From Candidatus Woesearchaeota archaeon (GTDB lineage: Archaea > Nanobdellota > Nanobdellia > Woesearchaeales > UBA10216), in contig JACPTF010000002.1 in assembly GCA_016192915.1 (NCBI GenBank), forward strand, positions 195,530-259,529: a DNA stretch of 64,000 nt. Reading direction: 5' to 3'. The notes beneath the pieces are model-generated. The model was not told the DNA's origin, ran no database searches, and was given only the letters and a program-made list of their open reading frames with translations. Below are positions 1-64,000 of this stretch, piece after piece. Made by a program: the position numbers and the translations under genes. Within the stretch, counting starts at the first letter, position 1, and each line of letters opens with the position of its first letter.

Positions 1-868
1 TCATGTTGCTCGTTGTGTTCCTTGCGTTGTGCACAGCCTTTGCCATGATGTCAAGCTGCTGGGTTTCATCCCCGAAGAATGCCATCCTTATTGTGGAAGA
101 TGCCCCTTCGCCATTGAGGCAGCTTGCCGTCTCCTGTTTTGTGCTGCCCCCTCCTATGCTTATGTCTGCCCAGTCAACGCTTGTGTCTTTCTCTGCTGTT
201 GCCTTTCTGGATATCATGCTGTTCGTATTTTGAGGCAGCTTTTGCATGGTTGCAAACTTTACTTTGGCGCCTGTCGCAGCAAAAACCTCGTCAAATTCAA
301 CCCTGTATTGTTTAATATCATGGCTTCTTTCGTTCTCATCCGGAACTAGTGCCTCTGTTATGCTCAGGTTTGTGTTTTCTTCCGCGATAACCACAACGTG
401 CACTATCTCTGTTTGCCTTTGCCTTAGCTGCAGCCGTATTTTAGAGGCGGCGTTCTCAGTCACGCCCGCTTCACTTTTTTTTGCATAAACAAAAACTCCG
501 TGGTTCCAGAAAGCTGCGTGCATTGCCTCAATCTTGTTTTGAAAGCCCGGATTGTTTGCAACCGCATGCTTAAATATGCTTTCGTATTTTGTTGCCGCTA
601 CGGATAAGTCTTCTATTATTACGCCATCGCTTTCTGAATGCTCGTGCCTTGTTACGCACTTTTCAGGGCTCAGCTCGGCAAGATTGATATTGGCTGGTGC
701 ACTAACGTGAAGCCCATACATGAGCTGCAGCACTGGCAGCTTTTCGAACTGCCTAAGTGCGTCAAGCCTTCTTTGCAGCAGCCAGTCAGGCTCGTTCTTT
801 GCCTTTGATAGCAGTCTTACTGTTTCTTCATTCAGTTCTGTTTCCTTGATTGTATTTGTTGATTGCAT
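1..868 (-). CDS. sufD: SufD-like Fe-S cluster scaffold subunit (C-terminus beyond window)
   Basis: The frame is open from an ATG at 868 to the left edge (289 codons). The product would be the SufD-type partner of SufB in the SufBCD Fe-S assembly complex in the cytoplasm. The N-terminal NEPDWLLQRRLDAL segment matches the helical start of the SufB/SufD family (SufB next door has NEPEWMLKKRLEAY). The beta-helix part seen in SufD follows, with MHAAFWNHGVFVYAKK matching LHAAVWSGGTFIYVPK of SufB. It lies 40 nt after sufB with a GAGG-type ribosome site, so the two are one operon. No sufC is seen, though it could lie beyond the left edge. The family is clear; SufD rather than a second SufB is inferred from divergence. 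Confidence 0.85.
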   Translation of the reverse strand, partial: MQSTNTIKETELNEETVRLLSKAKNEPDWLLQRRLDALRQFEKLPVLQLMYGLHVSAPANINLAELSPEKCVTRHEHSESDGVIIEDLSVAATKYESIFKHAVANNPGFQNKIEAMHAAFWNHGVFVYAKKSEAGVTENAASKIRLQLRQRQTEIVHVVVIAEENTNLSITEALVPDENERSHDIKQYRVEFDEVFAATGAKVKFATMQKLPQNTNSMISRKATAEKDTSVDWADISIGGGSTKQETASCLNGEGASSTIRMAFFGDETQQLDIMAKAVHNARNTTSNM

Positions 869-908
869 CGTCTGGTCCTCAATCAAAATCCCAACAGTAG
901 CAGAAATA

Positions 909-2321
909 CTACCCTATTGCCCCTATCATGTCGAGTTGGATGAGCCTGTTGAGCTCTACGGCATATTCCATTGGAAGCTCCTTCATTATCGGCTCTATGA
1001 ATCCTGATACGATAAGCTTGACAGCCTCTTCTTCTTTCAGGCCCCTGCTCATCAAATAGAATATCTTTTCCGCGCTTAGCCTGCCTACGGTTGCCTCATG
1101 CGCTATTTCAACCTTCTCTTCATTAATGTCCATTACTGGAACCGTGTTTGATTTTGATTCCTCGTCCATTATCAGCGCATCGCATACAGCGCTTACCCTT
1201 GAATTTGTAGCTCCCTTTGCCACCTTCACAAGGCCCCTGTATGTTGTGATTCCTCCGCGGCTGCTGATGCTCTTCATTTTTATCGTTGAGGAGGTGTTCT
1301 TCGCGAGGTGGTAGACCTTTGCGCCTGTGTCCTGGTTCTGCCCTTTTCCAGCATATGCTATGCCCAGGTGGTCTGCCCTGGCACCCTCTCCTTTCAGTAT
1401 GCTGCATGGGTACAGCATGGTCCCTTTTGAGCCCGCATTTCCCCCTATCCATTCCACAACGCCATTCCTCTCAACAACTGCCCTTTTGGTGTTGAGGTTG
1501 TAGGTGCTCTTGCTCCAGTTTTCAACGCTGCTATACCTGACCCTGGCGCCCTCCTTTACGTAAATCTCAACCCCGCCAGCGTGGAGCGAGTTCACATTGT
1601 ATTGAGGTGCACTGCACCCTTCAATGTAGCTCACCTCGCTGAATGGCTCGGCTACAATAAGCGTATGCTCGAACTGCCCTCCCTTTTTAGCGTTCATCCG
1701 GAAGTATGCCTGCAAAGGCATTGTTATCCTTACACCCTTTGGAACATAGATGAATGTTCCCCCACTCCAGACTGCAGCATGCAACATTATGAGCTTGTGG
1801 TCGCTTATCGGTATGCACCTTGTCATGAAATATTCCTTGACCAGTTCTGGGTATTTCTGGACAGCAACATCCATGTCTTCAAAGATTACGCCCTTCTCTT
1901 CCCACTCTTTCTTAAGGTTGTGGTAAACGACAGAACTGTCATACTGTGCCCCAGCCCCTGCCAGAGCCCTCCGCTCTGTTTCCGGAATTCCAAGCAAATC
2001 AAACGTTTTCCTTATCTCCTCTGGCACTTCTTCCCAGTTGCGTGTCTGGGCTGCATCAGGCCTTGCATAGTAAACCAGCTTGTCAAAATCTATTCCGCTT
2101 AGGTCAAGCCCCCAGTTTGGAAGGGGAGTTTTCTTGAACCACTCATACGCTTCCAGCCTTTTCTTTAGCATCCATTCAGGTTCGTTCTTGTCCTTGGAAA
2201 TTACCCTTATGACTTCTTCGCTTAGGCCTTTCTCCTTTACAACGTAATTCTCCGTCTGCCTGAGCGTGTGAATCCTCTCAGCGGCATTCTCAATTTGCGC
2301 CACGAGCTCCTGATTGGTCAT
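909..2321 (-). CDS. sufB: Fe-S cluster assembly protein SufB
   Basis: 470 residues, full length for SufB, the scaffold on which SufBCD builds Fe-S clusters. The C-terminal part carries the hallmark SRGLKEEEAVKLIVSGFI and LPMEYAVELNRLI segments. By alignment from memory, Cys380 (in AVCDALIMDE) and Glu409 (in HEATVGRL) correspond to the functional Cys and Glu of E. coli SufB. The ATG at 2321 overlaps the stop of the upstream regulator (ATGA) and has a strong GGGAGG ribosome site, so the two are translationally coupled. sufD follows. Confident. Confidence 0.96.
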   Translation of the reverse strand: MTNQELVAQIENAAERIHTLRQTENYVVKEKGLSEEVIRVISKDKNEPEWMLKKRLEAYEWFKKTPLPNWGLDLSGIDFDKLVYYARPDAAQTRNWEEVPEEIRKTFDLLGIPETERRALAGAGAQYDSSVVYHNLKKEWEEKGVIFEDMDVAVQKYPELVKEYFMTRCIPISDHKLIMLHAAVWSGGTFIYVPKGVRITMPLQAYFRMNAKKGGQFEHTLIVAEPFSEVSYIEGCSAPQYNVNSLHAGGVEIYVKEGARVRYSSVENWSKSTYNLNTKRAVVERNGVVEWIGGNAGSKGTMLYPCSILKGEGARADHLGIAYAGKGQNQDTGAKVYHLAKNTSSTIKMKSISSRGGITTYRGLVKVAKGATNSRVSAVCDALIMDEESKSNTVPVMDINEEKVEIAHEATVGRLSAEKIFYLMSRGLKEEEAVKLIVSGFIEPIMKELPMEYAVELNRLIQLDMIGAIG

Positions 2322-2698
2322 TTTCCTCCCCCATGTCTGCAGAAGCAGGCATCACACCCCTTTGGTACATCGCCAACCGACTCGTGTATCTTGCAAAGGA
2401 TGTTCTCATCCCTGACCATTTGCAGTATGTGCTGGGTTTCCCTTATCATGTCCCTTTTTGTCTTTATTTTTCTGACAGCATCAGCGATTTCCTTGTCTAC
2501 GCGGTCATTGAATTTCACATCAGCCGCCCTTTTTGAGCTGAGGTACTGGCTTATTGTTGATTCCTGGACGTATAGCAGTTCTGCTATGTCCTTTTGCCTC
2601 ACGCCTTGTCCCTTCAGCGCGGCAGCCATCCTGCTCCTTATTGCAGGCAGTATGTAGAACACTTCAACTTCCTGCGGCTGTGTTATTTGGAGTTTCAT
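2318..2698 (-). CDS. HTH regulator with C-terminal Cys cluster, likely controls the suf operon
   Basis: 126 residues. Residues about 34-55 (RQKDIAELLYVQESTISQYL) form an XRE-like helix-turn-helix. The C-terminus has Cys102, Cys115, Cys118 and Cys120, a spacing suited to an Fe-S cluster or zinc. It is the first gene of the suf operon, overlapping sufB by 4 nt. An archaeal family of short HTH regulators with C-terminal cysteines is known, but this member's ligand is inferred. A TATA-like element and a palindrome lie just upstream, consistent with autoregulation in response to Fe-S status. Confidence 0.8.
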   Translation of the reverse strand: MKLQITQPQEVEVFYILPAIRSRMAAALKGQGVRQKDIAELLYVQESTISQYLSSKRAADVKFNDRVDKEIADAVRKIKTKRDMIRETQHILQMVRDENILCKIHESVGDVPKGCDACFCRHGGGK

Positions 2699-2726
2699 GC
2701 CTGTATTTTGCCCATTTGTCAGCTAA

Positions 2727-3845
<1,119 letters not shown>

Positions 3846-3892
3846 GTGCCGCAATAACTTTTTTAATCTGCGCTTCCTCCCACATTTAAATC

Positions 3893-4780
3893 ATGAAGCC
3901 GCTGGATGAAATTGTGCTCGTTTCTGAGGAGGATTTTACAAACACCTACGGCAGCAGATACCATTTGGAAGCCGCTGTTAGGGAGCTTGCTGCCTGCGGC
4001 ATAACTTTTCCCATAAAATACACCTCGCCATTTTTCAGGCAGCTTAGCGCCTTGGCAGTTATGGTTTATTTTAAGGGCACCCTTTCTGTAGTGGGCAGAG
4101 ACAGCGGCTTTGTTGAATACTCCCCAACTTATGCAGTCCAGCTTTTCGTTACAAATAAGTTTGGCAGGGAATGGGTCAACAGCAAACTAAGCCCCTTCTT
4201 TTCTGTTTCAGAAGGAAGCAACAGCGTCTCTGTCGGTAATGCCAGCGTGAGTAACCTTAACAGGCCTCTTGCCAGAATACTTTACTGTCTTGAGATTCCA
4301 ACAGACGGTGAGCATTTTACGGCAAGCAGGCTTCCTTCTTTCGTTGCAGGATTTGCCTCTATGCTTCCCCATCTTGGGGAAAATAATAAGGCTGTTGCCA
4401 GGGCGCTTCTGCTGGACTTTTACGAGGTTTTCCTGCGCATAAAAACTACCATGGCGAACGATTTTTACTGGGAGTTCTTCCTTCCTATTAAGAAAGACAT
4501 AGCCACAGCCACTCTTTTCCGCAACAATCTGGCCAGGGTGCTGACTGCTGCAATCCCTGAAGTTCAGCTGCACAAGCTTGGTGTTCCCCGTCCAAGAACG
4601 CGCAATCCTGCATTATCTCCTATTGACTATTACGACAGCATGCTTTGTATAAAGAGAGACGGGGTTGAAGCTCTTATTGCGAATTATGCTGATGCCATGC
4701 GCCTTGCGCCTCTTTTGGCTTCAAAGCCAAGGCTGCGCGAATTTTACCTTCAAAGCCGCAACGGTTCAGCCCCTGCTTAA
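3893..4780 (+). CDS. Unknown protein between gap and pgk
   Basis: 295 residues, no family recognised. No signal peptide, membrane segment or cofactor motif is evident. The middle is hydrophobic and aromatic (FYEVFLRIKTTMANDFYWEFF), suggesting a compact soluble fold. It lies 47 nt after gap on the same strand, with a weak T/A-rich element near 3857-3867 that could serve as its own promoter. pgk, 57 nt downstream, has its own TATA. A glycolytic role is only guilt by association. Confidence 0.7.
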   Translation: MKPLDEIVLVSEEDFTNTYGSRYHLEAAVRELAACGITFPIKYTSPFFRQLSALAVMVYFKGTLSVVGRDSGFVEYSPTYAVQLFVTNKFGREWVNSKLSPFFSVSEGSNSVSVGNASVSNLNRPLARILYCLEIPTDGEHFTASRLPSFVAGFASMLPHLGENNKAVARALLLDFYEVFLRIKTTMANDFYWEFFLPIKKDIATATLFRNNLARVLTAAIPEVQLHKLGVPRPRTRNPALSPIDYYDSMLCIKRDGVEALIANYADAMRLAPLLASKPRLREFYLQSRNGSAPA

Positions 4781-4804
4781 ATTGAATCTGAATGCTGCCC
4801 AAAA

Positions 4805-4814
4805 ACTATTTATA
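4805..4814 (+). promoter_or_regulatory. TATA box of pgk (leaderless start)
   Basis: ACTATTTATA is centred about 28 nt upstream of the pgk ATG at 4838. No Shine-Dalgarno sequence lies between, so transcription should start at or next to the ATG. Confidence 0.65.
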
Positions 4815-4837
4815 CGCTCCTCTTCCTTGCAGCGCCC

Positions 4838-6037
4838 ATGGTCAAGCTTCCCTCCATCAAGGACAAAGGCCTTGAAGTTTCTGGCAAGGTCGTTCTTGTC
4901 CGCACAGGCATGGACGTTCCCCTTGATGACTTGGGCAATGTTGCTGACGACTCAAGAATCAGGGAGGCAGTGCCAACAATAGAATACCTTCTGAAAAAGA
5001 ATGCCAAGGTTGTTCTCCTGACCCACATCAACCGCCCGGGAGGCAAGGTTGTTGAGGCCCAGCGCATAAACTCAACAGCCGCAAGGCTTTCTGAGCTGCT
5101 TCAGCACGAAGTTAAGCCGCTAAGTGATTGTATTGGCAGCGGTGTTCAGGAATCCATCAAGCAGATGAAAAATGGGGACATTGTTTTTCTTGAAAACCTC
5201 CGCTTTCACGGTGAAGAAGAGGCCAATGATGACATTTTTGCCCAGCAGCTTGCTAAGCTTGGTGACATTTATGTTAATGATGCGTTCTCTAACTCGCACC
5301 GCAGCCATGCTTCAATGGTTGGAATTCCAAGGCGCCTGCCTTCTTACGCTGGCTTGCTGCTTGAAAAGGAAATTTGCACATTGACTGCAGCTCTGGAAAA
5401 GCCCAGAAGGCCATTCGTTGTAGTGCTTGGCGGCGCAAAAGTCTCGGATAAGATTGGAGTGATAAGGAACCTTGGCAGCAAGGCCGATAAAATCCTTATT
5501 GGTGGGGCCATGATGTTTACCTTCTATCGCTCTCGCGGCTTTGATGTTGGCTCAAGCAAATTTGAGCCTGACAAGGTTTCCCTTGCTGATGACCTTCTTA
5601 ACGAGTTTGGAAGCAGGATTGTCTTGCCTGTTGATGTTGTCGCTTCCGATAGGTTTGCGAATGACGCGAAAGTGCAGGTTGTTGCAGCTGGTGAAATTCC
5701 AAAAGGCTGGATGGGTCTTGACATAGGCCCTGATTCAGTAAGCCGTTTCAGCAAGGAGCTTTCAGAAGCCCGCACAATCATATGGAATGGCCCCGTGGGT
5801 GTTTTTGAGCTTTTCAGGTTTGGTGAAGGCACAGCAGCCATTGCAAGGGCAATTTCAGGCATGACAGGCCAGGCAACAACCATAATTGGGGGAGGCGACA
5901 CGCTCTCGGCAGTCGAAAAAGCCGGCCTTACGGGAAAGTTCTTGCACTCATCAACAGGAGGGGGGGCTATGCTTGAGGTTCTTGAGGGAAAAACCCTGCC
6001 TGGAGTTGCTGTGCTGCTTGGCGCATCACACGATTAG
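4838..6037 (+). CDS. pgk: Phosphoglycerate kinase
   Basis: 399 residues. It transfers phosphate from 1,3-bisphosphoglycerate to ADP. Visible are the N-domain substrate region (VLVRTGMDVPLDD, then THINRPGG), LENLRFHGEE, NDAFSNSHRSHASMVGI, the C-domain VVLGGAKVSDKIGVI, and the nucleotide-site WNGPVGVFE and IIGGGDT with the terminal STGGGAMLEVLEGKTLPGV. All match bacterial-like PGK. The usual DFN of the first loop reads DVP here, a small deviation. It is probably leaderless and follows gap and an unknown gene, forming a lower-glycolysis block. Confidence 0.96.
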   Translation: MVKLPSIKDKGLEVSGKVVLVRTGMDVPLDDLGNVADDSRIREAVPTIEYLLKKNAKVVLLTHINRPGGKVVEAQRINSTAARLSELLQHEVKPLSDCIGSGVQESIKQMKNGDIVFLENLRFHGEEEANDDIFAQQLAKLGDIYVNDAFSNSHRSHASMVGIPRRLPSYAGLLLEKEICTLTAALEKPRRPFVVVLGGAKVSDKIGVIRNLGSKADKILIGGAMMFTFYRSRGFDVGSSKFEPDKVSLADDLLNEFGSRIVLPVDVVASDRFANDAKVQVVAAGEIPKGWMGLDIGPDSVSRFSKELSEARTIIWNGPVGVFELFRFGEGTAAIARAISGMTGQATTIIGGGDTLSAVEKAGLTGKFLHSSTGGGAMLEVLEGKTLPGVAVLLGASHD

Positions 6038-6103
6038 GCTTGCTGGCTGCTTATTCTGCCATTTTCCAGCACTCATTTATGCACCCTATTTCGTTACCAA
6101 AAA

Positions 6104-6117
6104 GTTTATATATAAAC
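6104..6117 (+). promoter_or_regulatory. Palindromic TATA element upstream of the membrane coiled-coil gene
   Basis: GTTTATATATAAAC is a perfect 14-bp palindrome containing a strong TATA box. Transcription should start near 6135, giving a short leader with GGGGTG before the TTG start at 6160. The gap 6038-6159 holds nothing else evident. Confidence 0.65.
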
Positions 6118-6159
6118 ATATCACTGGATAATAGCTAATTTAGTTGGGGTGTTGGTGGG

Positions 6160-8385
6160 TTGGCTATTTCGGAAGGAGAGGTAAGAAAATCTTTTGCAAG
6201 GGTTAAGGAGGATATTCTCCAGGTAAAGCGTTCTCTTAACAAGCAGCTTTTTTCCATTGAGGGCATTAGCAAGTCCCTGCCCAATGTCCTTGGCAAGGAG
6301 GAGTTCTACGCTTTTGTTGAGCGCCTCGGCTCCAAGGTTGAGGAGCTTGAGGGTGCCTTTGCCGTTAAGTCTGACAGTGAGGATGTTGGTGAGCTGGCTT
6401 CTGACTTGAGGGCTGAAATCTCCACAGTCAGGAAGCTGGTTGAGCGCCGTGATGACTTGTCCGATGAGGTAAGGGAGGCCAGAAACCTTAAGGGCAGGCT
6501 TCTTGAGCTTGAGGGCTCTGCAGTTTCAAAGTCAGAATTTTCAAAGGAAGCGGCCAAGATAAGGTCAGAGGTTTCCACTATCAGGTCTGCCGAGGCAACA
6601 ACCAGCAGCGCCTTGGCTTCTGTGTCCTCCTCATTGTCAAAGCTAACCAAGGATCTTGCTGACCTTTCTTCCAGGCTTAACTCCCTGAATGCAAAGGCAG
6701 TCGTAAAAGACGACATTTCATCCTTTACTGAGCGCATGGAGTCCTCGCATAATGGGGTGTCAAGGCAGTTTGCTTCGCTCAAGCGCGATGTTGACAAGCG
6801 AGTTTCCTTGCTTGACACAGCTGAGGAAAGGATTTCCGCATTGGCTGAAAAGCTGGCTGCAGTCGAGAACTCTGTTGTAAACCTGAACAACACTGTTTCA
6901 AAGAGGCTTGTTGACAGGCAAACCTTTGAAAAGTCTGTTTCTGAATTGAGGTCAAAGCTGGATGATGCCGGAAGAGTTCTTGAGGATTCAATGAGCGAGG
7001 TCAACCTTGATGACTATGTCACCAAGAGGTCGCTTTCACAAAAGTTCACAGGCATTGAGGAGCAGTTTAAGCTGCTAACAGGGCACCTTGGTTCGGTCCG
7101 GAAAAGCATGGAAAAGCAGTTTGGGGACGAGCTTCAGAAGCTCGCAACAGTGAAGGACCTTGCCAGGTTAAAAGGGGAAATTGAGCGGCTGCCGTCTGAC
7201 TTTGTTCCCTCCTATGACTTCAACGCAAAGGTTGAGAGGTTTGAGGAGGTTGCTGTTCGCACAGCTGATGATTTTAAGAAGGAGCTGAAGAAGCAGAGGG
7301 AACTTTTTGAGGAAAGGCTCAAGTCTGTGGAGTCTTATTACCGCTCTTCGAATGATTCATTTAAGGATGAGCTTGGTGAGCTTCGCAGCCAGATAAAGGG
7401 GCTTTCTAAAGCCGATGCTGAAGCAAGGACGGCCCTGTCTAAGATTAGCGTCTCTGCTGCAAAGGCAGCTGCAAAGAGCGCAGCCGATATTCTCAAGGAG
7501 GTTGAGGAGGAAAAGGAGCCGCGTAATGGTGAGGAAAGGCGCGGGAAGGGCATGTCGCCTCTTGCTCTTTCGCTCATCATCATAACTGTCCTTGTCATTG
7601 GCTCTGTTGCTTTTGTCATGCTGAAAGGCCCTGGCAATGAGGCTGCCGCTCCTGCCGCTCCTGCCGCTCCTGGCGCTGCATTGCTTAACGTGACCCCTGT
7701 GCAGCCCGCACCGCCAGCCAAAGTGCCTGTGGTGCCAACTGTTTCAGAAAAGCCCGTTACGCCTACTCAAAAGGAAAACAAGACAATACCGCAGCAAAAC
7801 AAGACAATAACGCTTGTTAATGCAACAGTAACTGCTAATCTTTCCCAGCTGCAGGCAGCAACAGCCAATGCATCAAATGTATCAATATCAAACGCTTCTG
7901 GCAAGTTTAGCCACGCAGCCAGGAACCAGGATTGCAAGAGAAAGCTGGAGTGCACCGAGCGCTCTGAAGGCGAGTACTGGTTTGACTGCTACTTTGACGA
8001 GTCGCTTCAGGACTGCCGCTGTTTTGTTGGCGCAGAAGCCAAATGCCTTAGTGCTGCTGCAAAGGCCGAGTCAAAAGGCAACGTGAGCAACATGACAGGA
8101 GCCCTTGAAAAGGCAAAAGCCCGCTCAGTTGGAGCAAGGTACTACGGCATCGTCGCCTTTATCGTTCTTGTTGTCGCCTTCTTCGCTTACAGGGCATTGT
8201 TTTCAAAAGAGGAGGGTGAGGAGAAAAAGGAGGAAGGGGCAGAGAAGGCCTGGAAGGCGGAGAAATCCCGCGAAAAGCCAAAAGCCAAGGAGGAGAAGGA
8301 GCCAGAAAAGCCGGCTGCCGGGGAAGATGATGATGTCATCGACCTTGAGGAGTTCTTTGAGAAGAAGGAGAATAAGAAGAAATAG
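6160..8385 (+). CDS. Large coiled-coil membrane protein with an extracellular Cys module
   Basis: 741 residues, TTG start preceded by GGGGTG. Residues 1-450 are a long, Lys/Glu/Ser-rich coiled coil, presumably cytoplasmic. TM1 is at about 465-488, followed by an Ala/Pro and Asn-X-Thr-rich external region. That region ends in a Cys module (about 590-630, with spacings such as DCKRKLEC and DCRCF). TM2 is at about 660-682 and a Lys/Glu-rich tail ends the protein. The layout fits a scaffold linking the cell interior to the envelope. No family is recognised, and function is unknown. Confidence 0.85.
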   Translation: MAISEGEVRKSFARVKEDILQVKRSLNKQLFSIEGISKSLPNVLGKEEFYAFVERLGSKVEELEGAFAVKSDSEDVGELASDLRAEISTVRKLVERRDDLSDEVREARNLKGRLLELEGSAVSKSEFSKEAAKIRSEVSTIRSAEATTSSALASVSSSLSKLTKDLADLSSRLNSLNAKAVVKDDISSFTERMESSHNGVSRQFASLKRDVDKRVSLLDTAEERISALAEKLAAVENSVVNLNNTVSKRLVDRQTFEKSVSELRSKLDDAGRVLEDSMSEVNLDDYVTKRSLSQKFTGIEEQFKLLTGHLGSVRKSMEKQFGDELQKLATVKDLARLKGEIERLPSDFVPSYDFNAKVERFEEVAVRTADDFKKELKKQRELFEERLKSVESYYRSSNDSFKDELGELRSQIKGLSKADAEARTALSKISVSAAKAAAKSAADILKEVEEEKEPRNGEERRGKGMSPLALSLIIITVLVIGSVAFVMLKGPGNEAAAPAAPAAPGAALLNVTPVQPAPPAKVPVVPTVSEKPVTPTQKENKTIPQQNKTITLVNATVTANLSQLQAATANASNVSISNASGKFSHAARNQDCKRKLECTERSEGEYWFDCYFDESLQDCRCFVGAEAKCLSAAAKAESKGNVSNMTGALEKAKARSVGARYYGIVAFIVLVVAFFAYRALFSKEEGEEKKEEGAEKAWKAEKSREKPKAKEEKEPEKPAAGEDDDVIDLEEFFEKKENKKK

Positions 8386-8404
8386 TTAAAAAAATAATTT
8401 GTTA

Positions 8405-9331
8405 TTACCTCCCGTAGCGATACGTATCAAATACTACTCTCTTATAACGAACTTCCCATGGGGTTTGGAGTTCAGTGACTAAAGACGTCCCTGTCGCCAC
8501 CAAAACTGCCCTGTCGAGTGCAAACATATTTTTTTCAAGCCATTCCACTAAAGCAGCATATTTTTTTCCGGGTGAGCCGTAACCAAATTGAATTGTTAAA
8601 GACTCTTGTTTTACCGTCACTGGTCCTACTATTTGATTCCTGCCTGAACTAAAAGTTAATTGTTGTGGTGGCCTATGCAGTTCTTCTTCAAGCGTTTTTG
8701 CATCAATTATGGTGCTGCCTTTACCAAAAGCGATCAAATCCCCTCTGATTGTTACAGGCACTTTCCTTAATTTGGCTTCGCGGCTCAGCCAAGTTTGTAG
8801 TGCCTCTACGTCTGCATCGTTGTTACGTGCCCGTTTTGACCTTAAAGCAGCTCTCAAATTATATGTTGTTGGATCTTGATCTTTGCCATGGCTAATAACA
8901 TTTTGTCCACTCCATCCCCAGTAATCTATGCCAACCTCCCACGCTTTGCCTTCTTCGCCTTTTGTGTAGTAAACACTCAGATAATCCGTAACCCCTACGT
9001 CAATTCTCCGAAGAAGAGCTGGCTCTGTTTGTGTTAGCTGCCAGAGGCCGGTCGCAAGCTGCCCTGGAAGATAAGCACCCTGCGTGAAAGGAACTATGAG
9101 CTTCACACCAAGGTCGGTACCATCCCCAACGCCGTAGATTTTAACGCCATTTCTAGTGGATGTTTCGTGTATCCAAAAGTGCCGTTCCTCTTTTCTTGGC
9201 ATGCGTTCATCTTCTATTGGCATATGTTCCTCTACCTCTCTCAGGCCATCAAAGAAAGAACGACCTTCCATATCAATCTGTCTTACAGTATCTTCAACAG
9301 TATCTTCCAGAACAGCCAACTTGATCCCCAA
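8405..9331 (-). CDS. Unknown soluble protein
   Basis: 308 residues, no recognised domain. No signal peptide or membrane segment. The sequence is of mixed alpha/beta type with conserved-looking turns (GVGDGTDLGVK, WGWSGQNV, RGDLIAFGKGSTIID). A TATA box at 9350-9360 sits about 24 nt before the TTG at 9331, which supports a leaderless TTG start. The gene is convergent with the upstream coiled-coil gene. Codon use is more AT-rich than in neighbours, a weak hint of later acquisition. Confidence 0.7.
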   Translation of the reverse strand: MGIKLAVLEDTVEDTVRQIDMEGRSFFDGLREVEEHMPIEDERMPRKEERHFWIHETSTRNGVKIYGVGDGTDLGVKLIVPFTQGAYLPGQLATGLWQLTQTEPALLRRIDVGVTDYLSVYYTKGEEGKAWEVGIDYWGWSGQNVISHGKDQDPTTYNLRAALRSKRARNNDADVEALQTWLSREAKLRKVPVTIRGDLIAFGKGSTIIDAKTLEEELHRPPQQLTFSSGRNQIVGPVTVKQESLTIQFGYGSPGKKYAALVEWLEKNMFALDRAVLVATGTSLVTELQTPWEVRYKRVVFDTYRYGR

Positions 9332-9349
9332 TTAGTCAAGAGAATGGCG

Positions 9350-9360
9350 CTATATAAAAA
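9350..9360 (-). promoter_or_regulatory. TATA box of the unknown gene at 8405-9331
   Basis: On the minus strand TTTTTATATA is centred about 24 nt upstream of the TTG start codon at 9331. It lies in the short gap after tfs and separates the two transcription units. Confidence 0.6.
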
Positions 9361-9362
9361 TG

Positions 9363-9689
9363 TTATCCGTATTCTCTCCACTTGTGCTTGCAGATGGTGC
9401 ACTGGTGGAACTTTGTCTCGCCTTCGTCTCCTGCCCTGGTTTGCCTTGTCCAGTAGTACGCCTTGCTGTTGTGGCATTTCGGGCACTCTGCATCAGTCAC
9501 TGGCGCGTTGACCTTTTCCTCTGCCGCAGCTTCAAACATTCTTTCCTCATGCTTTGGCTTTTGCCTTATTTTTTCGGTTATCTTTGCAGAATCAGTATCA
9601 GTGCTTGAATAGCCGCAGCTGCACCTGAGCTGGGCTTTTCCCTCCACGTTTTTTGACACAAGTATCGAGCTGCACCTGGGGCAGAACAT
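9363..9689 (-). CDS. tfs: Transcription factor S (TFIIS/RPB9-like RNA cleavage factor)
   Basis: 108 residues, typical for archaeal TFS, which rescues backtracked RNA polymerase by stimulating transcript cleavage. The N-terminal zinc ribbon (CPRC near residue 3, CSC near 23) is followed by a linker. The C-terminal zinc ribbon (CPKC and CTIC) has the acidic Asp-Glu pair in RAGDEGETKF that enters the polymerase active site. The ATG at 9689 is chosen over a TTG two codons upstream because GAGGTTGAG precedes it. It starts 2 nt after the signal peptidase gene stops, so the two are an operon. Confidence 0.95.
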   Translation of the reverse strand: MFCPRCSSILVSKNVEGKAQLRCSCGYSSTDTDSAKITEKIRQKPKHEERMFEAAAEEKVNAPVTDAECPKCHNSKAYYWTRQTRAGDEGETKFHQCTICKHKWREYG

Positions 9690-9691
9690 TC

Positions 9692-10288
9692 TCAACCTCT
9701 AATCGAGTTTACAATATCCGTGAAAATTATCTTTACGTATCCGACGTATGGCACCCTGAGCCACCCTTTGCCCAGTATCCTGTCCTGGCTTATTTCCTTT
9801 TCCTCATCGCGCTGGCCTGCGTTCCTGTCGCCTTTTGTCGCAAAATAGTATTTGTCTTGGGATTCCCACTTGCTTACAACTCTGTGTATTATTGGCTCAG
9901 GGCTTCCTGCCTTGAATACAATAACATCACCGATGCTTACGTCTTCCGGCTTCTTTCCCTTAAGGATTATTATGTCCCCCTTGTTGAATCCAGTACTCAT
10001 CCTGAACTTTGTGAATTCCTCTTTTGATATGTTGTGCTTTTCGTAAAAGGATTCCATGCTTTTCCACCACATGTCAAACCCTGCCTGGTGCTGCATGCTG
10101 TCACTTATTACCGCGACAACAGGGTAGTTTGTCTGGAGCATGAGCCCAAGCCCGGGGTAGACTAAGAATTTGATTATAACGAAGGCAAGCGCTGCATTAA
10201 TGAGCCAGCTCCACACGCTGTTGTCGTTCCACAAGAATTTCCATACTCTTTTAGTAACCTTCTTTATAGTCTTCATAGCTGCTGCCAT
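9692..10288 (-). CDS. Signal peptidase I, Sec11/S26B type
   Basis: About 198 residues from the ATG at 10288; an ATG at 10276 is also possible. It would cleave signal peptides at the outer face of the membrane. One N-terminal membrane segment (WLINAALAFVIIKFLVYPGL) is followed by the catalytic Ser in SDSM, GDIIILKGKKPEDVSIGDVIVF, His in IIHRVV (His replaces the bacterial Lys) and Asp in TKGDRNAG, the archaeal/ER pattern. It is co-transcribed with tfs and divergent from the NMD3-like gene. A second, shorter S26 gene lies at 56.1 kb. Confidence 0.9.
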   Translation of the reverse strand: MAAAMKTIKKVTKRVWKFLWNDNSVWSWLINAALAFVIIKFLVYPGLGLMLQTNYPVVAVISDSMQHQAGFDMWWKSMESFYEKHNISKEEFTKFRMSTGFNKGDIIILKGKKPEDVSIGDVIVFKAGSPEPIIHRVVSKWESQDKYYFATKGDRNAGQRDEEKEISQDRILGKGWLRVPYVGYVKIIFTDIVNSIRG

Positions 10289-10345
10289 TGTGAACTGTTT
10301 GCTGTCTGCACAACAAATAAAAAGGTATCGCTTTTCCCTTTTGCT

Positions 10346-10990
10346 ATGTCCTCGAGGCACCAGTTCAAGCACGCGAACTACTACGAAGCCATTATTCAGC
10401 TTCGGAACCCTGTTGGCAATGTAGATGATATTATGCATTTTGTTCTTGAAGCCGTAAAGTCCAAGGGCCAGGAAGGCGTTTTTATCTCAAAAAAGAAGAA
10501 GGTTGCCAACGGCTTTGACCTTTACCTTAGTTCCAACAGCTTTGCAGTAGAGACAGGCAGGCAACTTTTTCGCGAGTTCGGGGGAGAGCTTAAGATTTCC
10601 AGGAAGCTGTTTTCGCAGCACCGCATGACCAGCAGGGTCCTTTACAGGATGACTGTGCTTTTCAGGATGGCGCCTTTCAGTGTGGGCAGCTTTATCCTGC
10701 TTGATGGCAAGGCATTCAAGGTTGCAGAGATAGCGAAAAAGATTGTTGTCGCCGAAAACATTGAAACCGGCAAGCCGTTTGAGTTTAAGTACAAGGACGT
10801 TGCCAGGAACTTCGAAAGCCTTGATGTTATAAAGGCGATTGTGTCAAAAGTAAAGCCGCAGCTTGAGATTATTCACCCCAAAACATTCCAGAGCGTTCCT
10901 GTCCTTCCCCTGAGCAAAAACTCTGGGCTCGTTCCTGGTGAAAAAGTAAAGATTCTCACAGCAGAAGGAAAGGTGTGGCTGGCCACTTAG
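10346..10990 (+). CDS. NMD3-like protein lacking the zinc-finger N-terminus
   Basis: 214 residues. The segment from YYEAIIQLRNP to LFREFGGELKISRKLFSQ, then SRVLYRMTVLFRMAPFSVGSFI and an OB-like region with KPFEFKYKDV, resembles archaeal NMD3 homologues, which in eukaryotes act in 60S subunit maturation and export. Archaeal members usually begin with CxxC zinc motifs. None is present here, and the gene is shorter than the usual 300 or so residues. The start at 10346 follows a short divergent gap. The family call is moderately sure; a ribosome-related role is inferred. Confidence 0.75.
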   Translation: MSSRHQFKHANYYEAIIQLRNPVGNVDDIMHFVLEAVKSKGQEGVFISKKKKVANGFDLYLSSNSFAVETGRQLFREFGGELKISRKLFSQHRMTSRVLYRMTVLFRMAPFSVGSFILLDGKAFKVAEIAKKIVVAENIETGKPFEFKYKDVARNFESLDVIKAIVSKVKPQLEIIHPKTFQSVPVLPLSKNSGLVPGEKVKILTAEGKVWLAT

Positions 10991-11042
10991 AGCTTGCAGC
11001 AAGTCAATCGGGCTTCTCACCTTAAGCAGTGGCTGTTAGGCT

Positions 11043-11447
11043 TTACCGAAGCTTTTCAAGAAACTTGCGAGTCGTCACAATCTTTATTCCCTTAAACTTC
11101 TTTAAACGAAGCAGGTCTTTGTCACCAGAGACTATGCAGCTTGCTTTGCCGTCTATAGCTGCCTCAATTATTCTGTTATCAGGAGGGTCATTTTTTACCG
11201 CGTCAATCTTTGATGTTGTGATTACAACCTCTGATATTGAAAGAATTTGTTTTAGGACAGCCTCAACTTGCTCATTTGAAAAGCCAAATTTTGGCCTTGA
11301 TATTACTCCTTTCAGTTCCGTGATTATCTGTGGCGAAATTACAAGCCTGAAACTGCCAAGTTTAGCCTTTTTTAATAGCTCGTACTGGTTCCCTTTCGCT
11401 ATAGTTGCAGAAACCAGGATGTTCGTATCAGCAACTACCCTGATCAT
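11043..11447 (-). CDS. PIN-domain toxin (VapC-like)
   Basis: 134 residues. A PIN nuclease fold with the first acidic residue in VADTNILVSA (Asp7), a mid Glu in ELKGVISRPKF, and the C-terminal DPPDNRIIEAAI and VSGDKDLLRL acidic motifs. Such toxins cleave RNA. Its ATG overlaps the stop of the AbrB-type gene by 4 nt, the usual antitoxin-toxin arrangement. It is similar to the COG1569 group of PIN proteins. Confidence 0.9.
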   Translation of the reverse strand: MIRVVADTNILVSATIAKGNQYELLKKAKLGSFRLVISPQIITELKGVISRPKFGFSNEQVEAVLKQILSISEVVITTSKIDAVKNDPPDNRIIEAAIDGKASCIVSGDKDLLRLKKFKGIKIVTTRKFLEKLR

Positions 11448-11728
11448 GCAGGCTCACGCGCAGACTTTCTGTATGAGGCTATTTCTGCCTCAGCGTCTTT
11501 TTCCTTCGCCCCGCTCTTTTTAGCAGCTGCCCATGTGGAGCTGAAAGCCCTCTCAAACTCGTCAATTGACTTGGCAGCCTCCAGATTTTTGACCCTTTTA
11601 AGCACGATGCTGTCGCTTAAGTCATACACCAGAAAGCGCTCCCCCTCCTTTAATCCTTTTTCCTCCCGCATTTCCTGCGGAATGACCACCTGCCCCTTTG
11701 ACGTCATCCTTGTAATTTCTATCGCCAT
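11444..11728 (-). CDS. AbrB/MazE-type antitoxin
   Basis: 94 residues. The N-terminal swapped-hairpin DNA-binding domain is clear: TRMTSKGQVVIPQEMREEKGLKEGERFLVY. The Ala/Lys-rich C-terminal tail would bind the PIN toxin. The ATG at 11728 is preferred over the in-frame ATG at 11743 because GGAGG lies 8 nt before it. Likely autoregulated through the palindrome just upstream. Confidence 0.9.
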   Translation of the reverse strand: MAIEITRMTSKGQVVIPQEMREEKGLKEGERFLVYDLSDSIVLKRVKNLEAAKSIDEFERAFSSTWAAAKKSGAKEKDAEAEIASYRKSAREPA

Positions 11729-11747
11729 TTCTATCGCCTCCATTCAG

Positions 11748-11777
11748 TAAGATTAGTAAGATTAATCTTATATTTAA
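11748..11777 (-). promoter_or_regulatory. Promoter and operator of the AbrB/PIN operon
   Basis: AAGATTAATCTT (11758-11769) is a perfect 12-bp palindrome. A direct copy of TAAGATTA lies at 11748-11755 and again at 11757-11764. On the minus strand it abuts a TATA-like TTTAAATATA (11768-11777). AbrB-type antitoxins usually bind such sites in their own promoter. Confidence 0.6.
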
Positions 11778-11900
11778 AGCTTACGTTTTCCTCGCCCATT
11801 TAACGGCTCACTTCGTTTGACCCAAATTTTTTCTTACTAAACTAAGAGAGGGAGAGTTCCGTAACGATAACTAACATTTTATCTTAGCTTTTCAGCAACT

Positions 11901-11970
11901 TTCTGAGATTAGGCGGCACAGAGGGAGTATAGTCTTCGATACTTCTTGCATGGTGGTGCAGGTCTCAGAA
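11901..11970. repeat. Inverted repeat enclosing two small hairpins
   Basis: TTCTGAGA (11901-11908) is complementary to TCTCAGAA (11963-11970). Between them are AGTAT/ATACT and TGCA/TGCA hairpins, so the segment could fold as a three-way junction. It ends just upstream of the TATA-like element of the lipoprotein gene. It may be a small RNA, a binding site or chance. The rest of the gap 11778-12000 shows nothing else. Confidence 0.3.
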
Positions 11971-11973
11971 ACA

Positions 11974-11982
11974 TTATTAAAC
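11974..11982 (+). promoter_or_regulatory. TATA-like element of the beta-propeller lipoprotein gene
   Basis: TTATTAAAC is centred about 24 nt upstream of the ATG at 12001. No ribosome site lies between, so the mRNA is probably leaderless. Confidence 0.45.
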
Positions 11983-12000
11983 ATCGTAAAATAGTAGCTC

Positions 12001-14382
12001 ATGATGAAAAAAGAAGTGATGCTGGCAATTTGTGCTATTTTTCTGGTTATTCTGAGTAGTGGCTGCGCTCCTCAAGAAGTTCCTATAGGGAATGTGCCCG
12101 AACCCATTGTTGAAAAGGCTCCGCGGGAAACTCAGCTAGTGGAAGATGTTAAAACTGAAGAAGAGGCCATTCAAGCTGATGAACAATCAGTTATAGAAGA
12201 CAAAACAGAGCCTGTTGTTGAAGAAAAAGATGATTTGGCATTTGATCTTCCCCCGGATCAAGATTCGCCCGGCTGGAAACAAACATCCGGACCACTAGGA
12301 GGAGTAGTAATCAGAATGATTCCTCACGCCGGAACTATTTGGGCATCTTTGTATTCAGGAGGAATTTATGAACTCCAACCGGATGATTCGTGGAAACAAA
12401 TTGCCGTGGGATATGGCATTCCCGAAGTCCGCGCCTTTGATATAGTTGCTGATCCAAGCAATGTGAACATCGTTTACGTTCCAGAAATGATTGCCTGTGT
12501 AGCTAAAACAACCAATAAAGGTGTTAGTTGGCAGGGTTTATGCGATAAAGTCATCAGAGATATTGAAGCACCTAATTTCAACTCGCACACTCTAGCGCTC
12601 GATTCAGAAAATCCGAAGATATTGTATGTGCCAGGGCATACTCACGATCAAACCAGTATGCTCATCGTTTCCAAGGATGCAGGAGAACACTGGGAAAAAC
12701 GCTTCACCTTCGATAAGCATTACGATTTTAATCACATCCTTTTCTATAATTCTAAGATGTATCTGGCCACGCGTGATGAAGGGATTTTTGTCTCTTCCGA
12801 CAAAGGCAAGAGTTGGACCAAGTTTAATCAAGGTCTTCAGGATCTAAAAACAGCCCGTTTTGTAAATTTCAAAAACACTTTGTATTTACTGGGAGCTCAA
12901 CTACAATTCAATTCTCGCAGGGGTGGCAATTTGTACCGTCTAACTCAGGACGAATCAGCATGGGAAAAAGTACCGGGGCTGGAACAGGTTACTGGTCTTA
13001 CTAATGATGCCACCACACTCTATGTGGGAACGTGGAATCCGGATCCGAAGCTCTGGATATCAACTAATGGAAATTCATTTCAGGAGATGGCCTCGCAGGG
13101 TTTGCCTCCAGGTTGGATTGGTGAAATGGTGAGTCGTGATTCAAAGATATATATTGGCATCAGTGGTGATGGTATATTTGTATCTTCAGATAATGGCAAT
13201 AGTTTTAAAGAATTCAATAAAGATGTTATTTCAGTCGCTACACGAGAAGTGTATGTAAATCCAAAAGATGAAAATGAAATCTACGTAGGAACCTGGGATA
13301 GGCTAGGTTTTCATTGGTCAAGAAATGGCGGAAAGGGATACAAACGCATAGCCACTAATTTTAACGTGTTTACTCTACGACCAGATCCTCATAATTTTTC
13401 GCGAGTGTATCTGGGAAGCGAACAATTTGTCGTAGGCACTGTTTCAAAAGAAGAAAGCTCTTTCTCGGTAAAAGCAAAACCCGGAAGTAAAGATGCAATC
13501 ATAAAATCAATCGCCATAGACATGGCTGATTCTAATCACTTGCTTGTCGGTCTTGGAGCGAACCTGGCAGAAGAGCCTCTAGGGGAGGGACTATGGGAAT
13601 CACGTGATGGCGGAGAAAGCTGGACCAGAGCACCAGGAATCGGAAACTTTGCAGTATATTCTATTCTCTTTCATCCAAATGATCCTAAGATTGTTTATGC
13701 GTCTGCTTTAGGAGAGGGAGTGTTTAAGAGCACCGACGGAGGAAGTCACTTTACTACTCTGGGAACTGATAAGCTCAAGTACACTTACCGGCTGGCAATG
13801 TCTCCAGCAGACCCTAATATAATTGTCGCATCTTCCAATACATTTTTTGGACAACTTTCTTCAGAGGAACAAACATCAGGAAAATATGGCGGAATTTTTC
13901 AAAGCAAGGATGGCGGAGCAACATGGAAAGAGCTTACTGCAGGAATTCGAAATTATGAAGGCACTGGTCCTGATGACTTTCTCCCGTGGCTGTATAATTT
14001 TGCCCACCTGCCAAATTATGAAAATATCCTGATTGATCCGAAAAATCCAGATCACCTCGTTGTTGGCCATCACGGAGAAAATGTGGTGGAAACATTTGAT
14101 GCTGGAAAGACCTGGGACAAAGTAGGGGCAAAAGAAATGGTACCTGGCGGAGTACACAATTACGCTTACTGCTTGGGTGCCTCGTCAAGTTTCAAAAAAT
14201 TCTATGCCTGCACCTGCGGTCGTGGTTTGTTTCGGGGCATTCTGGGTGAGAAAAGTCAGATTGGTGGGGCTATTACGGGTAACAGTATCTACGAACCAGA
14301 ACTTCACTCGCATCCGCAGCCTCGCAACGCTGCAGAAGCTAGAGAATTCATTCTATCGGGAGAATATAATCATCAGCATTAA
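12001..14382 (+). CDS. Secreted lipoprotein with BNR/VPS10-like beta-propeller
   Basis: 793 residues. A signal peptide with a lipobox-like LSSGC near residue 20 predicts lipid anchoring outside the cell. An acidic, Glu/Val-rich linker runs to about residue 90. The rest is a propeller with about ten Asp-box-type turns, for example SSDKGKSW, SSDNGNSF, SRDGGESW, STDGGSHF and SKDGGATW, as in BNR/VPS10 or sialidase-like propellers. No sialidase catalytic set was recognised. Codon use (AAA, GAA, GGA, AGA) differs from the flanking genes, pointing to acquisition. The partner or ligand is unknown. Confidence 0.85.
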   Translation: MMKKEVMLAICAIFLVILSSGCAPQEVPIGNVPEPIVEKAPRETQLVEDVKTEEEAIQADEQSVIEDKTEPVVEEKDDLAFDLPPDQDSPGWKQTSGPLGGVVIRMIPHAGTIWASLYSGGIYELQPDDSWKQIAVGYGIPEVRAFDIVADPSNVNIVYVPEMIACVAKTTNKGVSWQGLCDKVIRDIEAPNFNSHTLALDSENPKILYVPGHTHDQTSMLIVSKDAGEHWEKRFTFDKHYDFNHILFYNSKMYLATRDEGIFVSSDKGKSWTKFNQGLQDLKTARFVNFKNTLYLLGAQLQFNSRRGGNLYRLTQDESAWEKVPGLEQVTGLTNDATTLYVGTWNPDPKLWISTNGNSFQEMASQGLPPGWIGEMVSRDSKIYIGISGDGIFVSSDNGNSFKEFNKDVISVATREVYVNPKDENEIYVGTWDRLGFHWSRNGGKGYKRIATNFNVFTLRPDPHNFSRVYLGSEQFVVGTVSKEESSFSVKAKPGSKDAIIKSIAIDMADSNHLLVGLGANLAEEPLGEGLWESRDGGESWTRAPGIGNFAVYSILFHPNDPKIVYASALGEGVFKSTDGGSHFTTLGTDKLKYTYRLAMSPADPNIIVASSNTFFGQLSSEEQTSGKYGGIFQSKDGGATWKELTAGIRNYEGTGPDDFLPWLYNFAHLPNYENILIDPKNPDHLVVGHHGENVVETFDAGKTWDKVGAKEMVPGGVHNYAYCLGASSSFKKFYACTCGRGLFRGILGEKSQIGGAITGNSIYEPELHSHPQPRNAAEAREFILSGEYNHQH

Positions 14383-14408
14383 CTAAAATCATTTTTTCAC
14401 CGGTTTCG

Positions 14409-14492
14409 GACTGGTGGAACCCAAATCGCTGCTGCGATTGGGCCCAGTCGTTAAGATCCAAAAATCCCTCAGTCAAAGACTGGTGGATTTTT
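14409..14492. terminator. Tandem hairpins between convergent genes
   Basis: Hairpin 1 pairs GACTGG (14409-14414) with CCAGTC (14444-14449) and CCCAAATCGC with GCGATTGGG around a TGCT loop. Hairpin 2 pairs AAAAATCC (14460-14467) with GGATTTTT (14485-14492) around an inner CAGTC/GACTG stem. It ends inside the stop codon of the minus-strand gene. Both contain GACTGGTGGA. They probably act as a two-way terminator. Confidence 0.6.
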
Positions 14493-15690
14493 AATATAAA
14501 GCCAGCCCCAAAGCCCACAGCACAGCTGCCGCCACCAGCGGCACAGTCAGGTTGTCATCAATCTTTATCTTTCCGATTCTCAAATGAAGTGCTTCAACAA
14601 TCATGCCCGCCGCAGCCGCCAAAATAGCCATCCAAACTGGCAAAATCGTTGCCGCTGCCGCTGCCGCGAAAACAAAGCCAACAACAGTTCCTTCAACCAT
14701 CTTTTCCTCAATGAAAGGCTGCTTGTGCTTTATCCTGCCGATAAGCCTCCCTGCCAGGTGGCTCACAGAATCGCCAACTGCCAATATTAGTATTGCGGCA
14801 CCTGCTTCTTTTCTGAAAATCAGCGCTGTAAGCCCTGCTCCTATGAAGAGCATTATCGCACCTTTCCCGGGGAACCTTTGCAGCTCTTTCTTCCTTTCAA
14901 CCAGTCGGAGTGCAGCAACCGCTAAACTTCGCATTTTCTTAATCGTTGTATTTTTTGCGGTTGCTGCTGACTTTATGATGTGAGAGAGCACCAGTCCGGC
15001 AGCTGTGATAATGAAAATAACATGCCATAAGCGTGAATATTTCCAGGCAAAGGCTGCTATCGCAAGCCCGATAAGTGCGTGTACAATTTGTCTCCTTATT
15101 TCCATGTTGTCTTCTGTGGCGGTGCTTTTTTTGAGTTTGCTCTTCACAAAAGCTGTTACGGCAAATGCAACAATCAGCCCTCCAACTGTGTCGCTCAGGA
15201 AGTGTACGTTGCTGTAAACTCTAGAGAATATCGTTGCAACTGTGAATGCAAGCCACACTGCCCTGAAAGCTTGCGGTGCCGAGAATGCCCCTGCCGCTGC
15301 TGCTGTAGTGTGCCCGCTTGGGAAGGAGTAGTCTATGTTGCCAAGCAGGGGGCTTGTGAACAGCATCCCATCAGGCCTTAGGCGGTGTATGGCTGGCTTC
15401 AGAAGGTGTGTCACAGCCATGGCTGCTATGATAGAAGCGGTCATGGCGAGGATTTTTCTCCCTTTTGCCTCTTTAGGCGTTGCTTTAAGGATGGCGGCAA
15501 AAGTGACAGCTAACAATGCAGTGTAAATCCAAAAAAAGTGTTTGTTGAAGAACGCAACAGCTGCCGTGATTTGCTGTGTTTGTATGCTTCCTATTAATCC
15601 AGCAGCCGTGCTATCAAAAAAGAAGCTGGCAGCAAGCAAGGCAGCAACCCCGGCTGCAGCTATGACAACTGTGCTATTCTTTCCCTTCAT
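14491..15690 (-). CDS. Fusion of PAP2 lipid phosphatase and dolichol-kinase/CTP-transferase-like domain
   Basis: 399 residues, strongly hydrophobic. Residues 1-185 are a PAP2 phosphatase with all three motifs: Lys98...Arg105-Pro106, Pro124-Ser-Gly-His127, and Ser156-Arg157...His163...Asp167. Residues 196-399 resemble the SEC59/DGK1/CdsA group of CTP-dependent lipid kinases: EIRRQIVHALIG, PGKGAIMLFIGAGL and VGDSVSHLAGRLIGR with KMVEGTVVGF. One chain would therefore carry polyprenyl- or lipid-phosphate phosphatase and CTP-dependent kinase activities. It lies 11 nt after cca. The fusion seems rare; substrates are inferred. Confidence 0.88.
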   Translation of the reverse strand: MKGKNSTVVIAAAGVAALLAASFFFDSTAAGLIGSIQTQQITAAVAFFNKHFFWIYTALLAVTFAAILKATPKEAKGRKILAMTASIIAAMAVTHLLKPAIHRLRPDGMLFTSPLLGNIDYSFPSGHTTAAAAGAFSAPQAFRAVWLAFTVATIFSRVYSNVHFLSDTVGGLIVAFAVTAFVKSKLKKSTATEDNMEIRRQIVHALIGLAIAAFAWKYSRLWHVIFIITAAGLVLSHIIKSAATAKNTTIKKMRSLAVAALRLVERKKELQRFPGKGAIMLFIGAGLTALIFRKEAGAAILILAVGDSVSHLAGRLIGRIKHKQPFIEEKMVEGTVVGFVFAAAAAATILPVWMAILAAAAGMIVEALHLRIGKIKIDDNLTVPLVAAAVLWALGLALY

Positions 15691-15701
15691 TTTTGCACTT
15701 A

Positions 15702-17030
15702 TTAAAAGCTTTTGACAGCGTAATGTTGTGCCTTGTCTTTGAGGTAGGCATCTCCGCTGATTAGCGCGCTTATCAGCTGCTGCGGCTGGCGGTAAGCCCT
15801 TTCTATCTTTGCGTAAAGCCTGCCGTTTTTTTCAAACAGCTTCCTGCCGCTTTTGCCTGCGTGCTCTTTCCTGAAGTTGTCAGCATGAACCTTGTTGGCC
15901 AGCGGAGGCCCGTATCTCACCTCAGCTTCAGGCTCGCTTCTCTCTGATATGTACCAGAACATGGCTTCTCTCTTTTTGCTTTTGTCTAATTCCCACCCTG
16001 CCTCTTTTACAGTAAATCCGTTTTCCAGCAGCTCCTTTAGCAGGTGCTCGTGCGCTTTCAGCAGCTTTGCCCCGACAACATCCTCCTTGCCTTTGTTCGG
16101 GGCTGCCTCAACAACAACAAGTTTTTTGCCCCTTGCCTTCTGCTTTATATCCTCAATAGTTATCTCCTGCCTTTCAAAGAATTCGCTGCCTGGCTTTTTC
16201 AGGAACTCTCCGGCTGCTTCAATGAATCTCTGCAGCGTTTCGTTGCTTAGCGCTGCTGTGGCGTTCCTGTCCTTTTGCACCGGGTCTATGACTACCAGCT
16301 CACTTTGCACCTTTGCCTCGTTAAGCTCCCTTAAGGGATCCCGCCCTTTGTAGTGCTTCTCGGCGTCAACAACTATTTTCTTGCCCCCCGCAACGCATTT
16401 TTTCCACTGGCTCGCAGCCGTTGTTATAAGCTTCAGGAACGAGCCATAATACAACGTCAATACCTCACATGCATACCCTGAGAATCCGCGAATGTGGCTT
16501 TCTGCGCCGTAAACCCTTTGCGCCTTGCAGAACGCCTTGGTCAGCCTTACATCATCAGCGAGCTCAGCTTTTTTGCTTATATTTCTCCTGATCCATGCGG
16601 AGTGCAGCAGCGAGGCATCGGTTATGTTTTTTGCCTGGCTTGCCTTTGTTATCTTGAGTATTGGCACAATCTCAAAGTTGTAGCCGCTGAAGTGAACCCT
16701 GAAGTAGTCCCTGCTGCCATGTAATCTTTCGTGTTTGCCGAATGTTTCTTTCATTGCGGCAGCAACGAATTCGCTGAGTTCGCTGCTTTTTTCCTTGTAC
16801 TTTTTGTAGTCAAAGCACACGAACACGTCTATGTCGTGCATGCCCTTCAGCCATGTGCCTTTGGCTCCTGAGCCTCCAACAACGGATTTTGCCCTGACCT
16901 TTACGGCCTTGAGTGCCTTGTCAAGCTTTTTTACAAAGGCAGCAGCCGCCTTTTCCATAACAGAGCTCTCCTGAGAGGTCGGCCTTTTCCCTTTCTTCAC
17001 ATCTTCCAGCAGCTTCTCAACGGCTTTCAT
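15702..17030 (-). CDS. cca: CCA-adding tRNA nucleotidyltransferase, archaeal class I
   Basis: 442 residues. It adds or repairs the 3' CCA of tRNA. The nucleotidyltransferase signature GGSGAKGTWLKGMHDIDVFV is at 52-71, with metal-binding Asp66 and Asp68. DYFRVHFSGYNFEIVPIL supplies the third acidic residue, and the archaeal C-terminal body and tail domains follow. The gene is needed here since tRNA-Phe in this window lacks an encoded CCA. The lipid fusion gene follows 11 nt downstream, probably in the same transcript. Confidence 0.96.
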   Translation of the reverse strand: MKAVEKLLEDVKKGKRPTSQESSVMEKAAAAFVKKLDKALKAVKVRAKSVVGGSGAKGTWLKGMHDIDVFVCFDYKKYKEKSSELSEFVAAAMKETFGKHERLHGSRDYFRVHFSGYNFEIVPILKITKASQAKNITDASLLHSAWIRRNISKKAELADDVRLTKAFCKAQRVYGAESHIRGFSGYACEVLTLYYGSFLKLITTAASQWKKCVAGGKKIVVDAEKHYKGRDPLRELNEAKVQSELVVIDPVQKDRNATAALSNETLQRFIEAAGEFLKKPGSEFFERQEITIEDIKQKARGKKLVVVEAAPNKGKEDVVGAKLLKAHEHLLKELLENGFTVKEAGWELDKSKKREAMFWYISERSEPEAEVRYGPPLANKVHADNFRKEHAGKSGRKLFEKNGRLYAKIERAYRQPQQLISALISGDAYLKDKAQHYAVKSF

Positions 17031-17111
17031 GCCTTAACTTCTGCCGCAACTACTTTTAAATGTTTGTGAGTGGTTGTCATCAGGCGAGGCTTTGAATGAG
17101 CACACAAAAAC

Positions 17112-17121
17112 AATTTAAATA
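17112..17121 (+). promoter_or_regulatory. TATA box of smc (leaderless start)
   Basis: AATTTAAATA is centred about 29 nt before the ATG at 17146, with no ribosome site between. This fits a leaderless mRNA. Confidence 0.6.
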
Positions 17122-17145
17122 GCCCTTTACAGGTTTGTTTTTGTT

Positions 17146-20100
17146 ATGACAAGGATTTCCAAGCTTGTTTTGCACGGTTTTAAGTCATTCGCGAAAAGGA
17201 CCGAGCTGATTTTTGACGGCAACTTTTCTGTAATTCTAGGTCCCAACGGCTCTGGAAAATCGAACACATGTGACGCAATATGCTTCGTCCTTGGCCGCAT
17301 CAGCAGCAAGGAGCTTCGCACAGAGAAGCTCTCCCACCTTATTTACAATGGTGGCAAGTTAAAGCAGCCGGCTTCCAAGGCTGAGGTCAGCATTTTTTTT
17401 GACAACGGCAAGAAAACATTCCCCTATCCGGATGCCCTTGTCAAGGTAAGCAGGGTTATCAAGCCCAGCGGCCAGAGCGTTTACAGGATTAATGACAAGG
17501 CATCTACGAGGCAGGAGATTCTTGACCTTTTGGCTCTGGCAAAGATTGACCCTGACGGCCACAACATTGTCCTGCAGGGCGACATCATCAGGTTTGTTGA
17601 GATGTCTGCTGAGGAGCGTCGCCAGGTCATCGAGGAGATAGCTGGCATATCTGTTTATGAGGATAAGAAGAAAAAGGCATTGTCCGAGCTTGAGAAGGTT
17701 GACCAGCGCCTCAAGGAGGCAGAAATACTTCTCAGCGAGAGAAAAACCCACCTGAAGGAGCTTAAGCATGACCGCGACCAGGCACTTAAGTACAAAGAGC
17801 TGAATGATAAGATAAGGGCAAACAGGGCCACTTTCCTTCATCTCCAGATTAGGCAGCGCGAGGCAAAGAAGTCTGAAGCTGAAAAGTCAATCGCATCAAG
17901 TGAAAAGGAAATCTCTGGCTTGAAGGCCGATATTGAGAAGCTGCGCCTTAGCGTTGCAAGGAGAAAGGAGGAAATCTCCCAGCTTAACGAGGAGCTTGAG
18001 CACAGGGCAGAGCAGGAGCAGGTTGCCATTCACAAGAATATTGAGCAGCTTCGCGTTACCATAGGCACAAACACGAGCAGAATCTCCCTGTCTGACGGTG
18101 AGATTTCAAAAATTAGGGACAGGAGGGAGCAGCTCAAATCTGACCTTTCTGAGACAGAGTCCAGGATTGCCCAGCTTGAGTCCTCAAAGTCATCAATTGC
18201 TGAGCACGTTAAGAAGCTTGCCTCTGACAAGGCCAGGATTGTGGCAGGAATTGAAAAGCTTCGCGGCTCTGTCAGCAGCTCTGACCTTGTTAGGATTGAG
18301 TCAGAGCTTGGCGCGCTTGACAAGGAGACTGAGGAGAGGCAGCAGGTAATTCAGTCATTGGTTGAGCAGAAGCAGAACCTGCTTCGTGGCAAGGACAAGG
18401 CCGAGTACAGGATTAACACAATAGAAGCATCCATTGGTAAGGTTAAGGAGATTGAGAAGGAAAACAGGAAGGAAATTGACGAGCTGCAGCAGCGCCGTAA
18501 TGATTTTAAGAAGGTTGTCCTTGAGCTTAACCAGCTTCTCGCCAAGGATTCTGCAGTTTCTGCCCGGATTGGCGAAAACAGGAAGCGCATCTTTGCCCTA
18601 AACGAGGAAGTGGCCAAGGCCCGTGCAAAGGAAGCCGCACTTCAGGAAAGGGCGCTTGGCAGCCTTGCGATTAAGTCAATCCTCTCACAGAAGTCAATCA
18701 GGGGCATTTTCGGGACCGTCTCGCAGCTTGGCAAGGTTAAGGCAAAATACTCGCTGGCCTTGGAAACCGCTGCCGGCCCAAGGGTAAACAGCATCATCGT
18801 TGAAAGTGATGCTGTAGCTTCTGACTGCATCAAATTCCTGAAGAGCAAGAAAATTGGCACCGCAACATTCCTGCCCCTTAACAAGATAAAGCCTGCAGAG
18901 GACCGCTCGGATGCCAGGCAGCTTCTTTCACAGGAAGGCGTTCACGGCCTTGCACTTGGCCTTGTCAGCTTTGATGAGAAATTCAGGCCCGCCTTTTCCT
19001 ACGTTTTCGGCAACACGATTGTTGTTGACTCAATAGACGTGGCGAGAAAGATTGGCATAGGCAGTGCAAGGATGGTGACCCTTGACGGCGACCTTGCCGA
19101 GCTTTCGGGGGCCATGCATGGCGGCTTCAGGGAAGCCCGAAAGGAGTCATTGGCATTCGCTGATGAGGAGGAAACCCAGCTTGCCGCAAGGCTTGAGCAC
19201 GGGCTTTCTCAATTAACAGCGGCAACATCAGATTTGGAAAAGGAAAAAGCTGACGTAGAGGCAGCAATTGCATCATTGAGGGAGAAAAAAGCAGCATTGG
19301 AAGGCGATATCATCAAGGCAGAGCGCAGCCTGCACCTTGAATCCTCTGACATGGATGTTTCAAAGAAGCAGAAGCAGGAGCTCAATGACGAGCTTAAAAC
19401 AGTCACGGCAAAGTTAAAGGAGCTTGAGGAAAAGCTTCTTTCCGAAACAAAGAAGGTTGCTGAGCTTAAGTCAAAGAGGATGCAGGTGAGGGAGCAGATT
19501 ACCAGCCTCCGCAACCCTGCTTTCCTTGCCGAGCTCAATGCCCTGGAAAAGAAGAATCAGGAGCTTGCCGACCAGATTCAGAAGCTTGAGAACGAGTCAA
19601 AAACCAATGATGTCCAGATCAGAGAGGTGTTTTCGCAGGAAAAATCCAAGCTGCAGCAGATACTTAAGCAGTTAGACAAGGAAGAAACTCAATTCAGCGC
19701 GGAAAAGGATAAGCTCATTAAGGACGTTGAGAAGCTGCGAAAGGACCTTGTAGAGACAGAGTCAAAGGCAGTGAAGTTCCAAACCCGTCATAAAGAGCTT
19801 TTTGCAAAGCGCACAATGCTCACGGAGGAAGTGCAGTCGGATGATGAAAAGATAATCCGTAAGGAAGAGCAGATTAACGGCGTTGAGATAAAAGTCAACA
19901 ACACCTCAGTGAAGAAGGCCGAGCTTTCAGGCGAGCTTTCAGGGCTGCAGCAGGACTTCTCGCAGTACAGCGATGTCAGGCTTCTTGAGGGCGTTTCCGA
20001 GGATCAGATCAAGAGCGAGATATCCAGGTTCGAGCGGCTTGTTGCAGACATGGGCAACGTAAACCTCAGGGCCCTGGAAATCTACGATGACGTTGAGAAG

Positions 20101-20640
20101 CAATACAATGAGCTTCTTGACAAGAAGGACAAGCTTGGCAAGGAGAAGGATGATGTCCTGAAGATGATGGCTGAGATTGAAGGCAGGAAGAAGGACCTTT
20201 TCATGAACACTTTTACTGCCCTTAACCAGAACTTTGCCCGCATATTTTCCGAGCTTTCAACCAAGGGCGAAGCCTACCTCATGCTTGAGAATCCAGAAAA
20301 TCCGTTTGAGGCCGGAGTCCGCATCCGGGTTAGGATTACTGGTGACAAGTTCCTTGACATCCGCAGCCTGTCCGGTGGCGAAAAAACAATGACAGCTCTC
20401 GCCCTTATCTTTTCAATCCAGGAGTACGAGCCAGCATCCTTCTACATCTTTGACGAAGTCGATGCTGCCCTTGACAAGCGCAACTCCGAGAAGCTTGCCA
20501 AGCTCATCAAAAAATACGGTGAGAAAGCTCAGTACATCATTATCAGCCATAACGACGCCCTAATGGCAGAAGGCGAAACCCTCTACGGAGTCTCAATGGA
20601 TGAACACGGTATGAGTAATGTTGTGAGTTTAAAGGTATAG
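17146..20640 (+). CDS. smc: Chromosome condensation ATPase SMC
   Basis: 1164 residues, usual SMC length. The head has Walker A GPNGSGKSN at 32-40 and QGDIIRFVEMSAEERRQVIEEIAGI. A coiled-coil arm leads to the hinge at about 515-665 (IRGIFGTVSQL to MVTLDGDLAELSGAMHGGF). The return arm leads to the C-terminal head with the ABC signature LSGGEKTMTALALIF and Walker B FYIFDEVDAALD. It organises and segregates the chromosome as a dimer. No ScpA/ScpB gene is beside it. Confident. Confidence 0.98.
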   Translation: MTRISKLVLHGFKSFAKRTELIFDGNFSVILGPNGSGKSNTCDAICFVLGRISSKELRTEKLSHLIYNGGKLKQPASKAEVSIFFDNGKKTFPYPDALVKVSRVIKPSGQSVYRINDKASTRQEILDLLALAKIDPDGHNIVLQGDIIRFVEMSAEERRQVIEEIAGISVYEDKKKKALSELEKVDQRLKEAEILLSERKTHLKELKHDRDQALKYKELNDKIRANRATFLHLQIRQREAKKSEAEKSIASSEKEISGLKADIEKLRLSVARRKEEISQLNEELEHRAEQEQVAIHKNIEQLRVTIGTNTSRISLSDGEISKIRDRREQLKSDLSETESRIAQLESSKSSIAEHVKKLASDKARIVAGIEKLRGSVSSSDLVRIESELGALDKETEERQQVIQSLVEQKQNLLRGKDKAEYRINTIEASIGKVKEIEKENRKEIDELQQRRNDFKKVVLELNQLLAKDSAVSARIGENRKRIFALNEEVAKARAKEAALQERALGSLAIKSILSQKSIRGIFGTVSQLGKVKAKYSLALETAAGPRVNSIIVESDAVASDCIKFLKSKKIGTATFLPLNKIKPAEDRSDARQLLSQEGVHGLALGLVSFDEKFRPAFSYVFGNTIVVDSIDVARKIGIGSARMVTLDGDLAELSGAMHGGFREARKESLAFADEEETQLAARLEHGLSQLTAATSDLEKEKADVEAAIASLREKKAALEGDIIKAERSLHLESSDMDVSKKQKQELNDELKTVTAKLKELEEKLLSETKKVAELKSKRMQVREQITSLRNPAFLAELNALEKKNQELADQIQKLENESKTNDVQIREVFSQEKSKLQQILKQLDKEETQFSAEKDKLIKDVEKLRKDLVETESKAVKFQTRHKELFAKRTMLTEEVQSDDEKIIRKEEQINGVEIKVNNTSVKKAELSGELSGLQQDFSQYSDVRLLEGVSEDQIKSEISRFERLVADMGNVNLRALEIYDDVEKQYNELLDKKDKLGKEKDDVLKMMAEIEGRKKDLFMNTFTALNQNFARIFSELSTKGEAYLMLENPENPFEAGVRIRVRITGDKFLDIRSLSGGEKTMTALALIFSIQEYEPASFYIFDEVDAALDKRNSEKLAKLIKKYGEKAQYIIISHNDALMAEGETLYGVSMDEHGMSNVVSLKV

Positions 20641-20654
20641 CTGATTTTTTGATT

Positions 20655-20675
20655 GACCTTTTTCTTAAAAAGGTC
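20655..20675. terminator. Hairpin terminator between smc and tRNA-Phe
   Basis: GACCTTTTT pairs with AAAAAGGTC across a 3-nt loop, a 9-bp perfect stem. It lies 15 nt after the smc stop and 3 nt beyond the tRNA 3' end, so it can end transcription from either side. Confidence 0.65.
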
Positions 20676-20677
20676 AG

Positions 20678-20751
20678 TGGGAACGGCCGGATTTGAACCG
20701 GCGACTCCACCGGCTTCAGCGGTGTGCTCTCCCAGGCTGAGCTACGTTCCC
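20678..20751 (-). tRNA. tRNA-Phe (GAA)
   Basis: Cloverleaf on the minus strand: acceptor GGGAACG/CGTTCCC, D stem GCTC/GAGC, anticodon stem CACCG/CGGTG with loop CTGAAGC (anticodon GAA), T arm GCCGG-TTCAAAT-CCGGC, discriminator A. No CCA is encoded (next bases are CT). No intron. Confidence 0.97.
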
Positions 20752-20775
20752 GATTGGAGACTGTGGCGACTCAGG

Positions 20776-21960
20776 CTATTTATAAAGTTTATTTGCAGAT
20801 GGAATTAAGGTAAAGGCAAAAATCCCGCCAACAACCGCAAGCAGTCCGCCTCCTATGAGCACAGGGGTAACAGAGAAAAGGTCTATTATTTTGCCAGAAA
20901 TTAGGGCTATGGCGGTATATCCTAAGCCGAAAACCATGCCATTGACTGACAGCACTGTTGCCCGCCTATCGGAAGGGGTAATTTTGTTGATTGCGGCAGG
21001 CACAGCCACTCTTGCCAGGCCATAGGCGATTGCAGGAAAGGCAAGCAGAAGAAGTGCAAAAGCCGATTGTACGTAAGCAAGAAACACAAGTGAAAGTCCT
21101 CCCATAATCGCAGAAAGTGTAAGAGCTTTCGAGACTGTAAGCTTGGCAAGTACGCGTGATGCGGTAAGGCCGCCAACTCCGTCAAGCGCAAGAAGTAGTG
21201 CGTATAGAATTCCCAAGGAGGCAAGCGAAAAGCCAAAACTTATGGCAAGTGGCTGGACAAGGACTTGATAAGCCAATACAAGCGGTGACAAGAAAGCGCC
21301 ATAAATCATTGCGGACAGGATTTGCTTGGATGAAAGCATAAAGTGAAAAATATCTGAAACAAACTTAATGTGCCCTCCTTTAACTATTGGCTTCTCGCGT
21401 TCAGGTTCGCGGAAGGAAATGGCAAAGAAGAGGCTTATTGCAAAGGCTGCGATTGTAAGAATAATGGGAAATTGGAAGCCGCTTTTCGCAGCTATTCCGC
21501 CACCAATCGAAGCCAAGGCAGCGCTCCCCAGAAAAACGAACCTCGAGCGTCCCCATACGCTGGCAAATCTTTCTTTTTTGCCAAGGGATAGAAGAGAATC
21601 GTAAACAAAAGCCGAGTCAGCTCCAGACGAAAGCGCCATTCCAAGGCCTACAAGAGACATAGCCGCAATGAAAACCTGAAAGTTACTTCCGACTAGTAGG
21701 AGTGCTCCTCCAGCAACAAGGCAGAGAGAGCTTAAGACAATGCAAAACTTCCGTCCTTTTACATCAGCCAAATAGCCTGTCGGGATTTCAAACAACAGTG
21801 GGATTAAAACAATTAGGCTGTCTAGGAAGAGCACTTGCATATATGAAAAGCCCTTCCCAAGGAAGAAAAGCACATATACTGGGAAAAAGAAAATAAGCCC
21901 ACTAAAAAAAGCGTAAATGTAGAATTTTGGGATGTTGTAACGGGTTTCATTGAAAAGCAT
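20776..21960 (-). CDS. Major facilitator superfamily transporter
   Basis: 394 residues with about twelve hydrophobic segments. The loop after TM2 carries the MFS motif A form GYLADVKGRKFCIV. The substrate cannot be told; drug or sugar efflux types look similar. A TATA-like GGTTTATAATC (21983-21993 on the minus strand) is about 27 nt before the ATG at 21960, so the mRNA is probably leaderless. The gene stands alone downstream of the SSB-like gene. Confidence 0.88.
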   Translation of the reverse strand: MLFNETRYNIPKFYIYAFFSGLIFFFPVYVLFFLGKGFSYMQVLFLDSLIVLIPLLFEIPTGYLADVKGRKFCIVLSSLCLVAGGALLLVGSNFQVFIAAMSLVGLGMALSSGADSAFVYDSLLSLGKKERFASVWGRSRFVFLGSAALASIGGGIAAKSGFQFPIILTIAAFAISLFFAISFREPEREKPIVKGGHIKFVSDIFHFMLSSKQILSAMIYGAFLSPLVLAYQVLVQPLAISFGFSLASLGILYALLLALDGVGGLTASRVLAKLTVSKALTLSAIMGGLSLVFLAYVQSAFALLLLAFPAIAYGLARVAVPAAINKITPSDRRATVLSVNGMVFGLGYTAIALISGKIIDLFSVTPVLIGGGLLAVVGGIFAFTLIPSANKLYK

Positions 21961-22016
21961 ATGGAATCCTGTGATTTGAATGATTATAAACCTTTTGCAG
22001 TCAACTATTTTAAGTA

Positions 22017-22406
22017 TCAGTCTTCTATGTCTTCTTCATCAACTGCGGAAGTTTCAGGCGTTTCCTGCTGTTTTGCTTCGGCTGTTGGTTCTGCATCAAC
22101 TTTTGCTGGTTTTTCAGCTTTTTTTACAACCTCTATGCTGCCTTTCATCCCGGTTGTTAGCTGCATCTCGCCCTGGTACTCCTTCACGTAGCCGTTGACA
22201 ACCTTTACTGTGTCGCCTTTGCCAATCTGGTCTATCTGCTCGTTCCATAGGGAAAGCTCTATCTCCCCTGTCTCATCCCTGAGCCTTGCCGTTGCCACCC
22301 TGCCGCTCTTGCCGAACTTGTTGAACTCCCGAACTTCGCCAATCTCAGCCACTTCGGCAACCAGCTCAACATTGCCCATCCTTGGAGTTAGTTCCTTGAT
22401 GTTCAT
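22017..22406 (-). CDS. OB-fold single-stranded DNA-binding protein with acidic tail
   Basis: 129 residues. One OB fold (about 5-95) in the style of archaeal SSB/RPA: ELVAEVAEIGEVREF, GRVATARLRDETGEIELSLW, and IGKGDTVKVVNGYVKEYQGEMQLTTG. A disordered Lys/Ala/Glu linker ends in the acidic DEEDIED, like the protein-docking tail of bacterial and crenarchaeal SSBs. A TATA-like element at 22425-22438 predicts a leaderless start. It would protect ssDNA and recruit partners in replication and repair. Confidence 0.88.
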   Translation of the reverse strand: MNIKELTPRMGNVELVAEVAEIGEVREFNKFGKSGRVATARLRDETGEIELSLWNEQIDQIGKGDTVKVVNGYVKEYQGEMQLTTGMKGSIEVVKKAEKPAKVDAEPTAEAKQQETPETSAVDEEDIED

Positions 22407-22454
22407 ATTTGCCTTAGAAGTCGCCTATTTTATTTAAAACTACCGTAAAAATGG

Positions 22455-22538
22455 TGCGGGGGGAGGGATTCGAACCCGCGCAGGCACTAAGCCAGCAGAT
22501 TTTGAGTCTGCCCCGATTGGCCACTCCGGCACCCCCGC
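22455..22538 (-). tRNA. tRNA-Leu (CAA)
   Basis: Class II tRNA on the minus strand: acceptor GCGGGGG/CCCCCGC, anticodon stem GCAGA/TCTGC with loop CTCAAAA (anticodon CAA), a long variable arm, T arm GCGGG-TTCGAAT-CCCTC(C) and discriminator A. CCA is encoded just after (22452-22454), unlike tRNA-Phe in this window. A TATA-like element at 22548-22557 precedes it. Confidence 0.95.
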
Positions 22539-22613
22539 GATACGGGCATTATATCAACTGTATCGTTGTTGGCAGTTGCTGTAGCTTATTTAAATTTAAC
22601 TTAGAGAATGTAG

Positions 22614-23024
22614 TTAAAGTGACTGCAGCTTTTTTTCAATGTCCTGAAGCTCCCTTTCAAACTTGTCAACGTGGTGTTCTATTGGCGCCCGTTGTGCTGC
22701 TGCCTGTGCGGGCTTTTGCTTGCTCTCTCTGGATGCTGGTTTTGCCGCCTTTGCTGCTGGCCTTTTTTCTTCAGCAGGAAGCTGTGCTAAATCTGTGTGA
22801 GGCATAAGCCGCTTTGCCTCGTTCACCAGTTCGGTTATCTCTCCGATTCTTGTCCTGACGGTTTCAACCGCTCTTTGTTTTGCAGCCCTCAGCTCTTTCA
22901 GGCTGTTGTCGCTTTTCAGGACATGCACAAGGGATTTTGATGCCTCCAGGATGTCCCTTCTTACGCTCACAGGGTCTTCTATGTTAACATAGACAATATC
23001 ATCTTCCTTTTTTGGTGTTTTCAT
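22614..23024 (-). CDS. Small coiled-coil protein of unknown function
   Basis: 136 residues, last of a three-gene minus-strand cluster. An N-terminal helical half (SVRRDILEASKSLVHVL to ITELVNEAKRL), a Lys/Ala/Pro-rich linker (about 88-115) and a short C-terminal helix (VDKFERELQDIEKKLQSL). No enzyme motif. It lies 17 nt after the next small coiled-coil gene, so the products probably work together. Confidence 0.75.
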   Translation of the reverse strand: MKTPKKEDDIVYVNIEDPVSVRRDILEASKSLVHVLKSDNSLKELRAAKQRAVETVRTRIGEITELVNEAKRLMPHTDLAQLPAEEKRPAAKAAKPASRESKQKPAQAAAQRAPIEHHVDKFERELQDIEKKLQSL

Positions 23025-23041
23025 TTTTTATGCAGAACCGC

Positions 23042-23257
23042 CTATTTCTCTGTGATTGCCCTGCTTAACTCTTCCAGCTTCTGCTCGGTTGACTTGAGTT
23101 CAGTCTGCCAGTTCTCAAGCTCGGCGTCCTCCTGGCTTTTCAGGTCCTTCGCCTTCTTGAGGGCCTGTTTCGCGTCTTCAAGCTTTGACATTATTTGTCT
23201 GATAACTTCGGATAGCTCCTTGTACCTGTCTATCCTGATGAAGACGGATGATTTCAT
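23042..23257 (-). CDS. 71-residue coiled-coil protein
   Basis: After a short beta-like start (KSSVFIRIDRY) the whole chain is one amphipathic helix pair rich in Lys and Glu. No known family could be named. It is the middle gene of the cluster 22614-23953, 33 nt after the first gene, which suggests a structural complex of three helical proteins. Confidence 0.75.
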   Translation of the reverse strand: MKSSVFIRIDRYKELSEVIRQIMSKLEDAKQALKKAKDLKSQEDAELENWQTELKSTEQKLEELSRAITEK

Positions 23258-23290
23258 TACTGTTTCACCTTCCTTGTTTTGTGCTTAGTA

Positions 23291-23953
23291 CTATTCAAAC
23301 AGCGTTTTATCAATGTGCATGAGCTTGCGCTGCATTTCCTCAACAGATGAGTTTATGTTATCGTACTGCACGGTTTCCTCTTTTCTGATTTCTGTGAGCC
23401 TGTGGTGCTTTTTCTGTGTTTTGCTTATGATGTCAAGGTTGTTCCTTGCCATCCTGAAATCTTCTGCTTTTAAGAAGAATTCGTTGTTATGTGTTATAAG
23501 CTTTCCGCCAATGCCTGTTTTTTGTTCTGGCATAAATGGTATTGCAAGAGGAACTTCCGCAGGCGTTCTTTTCCATGAAGTTTCTTTTTCCATGGGTTCT
23601 TCTGTTTCAGCGGATGGCAGCTTCGGACGTTCGGGAAGCTTTATTTCGGCTCGCTTTGGCGTCTGGGGCCAGTTTGGGAATAATGATTCCTCCTCTTTCA
23701 GCATCTCTCCCTTTTTTTTGGTCATATCCTCGTCAATTTCTTTCGGGAAGTCGAACTCGCCAAGCCCTTTCAGCTGTGGAAGCTCGATTTCGGGCAGCCC
23801 TGATGCTTCAGGCGCCTCTGGAAGGTTTGGAAGTTCAGAATAAAGCTCCTGCTCGTTCGGCAGCTGGGGGAAACCTTGCATGTTCTGGTCCGCAGGCATA
23901 GAAATATCAGGCATTTTCCCTTTCTTTGGCTTTAGAAAATCCAAAATCCCCAC
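23291..23953 (-). CDS. Proline-rich protein with C-terminal coiled coil, head of a three-gene cluster
   Basis: 220 residues, GTG start with GGAGGGG before it. The N-terminus GILDFLKPKKGK is followed by a low-complexity Pro/Glu/Leu region (about 20-130), a short folded part around FMPEQKTGIGGKLITHNNEFFLKAEDF, and a C-terminal coiled coil. A TATA-like element at 24009-24017 gives a leader of about 30 nt. Function unknown; probably soluble and cytoplasmic, perhaps a scaffold with the two downstream products. Confidence 0.75.
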   Translation of the reverse strand: MGILDFLKPKKGKMPDISMPADQNMQGFPQLPNEQELYSELPNLPEAPEASGLPEIELPQLKGLGEFDFPKEIDEDMTKKKGEMLKEEESLFPNWPQTPKRAEIKLPERPKLPSAETEEPMEKETSWKRTPAEVPLAIPFMPEQKTGIGGKLITHNNEFFLKAEDFRMARNNLDIISKTQKKHHRLTEIRKEETVQYDNINSSVEEMQRKLMHIDKTLFE

Positions 23954-24046
23954 TTTTCCCCTCCTTGCCCACTTTCCTTACTTCTTGCTGGTAATGAAGG
24001 GACACCTATTAAAGCTTTTTTGAGTATCAGAAAATAGTGACGAAAT

Positions 24047-24058
24047 ACTTTATAAATA
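24047..24058 (+). promoter_or_regulatory. TATA box of the unknown gene at 24079
   Basis: ACTTTATAAATA is centred about 27 nt before the ATG at 24079 with no ribosome site, so a leaderless mRNA is expected. Confidence 0.6.
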
Positions 24059-24078
24059 CGTGATCTTCCTTGCATATT

Positions 24079-24888
24079 ATGGCAGTTGCAGACGCGTCGT
24101 TAGAAACCGGCGAAAAATTGTTCTCAGAGGTGGTTAAGCTTTTTGGCCATGCCTACACTAAGGAGTTTCACGTTCTTCATTCGCATAACCCTAAAAATGT
24201 GAGGTGGATGGTTGACGGCACTGTCAAGCTTACTCGTGGGGATGGGGTTTATAATCCCTTTGGGGGTGTAGAACATAAGAGCGGCACTCAATTTATTGCC
24301 TTCACCCCAGATTGGAAAATGCGCGAAGAATTAGTTAAGGCGCGCTCTTCAATTGACGACTTTGTCCAGTCTGGGATTGAAAGCTTAGGGCAACCGCCTG
24401 TTAGGGGGTATCCGGCACATCAGTCTCCTTACTTATTCCGGGTAGAAGTGACTTATATTCTGCCAAAGCCTGGGCATTTTTTTCTACGTGCAGGGTACGC
24501 CACGTGGGCGCCGATACCTCCGTACACTCGGGTGGAAGAGACTAGATATGATGTTTTTAAAGAGATTAAAATAGATTCGGCTAATACTCTTGTAGAGTGG
24601 CCGGATGACCCTCATGTTGCAATCTCTATCGTCCCCCCAATAAATAACGGTAAGGGTGAACTGCTTGCTGTAGGCGTGAATGCGCTATTGCGGGTTAGCC
24701 CATCTGTACTGGCAAAGGAGTTGTCTGGCATAAGCAGGATTATTTTTGAGCCGGAAGCGTCGGACTCGCTTCCGAATGCTATTGGTGCTTATATCCAAGA
24801 ATACCTTGTTCCAACTCTAAACAATTTGCCAAGCCTGGTGAAGAGCCAGTTCACTCATACTCAATTGTCGCAGGGGGCTTCTGCGTGA
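24079..24888 (+). CDS. Unknown protein, convergent with guaA
   Basis: 269 residues, unrecognised. No signal peptide or membrane span. A beta-rich middle (YLFRVEVTYILPKPGHFFLRAGYATW) and a predicted helical end are the main visible features. An in-frame TTG at 24070 is a poorer start than the ATG at 24079 given the TATA spacing. Its 3' end overlaps the guaA 3' end by 38 nt on the opposite strand. Its composition resembles the unknown gene at 8405-9331, but no clear homology could be read. Confidence 0.7.
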   Translation: MAVADASLETGEKLFSEVVKLFGHAYTKEFHVLHSHNPKNVRWMVDGTVKLTRGDGVYNPFGGVEHKSGTQFIAFTPDWKMREELVKARSSIDDFVQSGIESLGQPPVRGYPAHQSPYLFRVEVTYILPKPGHFFLRAGYATWAPIPPYTRVEETRYDVFKEIKIDSANTLVEWPDDPHVAISIVPPINNGKGELLAVGVNALLRVSPSVLAKELSGISRIIFEPEASDSLPNAIGAYIQEYLVPTLNNLPSLVKSQFTHTQLSQGASA

Positions 24889-26380
24889 TGTCGTAAAGAA
24901 CCCTGGTCACTCCTCTCACGTTTTTCACTATCCTGCTGGCAGCCCTCTCAAGAACATCATTTGGAATCTTTGCCCAGTCTGCAGTCATGCCGTCTACAGA
25001 AGTCACAGCCCGCAATGCTATGATGTAGCCATAGCTTCTTGAATCACCCATGACTCCAACCGCTTTTACCGGCAGCAGCGCAGCAAATGCCTGCCATACC
25101 TTGTCGTATTGCCCGGACTTCCTGAGCTCTTCTGTGAATATGAGGTCTGCTTCCTGGACTATCCCTATCCTTTCAGCTGTTATCTCACCAACTATCCTCA
25201 CAGCCAAGCCAGGCCCAGGGAACGGGTGCCGCATCAGTGCCTCGCGAGGCAGCCCTATCATCATTCCCAATTCCCTGACCTCGTCCTTGTAGAGGTCTTT
25301 GAGCGGCTCCACAAGCTTTAGCTTCATCTTTTCAGGAAGCCCTCCGACATTGTGGTGCGTTTTTATCACTGCAGCAGCTTTGGATGCCTTTGCAGATTCA
25401 ATCCTGTCAGGGTAAATTGTTCCCTGGCCAAGGAATTTTATGTTGCCGTGCTTGGCTTTCAGCTCTTTTACTTTTGCTTCAAACACTTCTATGAATGTCC
25501 TGCCTATTATTCTCCTTTTTTCTTCAGGGTCTGTGACCCCTTTCAGCCTTTTGTAGAATATCTGCGATGCATCAGCGTAGTAGTAATGCCTGAATCCAAG
25601 CTTTTCGTACAGCTTCTTTACGTATTCTGCCTCTCCTTTCCTGATTATGCCGTGGTCAACAAAGACGCAGTAGATGTTTGGTGTCGCTTTCTTTATGAGT
25701 GCAGATGCAACGAGGCTGTCAACCCCGCCGCTAACGCCCATGATGACTGCGCCGTCGCCAACCTTTGCCTTTATTTCAGCAACAAGCTTCCTGTCAATGC
25801 CTTTTATCGTGTAGTTTCGCCTGCAGCCGCAGATGTTAAGGAAATTCTCCAGCATCTTCATCCCGTGGACTGTGTGCTGGACTTCAGGATGGAACTGCAG
25901 CCCGTAAATCCTTCTTGCATCATTAGCATATGAAGCTATTTTGCATCCTTGCGTTTTTCCAGCAACTATAAATCCTTGTGGCAGCGTAACTACAGAGTCG
26001 CCATGGCTCATCCACACCTGCTCTTTCTTGCCAAGCGACTGCAGCAGCCGCGTTTTTCCTGCGGTTACCAATATCTCTTTTCCGTATTCCTTGCTGCTCG
26101 GCACGACCTTCCCGCCAAGAACATGGGCAAGGAGCTGGTGTCCGTAGCAAACGCCGAGAACAGGAACTCCCAGATTTAAAATTCCCTTATCAATTGTTGG
26201 CGCGTTGTTCTCGTAAACGCTCCTTGGCCCTCCGGAGAGAATTATTCCTTCAACTTTCCTGTTCTTCAGCTCAGCAGCTTTCGTAGTGTTTTGAAATATC
26301 TCGGCATATACTCCAAGGGAGCGTATTCGCCTTGCTATTAAATGCGCGAATTGTGAACCATAATCTACTACGGCAATCAT
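24851..26380 (-). CDS. guaA: GMP synthase, fused glutaminase and synthetase
   Basis: 509 residues. It converts XMP to GMP using glutamine and ATP. The N-terminal class I glutaminase has nucleophile Cys78 in GVCYGHQ with His164 and Glu166 in FHPEVQHT. The synthetase has the PP-loop SGGVDS at 217-222, and the dimerisation domain ends in TRVLYDITQKPPATIEYE. Many archaea split these domains into two genes; here they are fused as in bacteria. The ATG at 26380 overlaps the stop of the LAGLIDADG gene (ATGA), so guaA translation is coupled to that odd upstream gene. Confidence 0.97.
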   Translation of the reverse strand: MIAVVDYGSQFAHLIARRIRSLGVYAEIFQNTTKAAELKNRKVEGIILSGGPRSVYENNAPTIDKGILNLGVPVLGVCYGHQLLAHVLGGKVVPSSKEYGKEILVTAGKTRLLQSLGKKEQVWMSHGDSVVTLPQGFIVAGKTQGCKIASYANDARRIYGLQFHPEVQHTVHGMKMLENFLNICGCRRNYTIKGIDRKLVAEIKAKVGDGAVIMGVSGGVDSLVASALIKKATPNIYCVFVDHGIIRKGEAEYVKKLYEKLGFRHYYYADASQIFYKRLKGVTDPEEKRRIIGRTFIEVFEAKVKELKAKHGNIKFLGQGTIYPDRIESAKASKAAAVIKTHHNVGGLPEKMKLKLVEPLKDLYKDEVRELGMMIGLPREALMRHPFPGPGLAVRIVGEITAERIGIVQEADLIFTEELRKSGQYDKVWQAFAALLPVKAVGVMGDSRSYGYIIALRAVTSVDGMTADWAKIPNDVLERAASRIVKNVRGVTRVLYDITQKPPATIEYE

Positions 26381-27270
26381 TTGATAATCTCCGTAACTCT
26401 TTGTCTTAGTAATCTTCTAACATCATAGGTTGATACGATATTATTTCTTCCTTCCTTTTTGACTCGAATAAGAGCGTCTAATAATTTGTTCTTTTCAATA
26501 CCCTCATAATAATCGCTATCTCCACAAATAAAAGTGTTTGGAACAAATCCTCCAAGTTGGTAGAATTTCTCCATAGCTTCGTAATCACCGCATTTGATTC
26601 TATCAGTTAACATTCTGAAGTTTAGTTCTAATATGTCGGCAACTTTTTTCCATTGTGATCTAAGTTCAATAGGTTTGCAGCCAAATTGAAGTGAGCCTCT
26701 TATCCTATTGTAAGTTTTATTGCCCAGATACACATCTCTTGAAACCCAGAATGTAACGAAACCATCACAAGACATTGCTATTCTAAAACATTCTAAGAGG
26801 ATTCGTTTATCGAGATTCATAAGTCTGGCTACATTCTTTTTGCCGTTTAAATAAGCGTAATTAAGAAGCTCTTTTATCATTGGGACATGCCATGAAGCAA
26901 CAAACCTTGTTCTGGTCATTTCTCCATGCTGAACATTGCTCGGAATTTCATTAAAAGTGATGTAGATTAAATCGTTAAAAGCATCAATAAGTTCTAAGTT
27001 CTTATTGGCAAAACCTAATTCAAAAACATCCAGTTCCTTTTTGTGTCTAATGCTTATATACCCGTCAGTTACCAAAAATGAAGCTATTAGAGGAATAGTG
27101 AAATCCTTTAAACTTTCGTCATTATGCCTAGGCAACACCTTTTTCTGTAAATATTTGATGTAAGAACTTTTAACTTTATAATTCTGCTTTTTCGGTAAGT
27201 AATACCTCCTGTATTTTGTTGTGATTACTGATAAAGCTCTACTACTTAAACCATTCAAAATCTGATTCAT
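26377..27270 (-). CDS. LAGLIDADG-family protein (homing endonuclease-like) coupled to guaA
   Basis: 297 residues. Two LAGLIDADG-like helices are visible: LIASFLVTDGYISI (about residue 65) and CFRIAMSCDGFVTFW (about 165). Each ends in an acidic residue that could bind metal, with the usual beta segments after. Base composition is clearly more AT-rich than in the flanking genes, a sign of transfer. It is free-standing: guaA is not interrupted. Its last codon overlaps the guaA start. It may be a mobile endonuclease or a domesticated DNA- or RNA-binding protein; which one is not decided by sequence. Confidence 0.75.
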   Translation of the reverse strand: MNQILNGLSSRALSVITTKYRRYYLPKKQNYKVKSSYIKYLQKKVLPRHNDESLKDFTIPLIASFLVTDGYISIRHKKELDVFELGFANKNLELIDAFNDLIYITFNEIPSNVQHGEMTRTRFVASWHVPMIKELLNYAYLNGKKNVARLMNLDKRILLECFRIAMSCDGFVTFWVSRDVYLGNKTYNRIRGSLQFGCKPIELRSQWKKVADILELNFRMLTDRIKCGDYEAMEKFYQLGGFVPNTFICGDSDYYEGIEKNKLLDALIRVKKEGRNNIVSTYDVRRLLRQRVTEIIK

Positions 27271-27302
27271 TTTGCTTACCTCTGAAACATCAATCTAGCG
27301 TT

Positions 27303-27437
27303 GAGGTTTCTTCCTGTTAAAAGAAGAAACCTCCGCAGTTGGCGAGGAGGACGCTGAGCGGAGCTGCCTAATTGCTTTTAGGCTGCAAAGCCGACCTCGC
27401 CAGCGGGCGAGGTGAAAGCATAATTTAGCAGCTCTGC
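27303..27437 (-). ncRNA. Candidate structured leader RNA upstream of the LAGLIDADG-guaA operon
   Basis: Several perfect helices lie in 135 nt. GCGGAGCTGC (27358-27367) pairs with GCAGCTCTGC (27428-27437, one G-U). It encloses ACCTCGCC/GGCGAGGT (27394-27401 with 27406-27413) and CCTAA/TTAGG (27367-27371 with 27378-27382). A third hairpin, GAGGTTTCTTC/GAAGAAACCTC (27303-27313 with 27323-27333), lies nearest the gene. A second GGCGAGG at 27341-27347 could replace one arm of the GC-rich hairpin, allowing two exclusive folds. No known riboswitch consensus was recognised. A 30-codon ORF (27378-27470) crosses it. Confidence 0.5.
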
Positions 27438-27485
27438 GGTCCCCCGAGCCTTAATCAAGACAGCTACCATTTTTTCATTTCTTTA

Positions 27486-28436
27486 TCAATTCACCTTGTT
27501 TGTTGGCTTTCCGCTTAGGAAATTTGCCAAATTATCAATGAACATTTTGCGTTTTGCCTCTGTTGCTTCTTTCGTCGTATAGGCTACCGGAGGATACATT
27601 ATGCAGTTCTTATAGCTTGATAGCAGCTTGGCTTGTTCTTCAGTCAGCTCATCAGAGTGGTCTAGGATAAAAGTAATATCCCCCTTTACGAGTCGCTTAA
27701 CCAGAGCATTGATGTCCACCAGTTCCATCGGTGCCAAGTTGACAAACACCGCCCCAGCTTTTATGCTGTTAATTCTATCAATATTTAGAAAGCCTGCTGT
27801 CTGTTTGTTAAACTCCAGATGCAGTGATAAGAAATCGCACTCCCTCAGCAGGGTTTCTATTTCCTGATACCTGGCCCCGATTTGTTCCGTGCCGGGCTTT
27901 CGCGTTCTTGACCAATATCTCACATCAGCACCGAAGCCCTTTAGAGCCATTTCTGCAACCCGCTTCCCTATTCTTCCCAGCCCTATTATGCCAAACGGCT
28001 TGCCTTTGAGCTCTGTGCCCGTAAATGATGACTCGGAATAGTTTCCCTCTCGTGCCTGTTTTTTAGCCCTTTCCACTTCCCTTACGTGCTCAAGCAGAAC
28101 TGCAAAAACAAATTCGGCAACCCCTTCTGTGCTGTAGCCTGCTATGTTGCATACAGCAATGCCTTTGCTTGCAGCATATGCTCTGTCAATTCTTCCAACA
28201 CCGGTCCCGAGCATTCCGATATACTTCAGGTTTGGTGCAAGCTCAATAGTCTCTTTTCCTACAGCAGCTCCTAACTTGACAAGCAGGCAGTCCGTATTTT
28301 GTAGATGCCGTGGAATCTCAAGGCTATCCTTTGGCAGGAGTGTTCTCTTAGCGCAAAGCCGGTCTATTAGTTCCCACTCTTCCGGTTTAAAGTCGCCATC
28401 ACCATAACCAACCATAAGGGCATGTTTGAATTTCAT
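27486..28436 (-). CDS. D-2-hydroxyacid dehydrogenase family protein with altered active site
   Basis: 316 residues with the family architecture: N-terminal flavodoxin-like part, then a Rossmann domain with GIIGLGRIGKRVAEMA. The catalytic set looks lost. The usual Arg-Gly after strand 'N(T/L)AR' reads NLAPMELVD, and the TPH motif that holds the catalytic His reads YPPVAYTT. NAD-type binding may remain. It is the last gene of the array, 7 nt after the first purP paralogue, so it could be a regulator or diverged enzyme linked to purine or serine metabolism. The family is clear; the function is not. Confidence 0.85.
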   Translation of the reverse strand: MKFKHALMVGYGDGDFKPEEWELIDRLCAKRTLLPKDSLEIPRHLQNTDCLLVKLGAAVGKETIELAPNLKYIGMLGTGVGRIDRAYAASKGIAVCNIAGYSTEGVAEFVFAVLLEHVREVERAKKQAREGNYSESSFTGTELKGKPFGIIGLGRIGKRVAEMALKGFGADVRYWSRTRKPGTEQIGARYQEIETLLRECDFLSLHLEFNKQTAGFLNIDRINSIKAGAVFVNLAPMELVDINALVKRLVKGDITFILDHSDELTEEQAKLLSSYKNCIMYPPVAYTTKEATEAKRKMFIDNLANFLSGKPTNKVN

Positions 28437-28443
28437 TTTTGCC

Positions 28444-29571
28444 TCACGTCACGATGTCAATCAGCCTGTTCTGCCTTATTGCCTGCCTTATTTCCATTGC
28501 TATCCTGCTTCCTGTGCTCAGCGGCCTTCCGTAAAGGTAGTTTGCGTACGGAGTTGCTGCTATTCCCGGGCTTCCCGGAATCCTTGCTGAGATGTCAAAC
28601 ACGATTATTTCCTCTTCAGGCGGTCCAGGCTTAACTGCGGCTTGGAGCGCAAAAGGCCCTATTATTCCTGGCGGGTAAAGCTTCTTTGCGGCGGCAACGA
28701 ATTTCTCTCCTAATTCGAAAGCCTTTTCCAGCAGCGATTCCTTCACAGTTACCGCAACGTGCCCTGTCTCAACGTATTGCGGCTTCACATGCTTTATCAC
28801 TTCAGTCTGCTCTGCTGCCGTCAGCCTGAGCAGTCCGTCTATGTTTGTCTGCCTTCTGGTGTCAGTGCCAAGGAGTTCCAGCTCTCCAGTGAGTGGTGAA
28901 TAAAAGTAGTTGAAGTTTACCTGTGCTCCAACAATGAATTCCTCAACAACAGCTTTTTTGGCAGAAGCAGCAGCGATTATCTTCCTCTCAACCATGTCTT
29001 TTATCTTGCTTTTGTAGTCTTCATAACCATTTGCTAGGAAGAATGCGCGCTCATAGCCCCTAGCAGCTTCTGAGGCTTTCACCATGACAAGCCTGTCTAT
29101 CCTTCTCGGGTCAGTAAAACGCTTGGGTGTTTTTATTCCTGCCTTGTCCAGCAGCCTGTACTGGCTGTCTTTTCCGGACCTTTCTTCAGCTTTAAGCATG
29201 CTTCTGCTGCCAAACAGAGGTATGGCAAACTTGTTTTCAATCTCTTTATAATTGCAGTAGACCCAGAAATACCTGCTTTGGACAAAAATCGTATTAAGCT
29301 CCTTCAGCTTCTGCTGCACCTCTGGTTTTGCAATGTCGCTAAAGTTACCAACAAGGATTATTTCATCCACAACCCCTTTGCCCTCACGGCTGCGGTAGTA
29401 TTTTTCGTATGTTTTTTCCCTTCCCCTTCTGCACACAACCACTGTCCTGAAACCTTGGTCCTTTGCCCCTCTGCACACGTCAAGGGCAGAGTGCCCCCCT
29501 AACGTTCCAATGGTTATCCTGCTTTTGTCATAAGCTGAAATGGTTCCCTGCAATTGTTTCTGCGCTATCAT
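28444..29571 (-). CDS. PurP-like ATP-grasp ligase, paralogue 1
   Basis: 375 residues, of the family of PurP (formate-dependent AICAR to FAICAR ligase). Signature segments: GGHSALDVCRGAKDQGFRTV, EEFIVGAQVNFNYFYSPLTG, GHVAVTVKESLLEKAFELG and a C-terminal FDISARIPGSPGI. It differs from paralogue 2 at several places, for example RYFWVYCNYKEIE where the family usually has a P-x-G-T/S-F loop, so it may have another substrate. It follows paralogue 2 by 19 nt. Confidence 0.85.
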   Translation of the reverse strand: MIAQKQLQGTISAYDKSRITIGTLGGHSALDVCRGAKDQGFRTVVVCRRGREKTYEKYYRSREGKGVVDEIILVGNFSDIAKPEVQQKLKELNTIFVQSRYFWVYCNYKEIENKFAIPLFGSRSMLKAEERSGKDSQYRLLDKAGIKTPKRFTDPRRIDRLVMVKASEAARGYERAFFLANGYEDYKSKIKDMVERKIIAAASAKKAVVEEFIVGAQVNFNYFYSPLTGELELLGTDTRRQTNIDGLLRLTAAEQTEVIKHVKPQYVETGHVAVTVKESLLEKAFELGEKFVAAAKKLYPPGIIGPFALQAAVKPGPPEEEIIVFDISARIPGSPGIAATPYANYLYGRPLSTGSRIAMEIRQAIRQNRLIDIVT

Positions 29572-29590
29572 TTTGGTTGATTAAGTTGCT

Positions 29591-30655
29591 TTAGTTCAAT
29601 ATCTTTCCAAGCTCATTTTTTCCTATGGCCCTCTTTATCTCCCTTGCTATCCTCCTGCCTGTGCTCATCAGCTCGTTGTACCTTGGCATCGTGTAAGGCG
29701 AGCCTTCCATGTAGAGGTTTGTTCCTGCAACTATCCTGGCTGATATTTCGAATACGTAGAACTTCAGGTCTGGTGTTACAACCGTTTCGAGGCTGAATGG
29801 CCCATAGAGCCCTTTGTTGTCGCCGTTTAGGGTTCTTGATGCCTTCACAACAGCCTCGCCCATCCTGAAAATCTCAGGCAGCAGTGACTCTCTCACTACA
29901 ATTGGCACGTTTCCTGTTATGTTGTAGCTTGTTTCCAGTCCAAGGTCCAGCTGGTCTTTAGCAGCTATTCTTCCTATGCTGTCTACGTTGCTCTCATACC
30001 TTTTGTCAAAGCTCATTATCTCCAGCTCACCAGTCAGTGGCGAGTAGAAATAGTGTATGTATATTGGGGCGCCTATTATGTACTCTTGTATTATGTAAGC
30101 TCTTACCTTTCCTTTCGTTTCCCTTGCCTTTATCTTCCTGAAGAACTCTTCAGCTGTTCTTGCGAGGAAGAACCCTTTCCCGCCTAGGGCGCCATAAAAC
30201 TTTACTATTACGGGCCCGTCAATCTCTTCGGGTTTTTTGTAAATCTTTGGCAGTATCAGCCCTGCCCTTTTGAGCCATTCCCTCTGCTTCATCCTGTCGG
30301 CTTCCCACTTGAGTATTGCCTTGTTCCCAAAGTAGTTAACCTTTAGCTTTTCAAGCTCTTCCAGCCTGAATGCCTCGAAGAATGTGCCATGTGGTACGAG
30401 TATTGCGTTCTCCCTGAGAAGCTTGTCTTGCAGCTTGATTGTGTCCCTGAAGCTGTCAACCATCATTATTTCGTCTGCTACCTTGAAGCTTTGGTAGGGC
30501 CTTTCCCTGCCTTTTTCACAGATGGCAATGGTATTGAACCCTTCCTGCTTTGCGCCGTAGAGAATCTGGATTGCAGAGTGGCTGCCAAGAGTGGCAATCT
30601 TATAGCTGTTATTGGGAACAGAATTCTCGCTTTTTTTGCTTTTATTAGCCCCCAT
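29591..30655 (-). CDS. purP: PurP-like formate-AICAR ligase, paralogue 2
   Basis: 354 residues from the ATG at 30655. An in-frame TTG at 30673 is less likely because a TATA box at 30675-30684 would then overlap it. GSHSAIQILYGAKQEGF, VPHGTFFEAF, LKWEADRMKQREWLKRAGL, VIVKFYGALGGKGFFLA and EYIIGAPIYIHYFYSP match PurP, which makes FAICAR with formate and ATP in archaeal purine synthesis. It keeps more canonical motifs than paralogue 1. purH domains are also present, so this step looks redundant. Confidence 0.9.
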   Translation of the reverse strand: MGANKSKKSENSVPNNSYKIATLGSHSAIQILYGAKQEGFNTIAICEKGRERPYQSFKVADEIMMVDSFRDTIKLQDKLLRENAILVPHGTFFEAFRLEELEKLKVNYFGNKAILKWEADRMKQREWLKRAGLILPKIYKKPEEIDGPVIVKFYGALGGKGFFLARTAEEFFRKIKARETKGKVRAYIIQEYIIGAPIYIHYFYSPLTGELEIMSFDKRYESNVDSIGRIAAKDQLDLGLETSYNITGNVPIVVRESLLPEIFRMGEAVVKASRTLNGDNKGLYGPFSLETVVTPDLKFYVFEISARIVAGTNLYMEGSPYTMPRYNELMSTGRRIAREIKRAIGKNELGKILN

Positions 30656-30674
30656 ATCAGCAGTATCTGACAAC

Positions 30675-30684
30675 TATTATATAA
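30675..30684 (-). promoter_or_regulatory. Internal TATA box ahead of the purP pair
   Basis: On the minus strand CTTATATAAT is about 25 nt before the ATG at 30655. The purB stop lies just before it (30698). The purP pair and the dehydrogenase can therefore be transcribed separately from the long array. No purine palindrome is found here. Confidence 0.6.
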
Positions 30685-30697
30685 GTTTTACTGTGAT

Positions 30698-32092
30698 TTA
30701 TCTGATTCTTAGCTCCTTCTCCCACCGCATGCACGCCCTCTCAGTCTTCTCAGCTGCTATTCCTGTGTACATTTCAGGGTTCTGCAGCAGCTGGAGCTGA
30801 GTTTTTGTCATTTTCTTCAGGTAGGGCTGTGCAACAGCATCATTCATTAGAACTTCCTGGAAGCTTTTCCTCTGTTGCTGTGCTAGCAATGTTAGTTTCC
30901 TTACGTATTCATGCGCATCAGGATGCCCTGCGGCAGCAAGGAGTATGTAGGCTGGCTCTGCAGCAATCATTCCCCTGCTCGTTTCAAAATTCTTTTTCAG
31001 GTTTTCTTTTACAACTACCAGTTTTTTCATTGCTGCCTCCAATCTCTTAGCAGCGACGAAGGCGGCAGCTATAATTTCGGGCAGGAACCTGGAGGAAGCT
31101 GAATTAGTCAGGTCCCTCTGGTGCTCTGAAATCTGGTCAGCATAAATAGTGGCCATCCTCGGCATAAACTCTTTCCACAGCGACTTCACGTTCTCAAAAT
31201 TGATTGGATTGCGTTTGTGTGGCATTGTGCTGCTGCCTACCTGATCTGCCCCAAACTGCTCGGCAACTTCGCCAATCTCAGTCCTCTGCAGGTGCCTCAT
31301 GTCGTCTGCAATGTTTGCCATTACCCCAAAAGCAGAAATAATCGAGTGCATAAGGTCAGCTGCAAACTCAGGCTCCACTATCTGTGTTGAGTGCGTTGAC
31401 GGCTGCAGCCCGAGTTTCTTCAGCACGGCAATTTCAAACTCTTCAGGGTCTTTCAGCATCAGCGATGAAGCATTGTAAGCGCCAACAGCTCCGGCAAATT
31501 TTCCTTTCATGTTGTTTGCGGCAGTTGCTATTGTGAATATTCTTCCTCCAAGGCGAGATATGTAAGAGGCAATTGTAAACCCGAACGTTATGGGTTCAGC
31601 GTGCTGCCCGTGAGTCCTTCCTATTTGCAGAGTGTTCTTTTCCCTTCTAGCTATCCCGATTAGCGTTTTTTCCAGCAACAGCAGCTGTGGTAATAAGACA
31701 TTAATTGTGGCATCTTTCAGGCGCAAGCTCTCAGCAGTTGATATGATGTCATTTGAGGTTGCAGTAAAATGCACGTATGGCTTTGCCTCGTTGCTTACTT
31801 TTTTTCTTATGCAGTTAACCAGTGCCCGGATATTGTGCTTTATCCTTGACTCTTCCTCATAAACCTCGGCTGCAGTTACTTTCTTTGCGGCCGCTTCAAT
31901 TTCAGCACCAACCTTTTTGTCACATATCTTCTTCTCTGCCAAGGTCTTCACTAGCGCAACTTCTACTGCGAGCTGGTAGCTTATCGCAGCTGTTTCTGAC
32001 AAGTATGGCTGCAGCCTGTCAAATACTTCCTTATCCCCGCCATAGTAGCGGTAGTCAAGTGGGCTGATAGTATCAAAGTTGTCCATTTTCAT
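30698..32092 (-). CDS. purB: Adenylosuccinate lyase
   Basis: 464 residues. It cleaves SAICAR to AICAR and adenylosuccinate to AMP, so it serves both the main pathway and the AMP branch. The fumarase/aspartase signature SSTMPHKRNPINFENV, the TSNDIISTAESLRL segment and GRTHGQHAEPITFG are all present. The start overlaps the purC stop (ATGA), giving translational coupling. Confidence 0.96.
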   Translation of the reverse strand: MKMDNFDTISPLDYRYYGGDKEVFDRLQPYLSETAAISYQLAVEVALVKTLAEKKICDKKVGAEIEAAAKKVTAAEVYEEESRIKHNIRALVNCIRKKVSNEAKPYVHFTATSNDIISTAESLRLKDATINVLLPQLLLLEKTLIGIARREKNTLQIGRTHGQHAEPITFGFTIASYISRLGGRIFTIATAANNMKGKFAGAVGAYNASSLMLKDPEEFEIAVLKKLGLQPSTHSTQIVEPEFAADLMHSIISAFGVMANIADDMRHLQRTEIGEVAEQFGADQVGSSTMPHKRNPINFENVKSLWKEFMPRMATIYADQISEHQRDLTNSASSRFLPEIIAAAFVAAKRLEAAMKKLVVVKENLKKNFETSRGMIAAEPAYILLAAAGHPDAHEYVRKLTLLAQQQRKSFQEVLMNDAVAQPYLKKMTKTQLQLLQNPEMYTGIAAEKTERACMRWEKELRIR

Positions 32093-33069
32093 CCCTTCAA
32101 ATAACCTTTCTTTATGAGGTTTTGCCTTATCCTCTCTGTCGGGTTGCCCGCGCCAGCCCTGAATTGCTGCCCTGTAACCAATTCGTAAGCTTCGATGTAT
32201 CTTCTCGCTGCTTCCACTCTTACGTCGTCAGGTATTTTTGGAACAGCTCCTTCGCCTACAAAGCCCCTGTCTGCCAGCCACTTCCTCACGTACTCCTTAT
32301 CAATCTTCATTTGCTCCTTGCCCGCCTTGAAAAGCTCTTCATATGAGTCAGAGAACCAGAACCTTGAGCTGTCCGGAGTGTGCACCTCATCAATCAGTGT
32401 TACTTTGCCATTCTCATCATACCCGAACTCATATTTGGTGTCCACAAGTATGATGCCCTGCTTTGCAGCTACCTTCTGCCCAAGCTCAAACAGCTTCATG
32501 CTCACTGCCGCAATCTCGTCAAACTCGGCTGCGGTAAGGAGGCCTCGATTTATTACCTCCATCCTTGACACGGACTCGTCATGCTGCCCCTTTTCGGCTT
32601 TCGTTGATGGTGTGAGCAGCGGCTGCGGTAATTTCTCGTCTTTCCTCAAGCCGTTAGGTAGTTTGTGGCCGCAGAATTCCCTTGCACCCCGCTCATAATT
32701 GTACCATATGGAAGTCGTTGTTACCCCTGTAATGTAGCCGCGAACAACAAACTCTACCATTATCGGCTTGCAGTTCCTTGCTACAGTCACGTTTGGGTCC
32801 GGAATATCAATAACCGCATTATTGGCTATGTGCTTTGTCTTTTCAAACCAGAACTGGCTCATCTGGTTGAGGACCTGCCCTTTGAATGGCAGCGTTGTAA
32901 GCACGACATCAAAGGCAGATATCCTGTCAGTGGTTACCATTATCCTTTTGTCGTTGAGTATGTAGTTGTCCCTTACCTTCCCGAAATACTTTTTGGCCTT
33001 GCCAAAGTCAAAGTTCGTCTTTTCAAGCGCGTTTTTCAGCTGCTGCCTTAACTCTCCCTCTGTTATCAT
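32089..33069 (-). CDS. purC: SAICAR synthetase (PurC)
   Basis: 326 residues. It joins CAIR and aspartate using ATP. Motifs: GKVRDNYIL near 25, DRISAFDVVLTTLPFKGQVLNQMSQFWF, VEFVVRGYITGVTTTSIWYNYERG, and ILVDTKYEFGYDENGKVTLIDEVHTPDSSRFW. The length is that of the longer bacterial/eukaryotic form rather than the short 240-residue form of many archaea. It overlaps the HAD gene by 4 nt upstream and purB by 4 nt downstream. Confidence 0.96.
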   Translation of the reverse strand: MITEGELRQQLKNALEKTNFDFGKAKKYFGKVRDNYILNDKRIMVTTDRISAFDVVLTTLPFKGQVLNQMSQFWFEKTKHIANNAVIDIPDPNVTVARNCKPIMVEFVVRGYITGVTTTSIWYNYERGAREFCGHKLPNGLRKDEKLPQPLLTPSTKAEKGQHDESVSRMEVINRGLLTAAEFDEIAAVSMKLFELGQKVAAKQGIILVDTKYEFGYDENGKVTLIDEVHTPDSSRFWFSDSYEELFKAGKEQMKIDKEYVRKWLADRGFVGEGAVPKIPDDVRVEAARRYIEAYELVTGQQFRAGAGNPTERIRQNLIKKGYLKG

Positions 33070-33731
33070 GTTTGTTCCCCTCTGATTAACTTAGGCAAAG
33101 CTCGTATGTCGTCAATTATTGTATCTGCTTTTGATAAGTCCGGCCTGTATCCGTGGTGCTCATAAAACCTGTTTCTCAGCCCAACGGTTTTTATTCCTGC
33201 TTTTTTTGCGGCAGTTAATCCGGTTTCAGAATCCTCAACGGCAATGCATTCAGCACTTTTCCTGTTAAGCGCTTCCAGGGTTTTCAGGTATACTTCCGGG
33301 TCCGGCTTTACTTTGATAACATCACTGCCAGTTATCACGACTTTAAAATATTTTCTTAAGTTCAGGTGTTTTAGTGTGGCTTCAACTATTGGCCTTGTAT
33401 TTGTTGATGCAACCGCCAGCTCGTATTCACCTTCTAATTCCTGGCATGTTTCTCTGATGCCAGAAACTTCTCTTATGAACTCCTGCGGTTTTTCCTGGAA
33501 TTCCACGCGTCTTTTTCCAGCTATTTCTTCTGCTACTTCCTGGCTAATTTTTTCGCCAAAAACTGCCTTGAGTAAATCAACGCTTCTGTGCCCTATAAGG
33601 TGCTTGAGGTGCTCTTTTTCTTCTAGTCCATGGAGTCCTCTTTCCTTAGCAAGCCTTTTCAGGTGCTGGAATCTCCCTATTTCACTTTCGGCTATTACGC
33701 CATCCTGGTCAAAAATTACTGCCTTAAGCAT
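33066..33731 (-). CDS. HAD-family phosphatase
   Basis: 221 residues. Motif I is VIFDQDGVIAESE near the N-terminus, motif II is VASTNTR, motif III Lys lies in DVIKVKPDPEVYL, and motif IV is AVEDSETGLTAAKKAG. It resembles beta-phosphoglucomutase or phosphoglycolate-phosphatase-like HADs. It is embedded between purE and purC with overlaps on both sides (8 and 4 nt), so a role in purine metabolism, such as removing a stray sugar phosphate or nucleotide, is likely but unproven. Confidence 0.9.
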   Translation of the reverse strand: MLKAVIFDQDGVIAESEIGRFQHLKRLAKERGLHGLEEKEHLKHLIGHRSVDLLKAVFGEKISQEVAEEIAGKRRVEFQEKPQEFIREVSGIRETCQELEGEYELAVASTNTRPIVEATLKHLNLRKYFKVVITGSDVIKVKPDPEVYLKTLEALNRKSAECIAVEDSETGLTAAKKAGIKTVGLRNRFYEHHGYRPDLSKADTIIDDIRALPKLIRGEQT

Positions 33732-34524
33732 TGCTTGCCTCTTTGTCAGCCTCTTCTACCCTTAGCCTCATGCCCCACCTGTACTCTTTAAGCTGGCTAT
33801 TCTTTCCCATTATCTCGGCTGCAGCCACTGCAGCGTTCTCTCCCCTGTTGAGCCCCACCCAAATGCCTTTTCTGGTTAATTGCAGCAGCTTAACAGCGTC
33901 AGCAGCCTTTTCTTTTTCAGTTGTGGGGCAGTAAATGGCCAATTCACTCGTAGCAGCAACATGTTTTTCATTTATGTCAACAAAGCAAAGGTTTATTGCG
34001 TCTTTCTCAGTTTTGCCGCTGCAGCTGTATGGTATTCCAAGCTGTTTCAGGGTTTCGGCTGCCTTATCAACTGCCTTCTGGTTTTTGCTGTTCCTAGTTG
34101 TTATGTTAGCTTTTTTCGCTGTGTTCCTGGCTATCTTTATGGCTGCCGCAGCAGCTTCTTCTGAATTATCTACCCCTGTAGTTAATACCGGTATTCCAGG
34201 AGGCATCTGGATTATTGACAGTAATGCATCAAGCCCCTCAAAAGCCCCGGCCAGAGGAACTCCTATTACAGGTAGGGTTGTCTTTGCAGCAACTACCCCT
34301 GGAAGTGCTGCAGCCAGGCCTGCACCTGCAATAATGGCATCGTAGCGCTCCTTTTCTATTTCAGCATGCTCAACTTCTTCCATTATTCTGTCAAGCATCT
34401 CTGGCGTCCTGTGGGCAGAGCACACCCTTATCACGCATTTGATGCCGCTTTTTTCCAAAACTGCCGCTGCTTTTTCCATTACTTCAACGTCAGATTTGCT
34501 TGCAGCTATGATGAGCACAGTCAT
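33724..34524 (-). CDS. purE: PurE-type carboxyaminoimidazole ribonucleotide mutase/carboxylase with C-terminal extension
   Basis: 266 residues from the ATG at 34524; upstream in-frame codons run into purQ. The N-terminal 160 residues match PurE: AASKSDVEVMEKA, CSAHRTPEML, AGAGLAAALPGVVAAKT and FEGLDALLSIIQMPPGIPV. About 105 further residues end in GLNRGENAAVAAAEIM, a form like the end of a PurE domain, suggesting a degenerate second copy as in duplicated methanogen PurE. No purK is in the window, so direct carboxylation of AIR is possible. It starts 4 nt after purQ. Confidence 0.92.
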   Translation of the reverse strand: MTVLIIAASKSDVEVMEKAAAVLEKSGIKCVIRVCSAHRTPEMLDRIMEEVEHAEIEKERYDAIIAGAGLAAALPGVVAAKTTLPVIGVPLAGAFEGLDALLSIIQMPPGIPVLTTGVDNSEEAAAAAIKIARNTAKKANITTRNSKNQKAVDKAAETLKQLGIPYSCSGKTEKDAINLCFVDINEKHVAATSELAIYCPTTEKEKAADAVKLLQLTRKGIWVGLNRGENAAVAAAEIMGKNSQLKEYRWGMRLRVEEADKEASNA

Positions 34525-34528
34525 TTTT

Positions 34529-35311
34529 CTACACCAGCTCCTTATCCGCATACTCCACCATGTTCCTGAATATCTTCAATCCTTCCCCTTCTTCAGGCAA
34601 TTCCTCGCGGGTCCATCTCGGGTGAGTGTATTTTGTGACAAACTTCTCAGGGTGCGGCATCATTCCAAAAACATTGCCTTCCTTGTTTGTTACCGCAGCT
34701 ATTCCTAGCATTGAGTTGTTTGGGTTGTAAGGATACTGCATTGTTTCGTTGCCTTTTTCATCGCAGTATTTCAGCTTTACCAGCCTTTCCTTCTGCAGCT
34801 GCCTAATTACTTCCGCGTTTGCAACGAATTTTCCCTCGCCGTGGTTGACCGGCAGGTAAATCCTTCTTATTCCTCGCGTGAAGATTGAGTTGTTCTCTGC
34901 CTTCATCCATACCCACCTGTCCTCGAACTTTCCTGAGCCGTTGTTTGTGAGCGTTGCATTTTGCACATACAGCCCGTTGAGCGCAGGCAGCAGCCCCATC
35001 TTTATGATGACCTGGAACCCGTTGCATATCCCGATGGTGAGCTTTCCCGAATTAACGAAGTCCTCGAGCTGCTGCCTTAGCTTTAGCGTAAGCTGGTTTG
35101 CAAGCACCTTTCCGCTTCCGAGGTCGTCTCCGTAGCTGAAACCTCCTGGGATGGCAAGCATTTGGTAGTCCTGCAGCTTCTTTGAGCCTTTTATCAGCTC
35201 GTTTATGTGGGCTTGGTCTGCCTGCGCTCCTGCAAGCTCGAAGGCCCTTGCCGTCTCGTTGTTGCAGTTTGTTCCCGCTGCCCTGATAACCAATGTACGC
35301 ACTTGTTTCAT
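34529..35311 (-). CDS. purQ: FGAM synthase glutaminase subunit PurQ
   Basis: 260 residues, a class I glutaminase that feeds ammonia to PurL. The start RTLVIRAAGTNCNNETARAFELAGA and the nucleophile Cys in GICNGFQ are visible, and the His-Glu partners lie in MMPHPEKF. The ATG overlaps the stop of a tiny upstream ORF that repeats part of this gene's N-terminus. Confidence 0.95.
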   Translation of the reverse strand: MKQVRTLVIRAAGTNCNNETARAFELAGAQADQAHINELIKGSKKLQDYQMLAIPGGFSYGDDLGSGKVLANQLTLKLRQQLEDFVNSGKLTIGICNGFQVIIKMGLLPALNGLYVQNATLTNNGSGKFEDRWVWMKAENNSIFTRGIRRIYLPVNHGEGKFVANAEVIRQLQKERLVKLKYCDEKGNETMQYPYNPNNSMLGIAAVTNKEGNVFGMMPHPEKFVTKYTHPRWTREELPEEGEGLKIFRNMVEYADKELV

Positions 35312-35403
35312 CGTGAATCGTCGTTTCCGTTTTTCCGGGGGCGCTTTCGCGAGCCAGCAGGCTCGGAAAAGGGTCCTGTGCAGTTTGTTCCCGCTGCCCT
35401 GAT
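35263..35403. repeat. 25-bp direct repeat at the purL-purQ junction
   Basis: A 25-bp segment at 35263-35287, coding for IRAAGTNC in purQ, is repeated exactly at 35379-35403, 116 bp away. The DNA between contains a GAGCC/GGCTC hairpin. This indicates a local duplication that left a truncated copy of the purQ start. Confidence 0.85.
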
Positions 35404-35433
35404 GATGAGCGCTTTTGGCTTTGCTTTTACCAT
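35308..35433 (-). pseudogene. 41-codon remnant repeating the PurQ N-terminus
   Basis: An ORF from ATG 35433 (overlapping the purL stop at 35427) encodes MVKAKPKALIIRAAGTNC and then an unrelated Gly/Pro/Arg-rich tail. IRAAGTNC matches the start of PurQ. Its stop overlaps the purQ ATG by 4 nt. It is probably a duplicated purQ start broken by insertion, now possibly kept as a coupling peptide between purL and purQ. Confidence 0.65.
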
Positions 35434-38339
35434 TTCAGTGTTCCCTGCCAGGCGTCCTTCAGTTCTTTTATGTTCGTATCGATTATTTTCCCTGCGCTGC
35501 CGCTGATTACGAGCCGTTTTCCTTTCGTCTTTCCGATCATGCCGTAGCTGCAGCCGCATTTTTTCATGGCATCTTCAAACATTGCCTCCTTTCCTTTCTC
35601 TACTTCGGCAACAAATCTTGTCTGGGATTCCGAAAACAGCACCACGGTATCATTGATGGCATCGCCGTTGTGGGGAACGTTCCGCAGCTCAACATCAGCT
35701 CCAATTTCTCCTGCAAAGCACATCTCTGCCAGTGCAACAGCAATCCCTCCTTCGCTTACGTCGTGGCATGCGAGGACAGTTTTTCCCTTTATCGCTTCTT
35801 CGACAGCAGTGAATGTCGCTTTGCTTTTCGCAGCATCAATTGTTGGCGCATTGCCTTCCTTAAGCCCTAACCCGGCCAGCTCGCTGTAGTGGCTGCCTCC
35901 CATCTCGTTCTTTGTCTCCCCTATTAGGTAGAGTGAGCTGCCCTCTTTTTTGACATCCATTGTGACGATGTTTTCGATGTCGTCAATTACGGCAACTGCT
36001 GAAATTAGCAGCGTATCAAGTATCGGTATCCTCTTTCCATCGCTGAAAACCTCGTTGTGCAGGCTGTCCTTGCCTGATATGAAGGGCGTTCCGTAGGCTG
36101 TTGCGAAGTCCTTGCAAGCCTTTGCCGCCATCACTAGCGTTCCCAGCCTTTCGGGCTCGTCAGTGTTTGCCCAGCAGAAGTTGTCAAGTATTGCTGTTTT
36201 GCTAATTCTGCCTCCTGTTGCCACAATGTTCCTCAGCGCCTCGTCTATTGCGGCAGCCGCCATCCAGTACGGGCTTATTATTCCATATCGGGGATTTATT
36301 CCGTTGGCAACAGCAATTCCTTTTCTGCTTCCGGAGACTGGCCTTACAACTGATGCGTCGCTTGGTCCGTCATTGGCAGCTCCGGTGAGGGGCTTTATTA
36401 TCGTGTTTGCCTGCACTTCGTGGTCATACTGCCTTATGACCCACTCCTTGCTTGCTATTGATGGCATCGCAAGAAGTTTTTTCAATATCTCGTTGTTGTT
36501 GCCACCACTTTTTTGTCGCTGTTGCGCCGAATTTTTTGCTTTCATTTCCCTGTAAACCGCTTTTCTTTTTTGCTTGGGCAGCCCGTTGTGCAGGAAGCCC
36601 ATGTCAAGTTCGGCAACTGTTCTTGATTTTTGCTTTACAATGAGCTTCTTTGTTGCCGTGAAGCTTCCAATGACGGCAATCCCTGTTCCTTCCTTTTCGC
36701 AAATCTCCCTGAGCTTTTGCAGGTTTTTCTCAGGCACTGAAACAACCATCCTTTCCTGCGATTCCGAGAGCCATATCTCCCAAGGCTTCATTCCGCCGTG
36801 CTTCAAAGGAACTTGTGACAGCTCAACATCTGCGCCGAGATTCTTTCCCATTTCGCCAACTGCCGAGCTGAATCCTCCTGCCCCGCAGTCGGTAATGGCG
36901 TTGTAAAGCTTCCTGTCTCTCGCTTCGAGTATTGCATCAAGCATTTTTTTCTCTTCAATGGCGTTTCCTATCTGGACAACTGATGTGGTGAGGCCTTCGT
37001 TAAGCTCTGTGCTTGAGAATGTGGCTCCGTGAAGCCCGTCCTTGCCTGTTTTTCCTCCAACAACAACAATGAGGTCTCCTGGTTTTGGGCTTTTCTTGAC
37101 AGCCCATCTCGGCATTATTCCTGCCGTTCCACAGTAGACAAGGGGTGCAAGGTAGCTGTTGTGGAATGTTATTGAGCCGTTTATCGTTGGAATGCCCATC
37201 CTGTTGCCGTAGTCGCGAACGCCAGAAACCACGCCTTTGAACGTCCTTTTTGGGTGCAGCACGCCTTTCGGCAGCTTTTCATTGTAGTTTGGATTTGCAA
37301 AGCAGAAGACGTCTGTGCTGAATATTGGTTTTGCCCCTAGCCCTGCCCCTAATACGTCCCTAATTACGCCTCCGATGCCTGTTGCCGCTCCTCCGTAAGG
37401 GTCGAGCGCCGAGGGGTGGTTGTGCGTTTCAACTTTGAAGGCAATGCAGTTTTCCTCGTCAAACTTTATTATCCCTGCGTTGTCTTTGAAAACCGAGACC
37501 AGGTTGTTTTTCCACTCCTTTCTTTTCGCTATGTTGCTTGTTGCGGCAACTATAGTTTCCCTGAAGAGGTTGCTGATTGTTTCCGTTGTTTTTTTCCCGC
37601 TGCTGTCATAAAGCTCAAGCTCCATTTGGCTGTTGAATGTTTTGTGCTTGCAGTGCTCGCTCCACGTCTGTGCTACTGTCTCAAGCTCTGCGTCTGTGGG
37701 CTCCCTTCTTAGCTTTTTGAAGTGCGCCTGTATTGCCTTCATCTCTTCCAATGTGAGCGAGAGCGTGTTTTCCTTGCTTATCCTTTCAAGTTCCCTGTCA
37801 GAGGCCCTGGTTATTTTTATCGTGCTGACCAGTTCTTCCTCTTTTTCCGCAGCCGCTGCTGTTGCTGCCGTCGTGAGAAAGGCTTTCACATTGACTGTTT
37901 CGAAGCCGTAGCCGTACTGCTGCGTGTTCTCGTTTGCAAGCAGCCCTTCGCAAATGGCCTTTATCTGTTCCTCTGTGGCGTTTTTTATTATATATTTCTG
38001 CATTATTGTGGCTGACTCTGCAGCCAGCCCGGTATCCTCAACCAGCTTTAGGATGCTCTGCTCAACAGGGTCTGTTATTTGCGGCTTATACCTCACTATG
38101 ACTACCCACGCGCCTTTGGAATAAAGCTGGTTGTTTATGCCAAACTGCTGGACTATCTGGTCGCTCATTGCCTTGGCTATGTTTTCTGCTTCCTTGGTGC
38201 TGTAGCTTCCCTGGATAACATAGATGTCGCTTGTCTCAGCTGCTTCAGCTTTCAGGCAGAGGTCTTCGTTTATTGCCTGCTGCAGCCCTTCCTTCCTCAC
38301 ATCCTTGGATGTTTCTTTCGTCTTTATCTCAATCCACAT
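35427..38339 (-). CDS. purL: FGAM synthase PurL with fused PurS-like N-terminal region
   Basis: 970 residues, between small PurL (about 740) and large PurL (about 1300). Residues 1 to about 165 look like two PurS-like halves (YVIQGSYSTKEAENIAKAM; EQSILKLVEDTGLAAESATI). The synthetase follows with TWSEHCKHKTF, FKVETHNHPSALDPYGGAATG and KDSLHNEV, a large-type active site. There is no glutaminase domain; PurQ is separate. So PurS and PurL are fused while PurQ is free. It overlaps purM by 11 nt. Confidence 0.94.
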   Translation of the reverse strand: MWIEIKTKETSKDVRKEGLQQAINEDLCLKAEAAETSDIYVIQGSYSTKEAENIAKAMSDQIVQQFGINNQLYSKGAWVVIVRYKPQITDPVEQSILKLVEDTGLAAESATIMQKYIIKNATEEQIKAICEGLLANENTQQYGYGFETVNVKAFLTTAATAAAAEKEEELVSTIKITRASDRELERISKENTLSLTLEEMKAIQAHFKKLRREPTDAELETVAQTWSEHCKHKTFNSQMELELYDSSGKKTTETISNLFRETIVAATSNIAKRKEWKNNLVSVFKDNAGIIKFDEENCIAFKVETHNHPSALDPYGGAATGIGGVIRDVLGAGLGAKPIFSTDVFCFANPNYNEKLPKGVLHPKRTFKGVVSGVRDYGNRMGIPTINGSITFHNSYLAPLVYCGTAGIMPRWAVKKSPKPGDLIVVVGGKTGKDGLHGATFSSTELNEGLTTSVVQIGNAIEEKKMLDAILEARDRKLYNAITDCGAGGFSSAVGEMGKNLGADVELSQVPLKHGGMKPWEIWLSESQERMVVSVPEKNLQKLREICEKEGTGIAVIGSFTATKKLIVKQKSRTVAELDMGFLHNGLPKQKRKAVYREMKAKNSAQQRQKSGGNNNEILKKLLAMPSIASKEWVIRQYDHEVQANTIIKPLTGAANDGPSDASVVRPVSGSRKGIAVANGINPRYGIISPYWMAAAAIDEALRNIVATGGRISKTAILDNFCWANTDEPERLGTLVMAAKACKDFATAYGTPFISGKDSLHNEVFSDGKRIPILDTLLISAVAVIDDIENIVTMDVKKEGSSLYLIGETKNEMGGSHYSELAGLGLKEGNAPTIDAAKSKATFTAVEEAIKGKTVLACHDVSEGGIAVALAEMCFAGEIGADVELRNVPHNGDAINDTVVLFSESQTRFVAEVEKGKEAMFEDAMKKCGCSYGMIGKTKGKRLVISGSAGKIIDTNIKELKDAWQGTLKW

Positions 38340-39351
38340 AAGTTATGCCCTCGCCTCTCACGACCTTCCCTATGAGGCATGCCTTTTCATTCATCTGCCG
38401 CAGCTGCTGCAAAATAGTGTCCGAATTTTTCTTGTCAACAATGTAAACATACCCTATTCCCATGTTGAACGTGTTGTGCATTTCATCTATGGAAACATAC
38501 CCTTTTTGCTGTATCAGCTTGAAGATTGGTGGTGGCTCCCAGCTTTTCCTGTTTATCCTGGCGCCAAGCCCCTTGGGAAGTATTCGCGGAATGTTTTTCC
38601 TGAAGCTTCCGCCCGTGATGTGGGCGATCCCTTTTATCCTGTGCTTTTCCATCACGGCAGCTGTGGTTTTGAGGTAGTTCCTGTGCGGCCTCAGCAGGAT
38701 TTCCCCCACAGTTTCAGGGCCTGCCTTTTCATTGAGCTTAAGCTTTCCTGTGCGCAGGATTGCCCTCACGAGGCTGTACCCGTTTGAATGCAGGCCTGTT
38801 GAGGCAATTCCTACCAGGGTGTCTCCTTCTTCTATTGAGCTGCCGTCAATTACGTCATCCTTCTCCGCAGCCCCGAGGATGAATCCAACAACATCAATGG
38901 CCCCTGTACAGTAAACATCAGGCATCTCTGCCGTCTCTCCTCCGACAAATGTGATGTTGTTTTTCTTGCAGCAGTTTGCTATGCTTTTTACTATGCGCTC
39001 TATGGCAATGGCATCAAGCTTGCTGCTGGCGATGTAGTCTGAGAAGCAAAGCGGTTTTGCGCCCATGGTTAAAATGTCATTTATGCAGTGATTGACTATG
39101 TCTTCTCCGATGTCTTCCCACTTGTCAAGCTCTGCCGCAATCAGAGTTTTTGTCCCGACACCATCGGTATTGAACGCCAGCACAGGTGCCTTGTATCCTT
39201 TGAGTTCCTCTGCGCGGACAACAAGCCCTTTGAACATTGTCTCGCTGCTTATTACGCGCCCATCATGCGTTGCTTTGATGTGCCCTTTTATTTTCTTAAG
39301 CAGCAAGTTCTTTTTTTCAATATCCACTCCTGCTTCCTTGTAGCTTGTCAT
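38329..39351 (-). CDS. purM: AIR synthetase PurM
   Basis: 340 residues. It cyclises FGAM to AIR with ATP. The N-terminus has SYKEAGVDIEKKN, then AFNTDGVGTKTLIAAEL, VNDILTMGAKPLCFSDYIAS, GGETAEMPDVY and HITGGSFRKNIPRILP. It overlaps folD upstream (4 nt) and purL downstream (11 nt). Confidence 0.96.
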   Translation of the reverse strand: MTSYKEAGVDIEKKNLLLKKIKGHIKATHDGRVISSETMFKGLVVRAEELKGYKAPVLAFNTDGVGTKTLIAAELDKWEDIGEDIVNHCINDILTMGAKPLCFSDYIASSKLDAIAIERIVKSIANCCKKNNITFVGGETAEMPDVYCTGAIDVVGFILGAAEKDDVIDGSSIEEGDTLVGIASTGLHSNGYSLVRAILRTGKLKLNEKAGPETVGEILLRPHRNYLKTTAAVMEKHRIKGIAHITGGSFRKNIPRILPKGLGARINRKSWEPPPIFKLIQQKGYVSIDEMHNTFNMGIGYVYIVDKKNSDTILQQLRQMNEKACLIGKVVRGEGITYVD

Positions 39352-40193
39352 TTTGCCCCTGTTATCTTCTTGTATCTCTCAAGTGTGTTTTCTATCAGCA
39401 TTGCCACAGTCATTGGCCCTACCCCTCCTGGTACAGGCGTTATGTAAGCTGCTTTTTTCCTGACTGGCTCAAAGTCAACATCCCCGATGAGTTTTCCATC
39501 TATTCTGTTTATTCCAACATCAATCACCACAGCTCCTTCCTTCACCATATCAGCTGTCACGAGTTTCGGTTTCCCGACAGCGGCAATTAGGATGTCTGCT
39601 TTTTTCGTGTAATGCGGCAAATCAGCTGTTTTGCTGTGGCAGATGGTGACTGTGGCATTTCGGTTGAGGAGCAGGAGTGCAGTTGGCTTTCCTACTATGT
39701 TGCTTCTCCCTATTACAACAGCATTCTTCCCGGCCAAATCTATGCTGTACTCCTCCAGCAGCCGTATGACCCCTTTTGGCGTGCACGGGACAGCCGCCTC
39801 CCTTCCTGAAGCCAGCCTGCCTACGTTAACCAGGCTAAAGCCGTCAACGTCTTTCTCAAGCGCGATTGCCTCAAGCACTTTTTCCTCGTTTATGTGCTTT
39901 GGCAATGGGAGCTGTACCAGTATTCCGTGTATTTTCTCGCTCTTGTTTAATTTGTCAATCAGCTGAAGCAGCTCTTTTTCTGTTGTTTCTTCAGGCAATT
40001 TGTAGAGTTCAGAGTAAATCCCTACATCATCGCAAGTCTTTCGCTTTATTTCAACGTATACTTGTGATGCCGGATTTTTCCCTGCAAGAACAGCTGCCAA
40101 GCCAGGCTTTACTTTTAGGTTTGTCACTTCTGCTTTTATTCCTGCCCTTATCTTCTCAGCAGTTGCCTTTCCGTCCATTATCGTTGCAGTCAT
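39348..40193 (-). CDS. folD: Bifunctional methylene-THF dehydrogenase/cyclohydrolase FolD
   Basis: 281 residues. It interconverts methylene-, methenyl- and 10-formyl-THF. Motifs: YVEIKRKTCDDVGI with the active-site Tyr and Lys, HGILVQLPLPKHI, CTPKGVIRLLEEY, VIGRSNIVGKPTA, and C-terminal YITPVPGGVGPMTVAML. ATG 40193 is preferred over GTG 40202 because GGTGTG precedes it by about 8 nt. It supplies formyl-THF for PurN and PurH in this array. Confidence 0.96.
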   Translation of the reverse strand: MTATIMDGKATAEKIRAGIKAEVTNLKVKPGLAAVLAGKNPASQVYVEIKRKTCDDVGIYSELYKLPEETTEKELLQLIDKLNKSEKIHGILVQLPLPKHINEEKVLEAIALEKDVDGFSLVNVGRLASGREAAVPCTPKGVIRLLEEYSIDLAGKNAVVIGRSNIVGKPTALLLLNRNATVTICHSKTADLPHYTKKADILIAAVGKPKLVTADMVKEGAVVIDVGINRIDGKLIGDVDFEPVRKKAAYITPVPGGVGPMTVAMLIENTLERYKKITGAK

Positions 40194-40204
40194 TTTTCTC
40201 ACAC

Positions 40205-40309
40205 CTAAATAAGCCCGTAGCTTTTCAGTACGAATAGTATTAAAAATCCAGCTATTGCAAGCAGTACCTCTTTCGGGAATGATGCTACCGCAGCTTCAAT
40301 GTGCTCCAT
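40205..40309 (-). CDS. 34-residue single-span membrane peptide between glyA and folD
   Basis: ATG 40309 to TAG 40205. After an N-terminal helix EHIEAAVASFPKE comes one hydrophobic span (VLLAIAGFLILFVL) and a short basic end. It fills most of an otherwise unusually wide 162-nt gap in a tightly packed array, 11 nt before folD. The ribosome site is weak. A 15-codon ORF precedes it just after glyA. It may be a genuine small membrane protein; conservation would decide. Confidence 0.45.
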   Translation of the reverse strand: MEHIEAAVASFPKEVLLAIAGFLILFVLKSYGLI

Positions 40310-40355
40310 TTTATTTCACATTTCCTTGTAGAGCTTGAATTTCCTGCTCGTTAGT

Positions 40356-41687
40356 CTATACATAGCTTACCCCTTCATAAAGCGGGAATCTCCTGCTAAG
40401 GGCAATTACATCCTTCCTTACCTTCCTTATGGTTGAATTTTCATCTATTTCCTTGTTGAACCTGCTGAAGCAGGCATTTCTCTCTGTTTTTTCCTCAGGA
40501 AGCTTATACTTCTTAGTTTCGTTTATGACCGTAGCTATGAACCCTGCTATCTCTTTCATATCCCCTTCTTTCATGCCTCTCGTTGTCATCGCCGGCGTTC
40601 CTATCCTTATCCCGCTCGGGTAGAAGGGGGATGATGGCTCGAAAGGAATTGTGTTTTTGTTTACAGTTATGTTTGCTTTTTCAAGTGCTTTTTGTGCAAA
40701 TGCCCCGTGGCCTGCTTCAATAGGCGTAAGGTTAATCAGTATGAGGTGGTTGTCTGTTCCTCCGCTTACAAGCTTCAGTCCATTATCAATCAGCCCTTTT
40801 GCCAGCGCCTTGGCATTTTTCACTATCTGCTCGGCGTATTCCTTGAACTCAGGCTGCATTGCCTCGTGCAGCGCAACCGCCTTTGCAGCGTTTTCGTGGT
40901 CGTGCGGGCCGCCCTGCATTCCGGGGAAAACAGCCTTGTCTATTGCTTCAGCAAATTTCTCCTTGCAGAGTATCATTGCCCCTCTCGGGCCGCGCAGCGT
41001 CTTGTGCGTGGTAGTCATCACAACATCTGTTTCAGGCAGCGGTGAAATGTGAACCCCGCCTATTATCAGTCCTGTTACGTGGGATGTGTCAGCCATTGAG
41101 ATCGCTCCCGCCTCTTCTGCAATCTTCGCAAACCTCTTGAAGTCAATTTCCCTTGGATATGCTGTTGCTCCTGAAACAATCATCTTTGGTTTTTCCCTTA
41201 AGGCCATTTCCCTGACTGCTTCATAGTCAATCCTTTCAGTTTCCCTGTCAACGCCGTAATGCACAAAGTTGTAAGTCTTGCCTGTCGCGCTTACAGGGCT
41301 TCCGTGCGTTAAATGGCCTCCGTGGGTGAGGTCCATTGCCATCACTTTATCTCCCGGCTTTAGCAAAGCAAAGTAGATCTCCATGTTTGCCGGGCTTCCT
41401 GAATAGCACTGGACGTTTGCGTGCTCTGCCCCAAAAATTTTCTTTGCGCGCTCTATTGCGAGTGTTTCTGCCCTGTCTACAAATTCTTGGCTTCCATAAT
41501 ACCTCTTTCCAGGGTAGCCTTCCGAGTACCTGTTGTTCAGAACAGAGCCCAGCGCCTCAAGCACTGCCCTGCTTGCAAGATTATCTGATGGAATGAGATG
41601 TATCGTTTCCCTTTCCCAGTTCAACTCGCCCTGTATGGCATCTGCTATTTCAGGATCAACTTCCCTCAATCGCCTGTCAATTTTCAT
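40356..41687 (-). CDS. glyA: Serine hydroxymethyltransferase
   Basis: 443 residues. A PLP enzyme making glycine and methylene-THF from serine, which gives both the PurD substrate and the one-carbon units for PurN/PurH. Visible are LIPSDNLASRAVLEALGS, NNRYSEGYPGKRYYGSQEFVD, and the PLP lysine in TTHKTLRGPRGAM. The length is near the family norm. It sits in the purine array. Confidence 0.97.
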   Translation of the reverse strand: MKIDRRLREVDPEIADAIQGELNWERETIHLIPSDNLASRAVLEALGSVLNNRYSEGYPGKRYYGSQEFVDRAETLAIERAKKIFGAEHANVQCYSGSPANMEIYFALLKPGDKVMAMDLTHGGHLTHGSPVSATGKTYNFVHYGVDRETERIDYEAVREMALREKPKMIVSGATAYPREIDFKRFAKIAEEAGAISMADTSHVTGLIIGGVHISPLPETDVVMTTTHKTLRGPRGAMILCKEKFAEAIDKAVFPGMQGGPHDHENAAKAVALHEAMQPEFKEYAEQIVKNAKALAKGLIDNGLKLVSGGTDNHLILINLTPIEAGHGAFAQKALEKANITVNKNTIPFEPSSPFYPSGIRIGTPAMTTRGMKEGDMKEIAGFIATVINETKKYKLPEEKTERNACFSRFNKEIDENSTIRKVRKDVIALSRRFPLYEGVSYV

Positions 41688-41700
41688 TCTTCCACCTTCC

Positions 41701-42456
41701 TCACTTTAGTATTGATAGCAGCCATGGCGCTGCTGTTGTGAATAAAACAAAGTTCAGTGCTATGTTTGAAAGCCCAAACCTGAAGCATTTTTCAGAGTGG
41801 CCGCCCATGAAAGCAACTATTATGAAAGACGTTGCTAAATTGTAAACTACTGCTGCTGCTATCCCGACTGCTGTTATCCCAAAAGAGGAGAAATTCCCGG
41901 CAAAGAGCCCTATCAGAATATATGTTCCTGTTGTTACAGGCGAGAAGTAGCTGAACCTGGCTGACATGGCGTAGTCCATAAGCATTGCCGTTGCCCCAAG
42001 CAGGGCTCCTATTTTTGCGCCGTAGACAAAGCTTCCAAGGATAGTTATGAGCATTGTAAGCTCTATCCCAAGCCTTGCCGTGTTCTTAAGCTGCCTTAGA
42101 AAAACGCATGCGGCTGAGTGCAGCAGGAACAGCACTGCAAAAACAACAGGCTTCAGCGATGAAACCACGAATATCGCCGCCATTGCTGGCGGAATCACAA
42201 GCCCGCCGTATCTCTCAACATAGCCCTTGACGTATAACTTTGCAATTCGCATTGCAAAAAACATTGACACAATAGCGGCAGCTACGAGCAGTATCATCAT
42301 CACAATGTTGCTCTTCAACAAGTGCTTTATCAAAACAGAAATTATTGCTGTAGCTAAGAAGCTTGCAATAACTATGAGCAGGTTTCTGGTCAAGTCTCCC
42401 ATCTCGAGGCTTATGTAAACCTTTTCGCCTTTGCCAAAGTTCTGTTGCTCGTCCAT
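41701..42456 (-). CDS. Polytopic membrane protein in the purine/folate array
   Basis: 251 residues with about seven hydrophobic segments. GAKIGALLGATAMLMDYAMS followed by TGTYILIGLFAGNFSSFGITAVGI resembles the loop pattern of ECF-type vitamin transporter S components. No exact family is named. Lying between glyA and 5-formyl-THF cyclo-ligase with gaps of only 10-13 nt, it may import a folate or precursor. This is inferred from position. Confidence 0.7.
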   Translation of the reverse strand: MDEQQNFGKGEKVYISLEMGDLTRNLLIVIASFLATAIISVLIKHLLKSNIVMMILLVAAAIVSMFFAMRIAKLYVKGYVERYGGLVIPPAMAAIFVVSSLKPVVFAVLFLLHSAACVFLRQLKNTARLGIELTMLITILGSFVYGAKIGALLGATAMLMDYAMSARFSYFSPVTTGTYILIGLFAGNFSSFGITAVGIAAAVVYNLATSFIIVAFMGGHSEKCFRFGLSNIALNFVLFTTAAPWLLSILK

Positions 42457-42466
42457 TTTCTTTTTC

Positions 42467-43030
42467 CTATTTGCGCATTATTGTCCTGCTTTCAGTTACT
42501 AAAACATCCATGGGCTGATCATGGGCTTCAGCAGGAAATTCTCTTAGCTGAAACTCGTATGCTACTCCGATCCTGAAAATGTTTCTTCCGGTGAGCATCC
42601 TGTCATAGTGGCCTCCTCCTCTTCCGAGCCGGCGCCCCTGCAGGTTAAATGCCAGCCCTGGTATGACGGCAATGTCAATCACTCCTGTGTATTCGGTCTT
42701 GTCTTTTGGCTCTCCCATTGCCAGCGGCCCTTTCTCAATCCCTGCAGGGTACTCATTGATGGCAACAGGAATCAGTGTTTGCCCCTTGGCAGCCGGAATA
42801 AGCACAGTAATTCCTTCCCCAATCGCCTCTTTGATTGCGCTCTCTATGTTGACCTCATTGCCCTTTGGCACATAGAACATGATTGATTTTGCATTCACAT
42901 ATTCCCTGACATCCATCAGTCTTGCAACTATCAATGCGCTTTTTCGCATTACATCCTGTCCTGTCATCGCCTTTCTCATCTTAATCATTTCCTGCCGCAG
43001 CCCTTCCTTGGTTATCATTTCAGGCATCAT
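42467..43030 (-). CDS. 5-formyltetrahydrofolate cyclo-ligase
   Basis: 187 residues. It converts 5-formyl-THF to methenyl-THF with ATP, returning a storage folate to the active pool. The signature LGRGGGHYDRML is at about 132-143, preceded by DIAVIPGLAFNLQGRR. The start overlaps the purD-purN stop by 4 nt. Confidence 0.95.
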   Translation of the reverse strand: MMPEMITKEGLRQEMIKMRKAMTGQDVMRKSALIVARLMDVREYVNAKSIMFYVPKGNEVNIESAIKEAIGEGITVLIPAAKGQTLIPVAINEYPAGIEKGPLAMGEPKDKTEYTGVIDIAVIPGLAFNLQGRRLGRGGGHYDRMLTGRNIFRIGVAYEFQLREFPAEAHDQPMDVLVTESRTIMRK

Positions 43031-45138
43031 CCCATCACATGCCCTTCCTGTATCGGCTTCCCATCAAGATAAATGGCTCCTTTCTGGTCAGCAGCAAGCC
43101 TTCCCTCAGCCAGCATCCTTAGCGTTTCAGGGTAAATCTTCCAGTCGCCTTCCTCTTTCAGCTTTTCCTGCAACTCGTGCGCCACTTTGTCAATCTCGCC
43201 GTTGCTGATGCCCTTTGGCAGCTTCACAGGCTTTGAAACAAGAAGAACTTGTCCCGCATCAACCTCTTCTGTCACTATATGGGTTGTAGACCTGGCTTCT
43301 TTCTCGACATTCAGAATTGCCCTTTTGACGCATTCTGCTCCGGCGTACTTCCTCTTGCCGCTGCCATCCTTTATCCTCAAATCGGCCGGGTGCACATTTA
43401 CCGTCAGAAAGCTTCCAATAACTGGATTTGTTATGATGCTCATGTAGCCGCACAGGGCAACAACGTCTGCCTTATGCATTCTCAGCAGCTTTGCCGTCTC
43501 AGCATCATATTCCTGCCTTATTTTCATGTCTCTCCTGTTGCTGCCGCGCTTCTTATAGTACTCCTGCATGTCGTTGCAGTAGTATGGAATCTTGTATTCC
43601 TCGGCAATCCTCTTTGCATTGCACACTGCTTCATCAGCTGTGTCAGTAAAAATCATCACAACCTTGAAAAGTTCCTTTCCCTGCCGTTTCAGTTGCTGTT
43701 GCAGCTCCAGTATCCTCCTTAAGTTGCTTCCTGAACCTGACATTAATCCCGCCACTCTCATGGGCTCGCTCTTTGGGGTGTACAAGGGTTTCAGTGTTGC
43801 GGCAGTGCCAAACTCTGTGCCAGTTAGTCTCTTGACGTGTTCCACTCTCTTCTCAATGAGCTGTCTTGTGCCGATGTCCTTCCTGTGGAAAACTTTTCCT
43901 TTCACCATTGAGGTGGCCTCTTCCGCTATTTTCTCTGCCCCTGCTATTGTGTCTGCCACTCCAACAAATGCAACCCCCCTTGATTTTGTTGTGTAAATTC
44001 CATCAGCCTTCTCTTCAACAGCAGCATAGTAAATGAGTGCCTTGATGTAGTCCTTTTCCACGCTTGGCACTTCTATTTTGCCAGTAACTGGGCTGTCAGG
44101 GTATCCTTCCGGAACCACATACTTGCACACGGTTGCCTTATGCTCAAACTCCGCATTCAGCTTTGCCAGCCATCCTTCGGCAACAGCCTTGCATAGCTCA
44201 ACAAAATTTGTCTTCAGCAGTGGCATTATGTTCGTAGCTTCAGGATCTCCAAATCTGGCATTGTATTCCAGCAGCTTTATCCCCTTCGCCGTTTTCATGA
44301 ACCCGCCGTACATCACGCCCTTGTAGCTTGTTCCGGTCTCTTTTTTTACAGCAGCCGCAACCTTCTCAGTGATTTTTTTTGCCTGTTCCACATCCTCTGC
44401 AGTCAAAAACGGCAGCAGGAAGTTGGAGTCAGAGTAAGAGCCCATACCCCCGGTGTTCGGCCCGGAATCGTTATCAAAGGCCCTTTTGTGGTCCTGCACT
44501 GCTGGGAAATGCACGAATCCGCCGTTGCCGTCTGTGAGCGTCTGCAGGCTGAATTCCTCTCCGTCCAGCTTTTCTTCTACCACAACTGAATTGTGCGAGT
44601 TCAGTATTTCGTTGCAGTAATTCAGCGCCTCATCGTTGCTGCTGAGGTGCTCTCCTGATACTTTTACGCCTTTCCCCCCTGTTAGCCCATCAGGCTTTAC
44701 AACATACTCGCCAAGCTCCTCAAGGTATCCCTTTATCTGGCTGCTGTTGCTTTTGGCAAACACCTTGAATTTTGGTCCTCCTTCTATCCCATATTTCTTT
44801 ACCAGCTCTCTTGCGAAGCTCTTGCTTGTCTCAAGCTGCGCAAGCTGCTTCGTTGGCCCAACGCATTTTATGCCGGCTTTCTCAAGCTCATCCACAACGC
44901 CTGCAGCAAGTGGTACTTCAGGCCCTATCACCGCAATCTCAACAGAATTTTCCTTCGCAAACCTCACAGCGGCTGCAGTGTCATCTGCTTTCCCAACAGC
45001 GAATTTCGCGGCTATTTTCTTTATCCCCGGATTGAGCAGCTGCATGTAAGCGTAAAGCCCAGCGCCTCCGGCAATCAGCGCGTCTGCTATTGCGTGCTCC
45101 CTCGCGCCGCTTCCTACGAGTAGGACTTTTGTTTTCAC
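43027..45138 (-). CDS. purD: PurD-PurN fusion (GAR synthetase and GAR transformylase)
   Basis: 703 residues. Residues 1 to about 430 are PurD, an ATP-grasp ligase: VLLVGSGAREHAIADAL, FVVKPDG-like YVVKPDGLTGGKGVKV, NTGGMGSYS and LEYNARFGDPEATNIMPLL. Residues about 455-703 are PurN: VAGLMSGSGSNLRRIL, the NVHPADL active-site motif and a late TTHIVTEEVDAGQVLL. It would carry out two successive steps, glycine addition then formyl-THF-dependent formylation. PurN also holds an unusual basic insert before its CGYMSIITNPV strand. purF is 33 nt upstream. Confidence 0.95.
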   Translation of the reverse strand: MKTKVLLVGSGAREHAIADALIAGGAGLYAYMQLLNPGIKKIAAKFAVGKADDTAAAVRFAKENSVEIAVIGPEVPLAAGVVDELEKAGIKCVGPTKQLAQLETSKSFARELVKKYGIEGGPKFKVFAKSNSSQIKGYLEELGEYVVKPDGLTGGKGVKVSGEHLSSNDEALNYCNEILNSHNSVVVEEKLDGEEFSLQTLTDGNGGFVHFPAVQDHKRAFDNDSGPNTGGMGSYSDSNFLLPFLTAEDVEQAKKITEKVAAAVKKETGTSYKGVMYGGFMKTAKGIKLLEYNARFGDPEATNIMPLLKTNFVELCKAVAEGWLAKLNAEFEHKATVCKYVVPEGYPDSPVTGKIEVPSVEKDYIKALIYYAAVEEKADGIYTTKSRGVAFVGVADTIAGAEKIAEEATSMVKGKVFHRKDIGTRQLIEKRVEHVKRLTGTEFGTAATLKPLYTPKSEPMRVAGLMSGSGSNLRRILELQQQLKRQGKELFKVVMIFTDTADEAVCNAKRIAEEYKIPYYCNDMQEYYKKRGSNRRDMKIRQEYDAETAKLLRMHKADVVALCGYMSIITNPVIGSFLTVNVHPADLRIKDGSGKRKYAGAECVKRAILNVEKEARSTTHIVTEEVDAGQVLLVSKPVKLPKGISNGEIDKVAHELQEKLKEEGDWKIYPETLRMLAEGRLAADQKGAIYLDGKPIQEGHVMG

Positions 45139-45171
45139 AACTTAACCCCCGCTAGATAAATAATCGTTGAA

Positions 45172-46626
45172 TCAACACTTTGAAGTTATCTGTGCAATGT
45201 GTTTCTTTCTTAGGCTGGTGAGCTCTTTGGTATGCTCTGTGGTTGTGGGGTATTCGCCTGTTACGCATGCTGTGCAGAGCTTGTCGGTTCCAACTGCCTT
45301 TCGCAGCCCCTCTACGTTCATGTAAATAAGCTTGTCTGCTCCTATCTCCTTTTCAACCTCTTCGATTGTTTTGCCGTGAGCAATAAGCTCTTCTTCCCGC
45401 TGGAAGTCTATCCCGTAGTAGCATGGGTTCCTTATTGGAGGAAATGTTGATAAGAAATACACCTTCTTTGCTCCAGATTCGCGCAGAAGCTCCACAATCC
45501 TTTTTGACGTAGTGCCCCTTACTATGCTGTCGTCGACAACCATTACATTTTTTCCCTTTATTACAGACTCGACAGGCTTGAGCTTTAGCTTCATCGCATT
45601 CTCCCTTAGCTTCTGCACGGGCATTATGAATGTCCTCCCGATATAGCGGTTCTTAATCAGGCCTTCCTCATATGGAACTTCCAAGGCCTTTGCAAGGGAG
45701 CTTGCCGCAGTCCTGCTCGTGTCAGGCACCGGTATGACAACGTCAATCTCCAGGTCAGGCCAGTGCTTCCTGACCTTTGCAGCCAGCTCCTCACCCAGCT
45801 TTTTCCTGACCTCGTAAATCTGCCTGCCCTCATAAACAGACTCGACAGTCGAAAAATAAACATACTCGAACACGCACGGAGCTGGTATGCCTGATTCCAG
45901 CACCCTTGAATGCTGTTTAAGGTTTTCGTCAACAAACACAGCTTCTCCAGGCTTCAGGTCTCTTATGTTTTCATAGCCCTGTATGCTCAGCGCAATGCTC
46001 TCTGAGGCAAAAGCGCATAATTTTTTGCCGTTAACCTTTTTCTCACCCATCACCAGGGGCCTTATGCCATTAGGGTCCCTAAACGCTGCTATGCCCTTGT
46101 TTGCTATTAGCGCGACAACAGAATACCCGCCTATTACCTCTTTATGAACTTCCTTCACTGCGGTAAAAACAGCCTCGTGGTCACCGCCCTTGCCGTTTCC
46201 GTAAGCGTCCCCAAACACCTGAAGCAGAACTTCAGCATCAGAATTTGAGCTGAGGTAAACCCTTTTCTTCCTAAGCTTCTCCTTCAGCATCGGGTAATTA
46301 ACTACGTTCCCGTTAAATGCCAATCCAATCCCGTCCGGGTAGCGATTGAAAAAAGGCTGGACTTCCTTGACATCGCCAACCCCGACAGTCGGGTACCTTG
46401 TATGGCCTATGCCCATCTGGCCATCTAAAGACAGAAGTTTGTGCTCGCTGAGAACATCAGAAACAAGCCCTATGTCCTTGCTTATCTTTATCCCATTGTC
46501 GGGGTCATTAAAGTCAAAGGTTATAACGCCGGCAGCATCCTGTCCGCGGTGCTGCAGGTGGACAAGGCCAACATAGAGCTCTGCCGCGGCATTTTGGGCT
46601 CCAATGACAGCGAATATCCCACACAT
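45172..46626 (-). CDS. purF: Amidophosphoribosyltransferase PurF
   Basis: 484 residues. First committed step: PRPP plus glutamine to phosphoribosylamine. The start at 46626 makes Cys2 (MCGIFAVIG) the N-terminal nucleophile, so no propeptide exists. An upstream in-frame start would bury it. The PRPP motif is VMVVDDSIVRGTTS. Four cysteines (APCVFEY, NPCYYGID and CTAC) match the Fe-S ligands of the Bacillus-type enzyme, so an Fe-S cluster is expected. It is the first gene of the long array, behind a palindromic operator and TATA box. Confidence 0.96.
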   Translation of the reverse strand: MCGIFAVIGAQNAAAELYVGLVHLQHRGQDAAGVITFDFNDPDNGIKISKDIGLVSDVLSEHKLLSLDGQMGIGHTRYPTVGVGDVKEVQPFFNRYPDGIGLAFNGNVVNYPMLKEKLRKKRVYLSSNSDAEVLLQVFGDAYGNGKGGDHEAVFTAVKEVHKEVIGGYSVVALIANKGIAAFRDPNGIRPLVMGEKKVNGKKLCAFASESIALSIQGYENIRDLKPGEAVFVDENLKQHSRVLESGIPAPCVFEYVYFSTVESVYEGRQIYEVRKKLGEELAAKVRKHWPDLEIDVVIPVPDTSRTAASSLAKALEVPYEEGLIKNRYIGRTFIMPVQKLRENAMKLKLKPVESVIKGKNVMVVDDSIVRGTTSKRIVELLRESGAKKVYFLSTFPPIRNPCYYGIDFQREEELIAHGKTIEEVEKEIGADKLIYMNVEGLRKAVGTDKLCTACVTGEYPTTTEHTKELTSLRKKHIAQITSKC

Positions 46627-46718
46627 AAAAAACACCTTAAAGCCGACTATCGCTATTCCTTCGCTGCAACAATCGCGGATAACGCCTGATAAACGCCTTA
46701 TCCGTAATCGCTGAATCA

Positions 46719-46766
46719 TGTGCAAATCTGTAGTTATTTATATACGTTTTGCACATGTTTGTGCAA
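46719..46766 (-). promoter_or_regulatory. purF promoter with purine operator
   Basis: On the minus strand, in order: palindrome TTGCACA-AACA-TGTGCAA (46749-46766), TATA box GTATATAAATA (46737-46747), then half-site TTGCACA (46719-46725) over the expected transcription start. The purA promoter has the same three elements with the same 23-nt palindrome-to-half-site gap. The leader holds a CGGATAA/TTATCCG hairpin (46676-46704). Confidence 0.8.
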
Positions 46767-46876
46767 CTTGATTCTGCCCCAAGCCAGCCTGATGCATTGT
46801 GCTTCAACCGGCCATCTTTAAAGTTTTCTAATAGCTATCCGAAACATTAATAATTTCTCCGCATTACCCGTGCATC

Positions 46877-48178
46877 ATGGACTATGACGAAGTTATTACC
46901 TCTCTGGAGGGCCTTGAGCGTTTTGGCATCCGTTTCGGCTTGGCAGCAATTTCAATGCTTCTTGAACGGCTTGGCAATCCGCACTTGGCTTACCTGACTG
47001 TTCATATAGGCGGCACTAACGGCAAAGGCTCAGTTACAGTTATGTGTGAGTCTATCCTGTCTAAGGCCGGCTACAAAGTGGGAAGGTACACCTCGCCGCA
47101 TTTGACTGAGTTTACAGAGAGGGTTGTTGTTGAAGGGCAGGAAATACAGAAAGAGGATGTGGTAAAATATTTCTCGAAGGTCAAGGAAAAGGTTGACGCG
47201 TTAAAAAATGAGAATTTACTCATAAGCTACTTTGAGTTTATCACCGCAATGGCTTTTCTTTACTTTAAGGATAAAGGTGTTGATTTTGCTGTTGTCGAGG
47301 TTGGCATGGGCGGTCGCCTTGACGCCACGAATGTTATAATGCCTGAAGTGGCAATTATAACCAATATAGGCCTTGAACACACGCATATCCTTGGCAAGGA
47401 TGTCATGTCCATTGCAGCTGAAAAAGCAGGCATAATCAAGAGCGGCGTTCACGTAATTACTGCGGAAAAAAATAAGGAAGTAAAGGAATTGTTTGCAAAG
47501 TATTGCTTAGAACGAAAAGCTCATCTGATAGACTCGTCAAAATTTAGCGTGTCTGCAGCTATTGGGGGCGGTTTCCAGGAAATCACCATACAGACTTTAA
47601 AGGATTCATACCTTGCAAGGCTTAAGCTCCTCGGCACCTACCAGAAATACAATGCCGCGGCAGCGATTGCTGCAATGGAAGCCCTGCAGCAGCGCGGTTT
47701 CAGTATTTCTAAGGATGCAATAATTTCAGGCTTAGAAATTGCAGCATGGCCAGGCCGGCTTGAGGTTATGGGCAAAAATCCTTTAATTATTCTCGACTGT
47801 GGTCATAATCCTCCAGCTCTTGCAGAGCTGGTTGCTTCACTTGCGCAGTTCAGTTATCGCAGGCTTATCCTTGTTTTTGGGGTTTCTTCGGACAAGGATT
47901 ATGGCAGCATGGTCAGGGTGCTTGCACCTTTGGCTGATGAAGTCATCGTAACAAGGACAAGCTATTATCGTGGCCTGGACACTGAAACCTTAGCCAGTGC
48001 ATTTGCAAAAGCCAGGGCAGGATTGCCTATGCATGCCGTTGATGATGTTGTTGAGGCTACAAAAAAGGCGATTGGAATTGCATCAAAAGAAGACATGGTT
48101 CTGGTTGTTGGCTCAATTTTTGTTGTTGGGGAAGCACGCACAATCTGGAATCCTAAAAAGATCAGATTCTTGATGTAA
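46877..48178 (+). CDS. folC: Folylpolyglutamate/dihydrofolate synthase
   Basis: 433 residues. A Mur-ligase-type ATP enzyme that adds glutamate to folates, retaining them in the cell. The P-loop GGTNGKGSV lies near residue 44-52, then SPHLTEFTERV, VGMGGRLDATNVI and the C-terminal LDCGHNPPALAEL. It is divergent from purF with its own weak TATA-like element at about 46846-46857, likely leaderless. Its 3' end overlaps the convergent membrane protein gene by 17 nt. Confidence 0.96.
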   Translation: MDYDEVITSLEGLERFGIRFGLAAISMLLERLGNPHLAYLTVHIGGTNGKGSVTVMCESILSKAGYKVGRYTSPHLTEFTERVVVEGQEIQKEDVVKYFSKVKEKVDALKNENLLISYFEFITAMAFLYFKDKGVDFAVVEVGMGGRLDATNVIMPEVAIITNIGLEHTHILGKDVMSIAAEKAGIIKSGVHVITAEKNKEVKELFAKYCLERKAHLIDSSKFSVSAAIGGGFQEITIQTLKDSYLARLKLLGTYQKYNAAAAIAAMEALQQRGFSISKDAIISGLEIAAWPGRLEVMGKNPLIILDCGHNPPALAELVASLAQFSYRRLILVFGVSSDKDYGSMVRVLAPLADEVIVTRTSYYRGLDTETLASAFAKARAGLPMHAVDDVVEATKKAIGIASKEDMVLVVGSIFVVGEARTIWNPKKIRFLM

Positions 48179-48872
48179 TTGCTTTCAGGAATTTCCTTGA
48201 GAATATGTAGTTTGTGTCAACATTCACGAACCCTGATGGCACTATTGCTTTGAGCTTGTCTAATGCGCTGTTAATGGCGACATATGAAACGCTTATGCCA
48301 GTTGCGAAAAGTAGCCTTTCGATAATCACTACAGGTATCAGCAAATTCCATTGCTGTACCGTCATGGGTACTGTCCATGCCCAGATCGCCCCTCCAACAG
48401 CATGTGCCGTGAATGTGGCTCCAAGGCTTCTCAAAAACAGCCTTTGCGGCATCAATTTGGCAATCAAGGGTACTGTCCAGAAAAGGCTGAAGTACCAAGC
48501 CTGCCTTCCTATGGGATGTGCTAAGAATATTGCAATGCACACCAGTGGCACCATAATCGATGCGGTTACTTTCTTCCCTTTTGAGCTGAAGTACCCTGCC
48601 GCAAAGAGCATTGGAAGAAGCCTCAGCACATTGAGCATTGTGATTTCCTTTCCTGCCGCAATGAATTGGGCTGTTTGTGCGAAAAGGACTGTGAGCACGC
48701 CAAAGGTTGAGCCAAGGATTCCTCCCGCAATAGGCCCGAAAAACTGGAAAAGGGTGAAGAACTGGTTCTTGGTGCCGGTAAGTGCAGAGAAGTTTATGCT
48801 TTGCGCTATGAACACAAGCACTGTGAAACCGACAAAGAAAATGGCTTCCTTCTTGCCCAGCTTTATTTTCAT
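48162..48872 (-). CDS. Membrane protein, possible ECF-type transporter component
   Basis: 236 residues from the ATG at 48872, about six hydrophobic spans. FTLFQFFGPIAGGILGSTFGVLTVLFAQ resembles the Gly-rich region of ECF transporter S components. It is convergent with folC and divergent from a reductase gene, sharing one TATA region (48890-48906). Substrate unknown; folate-related use is a guess from position. Confidence 0.65.
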   Translation of the reverse strand: MKIKLGKKEAIFFVGFTVLVFIAQSINFSALTGTKNQFFTLFQFFGPIAGGILGSTFGVLTVLFAQTAQFIAAGKEITMLNVLRLLPMLFAAGYFSSKGKKVTASIMVPLVCIAIFLAHPIGRQAWYFSLFWTVPLIAKLMPQRLFLRSLGATFTAHAVGGAIWAWTVPMTVQQWNLLIPVVIIERLLFATGISVSYVAINSALDKLKAIVPSGFVNVDTNYIFSRKFLKAITSRI

Positions 48873-48889
48873 AGATATTTGGGAAACCC

Positions 48890-48906
48890 TAACATTTATA
48901 TTTGTT
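48890..48906. promoter_or_regulatory. Shared TATA region for two divergent leaderless genes
   Basis: AACATTTATATTTG on the plus strand reads as a TATA box for the reductase (ATG 48923). The reverse complement AAATATAAATGTT is one for the membrane protein (ATG 48872). Both starts are about 25-30 nt away, so one element may serve both directions. Confidence 0.55.
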
Positions 48907-48922
48907 TCTATACTGGTGGCTA

Positions 48923-49651
48923 ATGATGGCAAGTTTAGAAGGCAAAACTGTTTTGGTGACGGGAAGCGCTAAAGGGCTCGGAAGAGCCACGGCAATCTCA
49001 CTGGCAAAAGAAGGCGCAATTGTGGTTGTGCATTACCGCAGTAGCAGAAGGGAAGCTGAGGCTACGTTAGCAGAAGTTAGGCGCTTATCGCCAAAGTCTA
49101 TTCTGGTTCATGGTGATGTTACCTCCGCGAGTGATGTTGGCAATATGTTCAAGCAGATAAAATCAAAGTTTGGGAGGCTTGACATTTTGATAAACAATGT
49201 CGGCGCCTTTATTTTCAAGCCCATTTCTGAAACTTCTGTGGAGGAGTTCAGCAACGTAATTGATACAAACCTCAAGGCTGCTTTTCTGTGCTCCAGCGAG
49301 GCTCTCATAATGATGCACAAGCAAAAGTCGGGCCACATCATTAATTTCGGTTGTGTTGGCGCAGACAGGATAACAATCAGGGAAAAGACAACCCCGTACT
49401 ACATCGCCAAGACCGGAGTTTACATGCTGTCCAAGATAATGGCTCAGTCAGAGGCTAAGAATGGCATCCGCATTAACACCATTTCTCCTGGCGTGCTTGA
49501 GACTAGTGTGGCAAAACCGGCAGGCTCAGTCATAATAAAGCACAAGGACATAATCAACGCGATACTCTATCTTCTGTGCGGCAGCTCAGAGAAGATAACC
49601 GGCGCTAATATAGAAGTTTCTGGCGGTTGGATTCCTGGCTCGGCTGGTTAA
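48923..49651 (+). CDS. Short-chain dehydrogenase/reductase
   Basis: 242 residues. Classical SDR: TGSAKGLGR near residue 12, NNVGAF, and the catalytic Ser region with YYIAKTGVYMLSK (Tyr and Lys). Ends GGWIPG, as in FabG-like enzymes. The FabG group and pteridine reductases are both possible; the Arg typical of the PTR1/FolM first motif is absent, so FabG-like is favoured. Start 48923 fits the TATA spacing better than TTG 48902. Its end overlaps the purH stop by 4 nt. Confidence 0.9.
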   Translation: MMASLEGKTVLVTGSAKGLGRATAISLAKEGAIVVVHYRSSRREAEATLAEVRRLSPKSILVHGDVTSASDVGNMFKQIKSKFGRLDILINNVGAFIFKPISETSVEEFSNVIDTNLKAAFLCSSEALIMMHKQKSGHIINFGCVGADRITIREKTTPYYIAKTGVYMLSKIMAQSEAKNGIRINTISPGVLETSVAKPAGSVIIKHKDIINAILYLLCGSSEKITGANIEVSGGWIPGSAG

Positions 49652-50901
49652 TGCCTGAATACCCTTTGCCCTGTGAACACCATGGCTATGTTGCGCTCGT
49701 TGCACGCTTCTATGACTTCAGGGTCGTTTATTGAGCCGCCTGGCTGTATTATTGCAGTTATGCCTTGTTCAGCAGCTGCGTCAATGCTATCGCGAAACGG
49801 GAAGAAACCATCCGATGCAACCACAGAGCCTTCGATGCTTCCTTTCTCTTTGGCTACAGCCGCGTCAATCTCGCTTTTTTGCCTCTGCTGAAGTTGTGTG
49901 TAAGTAACTTCGTATTTTTCAACGCTGAGCCTGTCAGAAAATTTCTTGTGTGCCTTTATTATCGCAATCTCAACAGCCCCTACCCTGTCCTGCTCTCCTG
50001 GGCATATGGCAACAGTTGCCTTGTTCTTTGCAAAGACTATGGCGTTGGAGGTTACGCCTTGCACAATCTTCCAGGCGAACAGCATATCCTCATACTCTTT
50101 TTCGGTGGGCTTTCTTTTTACCGTATATTGCTCTCCCTGGTTTTCGGCAGCTGCTATCATCAGGTCATCTTTGCTTCTTATTCTTGTTTCTTGCGATACT
50201 TGAGCTATCAGTCCGCCGTCCATTAGTGATTTGAAGTCTATGTAGCACAGGTCTCTGTACGCATTTAGCCGTTCTATGTTCTTTATCCTTATCAGGCGCA
50301 TGTTTCTCTTCTTGAGAAGCATGTCAAGTGCTTCTTTTTCAAAATCAGGAGCTGCAACAACTTCCAAGTAATGCTTCATTACCTGTTCAGCAGTTGCCGC
50401 ATCCACAACCCTATTCAAGGCAGCTACCCCTCCGAACGCAGCCAGCCTGTCGGCCATATAAGCCTCCTTGTACGCTTCAGCTATTGTTGTCCTGCTTGCC
50501 GCCCCGCATGGGTTGTTGTGCTTCATTATTACCGCAGTTGGCTCGTCAAAGTGTTTCAGTATTGCCAACGCATTATCAACGTCTGTAAGGTTGCTTTTTC
50601 CTACATGCTTGCCGCTTTCCATCAAATCAGAATCAGAGATGCTGCTCACAAGCCCTTTGCCTTCCCCGCCTTTGACATATTTACAGCCGCCAATACTGAG
50701 GTTGCTTTCCTTCAGCTCGTACAGTGCTGCCTCCTGTCCGGGGTTGTCGCCATACCTGAGCCCTGTCTTTTTGCCGCCAACGGCCCATTGCCTTTTCTTG
50801 TAGCGCAGCTTTTTGTCGCCAAGTGTTATCGTTAAGTCTTCTGGGAAGTTATCACTAAGCACTTCCTTGTACATCGCGCTCAGCTTCTTTTTCTCAGCCA
50901 T
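49648..50901 (-). CDS. purH: AICAR formyltransferase (PurH C-terminal domain as a free protein)
   Basis: 417 residues. It makes FAICAR from AICAR using formyl-THF. Motifs: RYGDNPGQEAA, VIMKHNNPCGAA with the Lys-His pair, AFGGVAALNR, and SDGFFPFRDSID. In bacteria this domain follows the IMP cyclohydrolase domain in one chain; here that is a separate gene just upstream (2-nt gap). With two PurP genes also present, the step can be done by formate or by formyl-THF. Confidence 0.95.
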   Translation of the reverse strand: MAEKKKLSAMYKEVLSDNFPEDLTITLGDKKLRYKKRQWAVGGKKTGLRYGDNPGQEAALYELKESNLSIGGCKYVKGGEGKGLVSSISDSDLMESGKHVGKSNLTDVDNALAILKHFDEPTAVIMKHNNPCGAASRTTIAEAYKEAYMADRLAAFGGVAALNRVVDAATAEQVMKHYLEVVAAPDFEKEALDMLLKKRNMRLIRIKNIERLNAYRDLCYIDFKSLMDGGLIAQVSQETRIRSKDDLMIAAAENQGEQYTVKRKPTEKEYEDMLFAWKIVQGVTSNAIVFAKNKATVAICPGEQDRVGAVEIAIIKAHKKFSDRLSVEKYEVTYTQLQQRQKSEIDAAVAKEKGSIEGSVVASDGFFPFRDSIDAAAEQGITAIIQPGGSINDPEVIEACNERNIAMVFTGQRVFRH

Positions 50902-50903
50902 CT

Positions 50904-51554
50904 TTACTCAACCTTATATTCTTTTTTCACAGCTGCCGCAGTCAGCTTGTTGTAATAGCCGCCGATGTTGCCAATGTAAGCGCTTAAGTAGTCCGTTGCC
51001 TCTTTCGCGAGCCTTATCCTTGTGTCAATGCCGCAGGAGCCATTGTTCTTCTTCATTTCCTCAAGCACTTTTTCGTAGTCAACCGGGCTTACAACAACGG
51101 CAACACGAAGAAAATTCTTTGCAACTGATTCTATCAAGCTTACGCCTCCTACGTCAATGTTCGTTCTCGCCTTCTCGATGCTCTTTCCCTCTGCGGCCGA
51201 GGCAAAGGGGTAAAGGTTCACAACCACGAGGTCAAACGCAACCGCGCCACTTTCATCAAGGTATTTCCGCTGCTGCTCATCGCTTAGGTCGGCCAAAATT
51301 CCCGAGTGTATCTTCGGGTGAAGTGTCTTTACAAGCCCGGCAGGCATCTCCTTAACTCCTGTATACTCGGAAATCTCGACAATATTCGCAGCCGCCACCG
51401 CCTTTCTCAGCTCGTTGTAAGTCCCGCTGCTGCAATAAATCCTGACATTGGGGTTTATTTTCACCAGCTCGCTCACGAAATACTTGAGGCCTGTCTTATC
51501 GTGGCAGCTGATAAGCGCGTTGCTGATTTTTACGCTATCTTTTATGTTAGTCAT
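50904..51554 (-). CDS. purH: IMP cyclohydrolase (PurH N-terminal, MGS-like domain as a free protein)
   Basis: 216 residues. It closes the ring of FAICAR to IMP. An MGS-like fold: ALISCHDKTGLKYFVSEL, SGTYNELRKA, VKEMPAGLVKTLHPKIHSGIL, DLVVVNLYPF and NIDVGGVSLIESVAKN. It overlaps purA by 4 nt upstream. The archaeal PurO is thus not needed. The split arrangement is known in some archaea. Confidence 0.94.
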   Translation of the reverse strand: MTNIKDSVKISNALISCHDKTGLKYFVSELVKINPNVRIYCSSGTYNELRKAVAAANIVEISEYTGVKEMPAGLVKTLHPKIHSGILADLSDEQQRKYLDESGAVAFDLVVVNLYPFASAAEGKSIEKARTNIDVGGVSLIESVAKNFLRVAVVVSPVDYEKVLEEMKKNNGSCGIDTRIRLAKEATDYLSAYIGNIGGYYNKLTAAAVKKEYKVE

Positions 51555-52945
51555 TTCAGGTACTCCCTCGTTCTTTTCAAGACATCCTTTATCACTGTCT
51601 TTTCCCTCTGAGGCCCTATTGATACCATTGAAACCGGAATCCCTATTGCAGTAACAAGGTCACGGATATATTCTTTCATCCCTTCAGGCAGCGCATCATA
51701 GCCTTTTTTGACAGCAGCTGTTTCCTCGCTTTCACTCATTTGTCGCCAGAAATACTCCTTCTTGCCGTAAACCGGCTTCCACCCTTCAAGCTTGAACGGG
51801 AACCTTGTGGTTTTCCTGCCGTCTTTCTCGTAGGCGACCGCAGCCCTGAATGGCTTTCCGGAGAGAACATCAATCTTAGTAATAACCCACTCATCAACAG
51901 AATTTATCATTCCTGAATATCTTAGTGCAACGAAGTCAGGGAATCCAGTCCTTCTCGGGCGCCCTGTTGTTGCTCCAAACTCTCCTCCGTCCTGCCTTAT
52001 CCATTTTCCGAGCAGTTTAAGATCCCCGTCAATGGCTTTCTTTTTCTCGGTAGCAGTCAGCATTTCTCCCTTTCTTTCCTTTTTTGTCTCCTCGTAATTT
52101 CCCAGTTCTGTTGGGAAGTGGCCCTCTCCAACTCTAGTTGGGTAAGCTTTTACTATTGCAATAATCTTGAACTTTCTCAAATCAATGCCTAAATTAGCTG
52201 CGGCCCCCCCTGCTGTGCAGTTTGACGACGTGACATACGGCCGCGTTCCGTGCACGACATCCAACAATGTTGCCTGTGCGCCTTCCAGCAGCAATGATTT
52301 ACCATTTTTTAGCTCCTCGTTGAACGTGTATGTGCAGCTGCCAACATACGACCTCAGTTTTGCAGCGTATCTGGAATATTCCGAATAGATTTCTTCCGCA
52401 TACCTGTTCAAGTCGGCAGCCCTTTCTACAACTTTGTGCTGGAGCAGTTCATTCACCTTCGCAGCAACAACCGCTTTTATCTTTTCCTTGAAGTCACCGC
52501 TGACCAAATCGTGCACTGTTATGTCTTCTGTCCTTGATGCCTTGTCCTTTGCCACGGGCCCTATGCCTCTTTTTGTTGTGCCAAGCTTCCCGCTTGCCTC
52601 CCCGCCAGCATCAAGCGCTATGTGGTATGGCATTATGACATGGGCTCGTTCATCAATCAGTATCTTTCCTATTATCCTGAAGCCAGCCTTAACAACTGCA
52701 TCATAATCAGCAAAAAACGTTTTTGGATTAAAAAACATGTCAGGTCCTATCGCAACATTCTTGCCCTGGATTACTCCGGCAGGCAGTATGTGCAGTATGA
52801 CCTGCTTGCCGTTCGCAACTATCGTGTGCCCCGCATTATCCCCGCCGTTAAACCTCACAACCCAGTCAGCCTGAGAAGCCAGCAGGTCAACTATCTTTCC
52901 CTTGCCCTCATCGCCCCAGTATGCACCTACAATGACGGCGTTCAT
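51551..52945 (-). CDS. purA: Adenylosuccinate synthetase
   Basis: 464 residues from the ATG at 52945, which has GGTGA before it and places AVIVGAYWGDEGKGKIVDLL at the very start. First step of the AMP branch from IMP, with GTP and aspartate. NGGDNAGHT, GTTKRGIGPV and the GATTGRPRRTGFPD loop are present. It is longer than the roughly 340-residue enzyme of many archaea. Leads the operon purA-IMP cyclohydrolase-AICAR formyltransferase. Confidence 0.96.
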   Translation of the reverse strand: MNAVIVGAYWGDEGKGKIVDLLASQADWVVRFNGGDNAGHTIVANGKQVILHILPAGVIQGKNVAIGPDMFFNPKTFFADYDAVVKAGFRIIGKILIDERAHVIMPYHIALDAGGEASGKLGTTKRGIGPVAKDKASRTEDITVHDLVSGDFKEKIKAVVAAKVNELLQHKVVERAADLNRYAEEIYSEYSRYAAKLRSYVGSCTYTFNEELKNGKSLLLEGAQATLLDVVHGTRPYVTSSNCTAGGAAANLGIDLRKFKIIAIVKAYPTRVGEGHFPTELGNYEETKKERKGEMLTATEKKKAIDGDLKLLGKWIRQDGGEFGATTGRPRRTGFPDFVALRYSGMINSVDEWVITKIDVLSGKPFRAAVAYEKDGRKTTRFPFKLEGWKPVYGKKEYFWRQMSESEETAAVKKGYDALPEGMKEYIRDLVTAIGIPVSMVSIGPQREKTVIKDVLKRTREYLK

Positions 52946-52988
52946 AAAGTCACCTTGCCGTTTGGACCGTATTTGTTCCCCTCGTTTG

Positions 52989-53036
52989 TGTGCAAACAGG
53001 CAAACGTTTAAATAGGTTTTGGGCATGCTTATGCAA
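52989..53036. promoter_or_regulatory. Divergent purA/regulator promoter with purine operator
   Basis: On the minus strand: palindrome-like TTGCATAAGCATGCCCAA (53019-53036), TATA CTATTTAAAC (53006-53015), half-site TTGCACA (52989-52995). Fourteen of 18 palindrome bases equal those before purF and the spacing is identical. Read on the plus strand, the same TATA (GTTTAAATA) serves the regulator gene, whose ATG is at 53038. The palindrome then covers its transcription start. Confidence 0.8.
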
Positions 53037-53037
53037 C

Positions 53038-53772
53038 ATGCCGGTGCAGACAAAGCTTAGTGCCCTTGAGGAGACGAAGCTCAAGCTTCTAGCTGTTGAC
53101 TGTCTCAAGGCAATGAAGGAGCACAAAACATTTAGGGCCTTGTCCAGAGAGTTCTTGCTTCCTGTGGGGGTGCTTAGCCGGTATATTAACGGCAACGTCC
53201 TGCCAAAAGCAGCCAGGGCTGAGAAGATAGTGTCATATTTCACAAGGGGCTATCTGTCAAAGCTGCTTGACTCTGCCAAGAATAGGAGCTCAAAGTTCAT
53301 TGTTACCGCAGACCTGCTGTCGCAGCCTTTCCTCATGAATGTTATAGCATTCAACGCTTTGAAATCCTTTTCGGCAGTTGCTGCCGCAAATAAGATTGAT
53401 GCTGTGCTAACTGCAGCCGTTGACGGCATACCCTTGGCTTCAGCAATTGCTAATTTAGTGAGTGCCAAATGCATCTATGCCAAAAGGACGCAGGAGATAG
53501 CCTTCTCTGACCATTACATTTCAAGGGGCAGCAGCGCCCAGCCGCTCTCAGCCCCTTTTTACCTTCCAAAGTCGCTGTTGAAAAGAAATGACAACGTCCT
53601 TATTGTGGACGATGTCATCCGTGCCGGAACCACCTTCGATGCATTGACAAGCATCTGCAGCCAGGCCAAGGCCAACATCATAGGCATCTTTGCGCTTTTC
53701 ATAACAGCCTCAGCATACAAGGAGCTTAGGAAATCCAGCAAGGTCCACTACCTTTCCCTTATTGAAGGGTAA
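53038..53772 (+). CDS. HTH-phosphoribosyltransferase regulator (GfcR-like), likely purine repressor
   Basis: 244 residues. The N-terminal HTH (RALSREFLLPVGVLSRYINGNVLP, about 30-58) precedes a type I PRTase-like fold with the PRPP loop NVLIVDDVIRAGTTFDAL. Such archaeal proteins are regulators that sense PRPP or nucleotides rather than enzymes. It diverges from purA and its own start overlaps the shared palindrome, fitting autorepression. An in-frame GTG at 52990 would need the promoter inside the gene; ATG 53038 fits a leaderless mRNA. The plausible regulon here is purF array, purA operon and itself. Confidence 0.88.
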   Translation: MPVQTKLSALEETKLKLLAVDCLKAMKEHKTFRALSREFLLPVGVLSRYINGNVLPKAARAEKIVSYFTRGYLSKLLDSAKNRSSKFIVTADLLSQPFLMNVIAFNALKSFSAVAAANKIDAVLTAAVDGIPLASAIANLVSAKCIYAKRTQEIAFSDHYISRGSSAQPLSAPFYLPKSLLKRNDNVLIVDDVIRAGTTFDALTSICSQAKANIIGIFALFITASAYKELRKSSKVHYLSLIEG

Positions 53773-53779
53773 TCTTTAC

Positions 53780-54289
53780 TTACAGCTGCCTCAGTTTAAT
53801 CAGCTCTGCATTGTTTGTTGCAGTGTCATATACCGCTATGCTCATCCCTTTTGTCTTCTCGTTCGTTTCGTCAACCAGTGTTCCAGGATTCAGCCACAGC
53901 GTTTTCCCCTCATTTTTGACGTGGGCAATATGAGTGTGGCCGGAGAAAACAGCATCGTACTTCCCGGACTTCAGCGCATTCTCCACCAGCTGCGGCAGGT
54001 GTCCGTGCGTTACAAATATCCTTCTCCCCTCAACAGCAATTTCCATTTTCTCATCATGATATTCTACGAAGCTGCCATTTCTCTCTCGGTGCATAATGCG
54101 GTCCCCGTCGTTGTTGCCAAAAACGGCTTTAATTTGGCACTTCAGCGCCGAAAACCTTGCAGCCGAAAACGGAGCCACCCAGTCACCGCAGTGAATGACC
54201 AACTCAACTTTTTCCTCGTTGAAAATATCTATAGCTTCAAGAATACGCAGCCGCTGGTCATGCGTGTCAGATATTACGCCTATTTTCAT
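53780..54289 (-). CDS. Metallophosphodiesterase, YfcE/MJ0936 family
   Basis: 169 residues from the ATG at 54289 (MKIGVISDTHDQ). Metal motifs: DTHD, VIHCGDW, GNND, THGHLPQL and SGHTHIAH, the complete calcineurin-like set. It would hydrolyse phosphodiesters with two metal ions. A longer in-frame start would overlap the HEPN gene far into it. The physiological substrate is unknown. Confidence 0.92.
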   Translation of the reverse strand: MKIGVISDTHDQRLRILEAIDIFNEEKVELVIHCGDWVAPFSAARFSALKCQIKAVFGNNDGDRIMHRERNGSFVEYHDEKMEIAVEGRRIFVTHGHLPQLVENALKSGKYDAVFSGHTHIAHVKNEGKTLWLNPGTLVDETNEKTKGMSIAVYDTATNNAELIKLRQL

Positions 54290-54494
54290 GTTTAACCACC
54301 CTGATGAAATCCCTTGCGTCCTTTGGCAGCTCTTTTGTGATTGCCTCGAAAACTGTTTCGGCATCGATGCTGCCATATTCGTGCACGATTATGTTTCTCA
54401 TCCCCTTTGCCTTCTTTAGCTTTATGCACAGCTCATCTGTAATTATTTTGTTCTCTGCAAGGATATCGAAGGCGTCGGTGTCGCTTTCAGGCAT
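54267..54494 (-). CDS. N-terminally truncated HEPN (HepT-like) protein
   Basis: 75 residues. The HEPN RNase motif is present as MRNIIVHEYG (R-N-x3-H-x-Y), and FDILAENKIITDELCIKLKKAKG matches the helix before it in DUF86/HepT toxins. Family members are usually 110-140 residues, so the first helices are missing: reading upstream, codons meet a TGA within about 50 nt, right where pyrF ends. No MNT antitoxin gene lies beside it. Probably a decaying toxin gene. It overlaps the phosphodiesterase start by 23 nt. Confidence 0.7.
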   Translation of the reverse strand: MPESDTDAFDILAENKIITDELCIKLKKAKGMRNIIVHEYGSIDAETVFEAITKELPKDARDFIRVVKHENRRNI

Positions 54495-54531
54495 TCTAAG
54501 TTTCTTGTTTTTTATTGTCAGGAAAGCCAGG

Positions 54532-55380
54532 TCAGGTCAAGGCCCCTATTTCGGAATTCAGCTTTTCTACTTCCTTCACTGCAGCCGAAACGTAATCGCT
54601 GCCGCCATATTTCTCGTACGCACAGCTTATTCCGCTGCTGCTGTTTATCCTGTGAATCCTGACGTCATTGCCCACTTTTCTCAAAACTGCCGCCACTTCC
54701 CTTGCGCTTCCTCCTTGTGCTCCAACTCCTGGGATTAGGAGTGGTATCTTCTTCTTGGCAGCCGCAAAAAATTTTGTTATCTTTTCGAGCTCAGCAGTGT
54801 TTGTTGCGCCAACTACTGCCCCAACTCCTGGCTTGTGCCACTTAATCACGTTTGCAGCGGTTTCCATGAACAGCTTCCTTCCAGTTTCGGTGCGAAGCTG
54901 CTGCAAATCATTAGCGCCAGGGTTTGAAGTCTTCACCAGCACATAGACTCCTTTCCCCTTGCCGCAATAATTTATGAAAGGCGCAACGCTGTCAGCCCCC
55001 ATGTAGGGGCTTACGGTGACAGCGTCTGCCTTCCATGCCTCAAACACCTCTTTTGAGTATGCCTCGCTGCTCTTCCCTGTGTCGCCTCTTTTTGCGTCAA
55101 GTATTACGGGCAGCTTCTTTTTCTTTGCAGCAGCAATTAAAGTTTCCATTGCCTTCAGGCCTTCAAATCCGTACTGGGCAAAGAAGGCGTAGTTTGGCTT
55201 CACTGCGGCAATTTCGTCAGCAACAGCAGCCAGTAGCTCCGTATAGAACTTTACTATTCTTTTCCCAATGTCGCTGCCTTTGACCGGAATCCTTTCAATT
55301 ACGGGGTCCACCCCGAAGCAAACTATGCTGTTATTCCTGGTGGCCATGTTCTCAAGAAGTTCAGGAAAGTTCATCGGCAT
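54532..55380 (-). CDS. pyrF: Orotidine 5'-phosphate decarboxylase, type 2
   Basis: 282 residues from ATG 55380. Last step of UMP synthesis. The catalytic DAKRGDTGKSSEAY motif and VSPYMGADSVAPF are of the long PyrF2 type (about 270-285 residues), common in bacteria such as actinobacteria and in some archaea. PGVGAQGGS marks the phosphate site. It overlaps the LOG-family gene by 10 nt, so they are co-transcribed. Confidence 0.95.
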   Translation of the reverse strand: MPMNFPELLENMATRNNSIVCFGVDPVIERIPVKGSDIGKRIVKFYTELLAAVADEIAAVKPNYAFFAQYGFEGLKAMETLIAAAKKKKLPVILDAKRGDTGKSSEAYSKEVFEAWKADAVTVSPYMGADSVAPFINYCGKGKGVYVLVKTSNPGANDLQQLRTETGRKLFMETAANVIKWHKPGVGAVVGATNTAELEKITKFFAAAKKKIPLLIPGVGAQGGSAREVAAVLRKVGNDVRIHRINSSSGISCAYEKYGGSDYVSAAVKEVEKLNSEIGALT

Positions 55381-55979
55381 TTCACGCACTTGTGGTGGTT
55401 TGCTCTCTTTACCGGTCTATCGCCACTTTTTTCCCTCTTTATGACCTCCGCTAGTACCTTTCTTACCAGCTCGTGCGGGTCTTTTTCATAAATTAATGCT
55501 GCCCCGGTTCTCTTGCTTGCTATTTTTATAATGTCATCAATAAAGTCAGCAATGCCTCCAGAACCTTGCATCACGCCAACAACCATTCCCTCATCATAGG
55601 CGATTGTGAACTCGTTCAGCGTTCCCACATGGCCGCCAACAATAATCACAGCATCGCAGTTTGTCACGTTGACGACATTCCTTCCCTTGAAGCCAAATCC
55701 CGTATAAATAATAAGGTCAAAAGTGTCAGTCGGGAACTTGTATTTGGTGACGTGTTCCGTAAGGTTTCCTGCAGGAGATACACCCATGACAAAGCCGTCA
55801 GCTTCCTTGGCTCCTTTGCTGGATTCGTATGGTATGCCATGGCATGCGCCGTTTACAAGAACGCAGTTGTGTCGTGCGATTTCCATTCCGACTTCGTAGG
55901 CGAGCCGCAATGCCTTCTTTGTAACATTAAACTCTCCTCTCTCAAGCCCTGAGCCCATCACGCCTATTTTTAGTTTCAT
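55371..55979 (-). CDS. LOG-family (TIGR00725-like) nucleotide-binding protein
   Basis: 202 residues from ATG 55979 with GGTG before it. Rossmann-like start KIGVMGSG; VLVNGACHGIPYESSKGAKE; the LOG motif PGGxGTxxE appears as VGGHVGTLNEF. LOG proteins are nucleoside-monophosphate phosphoribohydrolases. The altered motif (His for Gly region) leaves activity open. The tail KRANHHKCVKCR carries CxxC, perhaps a metal site. Lies upstream of pyrF, consistent with nucleotide salvage. Confidence 0.85.
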   Translation of the reverse strand: MKLKIGVMGSGLERGEFNVTKKALRLAYEVGMEIARHNCVLVNGACHGIPYESSKGAKEADGFVMGVSPAGNLTEHVTKYKFPTDTFDLIIYTGFGFKGRNVVNVTNCDAVIIVGGHVGTLNEFTIAYDEGMVVGVMQGSGGIADFIDDIIKIASKRTGAALIYEKDPHELVRKVLAEVIKREKSGDRPVKRANHHKCVKCR

Positions 55980-56072
55980 CTTCACCTTTTAGCTACGGTT
56001 GTAATCATTTAGATATTTCTCTTTCTGCCGCAAATAAATACTTTACTGTTTTAGGGTGCAGCAATGCCATGC

Positions 56073-56573
56073 CTAATATAGAATTCCAACAATTACATAT
56101 CTTATTTGTTCAAACCTCACCTTTTCAGGGTCGTTATTCCGCGAGTTGTCGCCTTTCGTTACCGCAAACCATCCTTGTTCGTCGCTTCCAACTGCTGTAA
56201 CCCTGTGCACCACCAGCCCCCCGGCCTCTTCCGAGTGGTAAGCTATAATGTCGCCTTTTGCTATGTCACTGCTCTTCTGCGGCAGTATCATTATTGCTGT
56301 GCTGTTTTTGCCGAGCAAAGGCCCCATTGAGTTTGTGCCTTCAATCCTGCCTATTGTGGCATTGGCTATCCTTACCACCACCGCTTCCCCTCCCGCCCTT
56401 ATCTGGCTCTCTGCTATCCTGTCCTGGGGGAACAAGGCATCAGCCTCTGCCCCTTTTACTGCAAAGCCGGTTATTCCGATGCCCCTGTCCATTGAGCCTG
56501 TAAGCAGTGCTATGGCTGTGGCTGCCAGAATCGCAATTGTTGCCACGGCTGCCGCAATACGCATAGCCTTCAT
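56073..56573 (-). CDS. Small S26 signal-peptidase-like protein
   Basis: 166 residues. One N-terminal membrane span (IAAAVATIAILAATAIALL) then GITGFAV, an external part with the catalytic Ser in GTNSMGP, IAKGDIIAY, His in LVVHRV and Asp in TKGDNSRNND. It has the Sec11-like Ser-His-Asp set in a shorter frame than the gene at 9.7 kb. A TATA element at 56593-56603 gives a leaderless start. Being next to the coiled-coil and giant surface genes, it may process a specific envelope protein. Confidence 0.85.
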   Translation of the reverse strand: MKAMRIAAAVATIAILAATAIALLTGSMDRGIGITGFAVKGAEADALFPQDRIAESQIRAGGEAVVVRIANATIGRIEGTNSMGPLLGKNSTAIMILPQKSSDIAKGDIIAYHSEEAGGLVVHRVTAVGSDEQGWFAVTKGDNSRNNDPEKVRFEQIRYVIVGILY

Positions 56574-56631
56574 AAGATCCGGCTGCCAGAGCCGATATAT
56601 AAACCTTGCTATTTTAGCTATTTGAAAGTAG

Positions 56632-57831
56632 TTACAATTTCAGCCTACTTTGCTTCTCTTTTGCAAGCCCGCTCAGTACCCTGTACTGGTCCAGAAGCTG
56701 GTTTCTGAGCCGCGCTTTCCTTTCTTCAGGAACATCCACTCTCGTGGCCAGTTGGGTGTATGAGCTTCTGGCAAGGTTGTAAAGCGTTATTGCCGAGTTC
56801 ACGTTGTGCATGCTTATTGCCTTTTCGAGCTCTTCAATCTCTACTTCAAAATCAGCCAATGCGCCGCTGCTTTCAGTGCTCCTTGCGCCAGCCTTGCTTT
56901 TCAGGCTTCGCAGCTCCTTCTCTTTGCTCTCTAACTCCCGCCTCAGCTTCCTTACGGTTTCGTCTGCTGCCTGCTCGTCTGCCTTTTTCTGCGCCGGGTA
57001 GCCTGAAATCCTGCTCTGGAGGCTCTCAAGTGATGTATTGCCTGCCTGTTCAATTCCCTTGTTAAGCTCTGACTTCAGCTTGTCCAGGTCGCTCTGGTCA
57101 ACCAGCGCTGACTGCGCTTTTATCTTGACTGCCTCAACATCGCTTTTCAGCTTTTTGAACCCTTCCTGCATCGCTGAAACAGCATCATGGTACCTTATCA
57201 GCTCATTTGCCTGTTTCTGGAACTGCACATAGACGTTGCCAACCTTGTTTGCGTGGCTTTCTATGCTGGCTTCAGTGCGCTTTATCTCTGCGAGGTTCCT
57301 GCTTGTTTCCTCGTTCAGCCTCATGAGCTCTTCCATTCCGTGGAACACAGCCATTTTTTTCCTGATTTCCTTAAGCTCTTCCATGAGCTTCTGGTAGAGG
57401 GCGTTTCCTGCCTCTATCTTTGCCTCGAGGACATCATACTTTGCTGTTCCTTTTTTGGCCTCTGCCAGTATGCTTTCCGGCTTCAGCTCCTCAACTGTTT
57501 CTGCTGCCTTGGCTGCTTTAATGCCAACTTCCTTTATCTCTTCTTCCTTCTCCAGAATCAGGTTTCTGAGCTCGCCTATCTGCTCGCTTATCCTTGAGAA
57601 CCTTTCCGAATCCGCCTTTCTCAGCTCTGACAGGGCTTCAAGCTTCGCAGTAAGCTTTTCAAAATTAGCAAAGTTCGCCACTCCGGCGCCGCTGCTCTGG
57701 CTGCCGCGCTTCCGCGTCTTTCCTGGCTTTTCCGGCTCGGCCCCTTCTTCCTCAGGCTGCTCAGGCTCGTCATCCGCTGCCAGCTCTTCTTCCTCTTTTT
57801 TCCTGCCTATGCCAAACAGCCTCAACTTCAC
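56632..57831 (-). CDS. Cytoplasmic coiled-coil protein next to the giant surface protein
   Basis: 399 residues, GTG start after AAAAGGGGT. A short basic beginning KLRLFGIGRKKEEEE, an acidic region with Glu/Pro (15-45), then almost continuous coiled coil to about 320. The final 70 residues (DFEVEIEELEKAISMHNVNSAITLYNLARSSYTQLAT) look like a compact helical domain with TPR-like helix pairs. Its own TATA-like element lies at 57872-57880. It could be a cytoplasmic partner of the ATPase in the giant protein; no family known. Confidence 0.8.
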   Translation of the reverse strand: MKLRLFGIGRKKEEEELAADDEPEQPEEEGAEPEKPGKTRKRGSQSSGAGVANFANFEKLTAKLEALSELRKADSERFSRISEQIGELRNLILEKEEEIKEVGIKAAKAAETVEELKPESILAEAKKGTAKYDVLEAKIEAGNALYQKLMEELKEIRKKMAVFHGMEELMRLNEETSRNLAEIKRTEASIESHANKVGNVYVQFQKQANELIRYHDAVSAMQEGFKKLKSDVEAVKIKAQSALVDQSDLDKLKSELNKGIEQAGNTSLESLQSRISGYPAQKKADEQAADETVRKLRRELESKEKELRSLKSKAGARSTESSGALADFEVEIEELEKAISMHNVNSAITLYNLARSSYTQLATRVDVPEERKARLRNQLLDQYRVLSGLAKEKQSRLKL

Positions 57832-57941
57832 ACCCCTTTTTTATCTTCCTTATCTCTCTGGTTCTCGGCAGCATTTAAACTTTGGCTTTTGCAGCCTGCT
57901 GCCTCTCAGCGAGGACTTCATTGTGTCGCTCACCTTCCCGT

Positions 57942-60900
57942 TTATGCGCTTACAGCGCCGAATTCCTCTGCCAGTTTTTTCTTTTGTTCTTTGTTTAGCA
58001 CTTCGAGGTTTATTGGTATTATGCACGTGATTTTTTTCGCCGCTATTGCGTCTTTTATTCTTTGCATGAGGTTGTATGCCTGTTCAAAGCCTGCGTAGCT
58101 TATTATGAGCAGCATGCCGTCTATCATTATTGCTCCGCTGCCGTTTTTGCTTATGAAGTCTTTGATTTCGCCGTACATGGCTGATACGCTTGTTGGCGAG
58201 TATGCCCCTTCAACAGGCTCTGTTGTTATGAGCTTTATTTCCGTGTTTCGCAGCTTGTATTTTGCAAGCGCTGCCTGCTTGGTTGTTCTTGTGAAGCACA
58301 GGCCTTTGCCGTACTGTTTCAGGCTTTTCTGGAGTGTTTTGAACGCTGTTGCTGCCCCCTTTTCGTTTATGATGAGGATGCTGCCCCTTTTCAGCGCTGC
58401 TTTTCCAGCGTTTTCTTTTTCCTTGTTTTCTTTTATCACTATTCTTTCCCTTTCCGCCTTTGCCTTTCTGACGTCTGCTTTTATGTCTTCTATCGTTGCC
58501 AGCTTTTTCTCTCTCGCTTTTGGTTTTCTGCCGAGCTTCTCCCAGGCTTTTTTTGTTTTTGGCTCCAGGCTTTCCATGTATACTTCTACCATGGCGAAGT
58601 TCCCGCCGCTTAGCTTTTCCTTTGCGAGCTTCAGCTCTATCTCAAGGTCAAACACGTCAATCTTCAGCTCTTTAAGCTGGCTGATTTGGCTTGTGATTTC
58701 GTCAATTTTGTCATTGAACCTGTTGTATTTTTGCAGCTCTTCGTCACTAAGCCTTGTTACGCTGTGCCTTATCGGCCTGAATGAGACGAAGTATGCCCTT
58801 CCGTCGTTGTATTCCGCGTTTTCCAGCATTCCTGTTCCGACTGATGCTTTTATTATTGATGCTGAGACAGCCCCGTACTTTTCCTTGATTCGTTCAAGGT
58901 CTCCTTCGTCGCTTGTTCTCATTTGTATCTGGGTTGCAATGTTTGCTTTTACTTCTCCAACAAAGTCAGTCAGCACTTGGCTTATCAGCACCAGCCCTAT
59001 GCCCCACTTCCTGAACTCCCTGGTTGCCCTTTCAAGCTGCACCAGTCCGTCTCCTGAGCCTCCGAACTTTGTCAGCAACCTGTGCACTTCATCAAAGACC
59101 AGCAGCACTTTGAGTTTTGGGCTTTCCTCAAAGTTAGCCATGAATACGCTTCTGATTGTATTTGCAACGAAGACATCTATGTCTTTTGGTGTGAGCTTGT
59201 TTAGTGCCAGGATTGTTATCTTTCCCGGTTCAGCAAGCCCTTTCAGGTCTACGAGTTCTCTTGGCTCTGTTACCTGCCGTATGTTGCCTTGGTACGCCCT
59301 TGCCTGTTTCTGGCCCATCCCGAAAGCGCCGTATCTTGCGAGCATTTGCTTAGCCTGGCATTTTCTGAGGAATCCTGTCCATTGGGCTGCGGGGTCAAAC
59401 ACAATCACAGCAGTTCCTTTTTCCAGCGCTTCTTCCACTATGTCCTGCGACGCTATTGTTTTGCCTGAGCCTGTTGCTCCTGCTACTATGGTGTGCGTTG
59501 TCAAGTCATCAACTCCCACATATGCGTTTGTGCTTGTCTCTGCTACCTTCCCAACCCAACCTGCTCTTGCTCCCCATTTTGGCAGCTTTCCAGTGTTTAC
59601 AGCCACGACATACCTCCTTCTCCTTTTCCTGGCTGCCCTGTATTTCAGCGCAGACTCGAGCAGTATTGGCATTGCTGCCATAACCAGAAGAAGCTGCCAC
59701 ACCTTCACAAATAATATCTTTTTGAAAAGGTAGGGCTTCAAAACTTCAATCAGCGGCTTTTGCACCCTGACATGCGCTATTGCCGTTGCGGTGTGCACGC
59801 CTTCCTTGTCAGAGTAAGTTGCTGTCGCTTTCACAATGTATTTGCCGAGCTCTATGTCCTTTGGTATCTCGAAAAGCTTAAGCACGCTTGTTGACGTTTC
59901 TATGGCTATCGCTTCTTCTGATTTTTCTATTGTCTTGTTGCTTTCCGCGCTTATGAGCTCAACAAGAAGCTGTACGTCAAACCTTCCCCCTTTCTCGCCA
60001 AGGTTGTAGATGTCCACCCTTACCTTAAGCTCATCTCCCGGGCTGACAACAGTATCGAGAGGCTGCACCCTTACGTCAAGCAGCTTTTCCTTCCCGATAG
60101 GTGCTTTCACCTTTATTGAGACTGGCAGGATTATTTTCTCGCTTTCGCTTGTTATTACTATCTCGCCGCTGTAAGTGCCTTCCTTTGTTCCTACAGGCAC
60201 GAATATGCTTATTGGCAGCTTTTCTGTTCCCTTTGCCTTTATCGTGAGCGACTCTTGGACATTTATCAACTGTTCAGCTTTTCCTTTGACTTCAATCTTC
60301 AGCTGCATGTCAGCGTTGCCGTCGTTCTTTAGAGTGAGGATTGTTGTCGTTCCCTCGCCTGCAGTTAACTCATGTGTCAGCCTGTTAGCGTCAAGGCTCA
60401 GGTCTCTTATACCTGCCCTTCCGGTGAGGTCTTTCAAAAGCTGCTTTGCAGCAGCCCCTCCACCACCCCCTCCCCCTCCTCCTCCTGCTCCACCTCCTGC
60501 CCCTCCTGACGATGCAGCTTTGCATGCCCCGCTGCTGCACCCATTAGCGCAGCTGCTGCTTGTCCAGCTTCCTGAGCTGCATGTCTGCAGGTTGTCACCG
60601 TTGCATGCTGTTCCTCCATTGGCGTATGTTACTCCATTGTCAGCGCACCCTCCCGATGCGGCGCACCACGTGTTTGAGCTGCTGAAGCCTTTCGCGCAGT
60701 TGTTGGAACTGCAGCTGCTGTTGGTTGTGCAAGGCTTTCCGTTGGCCAGTAATCCTCCTACTCCGTAGTCGCTGAAGTTGGTGACATTCGCCCAGACGTA
60801 GTTCAGCGTTGTATTCACGCTTGTGTTTAATACCCAGCCCATAGTTGTGCTGTTGAGCTTTTCCCAGGCGTTCTTGCTTGCATTATACCGATACATTGCC

Positions 60901-63900
60901 AGGGTGTCTTCTGAAATGTTTGAATCTGAGATTTCTGTTTCGTTGTAGTCAACCCTTAGCAGGGCGCTTGAGAGGGCTGTTGTGAGGTTGCCGCTGACTT
61001 TTACTTCAACATATTTGAGCGGTGTGACGTTCAGGTCTTCTGTTACGGTTCTGTTCACTGTTGTCTCCTTTCCTGCTGTCACGTTCACAAAGGAATTTGT
61101 CGAGTCTGATAATGTCACTATTTCAATAAGGACCTTTATGCCAGATGAGTTCACTGTTGTGGTCTGGTTCGCTGTAGTGTTTACCAGGTTTACAATCTTT
61201 CTGGGCATTGTAAAGGTGTTATCCGCTGTGGTGTTGGTGTTCATCACGCTGTCTGAGCTGCTTACCCTGTAGTGGTATGTGGTGTCCTGGCTCAGGCCGC
61301 TTATGAAGACAAGGTGCCTTGTTACGTTGCTCGAGTTGCTCGCTGTTGAGCCGTAGCTCGTGTTTAAGCCATACTCCACAGTGTCGTTGCTGTTCTCGTT
61401 AGTGTTCCAGAATATCACCACTGTGCTGTTCGTTGCCTCAATTACCGTCAGGTTGCCAATCACAGGAGCAGCCGTATCGAGGTAAAGCGTCCTTGTTGCG
61501 GTGGTGTTGCTGTTGCCGGCTTCATCAACGATGGTCACATTGTAGCTGTAGTTGCCCTCCCTGAGCCCTGTGAAGTTGTTGCTTCTCGCCTTGGCTGTTG
61601 AGGTTACTGAGCTGTAAAGGTGTGTTGTGTTGTAGAGGTAGAATGTAATGTTTGATTCCCTGGCGTCGCTGGCTGTCACGTTTACGTATACCCAGCTTCT
61701 GCTGAAGCTTGAGCCTGTTGCCTCTGTGGCTGGCCCGTAGCTTATGCTCGGCTTTGTCGTGTCAAGGGTGAAGAACACCTTTGTGCTGTTTGAGCTGTCA
61801 TTTATGCCATCGCTTGCATAGGCGTTGTAGGCGTAATAGCCATCAGAGGCGTTCATCGTGGCGTTGGCTGCCGAGCTTGTGGTGTTGAGTGTGTCGTTGA
61901 TGAAGTGGTAGTAAGTTATTGCCTCGCCGTCAGCATCTGTGCTTGTCGAGTTGAGTGCGATGGGCAGGCTTGTGATGTAGGAGTTGTTCTCCGGATAAAC
62001 TATTGCCGGCGTTGTAGGCACAGAGTTATTTGAGTTTACTCTCACGTTAAAGCAGCTGTTGGATGTGGTGTTCTGGTTGCCTGACGTGTCGTTGAAGTAA
62101 AACCTGCCGCATACGTTCTTTCCGGCAGCTGCTGTTATTGTCTTTGTTACGTTGAATGCCCTTGAAGTTCCGCTTATCGTCACTGGAGTGTCATTGGCGA
62201 AGCTTCCTGAGTTGTTGAAGCTGAACATTACAGTTTTCAGCGCAACCCCATCAGCCAGCGTTACTGACCAGTTAACTGCGCCATTTGTCTGAGTCACAGT
62301 TGAGGCGTTGTTTGAGAGGTTGGTGTAAGTTGGTGCCGTAGCATCCAGTATCGTATACACAAAGCTTTCCTGCTTGTTTACTGTGCCGTCATTGCACGTT
62401 ATCGTTACAGTATTAGCCGCCACTTCGCTTTCCGCAGGCGTGTCTGATATTTCTCCTGTTGTCGCGTCTATCACGAACAATGCCGTGTTGTCTGAGTAGG
62501 TTATTGAGTCGTCATCAAAGTCAGTGCAGTTGACATCATAATAGAAGCTTTGGCCTGAGTTGGCCGACTGGTCTGCAAGAGCAGGGCTGAAAACCGCAGC
62601 GGCATTTGCCACATCAAAGCAGCTTCCTGTTGTGCTGTTAGTGTTGCCTGCGCTATCATTGAAGTAGAACCTGGCGCACACATTCTTCCCCTTTGTGGCG
62701 TTAATCTGCTTTGTTGCGCTCGCGAATTTTGTCACGCCAGAAACCGTTACCGGTGTGTCGTTTGCAAAGCTTCCTGAGCTGTTAAAGCCGAAGGTGTATG
62801 CGTCAATTTGTCTGTTGTCTGAAATGTTTATTACCCATAGTACGGAGCCGTTGTACGTAGTTACTGTGCTGGCGTTACTGGAAAAGTTATAGTAAGTTGG
62901 CGCAGCAGAATCAAAAGTGAAGTTATTGTTGGCTGATACTGTGCCGTTTTCAGCTCCATCATAGGCGGTTACGTTCCACAGCAGCTGGCCCTGGCTGGCA
63001 GGCGTGAACGTGCAGTTCCTGTCCGCGGTGTAGCACTGCAGCGTGCCATTGACAAGTACATAGTAGTTTATCACGTCTCCGTCAGCATCGCTGCTGGCGT
63101 TCCATGTCAGGTTCACCTGCGAGTTTGTTAACGCTACTGTAAAGGTTATGTTTGTTTGCGCCGGTTTCTGGTTGGGGTAGGTGTTTGTTAGCAGGCTGCT
63201 TTGAGTTCCTGTTCCGTTTATGTCGCTTATGTTTATCTGTACCGTTGTTGTTGTGAGGCTTGTTCCTGTGCAGTTGTATGTTATGTTGAATAGTGTTCCT
63301 GAGGTTGTGTTTTGCCTGTAGTTGCAGGTTCCTGATGTTGTGCTTACGTTCCTGAACATGATGTCTAATGCTCCGTCGTTGTCGTCAACAGCGTAGCTTA
63401 CGCTGAAGTTGTGTCCTGTGTAGTTTACGAATTGCAGGTCATGCCTTTGACCAGGCACCTGGTTCGGGTATGTGTTATTGGATTCTGTTGTGTTTATCCC
63501 TCCTCCTGTTGTATCACTTACGTTTATGTGAAGCTTTTGCAATGTTAGGCCTGTGCCTGAGCAGTTGACTGTTATGTTCAGCAGGTTGCCTGACGTGGCG
63601 TTTGCGAGGTAGTTGCAATTCGCAGAACTGATATTTCTTCTGATTATGTCTCCTGAGCCATCAAGGTCAAGGAATGCTGCCGAGGCATTAAACTGGTGGC
63701 TGTTAGTGTAGTTAACGAACTGTATGTTATGTGCAACAGTTGGAGTTGTTACCGGGTATACGTTGGCTAATAAGCTGCTTTGCGTACCTGTTCCGTTAAT
63801 GTCACTTACGTTAACCTGGACTGTAGCAACAGACGCTCCCGGCCCTGTGCAATTGTACGTCACGTTAAACAACGTCCCGCTTGTGGTGTTGGTTACGTAA

Positions 63901-64000
63901 CTGCATGCCCCAGAAGTTATGCTTACGTTCCTGAACATCATTTCTGCTGCCCCATCGCTGTCATCAACAGCGTAAGAAACATTGAATTGCGCACCGTTCG
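57942..64000 (-). CDS. Giant surface adhesin fused to a HerA/VirB4-like ATPase and DUF835-like domain (N-terminus beyond window)
   Basis: 2018 residues visible; the frame stays open to the right edge with repeat sequence, so the start lies outside. Layout: at least three 95-residue extracellular repeats, a FN3-like unit, two related Cys-bearing repeats with a cadherin-like insert, FN3-like units, a PGF-pre-PGF-like segment, a Cys-rich module (60520-60740), a poly-Gly linker, NEW3-like domains, one membrane span (59650-59715), a basic stretch, then a HerA/DUF87-like ATPase with Walker A AGATGSGKT (about 59460-59487), Walker B VLLVFDEVH (about 59083-59109) and GIGLVLISQ. A coiled coil and a DUF835-like end (58360-57942) follow. 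Many N-x-S/T sequons suggest glycosylation. It would couple an outer adhesin to an inner ATPase. Confidence 0.9.
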   Translation of the reverse strand, partial: NGAQFNVSYAVDDSDGAAEMMFRNVSITSGACSYVTNTTSGTLFNVTYNCTGPGASVATVQVNVSDINGTGTQSSLLANVYPVTTPTVAHNIQFVNYTNSHQFNASAAFLDLDGSGDIIRRNISSANCNYLANATSGNLLNITVNCSGTGLTLQKLHINVSDTTGGGINTTESNNTYPNQVPGQRHDLQFVNYTGHNFSVSYAVDDNDGALDIMFRNVSTTSGTCNYRQNTTSGTLFNITYNCTGTSLTTTTVQINISDINGTGTQSSLLTNTYPNQKPAQTNITFTVALTNSQVNLTWNASSDADGDVINYYVLVNGTLQCYTADRNCTFTPASQGQLLWNVTAYDGAENGTVSANNNFTFDSAAPTYYNFSSNASTVTTYNGSVLWVINISDNRQIDAYTFGFNSSGSFANDTPVTVSGVTKFASATKQINATKGKNVCARFYFNDSAGNTNSTTGSCFDVANAAAVFSPALADQSANSGQSFYYDVNCTDFDDDSITYSDNTALFVIDATTGEISDTPAESEVAANTVTITCNDGTVNKQESFVYTILDATAPTYTNLSNNASTVTQTNGAVNWSVTLADGVALKTVMFSFNNSGSFANDTPVTISGTSRAFNVTKTITAAAGKNVCGRFYFNDTSGNQNTTSNSCFNVRVNSNNSVPTTPAIVYPENNSYITSLPIALNSTSTDADGEAITYYHFINDTLNTTSSAANATMNASDGYYAYNAYASDGINDSSNSTKVFFTLDTTKPSISYGPATEATGSSFSRSWVYVNVTASDARESNITFYLYNTTHLYSSVTSTAKARSNNFTGLREGNYSYNVTIVDEAGNSNTTATRTLYLDTAAPVIGNLTVIEATNSTVVIFWNTNENSNDTVEYGLNTSYGSTASNSSNVTRHLVFISGLSQDTTYHYRVSSSDSVMNTNTTADNTFTMPRKIVNLVNTTANQTTTVNSSGIKVLIEIVTLSDSTNSFVNVTAGKETTVNRTVTEDLNVTPLKYVEVKVSGNLTTALSSALLRVDYNETEISDSNISEDTLAMYRYNASKNAWEKLNSTTMGWVLNTSVNTTLNYVWANVTNFSDYGVGGLLANGKPCTTNSSCSSNNCAKGFSSSNTWCAASGGCADNGVTYANGGTACNGDNLQTCSSGSWTSSSCANGCSSGACKAASSGGAGGGAGGGGGGGGGGAAAKQLLKDLTGRAGIRDLSLDANRLTHELTAGEGTTTILTLKNDGNADMQLKIEVKGKAEQLINVQESLTIKAKGTEKLPISIFVPVGTKEGTYSGEIVITSESEKIILPVSIKVKAPIGKEKLLDVRVQPLDTVVSPGDELKVRVDIYNLGEKGGRFDVQLLVELISAESNKTIEKSEEAIAIETSTSVLKLFEIPKDIELGKYIVKATATYSDKEGVHTATAIAHVRVQKPLIEVLKPYLFKKILFVKVWQLLLVMAAMPILLESALKYRAARKRRRRYVVAVNTGKLPKWGARAGWVGKVAETSTNAYVGVDDLTTHTIVAGATGSGKTIASQDIVEEALEKGTAVIVFDPAAQWTGFLRKCQAKQMLARYGAFGMGQKQARAYQGNIRQVTEPRELVDLKGLAEPGKITILALNKLTPKDIDVFVANTIRSVFMANFEESPKLKVLLVFDEVHRLLTKFGGSGDGLVQLERATREFRKWGIGLVLISQVLTDFVGEVKANIATQIQMRTSDEGDLERIKEKYGAVSASIIKASVGTGMLENAEYNDGRAYFVSFRPIRHSVTRLSDEELQKYNRFNDKIDEITSQISQLKELKIDVFDLEIELKLAKEKLSGGNFAMVEVYMESLEPKTKKAWEKLGRKPKAREKKLATIEDIKADVRKAKAERERIVIKENKEKENAGKAALKRGSILIINEKGAATAFKTLQKSLKQYGKGLCFTRTTKQAALAKYKLRNTEIKLITTEPVEGAYSPTSVSAMYGEIKDFISKNGSGAIMIDGMLLIISYAGFEQAYNLMQRIKDAIAAKKITCIIPINLEVLNKEQKKKLAEEFGAVSA
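63150..64000 (-). repeat. Three tandem extracellular protein repeats in the giant gene
   Basis: Units of about 95 codons start near 64000 (partial), 63729 and 63439. Each has FVNYT-type ends, DDxDG, RN(V/I)S, a Cys pair (SGTCNY and YNCTG) and (S/T)DxxGxG, then NxYPNQ-type joints. Units 1 and 3 are closest, the middle is more diverged. They continue past the edge. Confidence 0.85.

Follow-up and report, generated by a model that had tools for sequence, protein, structure and literature searches.

The 64,000-nucleotide stretch of DNA analysed here, referred to as the window (G000:C1:195530-259529, from a genome of 1.2 Mb in 20 contigs), carries a gene for a giant protein whose sequence indicates an N-out/C-in orientation in the membrane and combines an intact HerA-type ATPase with an outer arm that varies. 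When 371 genomes of the phylum were searched with the 597-residue region from the membrane span to the end, and matches below 1e-20 were counted, the core of this protein, here called the motor, was found in 67 of them. The coiled-coil protein encoded beside it is a true, conserved partner. The most likely reading is a contact-dependent translocation motor, for which we infer the oligomer, the translocation, its cargo and direction, and the partner cell.

The gene is a single uninterrupted ORF on the minus strand (57942-63998) that stays open through the edge of the window to the end of contig C1, 253 bp further on (G000:C1:259782). Up to that point it encodes 2103 residues, with neither a start nor a stop upstream. 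The contig break falls inside an array of Asn/Thr-rich repeats of about 92 residues (63168-63998, minus strand) with four copies, one of them cut; three reach into the window and the fourth lies wholly outside. The repeat had no match on any other contig of this genome, so the true N-terminus of the gene lies beyond the assembled sequence. The signal peptide that the initial annotation expected upstream could thus not be located in the window copy, while a complete relative, L006 in genome G123 (3933 residues), begins with a hydrophobic signal-like segment followed by LamG, Ig and fn3 domains, the membrane span, the ATPase and DUF835, the order being the same throughout.

From the outside inward, the ectodomain consists of the 92-residue repeats, two units of about 98 residues with the pattern APTY...CF(D/N)V separated by an Ig/cadherin-like stretch (62043-62903, minus strand), an fn3-like domain, a Cys-rich and Gly-rich linker, and a juxtamembrane tandem pair of Ig-like (NEW3-like) domains (59760-60446, minus strand). 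A single membrane span followed by RKRRRR on the cytosolic side (59631-59723, minus strand) leads into the HerA-clade ATPase domain (58769-59630, minus strand), a conserved helical region (58506-58769, minus strand) and a DUF835 domain (57945-58385, minus strand), an inactive KaiC-like domain labelled iKaiC (PMC5847659). Pfam scores lay above the cut-offs for DUF835 (78.7 bits, cut-off 33.1), DUF87 (33.7, cut-off 23.2) and HerA_C (32.3, cut-off 22). The 1425 residues of the ectodomain contain 90 N-X-S/T sequons, compared with 36 ± 5 in composition shuffles, and the cytosolic part contains one. The one hydrophobic span beside RKRRRR, with 90 sequons on one side and one on the other, indicates the N-out/C-in topology. 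An STT3/AglB-type oligosaccharyltransferase homologue is encoded in the same genome, which makes glycosylation of the outer arm plausible. The initial annotation had placed a sequon-rich ectodomain, one membrane span, a HerA ATPase and DUF835 in one chain, and both the positions and the order proved right.

The ATPase domain was matched by Pfam, NCBIfam, PDB and PADLOC entries and has a Walker A motif, GATGSGKT (59457-59480), a Walker B motif, LLVFDEVHRLL (59073-59105), and an Arg-finger motif, REFRKWG (59001-59021), all on the minus strand. The features that mark the FtsK-HerA group, namely Walker A, the DE of Walker B and a conserved Gln after strand 4, were present. Among 23 aligned cores, with a mean column identity of 58%, the Walker A lysine and REFRKWG were invariant (23/23) and Walker B was DE in nearly all. 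In the profile alignment REFRKWG lay over REGRKFG of archaeal HerA (4d2i), which we take to be the Arg-finger region of that enzyme; the loss of the Arg finger that the initial annotation had named as a point against itself was therefore not observed. The PDB profile search returned 4d2i (E 4e-12) and several bacterial HerA complexes, with FtsK marginal. The best PADLOC match was Mad8 (3.8e-18), over most of the domain. Local NCBIfam matches were led by CedD, a DNA-import ATPase (1.5e-11), followed by the VirB4 and TraD families. The NCBIfam HerA models scored 27-29 bits against cut-offs of 800-970, and the CedD equivalog 43.7 bits against 600, with a match that covers only Walker A and its surroundings, about 60 residues in all. 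The homology to HerA begins just before Walker A, straight after the membrane span, and the N-terminal β-barrel of HerA was not found. AlphaFold monomer models of the ATPase, from a two-sequence alignment, were of low confidence (mean pLDDT 46-57). The possibility that the protein is a moonlighting repair HerA was rejected, since its domains are laid out differently and a soluble HerA (L001) is encoded elsewhere in the genome.

The motor family varies greatly in size. Open frames spanned some 700 to over 8,000 residues and the outer arm ranged from none to more than 7,000, while the ATPase remained about 50-60% identical. The Ig-like pair could be aligned in 22 members, down to the shortest whose N-terminus is complete, and in the forms of about 700-800 residues it directly follows the signal peptide. 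The predicted pair folded well (confidence 70-84), Foldseek related it to proteins with tandem Ig-type domains, RbmA and WxLIP among them, and the corresponding region of L006 gave an NPCBM_assoc match. As judged from the alignments, the constant core is the Ig pair, the membrane span and the ATPase, and the arm and the C-terminal domain vary. The tail beyond the helical region is DUF835 in L006, G016:C4, G143:C9 and the window gene and, as judged from its sequence, in G375, so the order of span, HerA ATPase and DUF835 anticipated by the initial annotation does recur, in G375 of the same genus with 73-83% identity across the span and ATPase, and in G016 and G143 at a greater distance. DUF835 does not, however, define the family: most other forms carry a DUF5752-like HVNxxKNDxAxW motif as tail and some have no tail domain at all. 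A tree of 30 cores placed most of the 1,150-1,500-residue forms and the short forms in one weakly supported group (85/89), to which the giant forms did not belong. No plasmid match was obtained, and viral contigs gave only remote ATPase matches, so that neither a plasmid nor a viral origin of the motor was retained.

Three tandem motor loci of the same family (L053-L055) pair an intact short paralog with a long one (L053:5074-10155, L054:10529-15076, L055:6874-11319) whose Walker B reads DG instead of DE. The long paralogs are probably catalytically dead partners, and the tandem arrangement of intact short and DG long motors suggests a hetero-oligomer.

The coiled-coil protein (56632-57831, minus strand) is predicted to be cytosolic and is separated from the motor ORF by 110 bp. 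Homologues were found directly or closely downstream of the motor in 18 of the first neighbourhoods compared, and they align over a central region in which G86, E87, R89 and G165 are invariant. A profile search located the coiled coil in 78 of the 371 genomes: 60 had both genes, 7 the motor only, 18 the coiled coil only and 286 neither. It was thus present in 60 of the 67 motor genomes (Fisher 1.1e-44, uncorrected for genome relatedness). Of the 18 genomes with only the coiled coil, ten belong to a single genus and match weakly; leaving them out gives counts of 60, 7, 8 and 296. Of the matches within 5 kb of a motor, all 54 lay downstream on the same strand. The arrangement is accordingly beyond chance, and the suggestion that the coiled-coil protein is part of the system held. 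Neither FlaC_arch nor Arch_fla_DE was among the best 25 of 59 Pfam families listed for the coiled coil, nor among the Pfam families listed for the companions in the split loci described below, and the PDB search returned generic coiled coils only; an archaellum-like (ArlC/D/E) assignment was set aside. By eye, the C-terminal helices of the window protein (56632-56850, NSAITLYNLARSSYTQLA) resemble the cytosolic tails of the split-locus surface proteins. In G375 an ORF pair that gives the impression of AbiEi/AbiEii (L095:6535-8084) lies between motor and coiled coil.

The third gene of the proposed trio did not share this linkage. It encodes a small protein like archaeal signal peptidase I (56073-56573, minus strand), 58 bp from the coiled-coil ORF, that scored 44.6 bits against TIGR02228 (cut-off 51.85) and in which candidate Ser, His and Asp residues are preserved (NSM, VHRV, GDN). 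The gene occurs in 6 of the 19 genomes of the family. It adjoins the motor locus in G000 (the window genome), G123 and G375, and on a different contig of G375 it is next to a split-type locus; in G293 it lies on other contigs, and in G253 it stands beside the same flanking genes with neither motor nor coiled coil. We treat it as a local neighbour and not as a conserved part, so that the expected co-occurrence of three genes reduces to motor and coiled coil. Three genomes of the family have a gene for a KaiC-like ATPase close to the coiled-coil gene (L006:14782-15588, L095:5615-6457, L097:3417-4292). This gene was found in none of the remaining genomes among the 19, the window genome included, and was not retained as a general part. 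Elsewhere in the window (49648-51554), purH is, by reading, apparently split into adjacent transformylase and cyclohydrolase ORFs with a purA-like gene next.

Split-type loci add a ribbon-helix-helix gene, DUF5752 proteins and a surface protein of about 1050 residues, which combines a PKD domain, a single span and a helical tail in the cytosol and whose gene precedes the motor. The motor was present in 40 of the 44 genomes that strongly match this protein (hand count). Its juxtamembrane region is conserved (e.g. L042:4421-7597), and weaker relatives occur in 171 of the 371 genomes. No match was obtained in G123 or in the window genome, which rules the protein out as a part there. A stand-alone relative of the DUF5752 companions is encoded elsewhere in the window genome (L082:1706-2407, G000:C13).

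ATPases of the HerA, FtsK, VirB4 and VirD4 families work as hexamers that transport DNA or protein. The reading that we tentatively favour is a conserved Woesearchaeal envelope module, in which the arm would hold a partner cell, an ATPase ring would move DNA or protein and the coiled coil would assist. The HerA-clade ATPase would be fixed under the membrane by its one span, and on the outside the chain would expose the Ig-like pair and an adhesive arm that is variable and probably glycosylated. The arm would bind the partner (host) cell; beneath the point of contact the ATPase would form a ring and drive DNA or protein through the spans, themselves arranged in a ring; and the cytosolic coiled coil may dock the cargo or couple the subunits. 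Several observations favour such a translocation motor, 1) the recurrence of the core in the phylum, the Walker A lysine and the Arg-finger motif being unchanged in all aligned members, 2) the matches to HerA structures, to CedD, VirB4 and TraD, and to Mad8, 3) the linkage to the coiled coil, downstream in all linked copies, 4) the extreme variation of the arm over a conserved ATPase, 5) the second single-span surface protein ahead of the motor in split loci and 6) the same architecture in nanohaloarchaeal epibionts, where it was read as secretion and host attachment (PMC10266531). On the other side, neither a relaxase nor an obvious polytopic channel was seen by eye among the conserved neighbours, no VirB4 N-domain (PF03135) was found in the giant chain or anywhere in the genome, one span per subunit would make a thin pore, and the Walker B glutamate is lost in the longer paralog of the three tandem loci, which implies that some arm-bearing copies do not need ATP hydrolysis. 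The missing PF03135 protein and VirB6/CedA-like polytopic neighbour, the latter judged by eye among recurrent neighbours, and the lack of plasmid relatives also speak against a complete T4SS. The more specific proposal of a distinct, self-contained DPANN machine for contact-dependent translocation, made of a hexameric HerA with a host-binding arm on each subunit, the coiled coil as adaptor and optionally the second single-span surface protein, and working with neither a pilus nor a polytopic channel, is unlikely.

The main rival to translocation is a mechanical or scaffolding use of ATP, which we consider possible, if somewhat improbable. The machine would move no cargo; the ring would cluster, tension or polarise the arms, with the coiled coil and the DUF5752 and DUF835 domains as a scaffold comparable to a motility machine's cytosolic collar. 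The same lack of a conserved channel or cargo gene, the scaffold-type nature of the constant neighbours (coiled-coil and DUF5752 proteins), the dead-ATPase paralogs, the kinship of DUF835 with inactive KaiC (PMC5847659) and a very weak ArlH match are consistent with it. The characterised relatives in the HerA/FtsK superfamily nevertheless pump polymers, and the archaellum families were not among the Pfam matches listed for the coiled coil (best 25 of 59) or its companions. A Ced-like machine for DNA uptake or exchange, its ATPase pulling DNA in from the contacted cell, is decidedly unlikely: CedD, which is TM-anchored and needed for DNA import (PMC11868833), gave the best local NCBIfam match, but that match is short and far below its cut-off, and neither a CedA-like polytopic protein near the gene nor a link to DNA repair was seen. 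We regard as very unlikely a membrane-bound signalling receptor that would report arm binding through the ATPase and DUF835; DUF835 does terminate archaeal response regulators (PMC5847659) and a KaiC-like gene lies near the coiled coil in three related genomes, but most members have no DUF835 and the window genome has no such KaiC-like gene. That the chain is a chimeric assembly or frameshifted fusion, a doubt already raised in the initial annotation and prompted by the contig end inside the gene, has a negligible chance, and is refuted at the junction of span and ATPase, since the same fusion is present in the independent genomes G123, G375, G016 and G143.

The putative translocation motor bears on the open question of how DPANN archaea attach to their host cells and exploit them. 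The concept was in print for another DPANN phylum (PMC10266531) before the initial annotation proposed it as new; what is new is a widespread, better-defined Woesearchaeal form of giant surface-motor proteins with a well-supported coiled-coil partner. A proposal made for a few nanohaloarchaea is thereby extended to a large uncultivated group in a biochemically testable form. The motor and coiled coil make up a concrete minimal gene set with strong linkage statistics over 371 genomes, the Ig pair, span and ATPase form a conserved architecture searchable in other lineages, and the motors provide a natural series from 700 to more than 8,000 residues that includes probably dead partners. The literature search returned no experiment on the motor family, nothing on HerA or T4SS in Woesearchaeota and nothing on DUF5752.

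Among known systems, the HerA repair helicase (4d2i) shares the RecA-type core, the Walker motifs and the Arg-finger motif, but the motor has the membrane span and ectodomain in place of the N-terminal β-barrel region. CedD/CedB and VirB4/VirD4 are likewise TM-anchored ATPases of the superfamily, and CedD, a HerA/VirB4-type ATPase required for DNA import (PMC11868833), is by score the nearest characterised TM-anchored archaeal relative; the motor differs in falling far below the family cut-offs, in its huge ectodomain and in that no T4SS or Ced partners were seen. Mad8 of the MADS defence system in PADLOC is a compact HerA-type ATPase that aligned over residues 7-287 of 314, whereas the Woesearchaeal motor is membrane-anchored with a surface arm and no defence partners were found.

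The closest likeness is to the nanohaloarchaeal giant proteins of 8,880 and 9,409 residues (SVXNc_0300 / BNXNv_0298), which have a Sec signal, about 75 Ig-like domains, a membrane span, a cytosol-facing VirB4/TraG-like ATPase and a terminal coiled coil, and were read as secretion straws, with host binding and effector secretion proposed (PMC10266531). That paper reinterprets the SPEARE proteins (Hamm et al. 2019, as cited there) in the same way. In the nanohaloarchaeal giants the chain itself ends in a coiled coil and is followed by a second VirB4 with PF03135, whereas in the Woesearchaeal locus a separate gene, the next one, encodes the coiled coil, the motor carries a DUF835 or DUF5752 tail, no second VirB4 is present in the window, and tandem HerA paralogs occur in some loci only. 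The Woesearchaeal family also has short and split forms, unlike the nanohaloarchaeal giants as described. Both groups are DPANN lineages, and the nanohaloarchaeal giants and SPEARE proteins, like the complete L006, have a signal peptide, tandem adhesive domains, a membrane span and a cytosolic VirB4/HerA-type ATPase in the same order. That the Woesearchaeal motor works like the nanohaloarchaeal giants is well supported by this anatomy, the likeness being one of described architecture.
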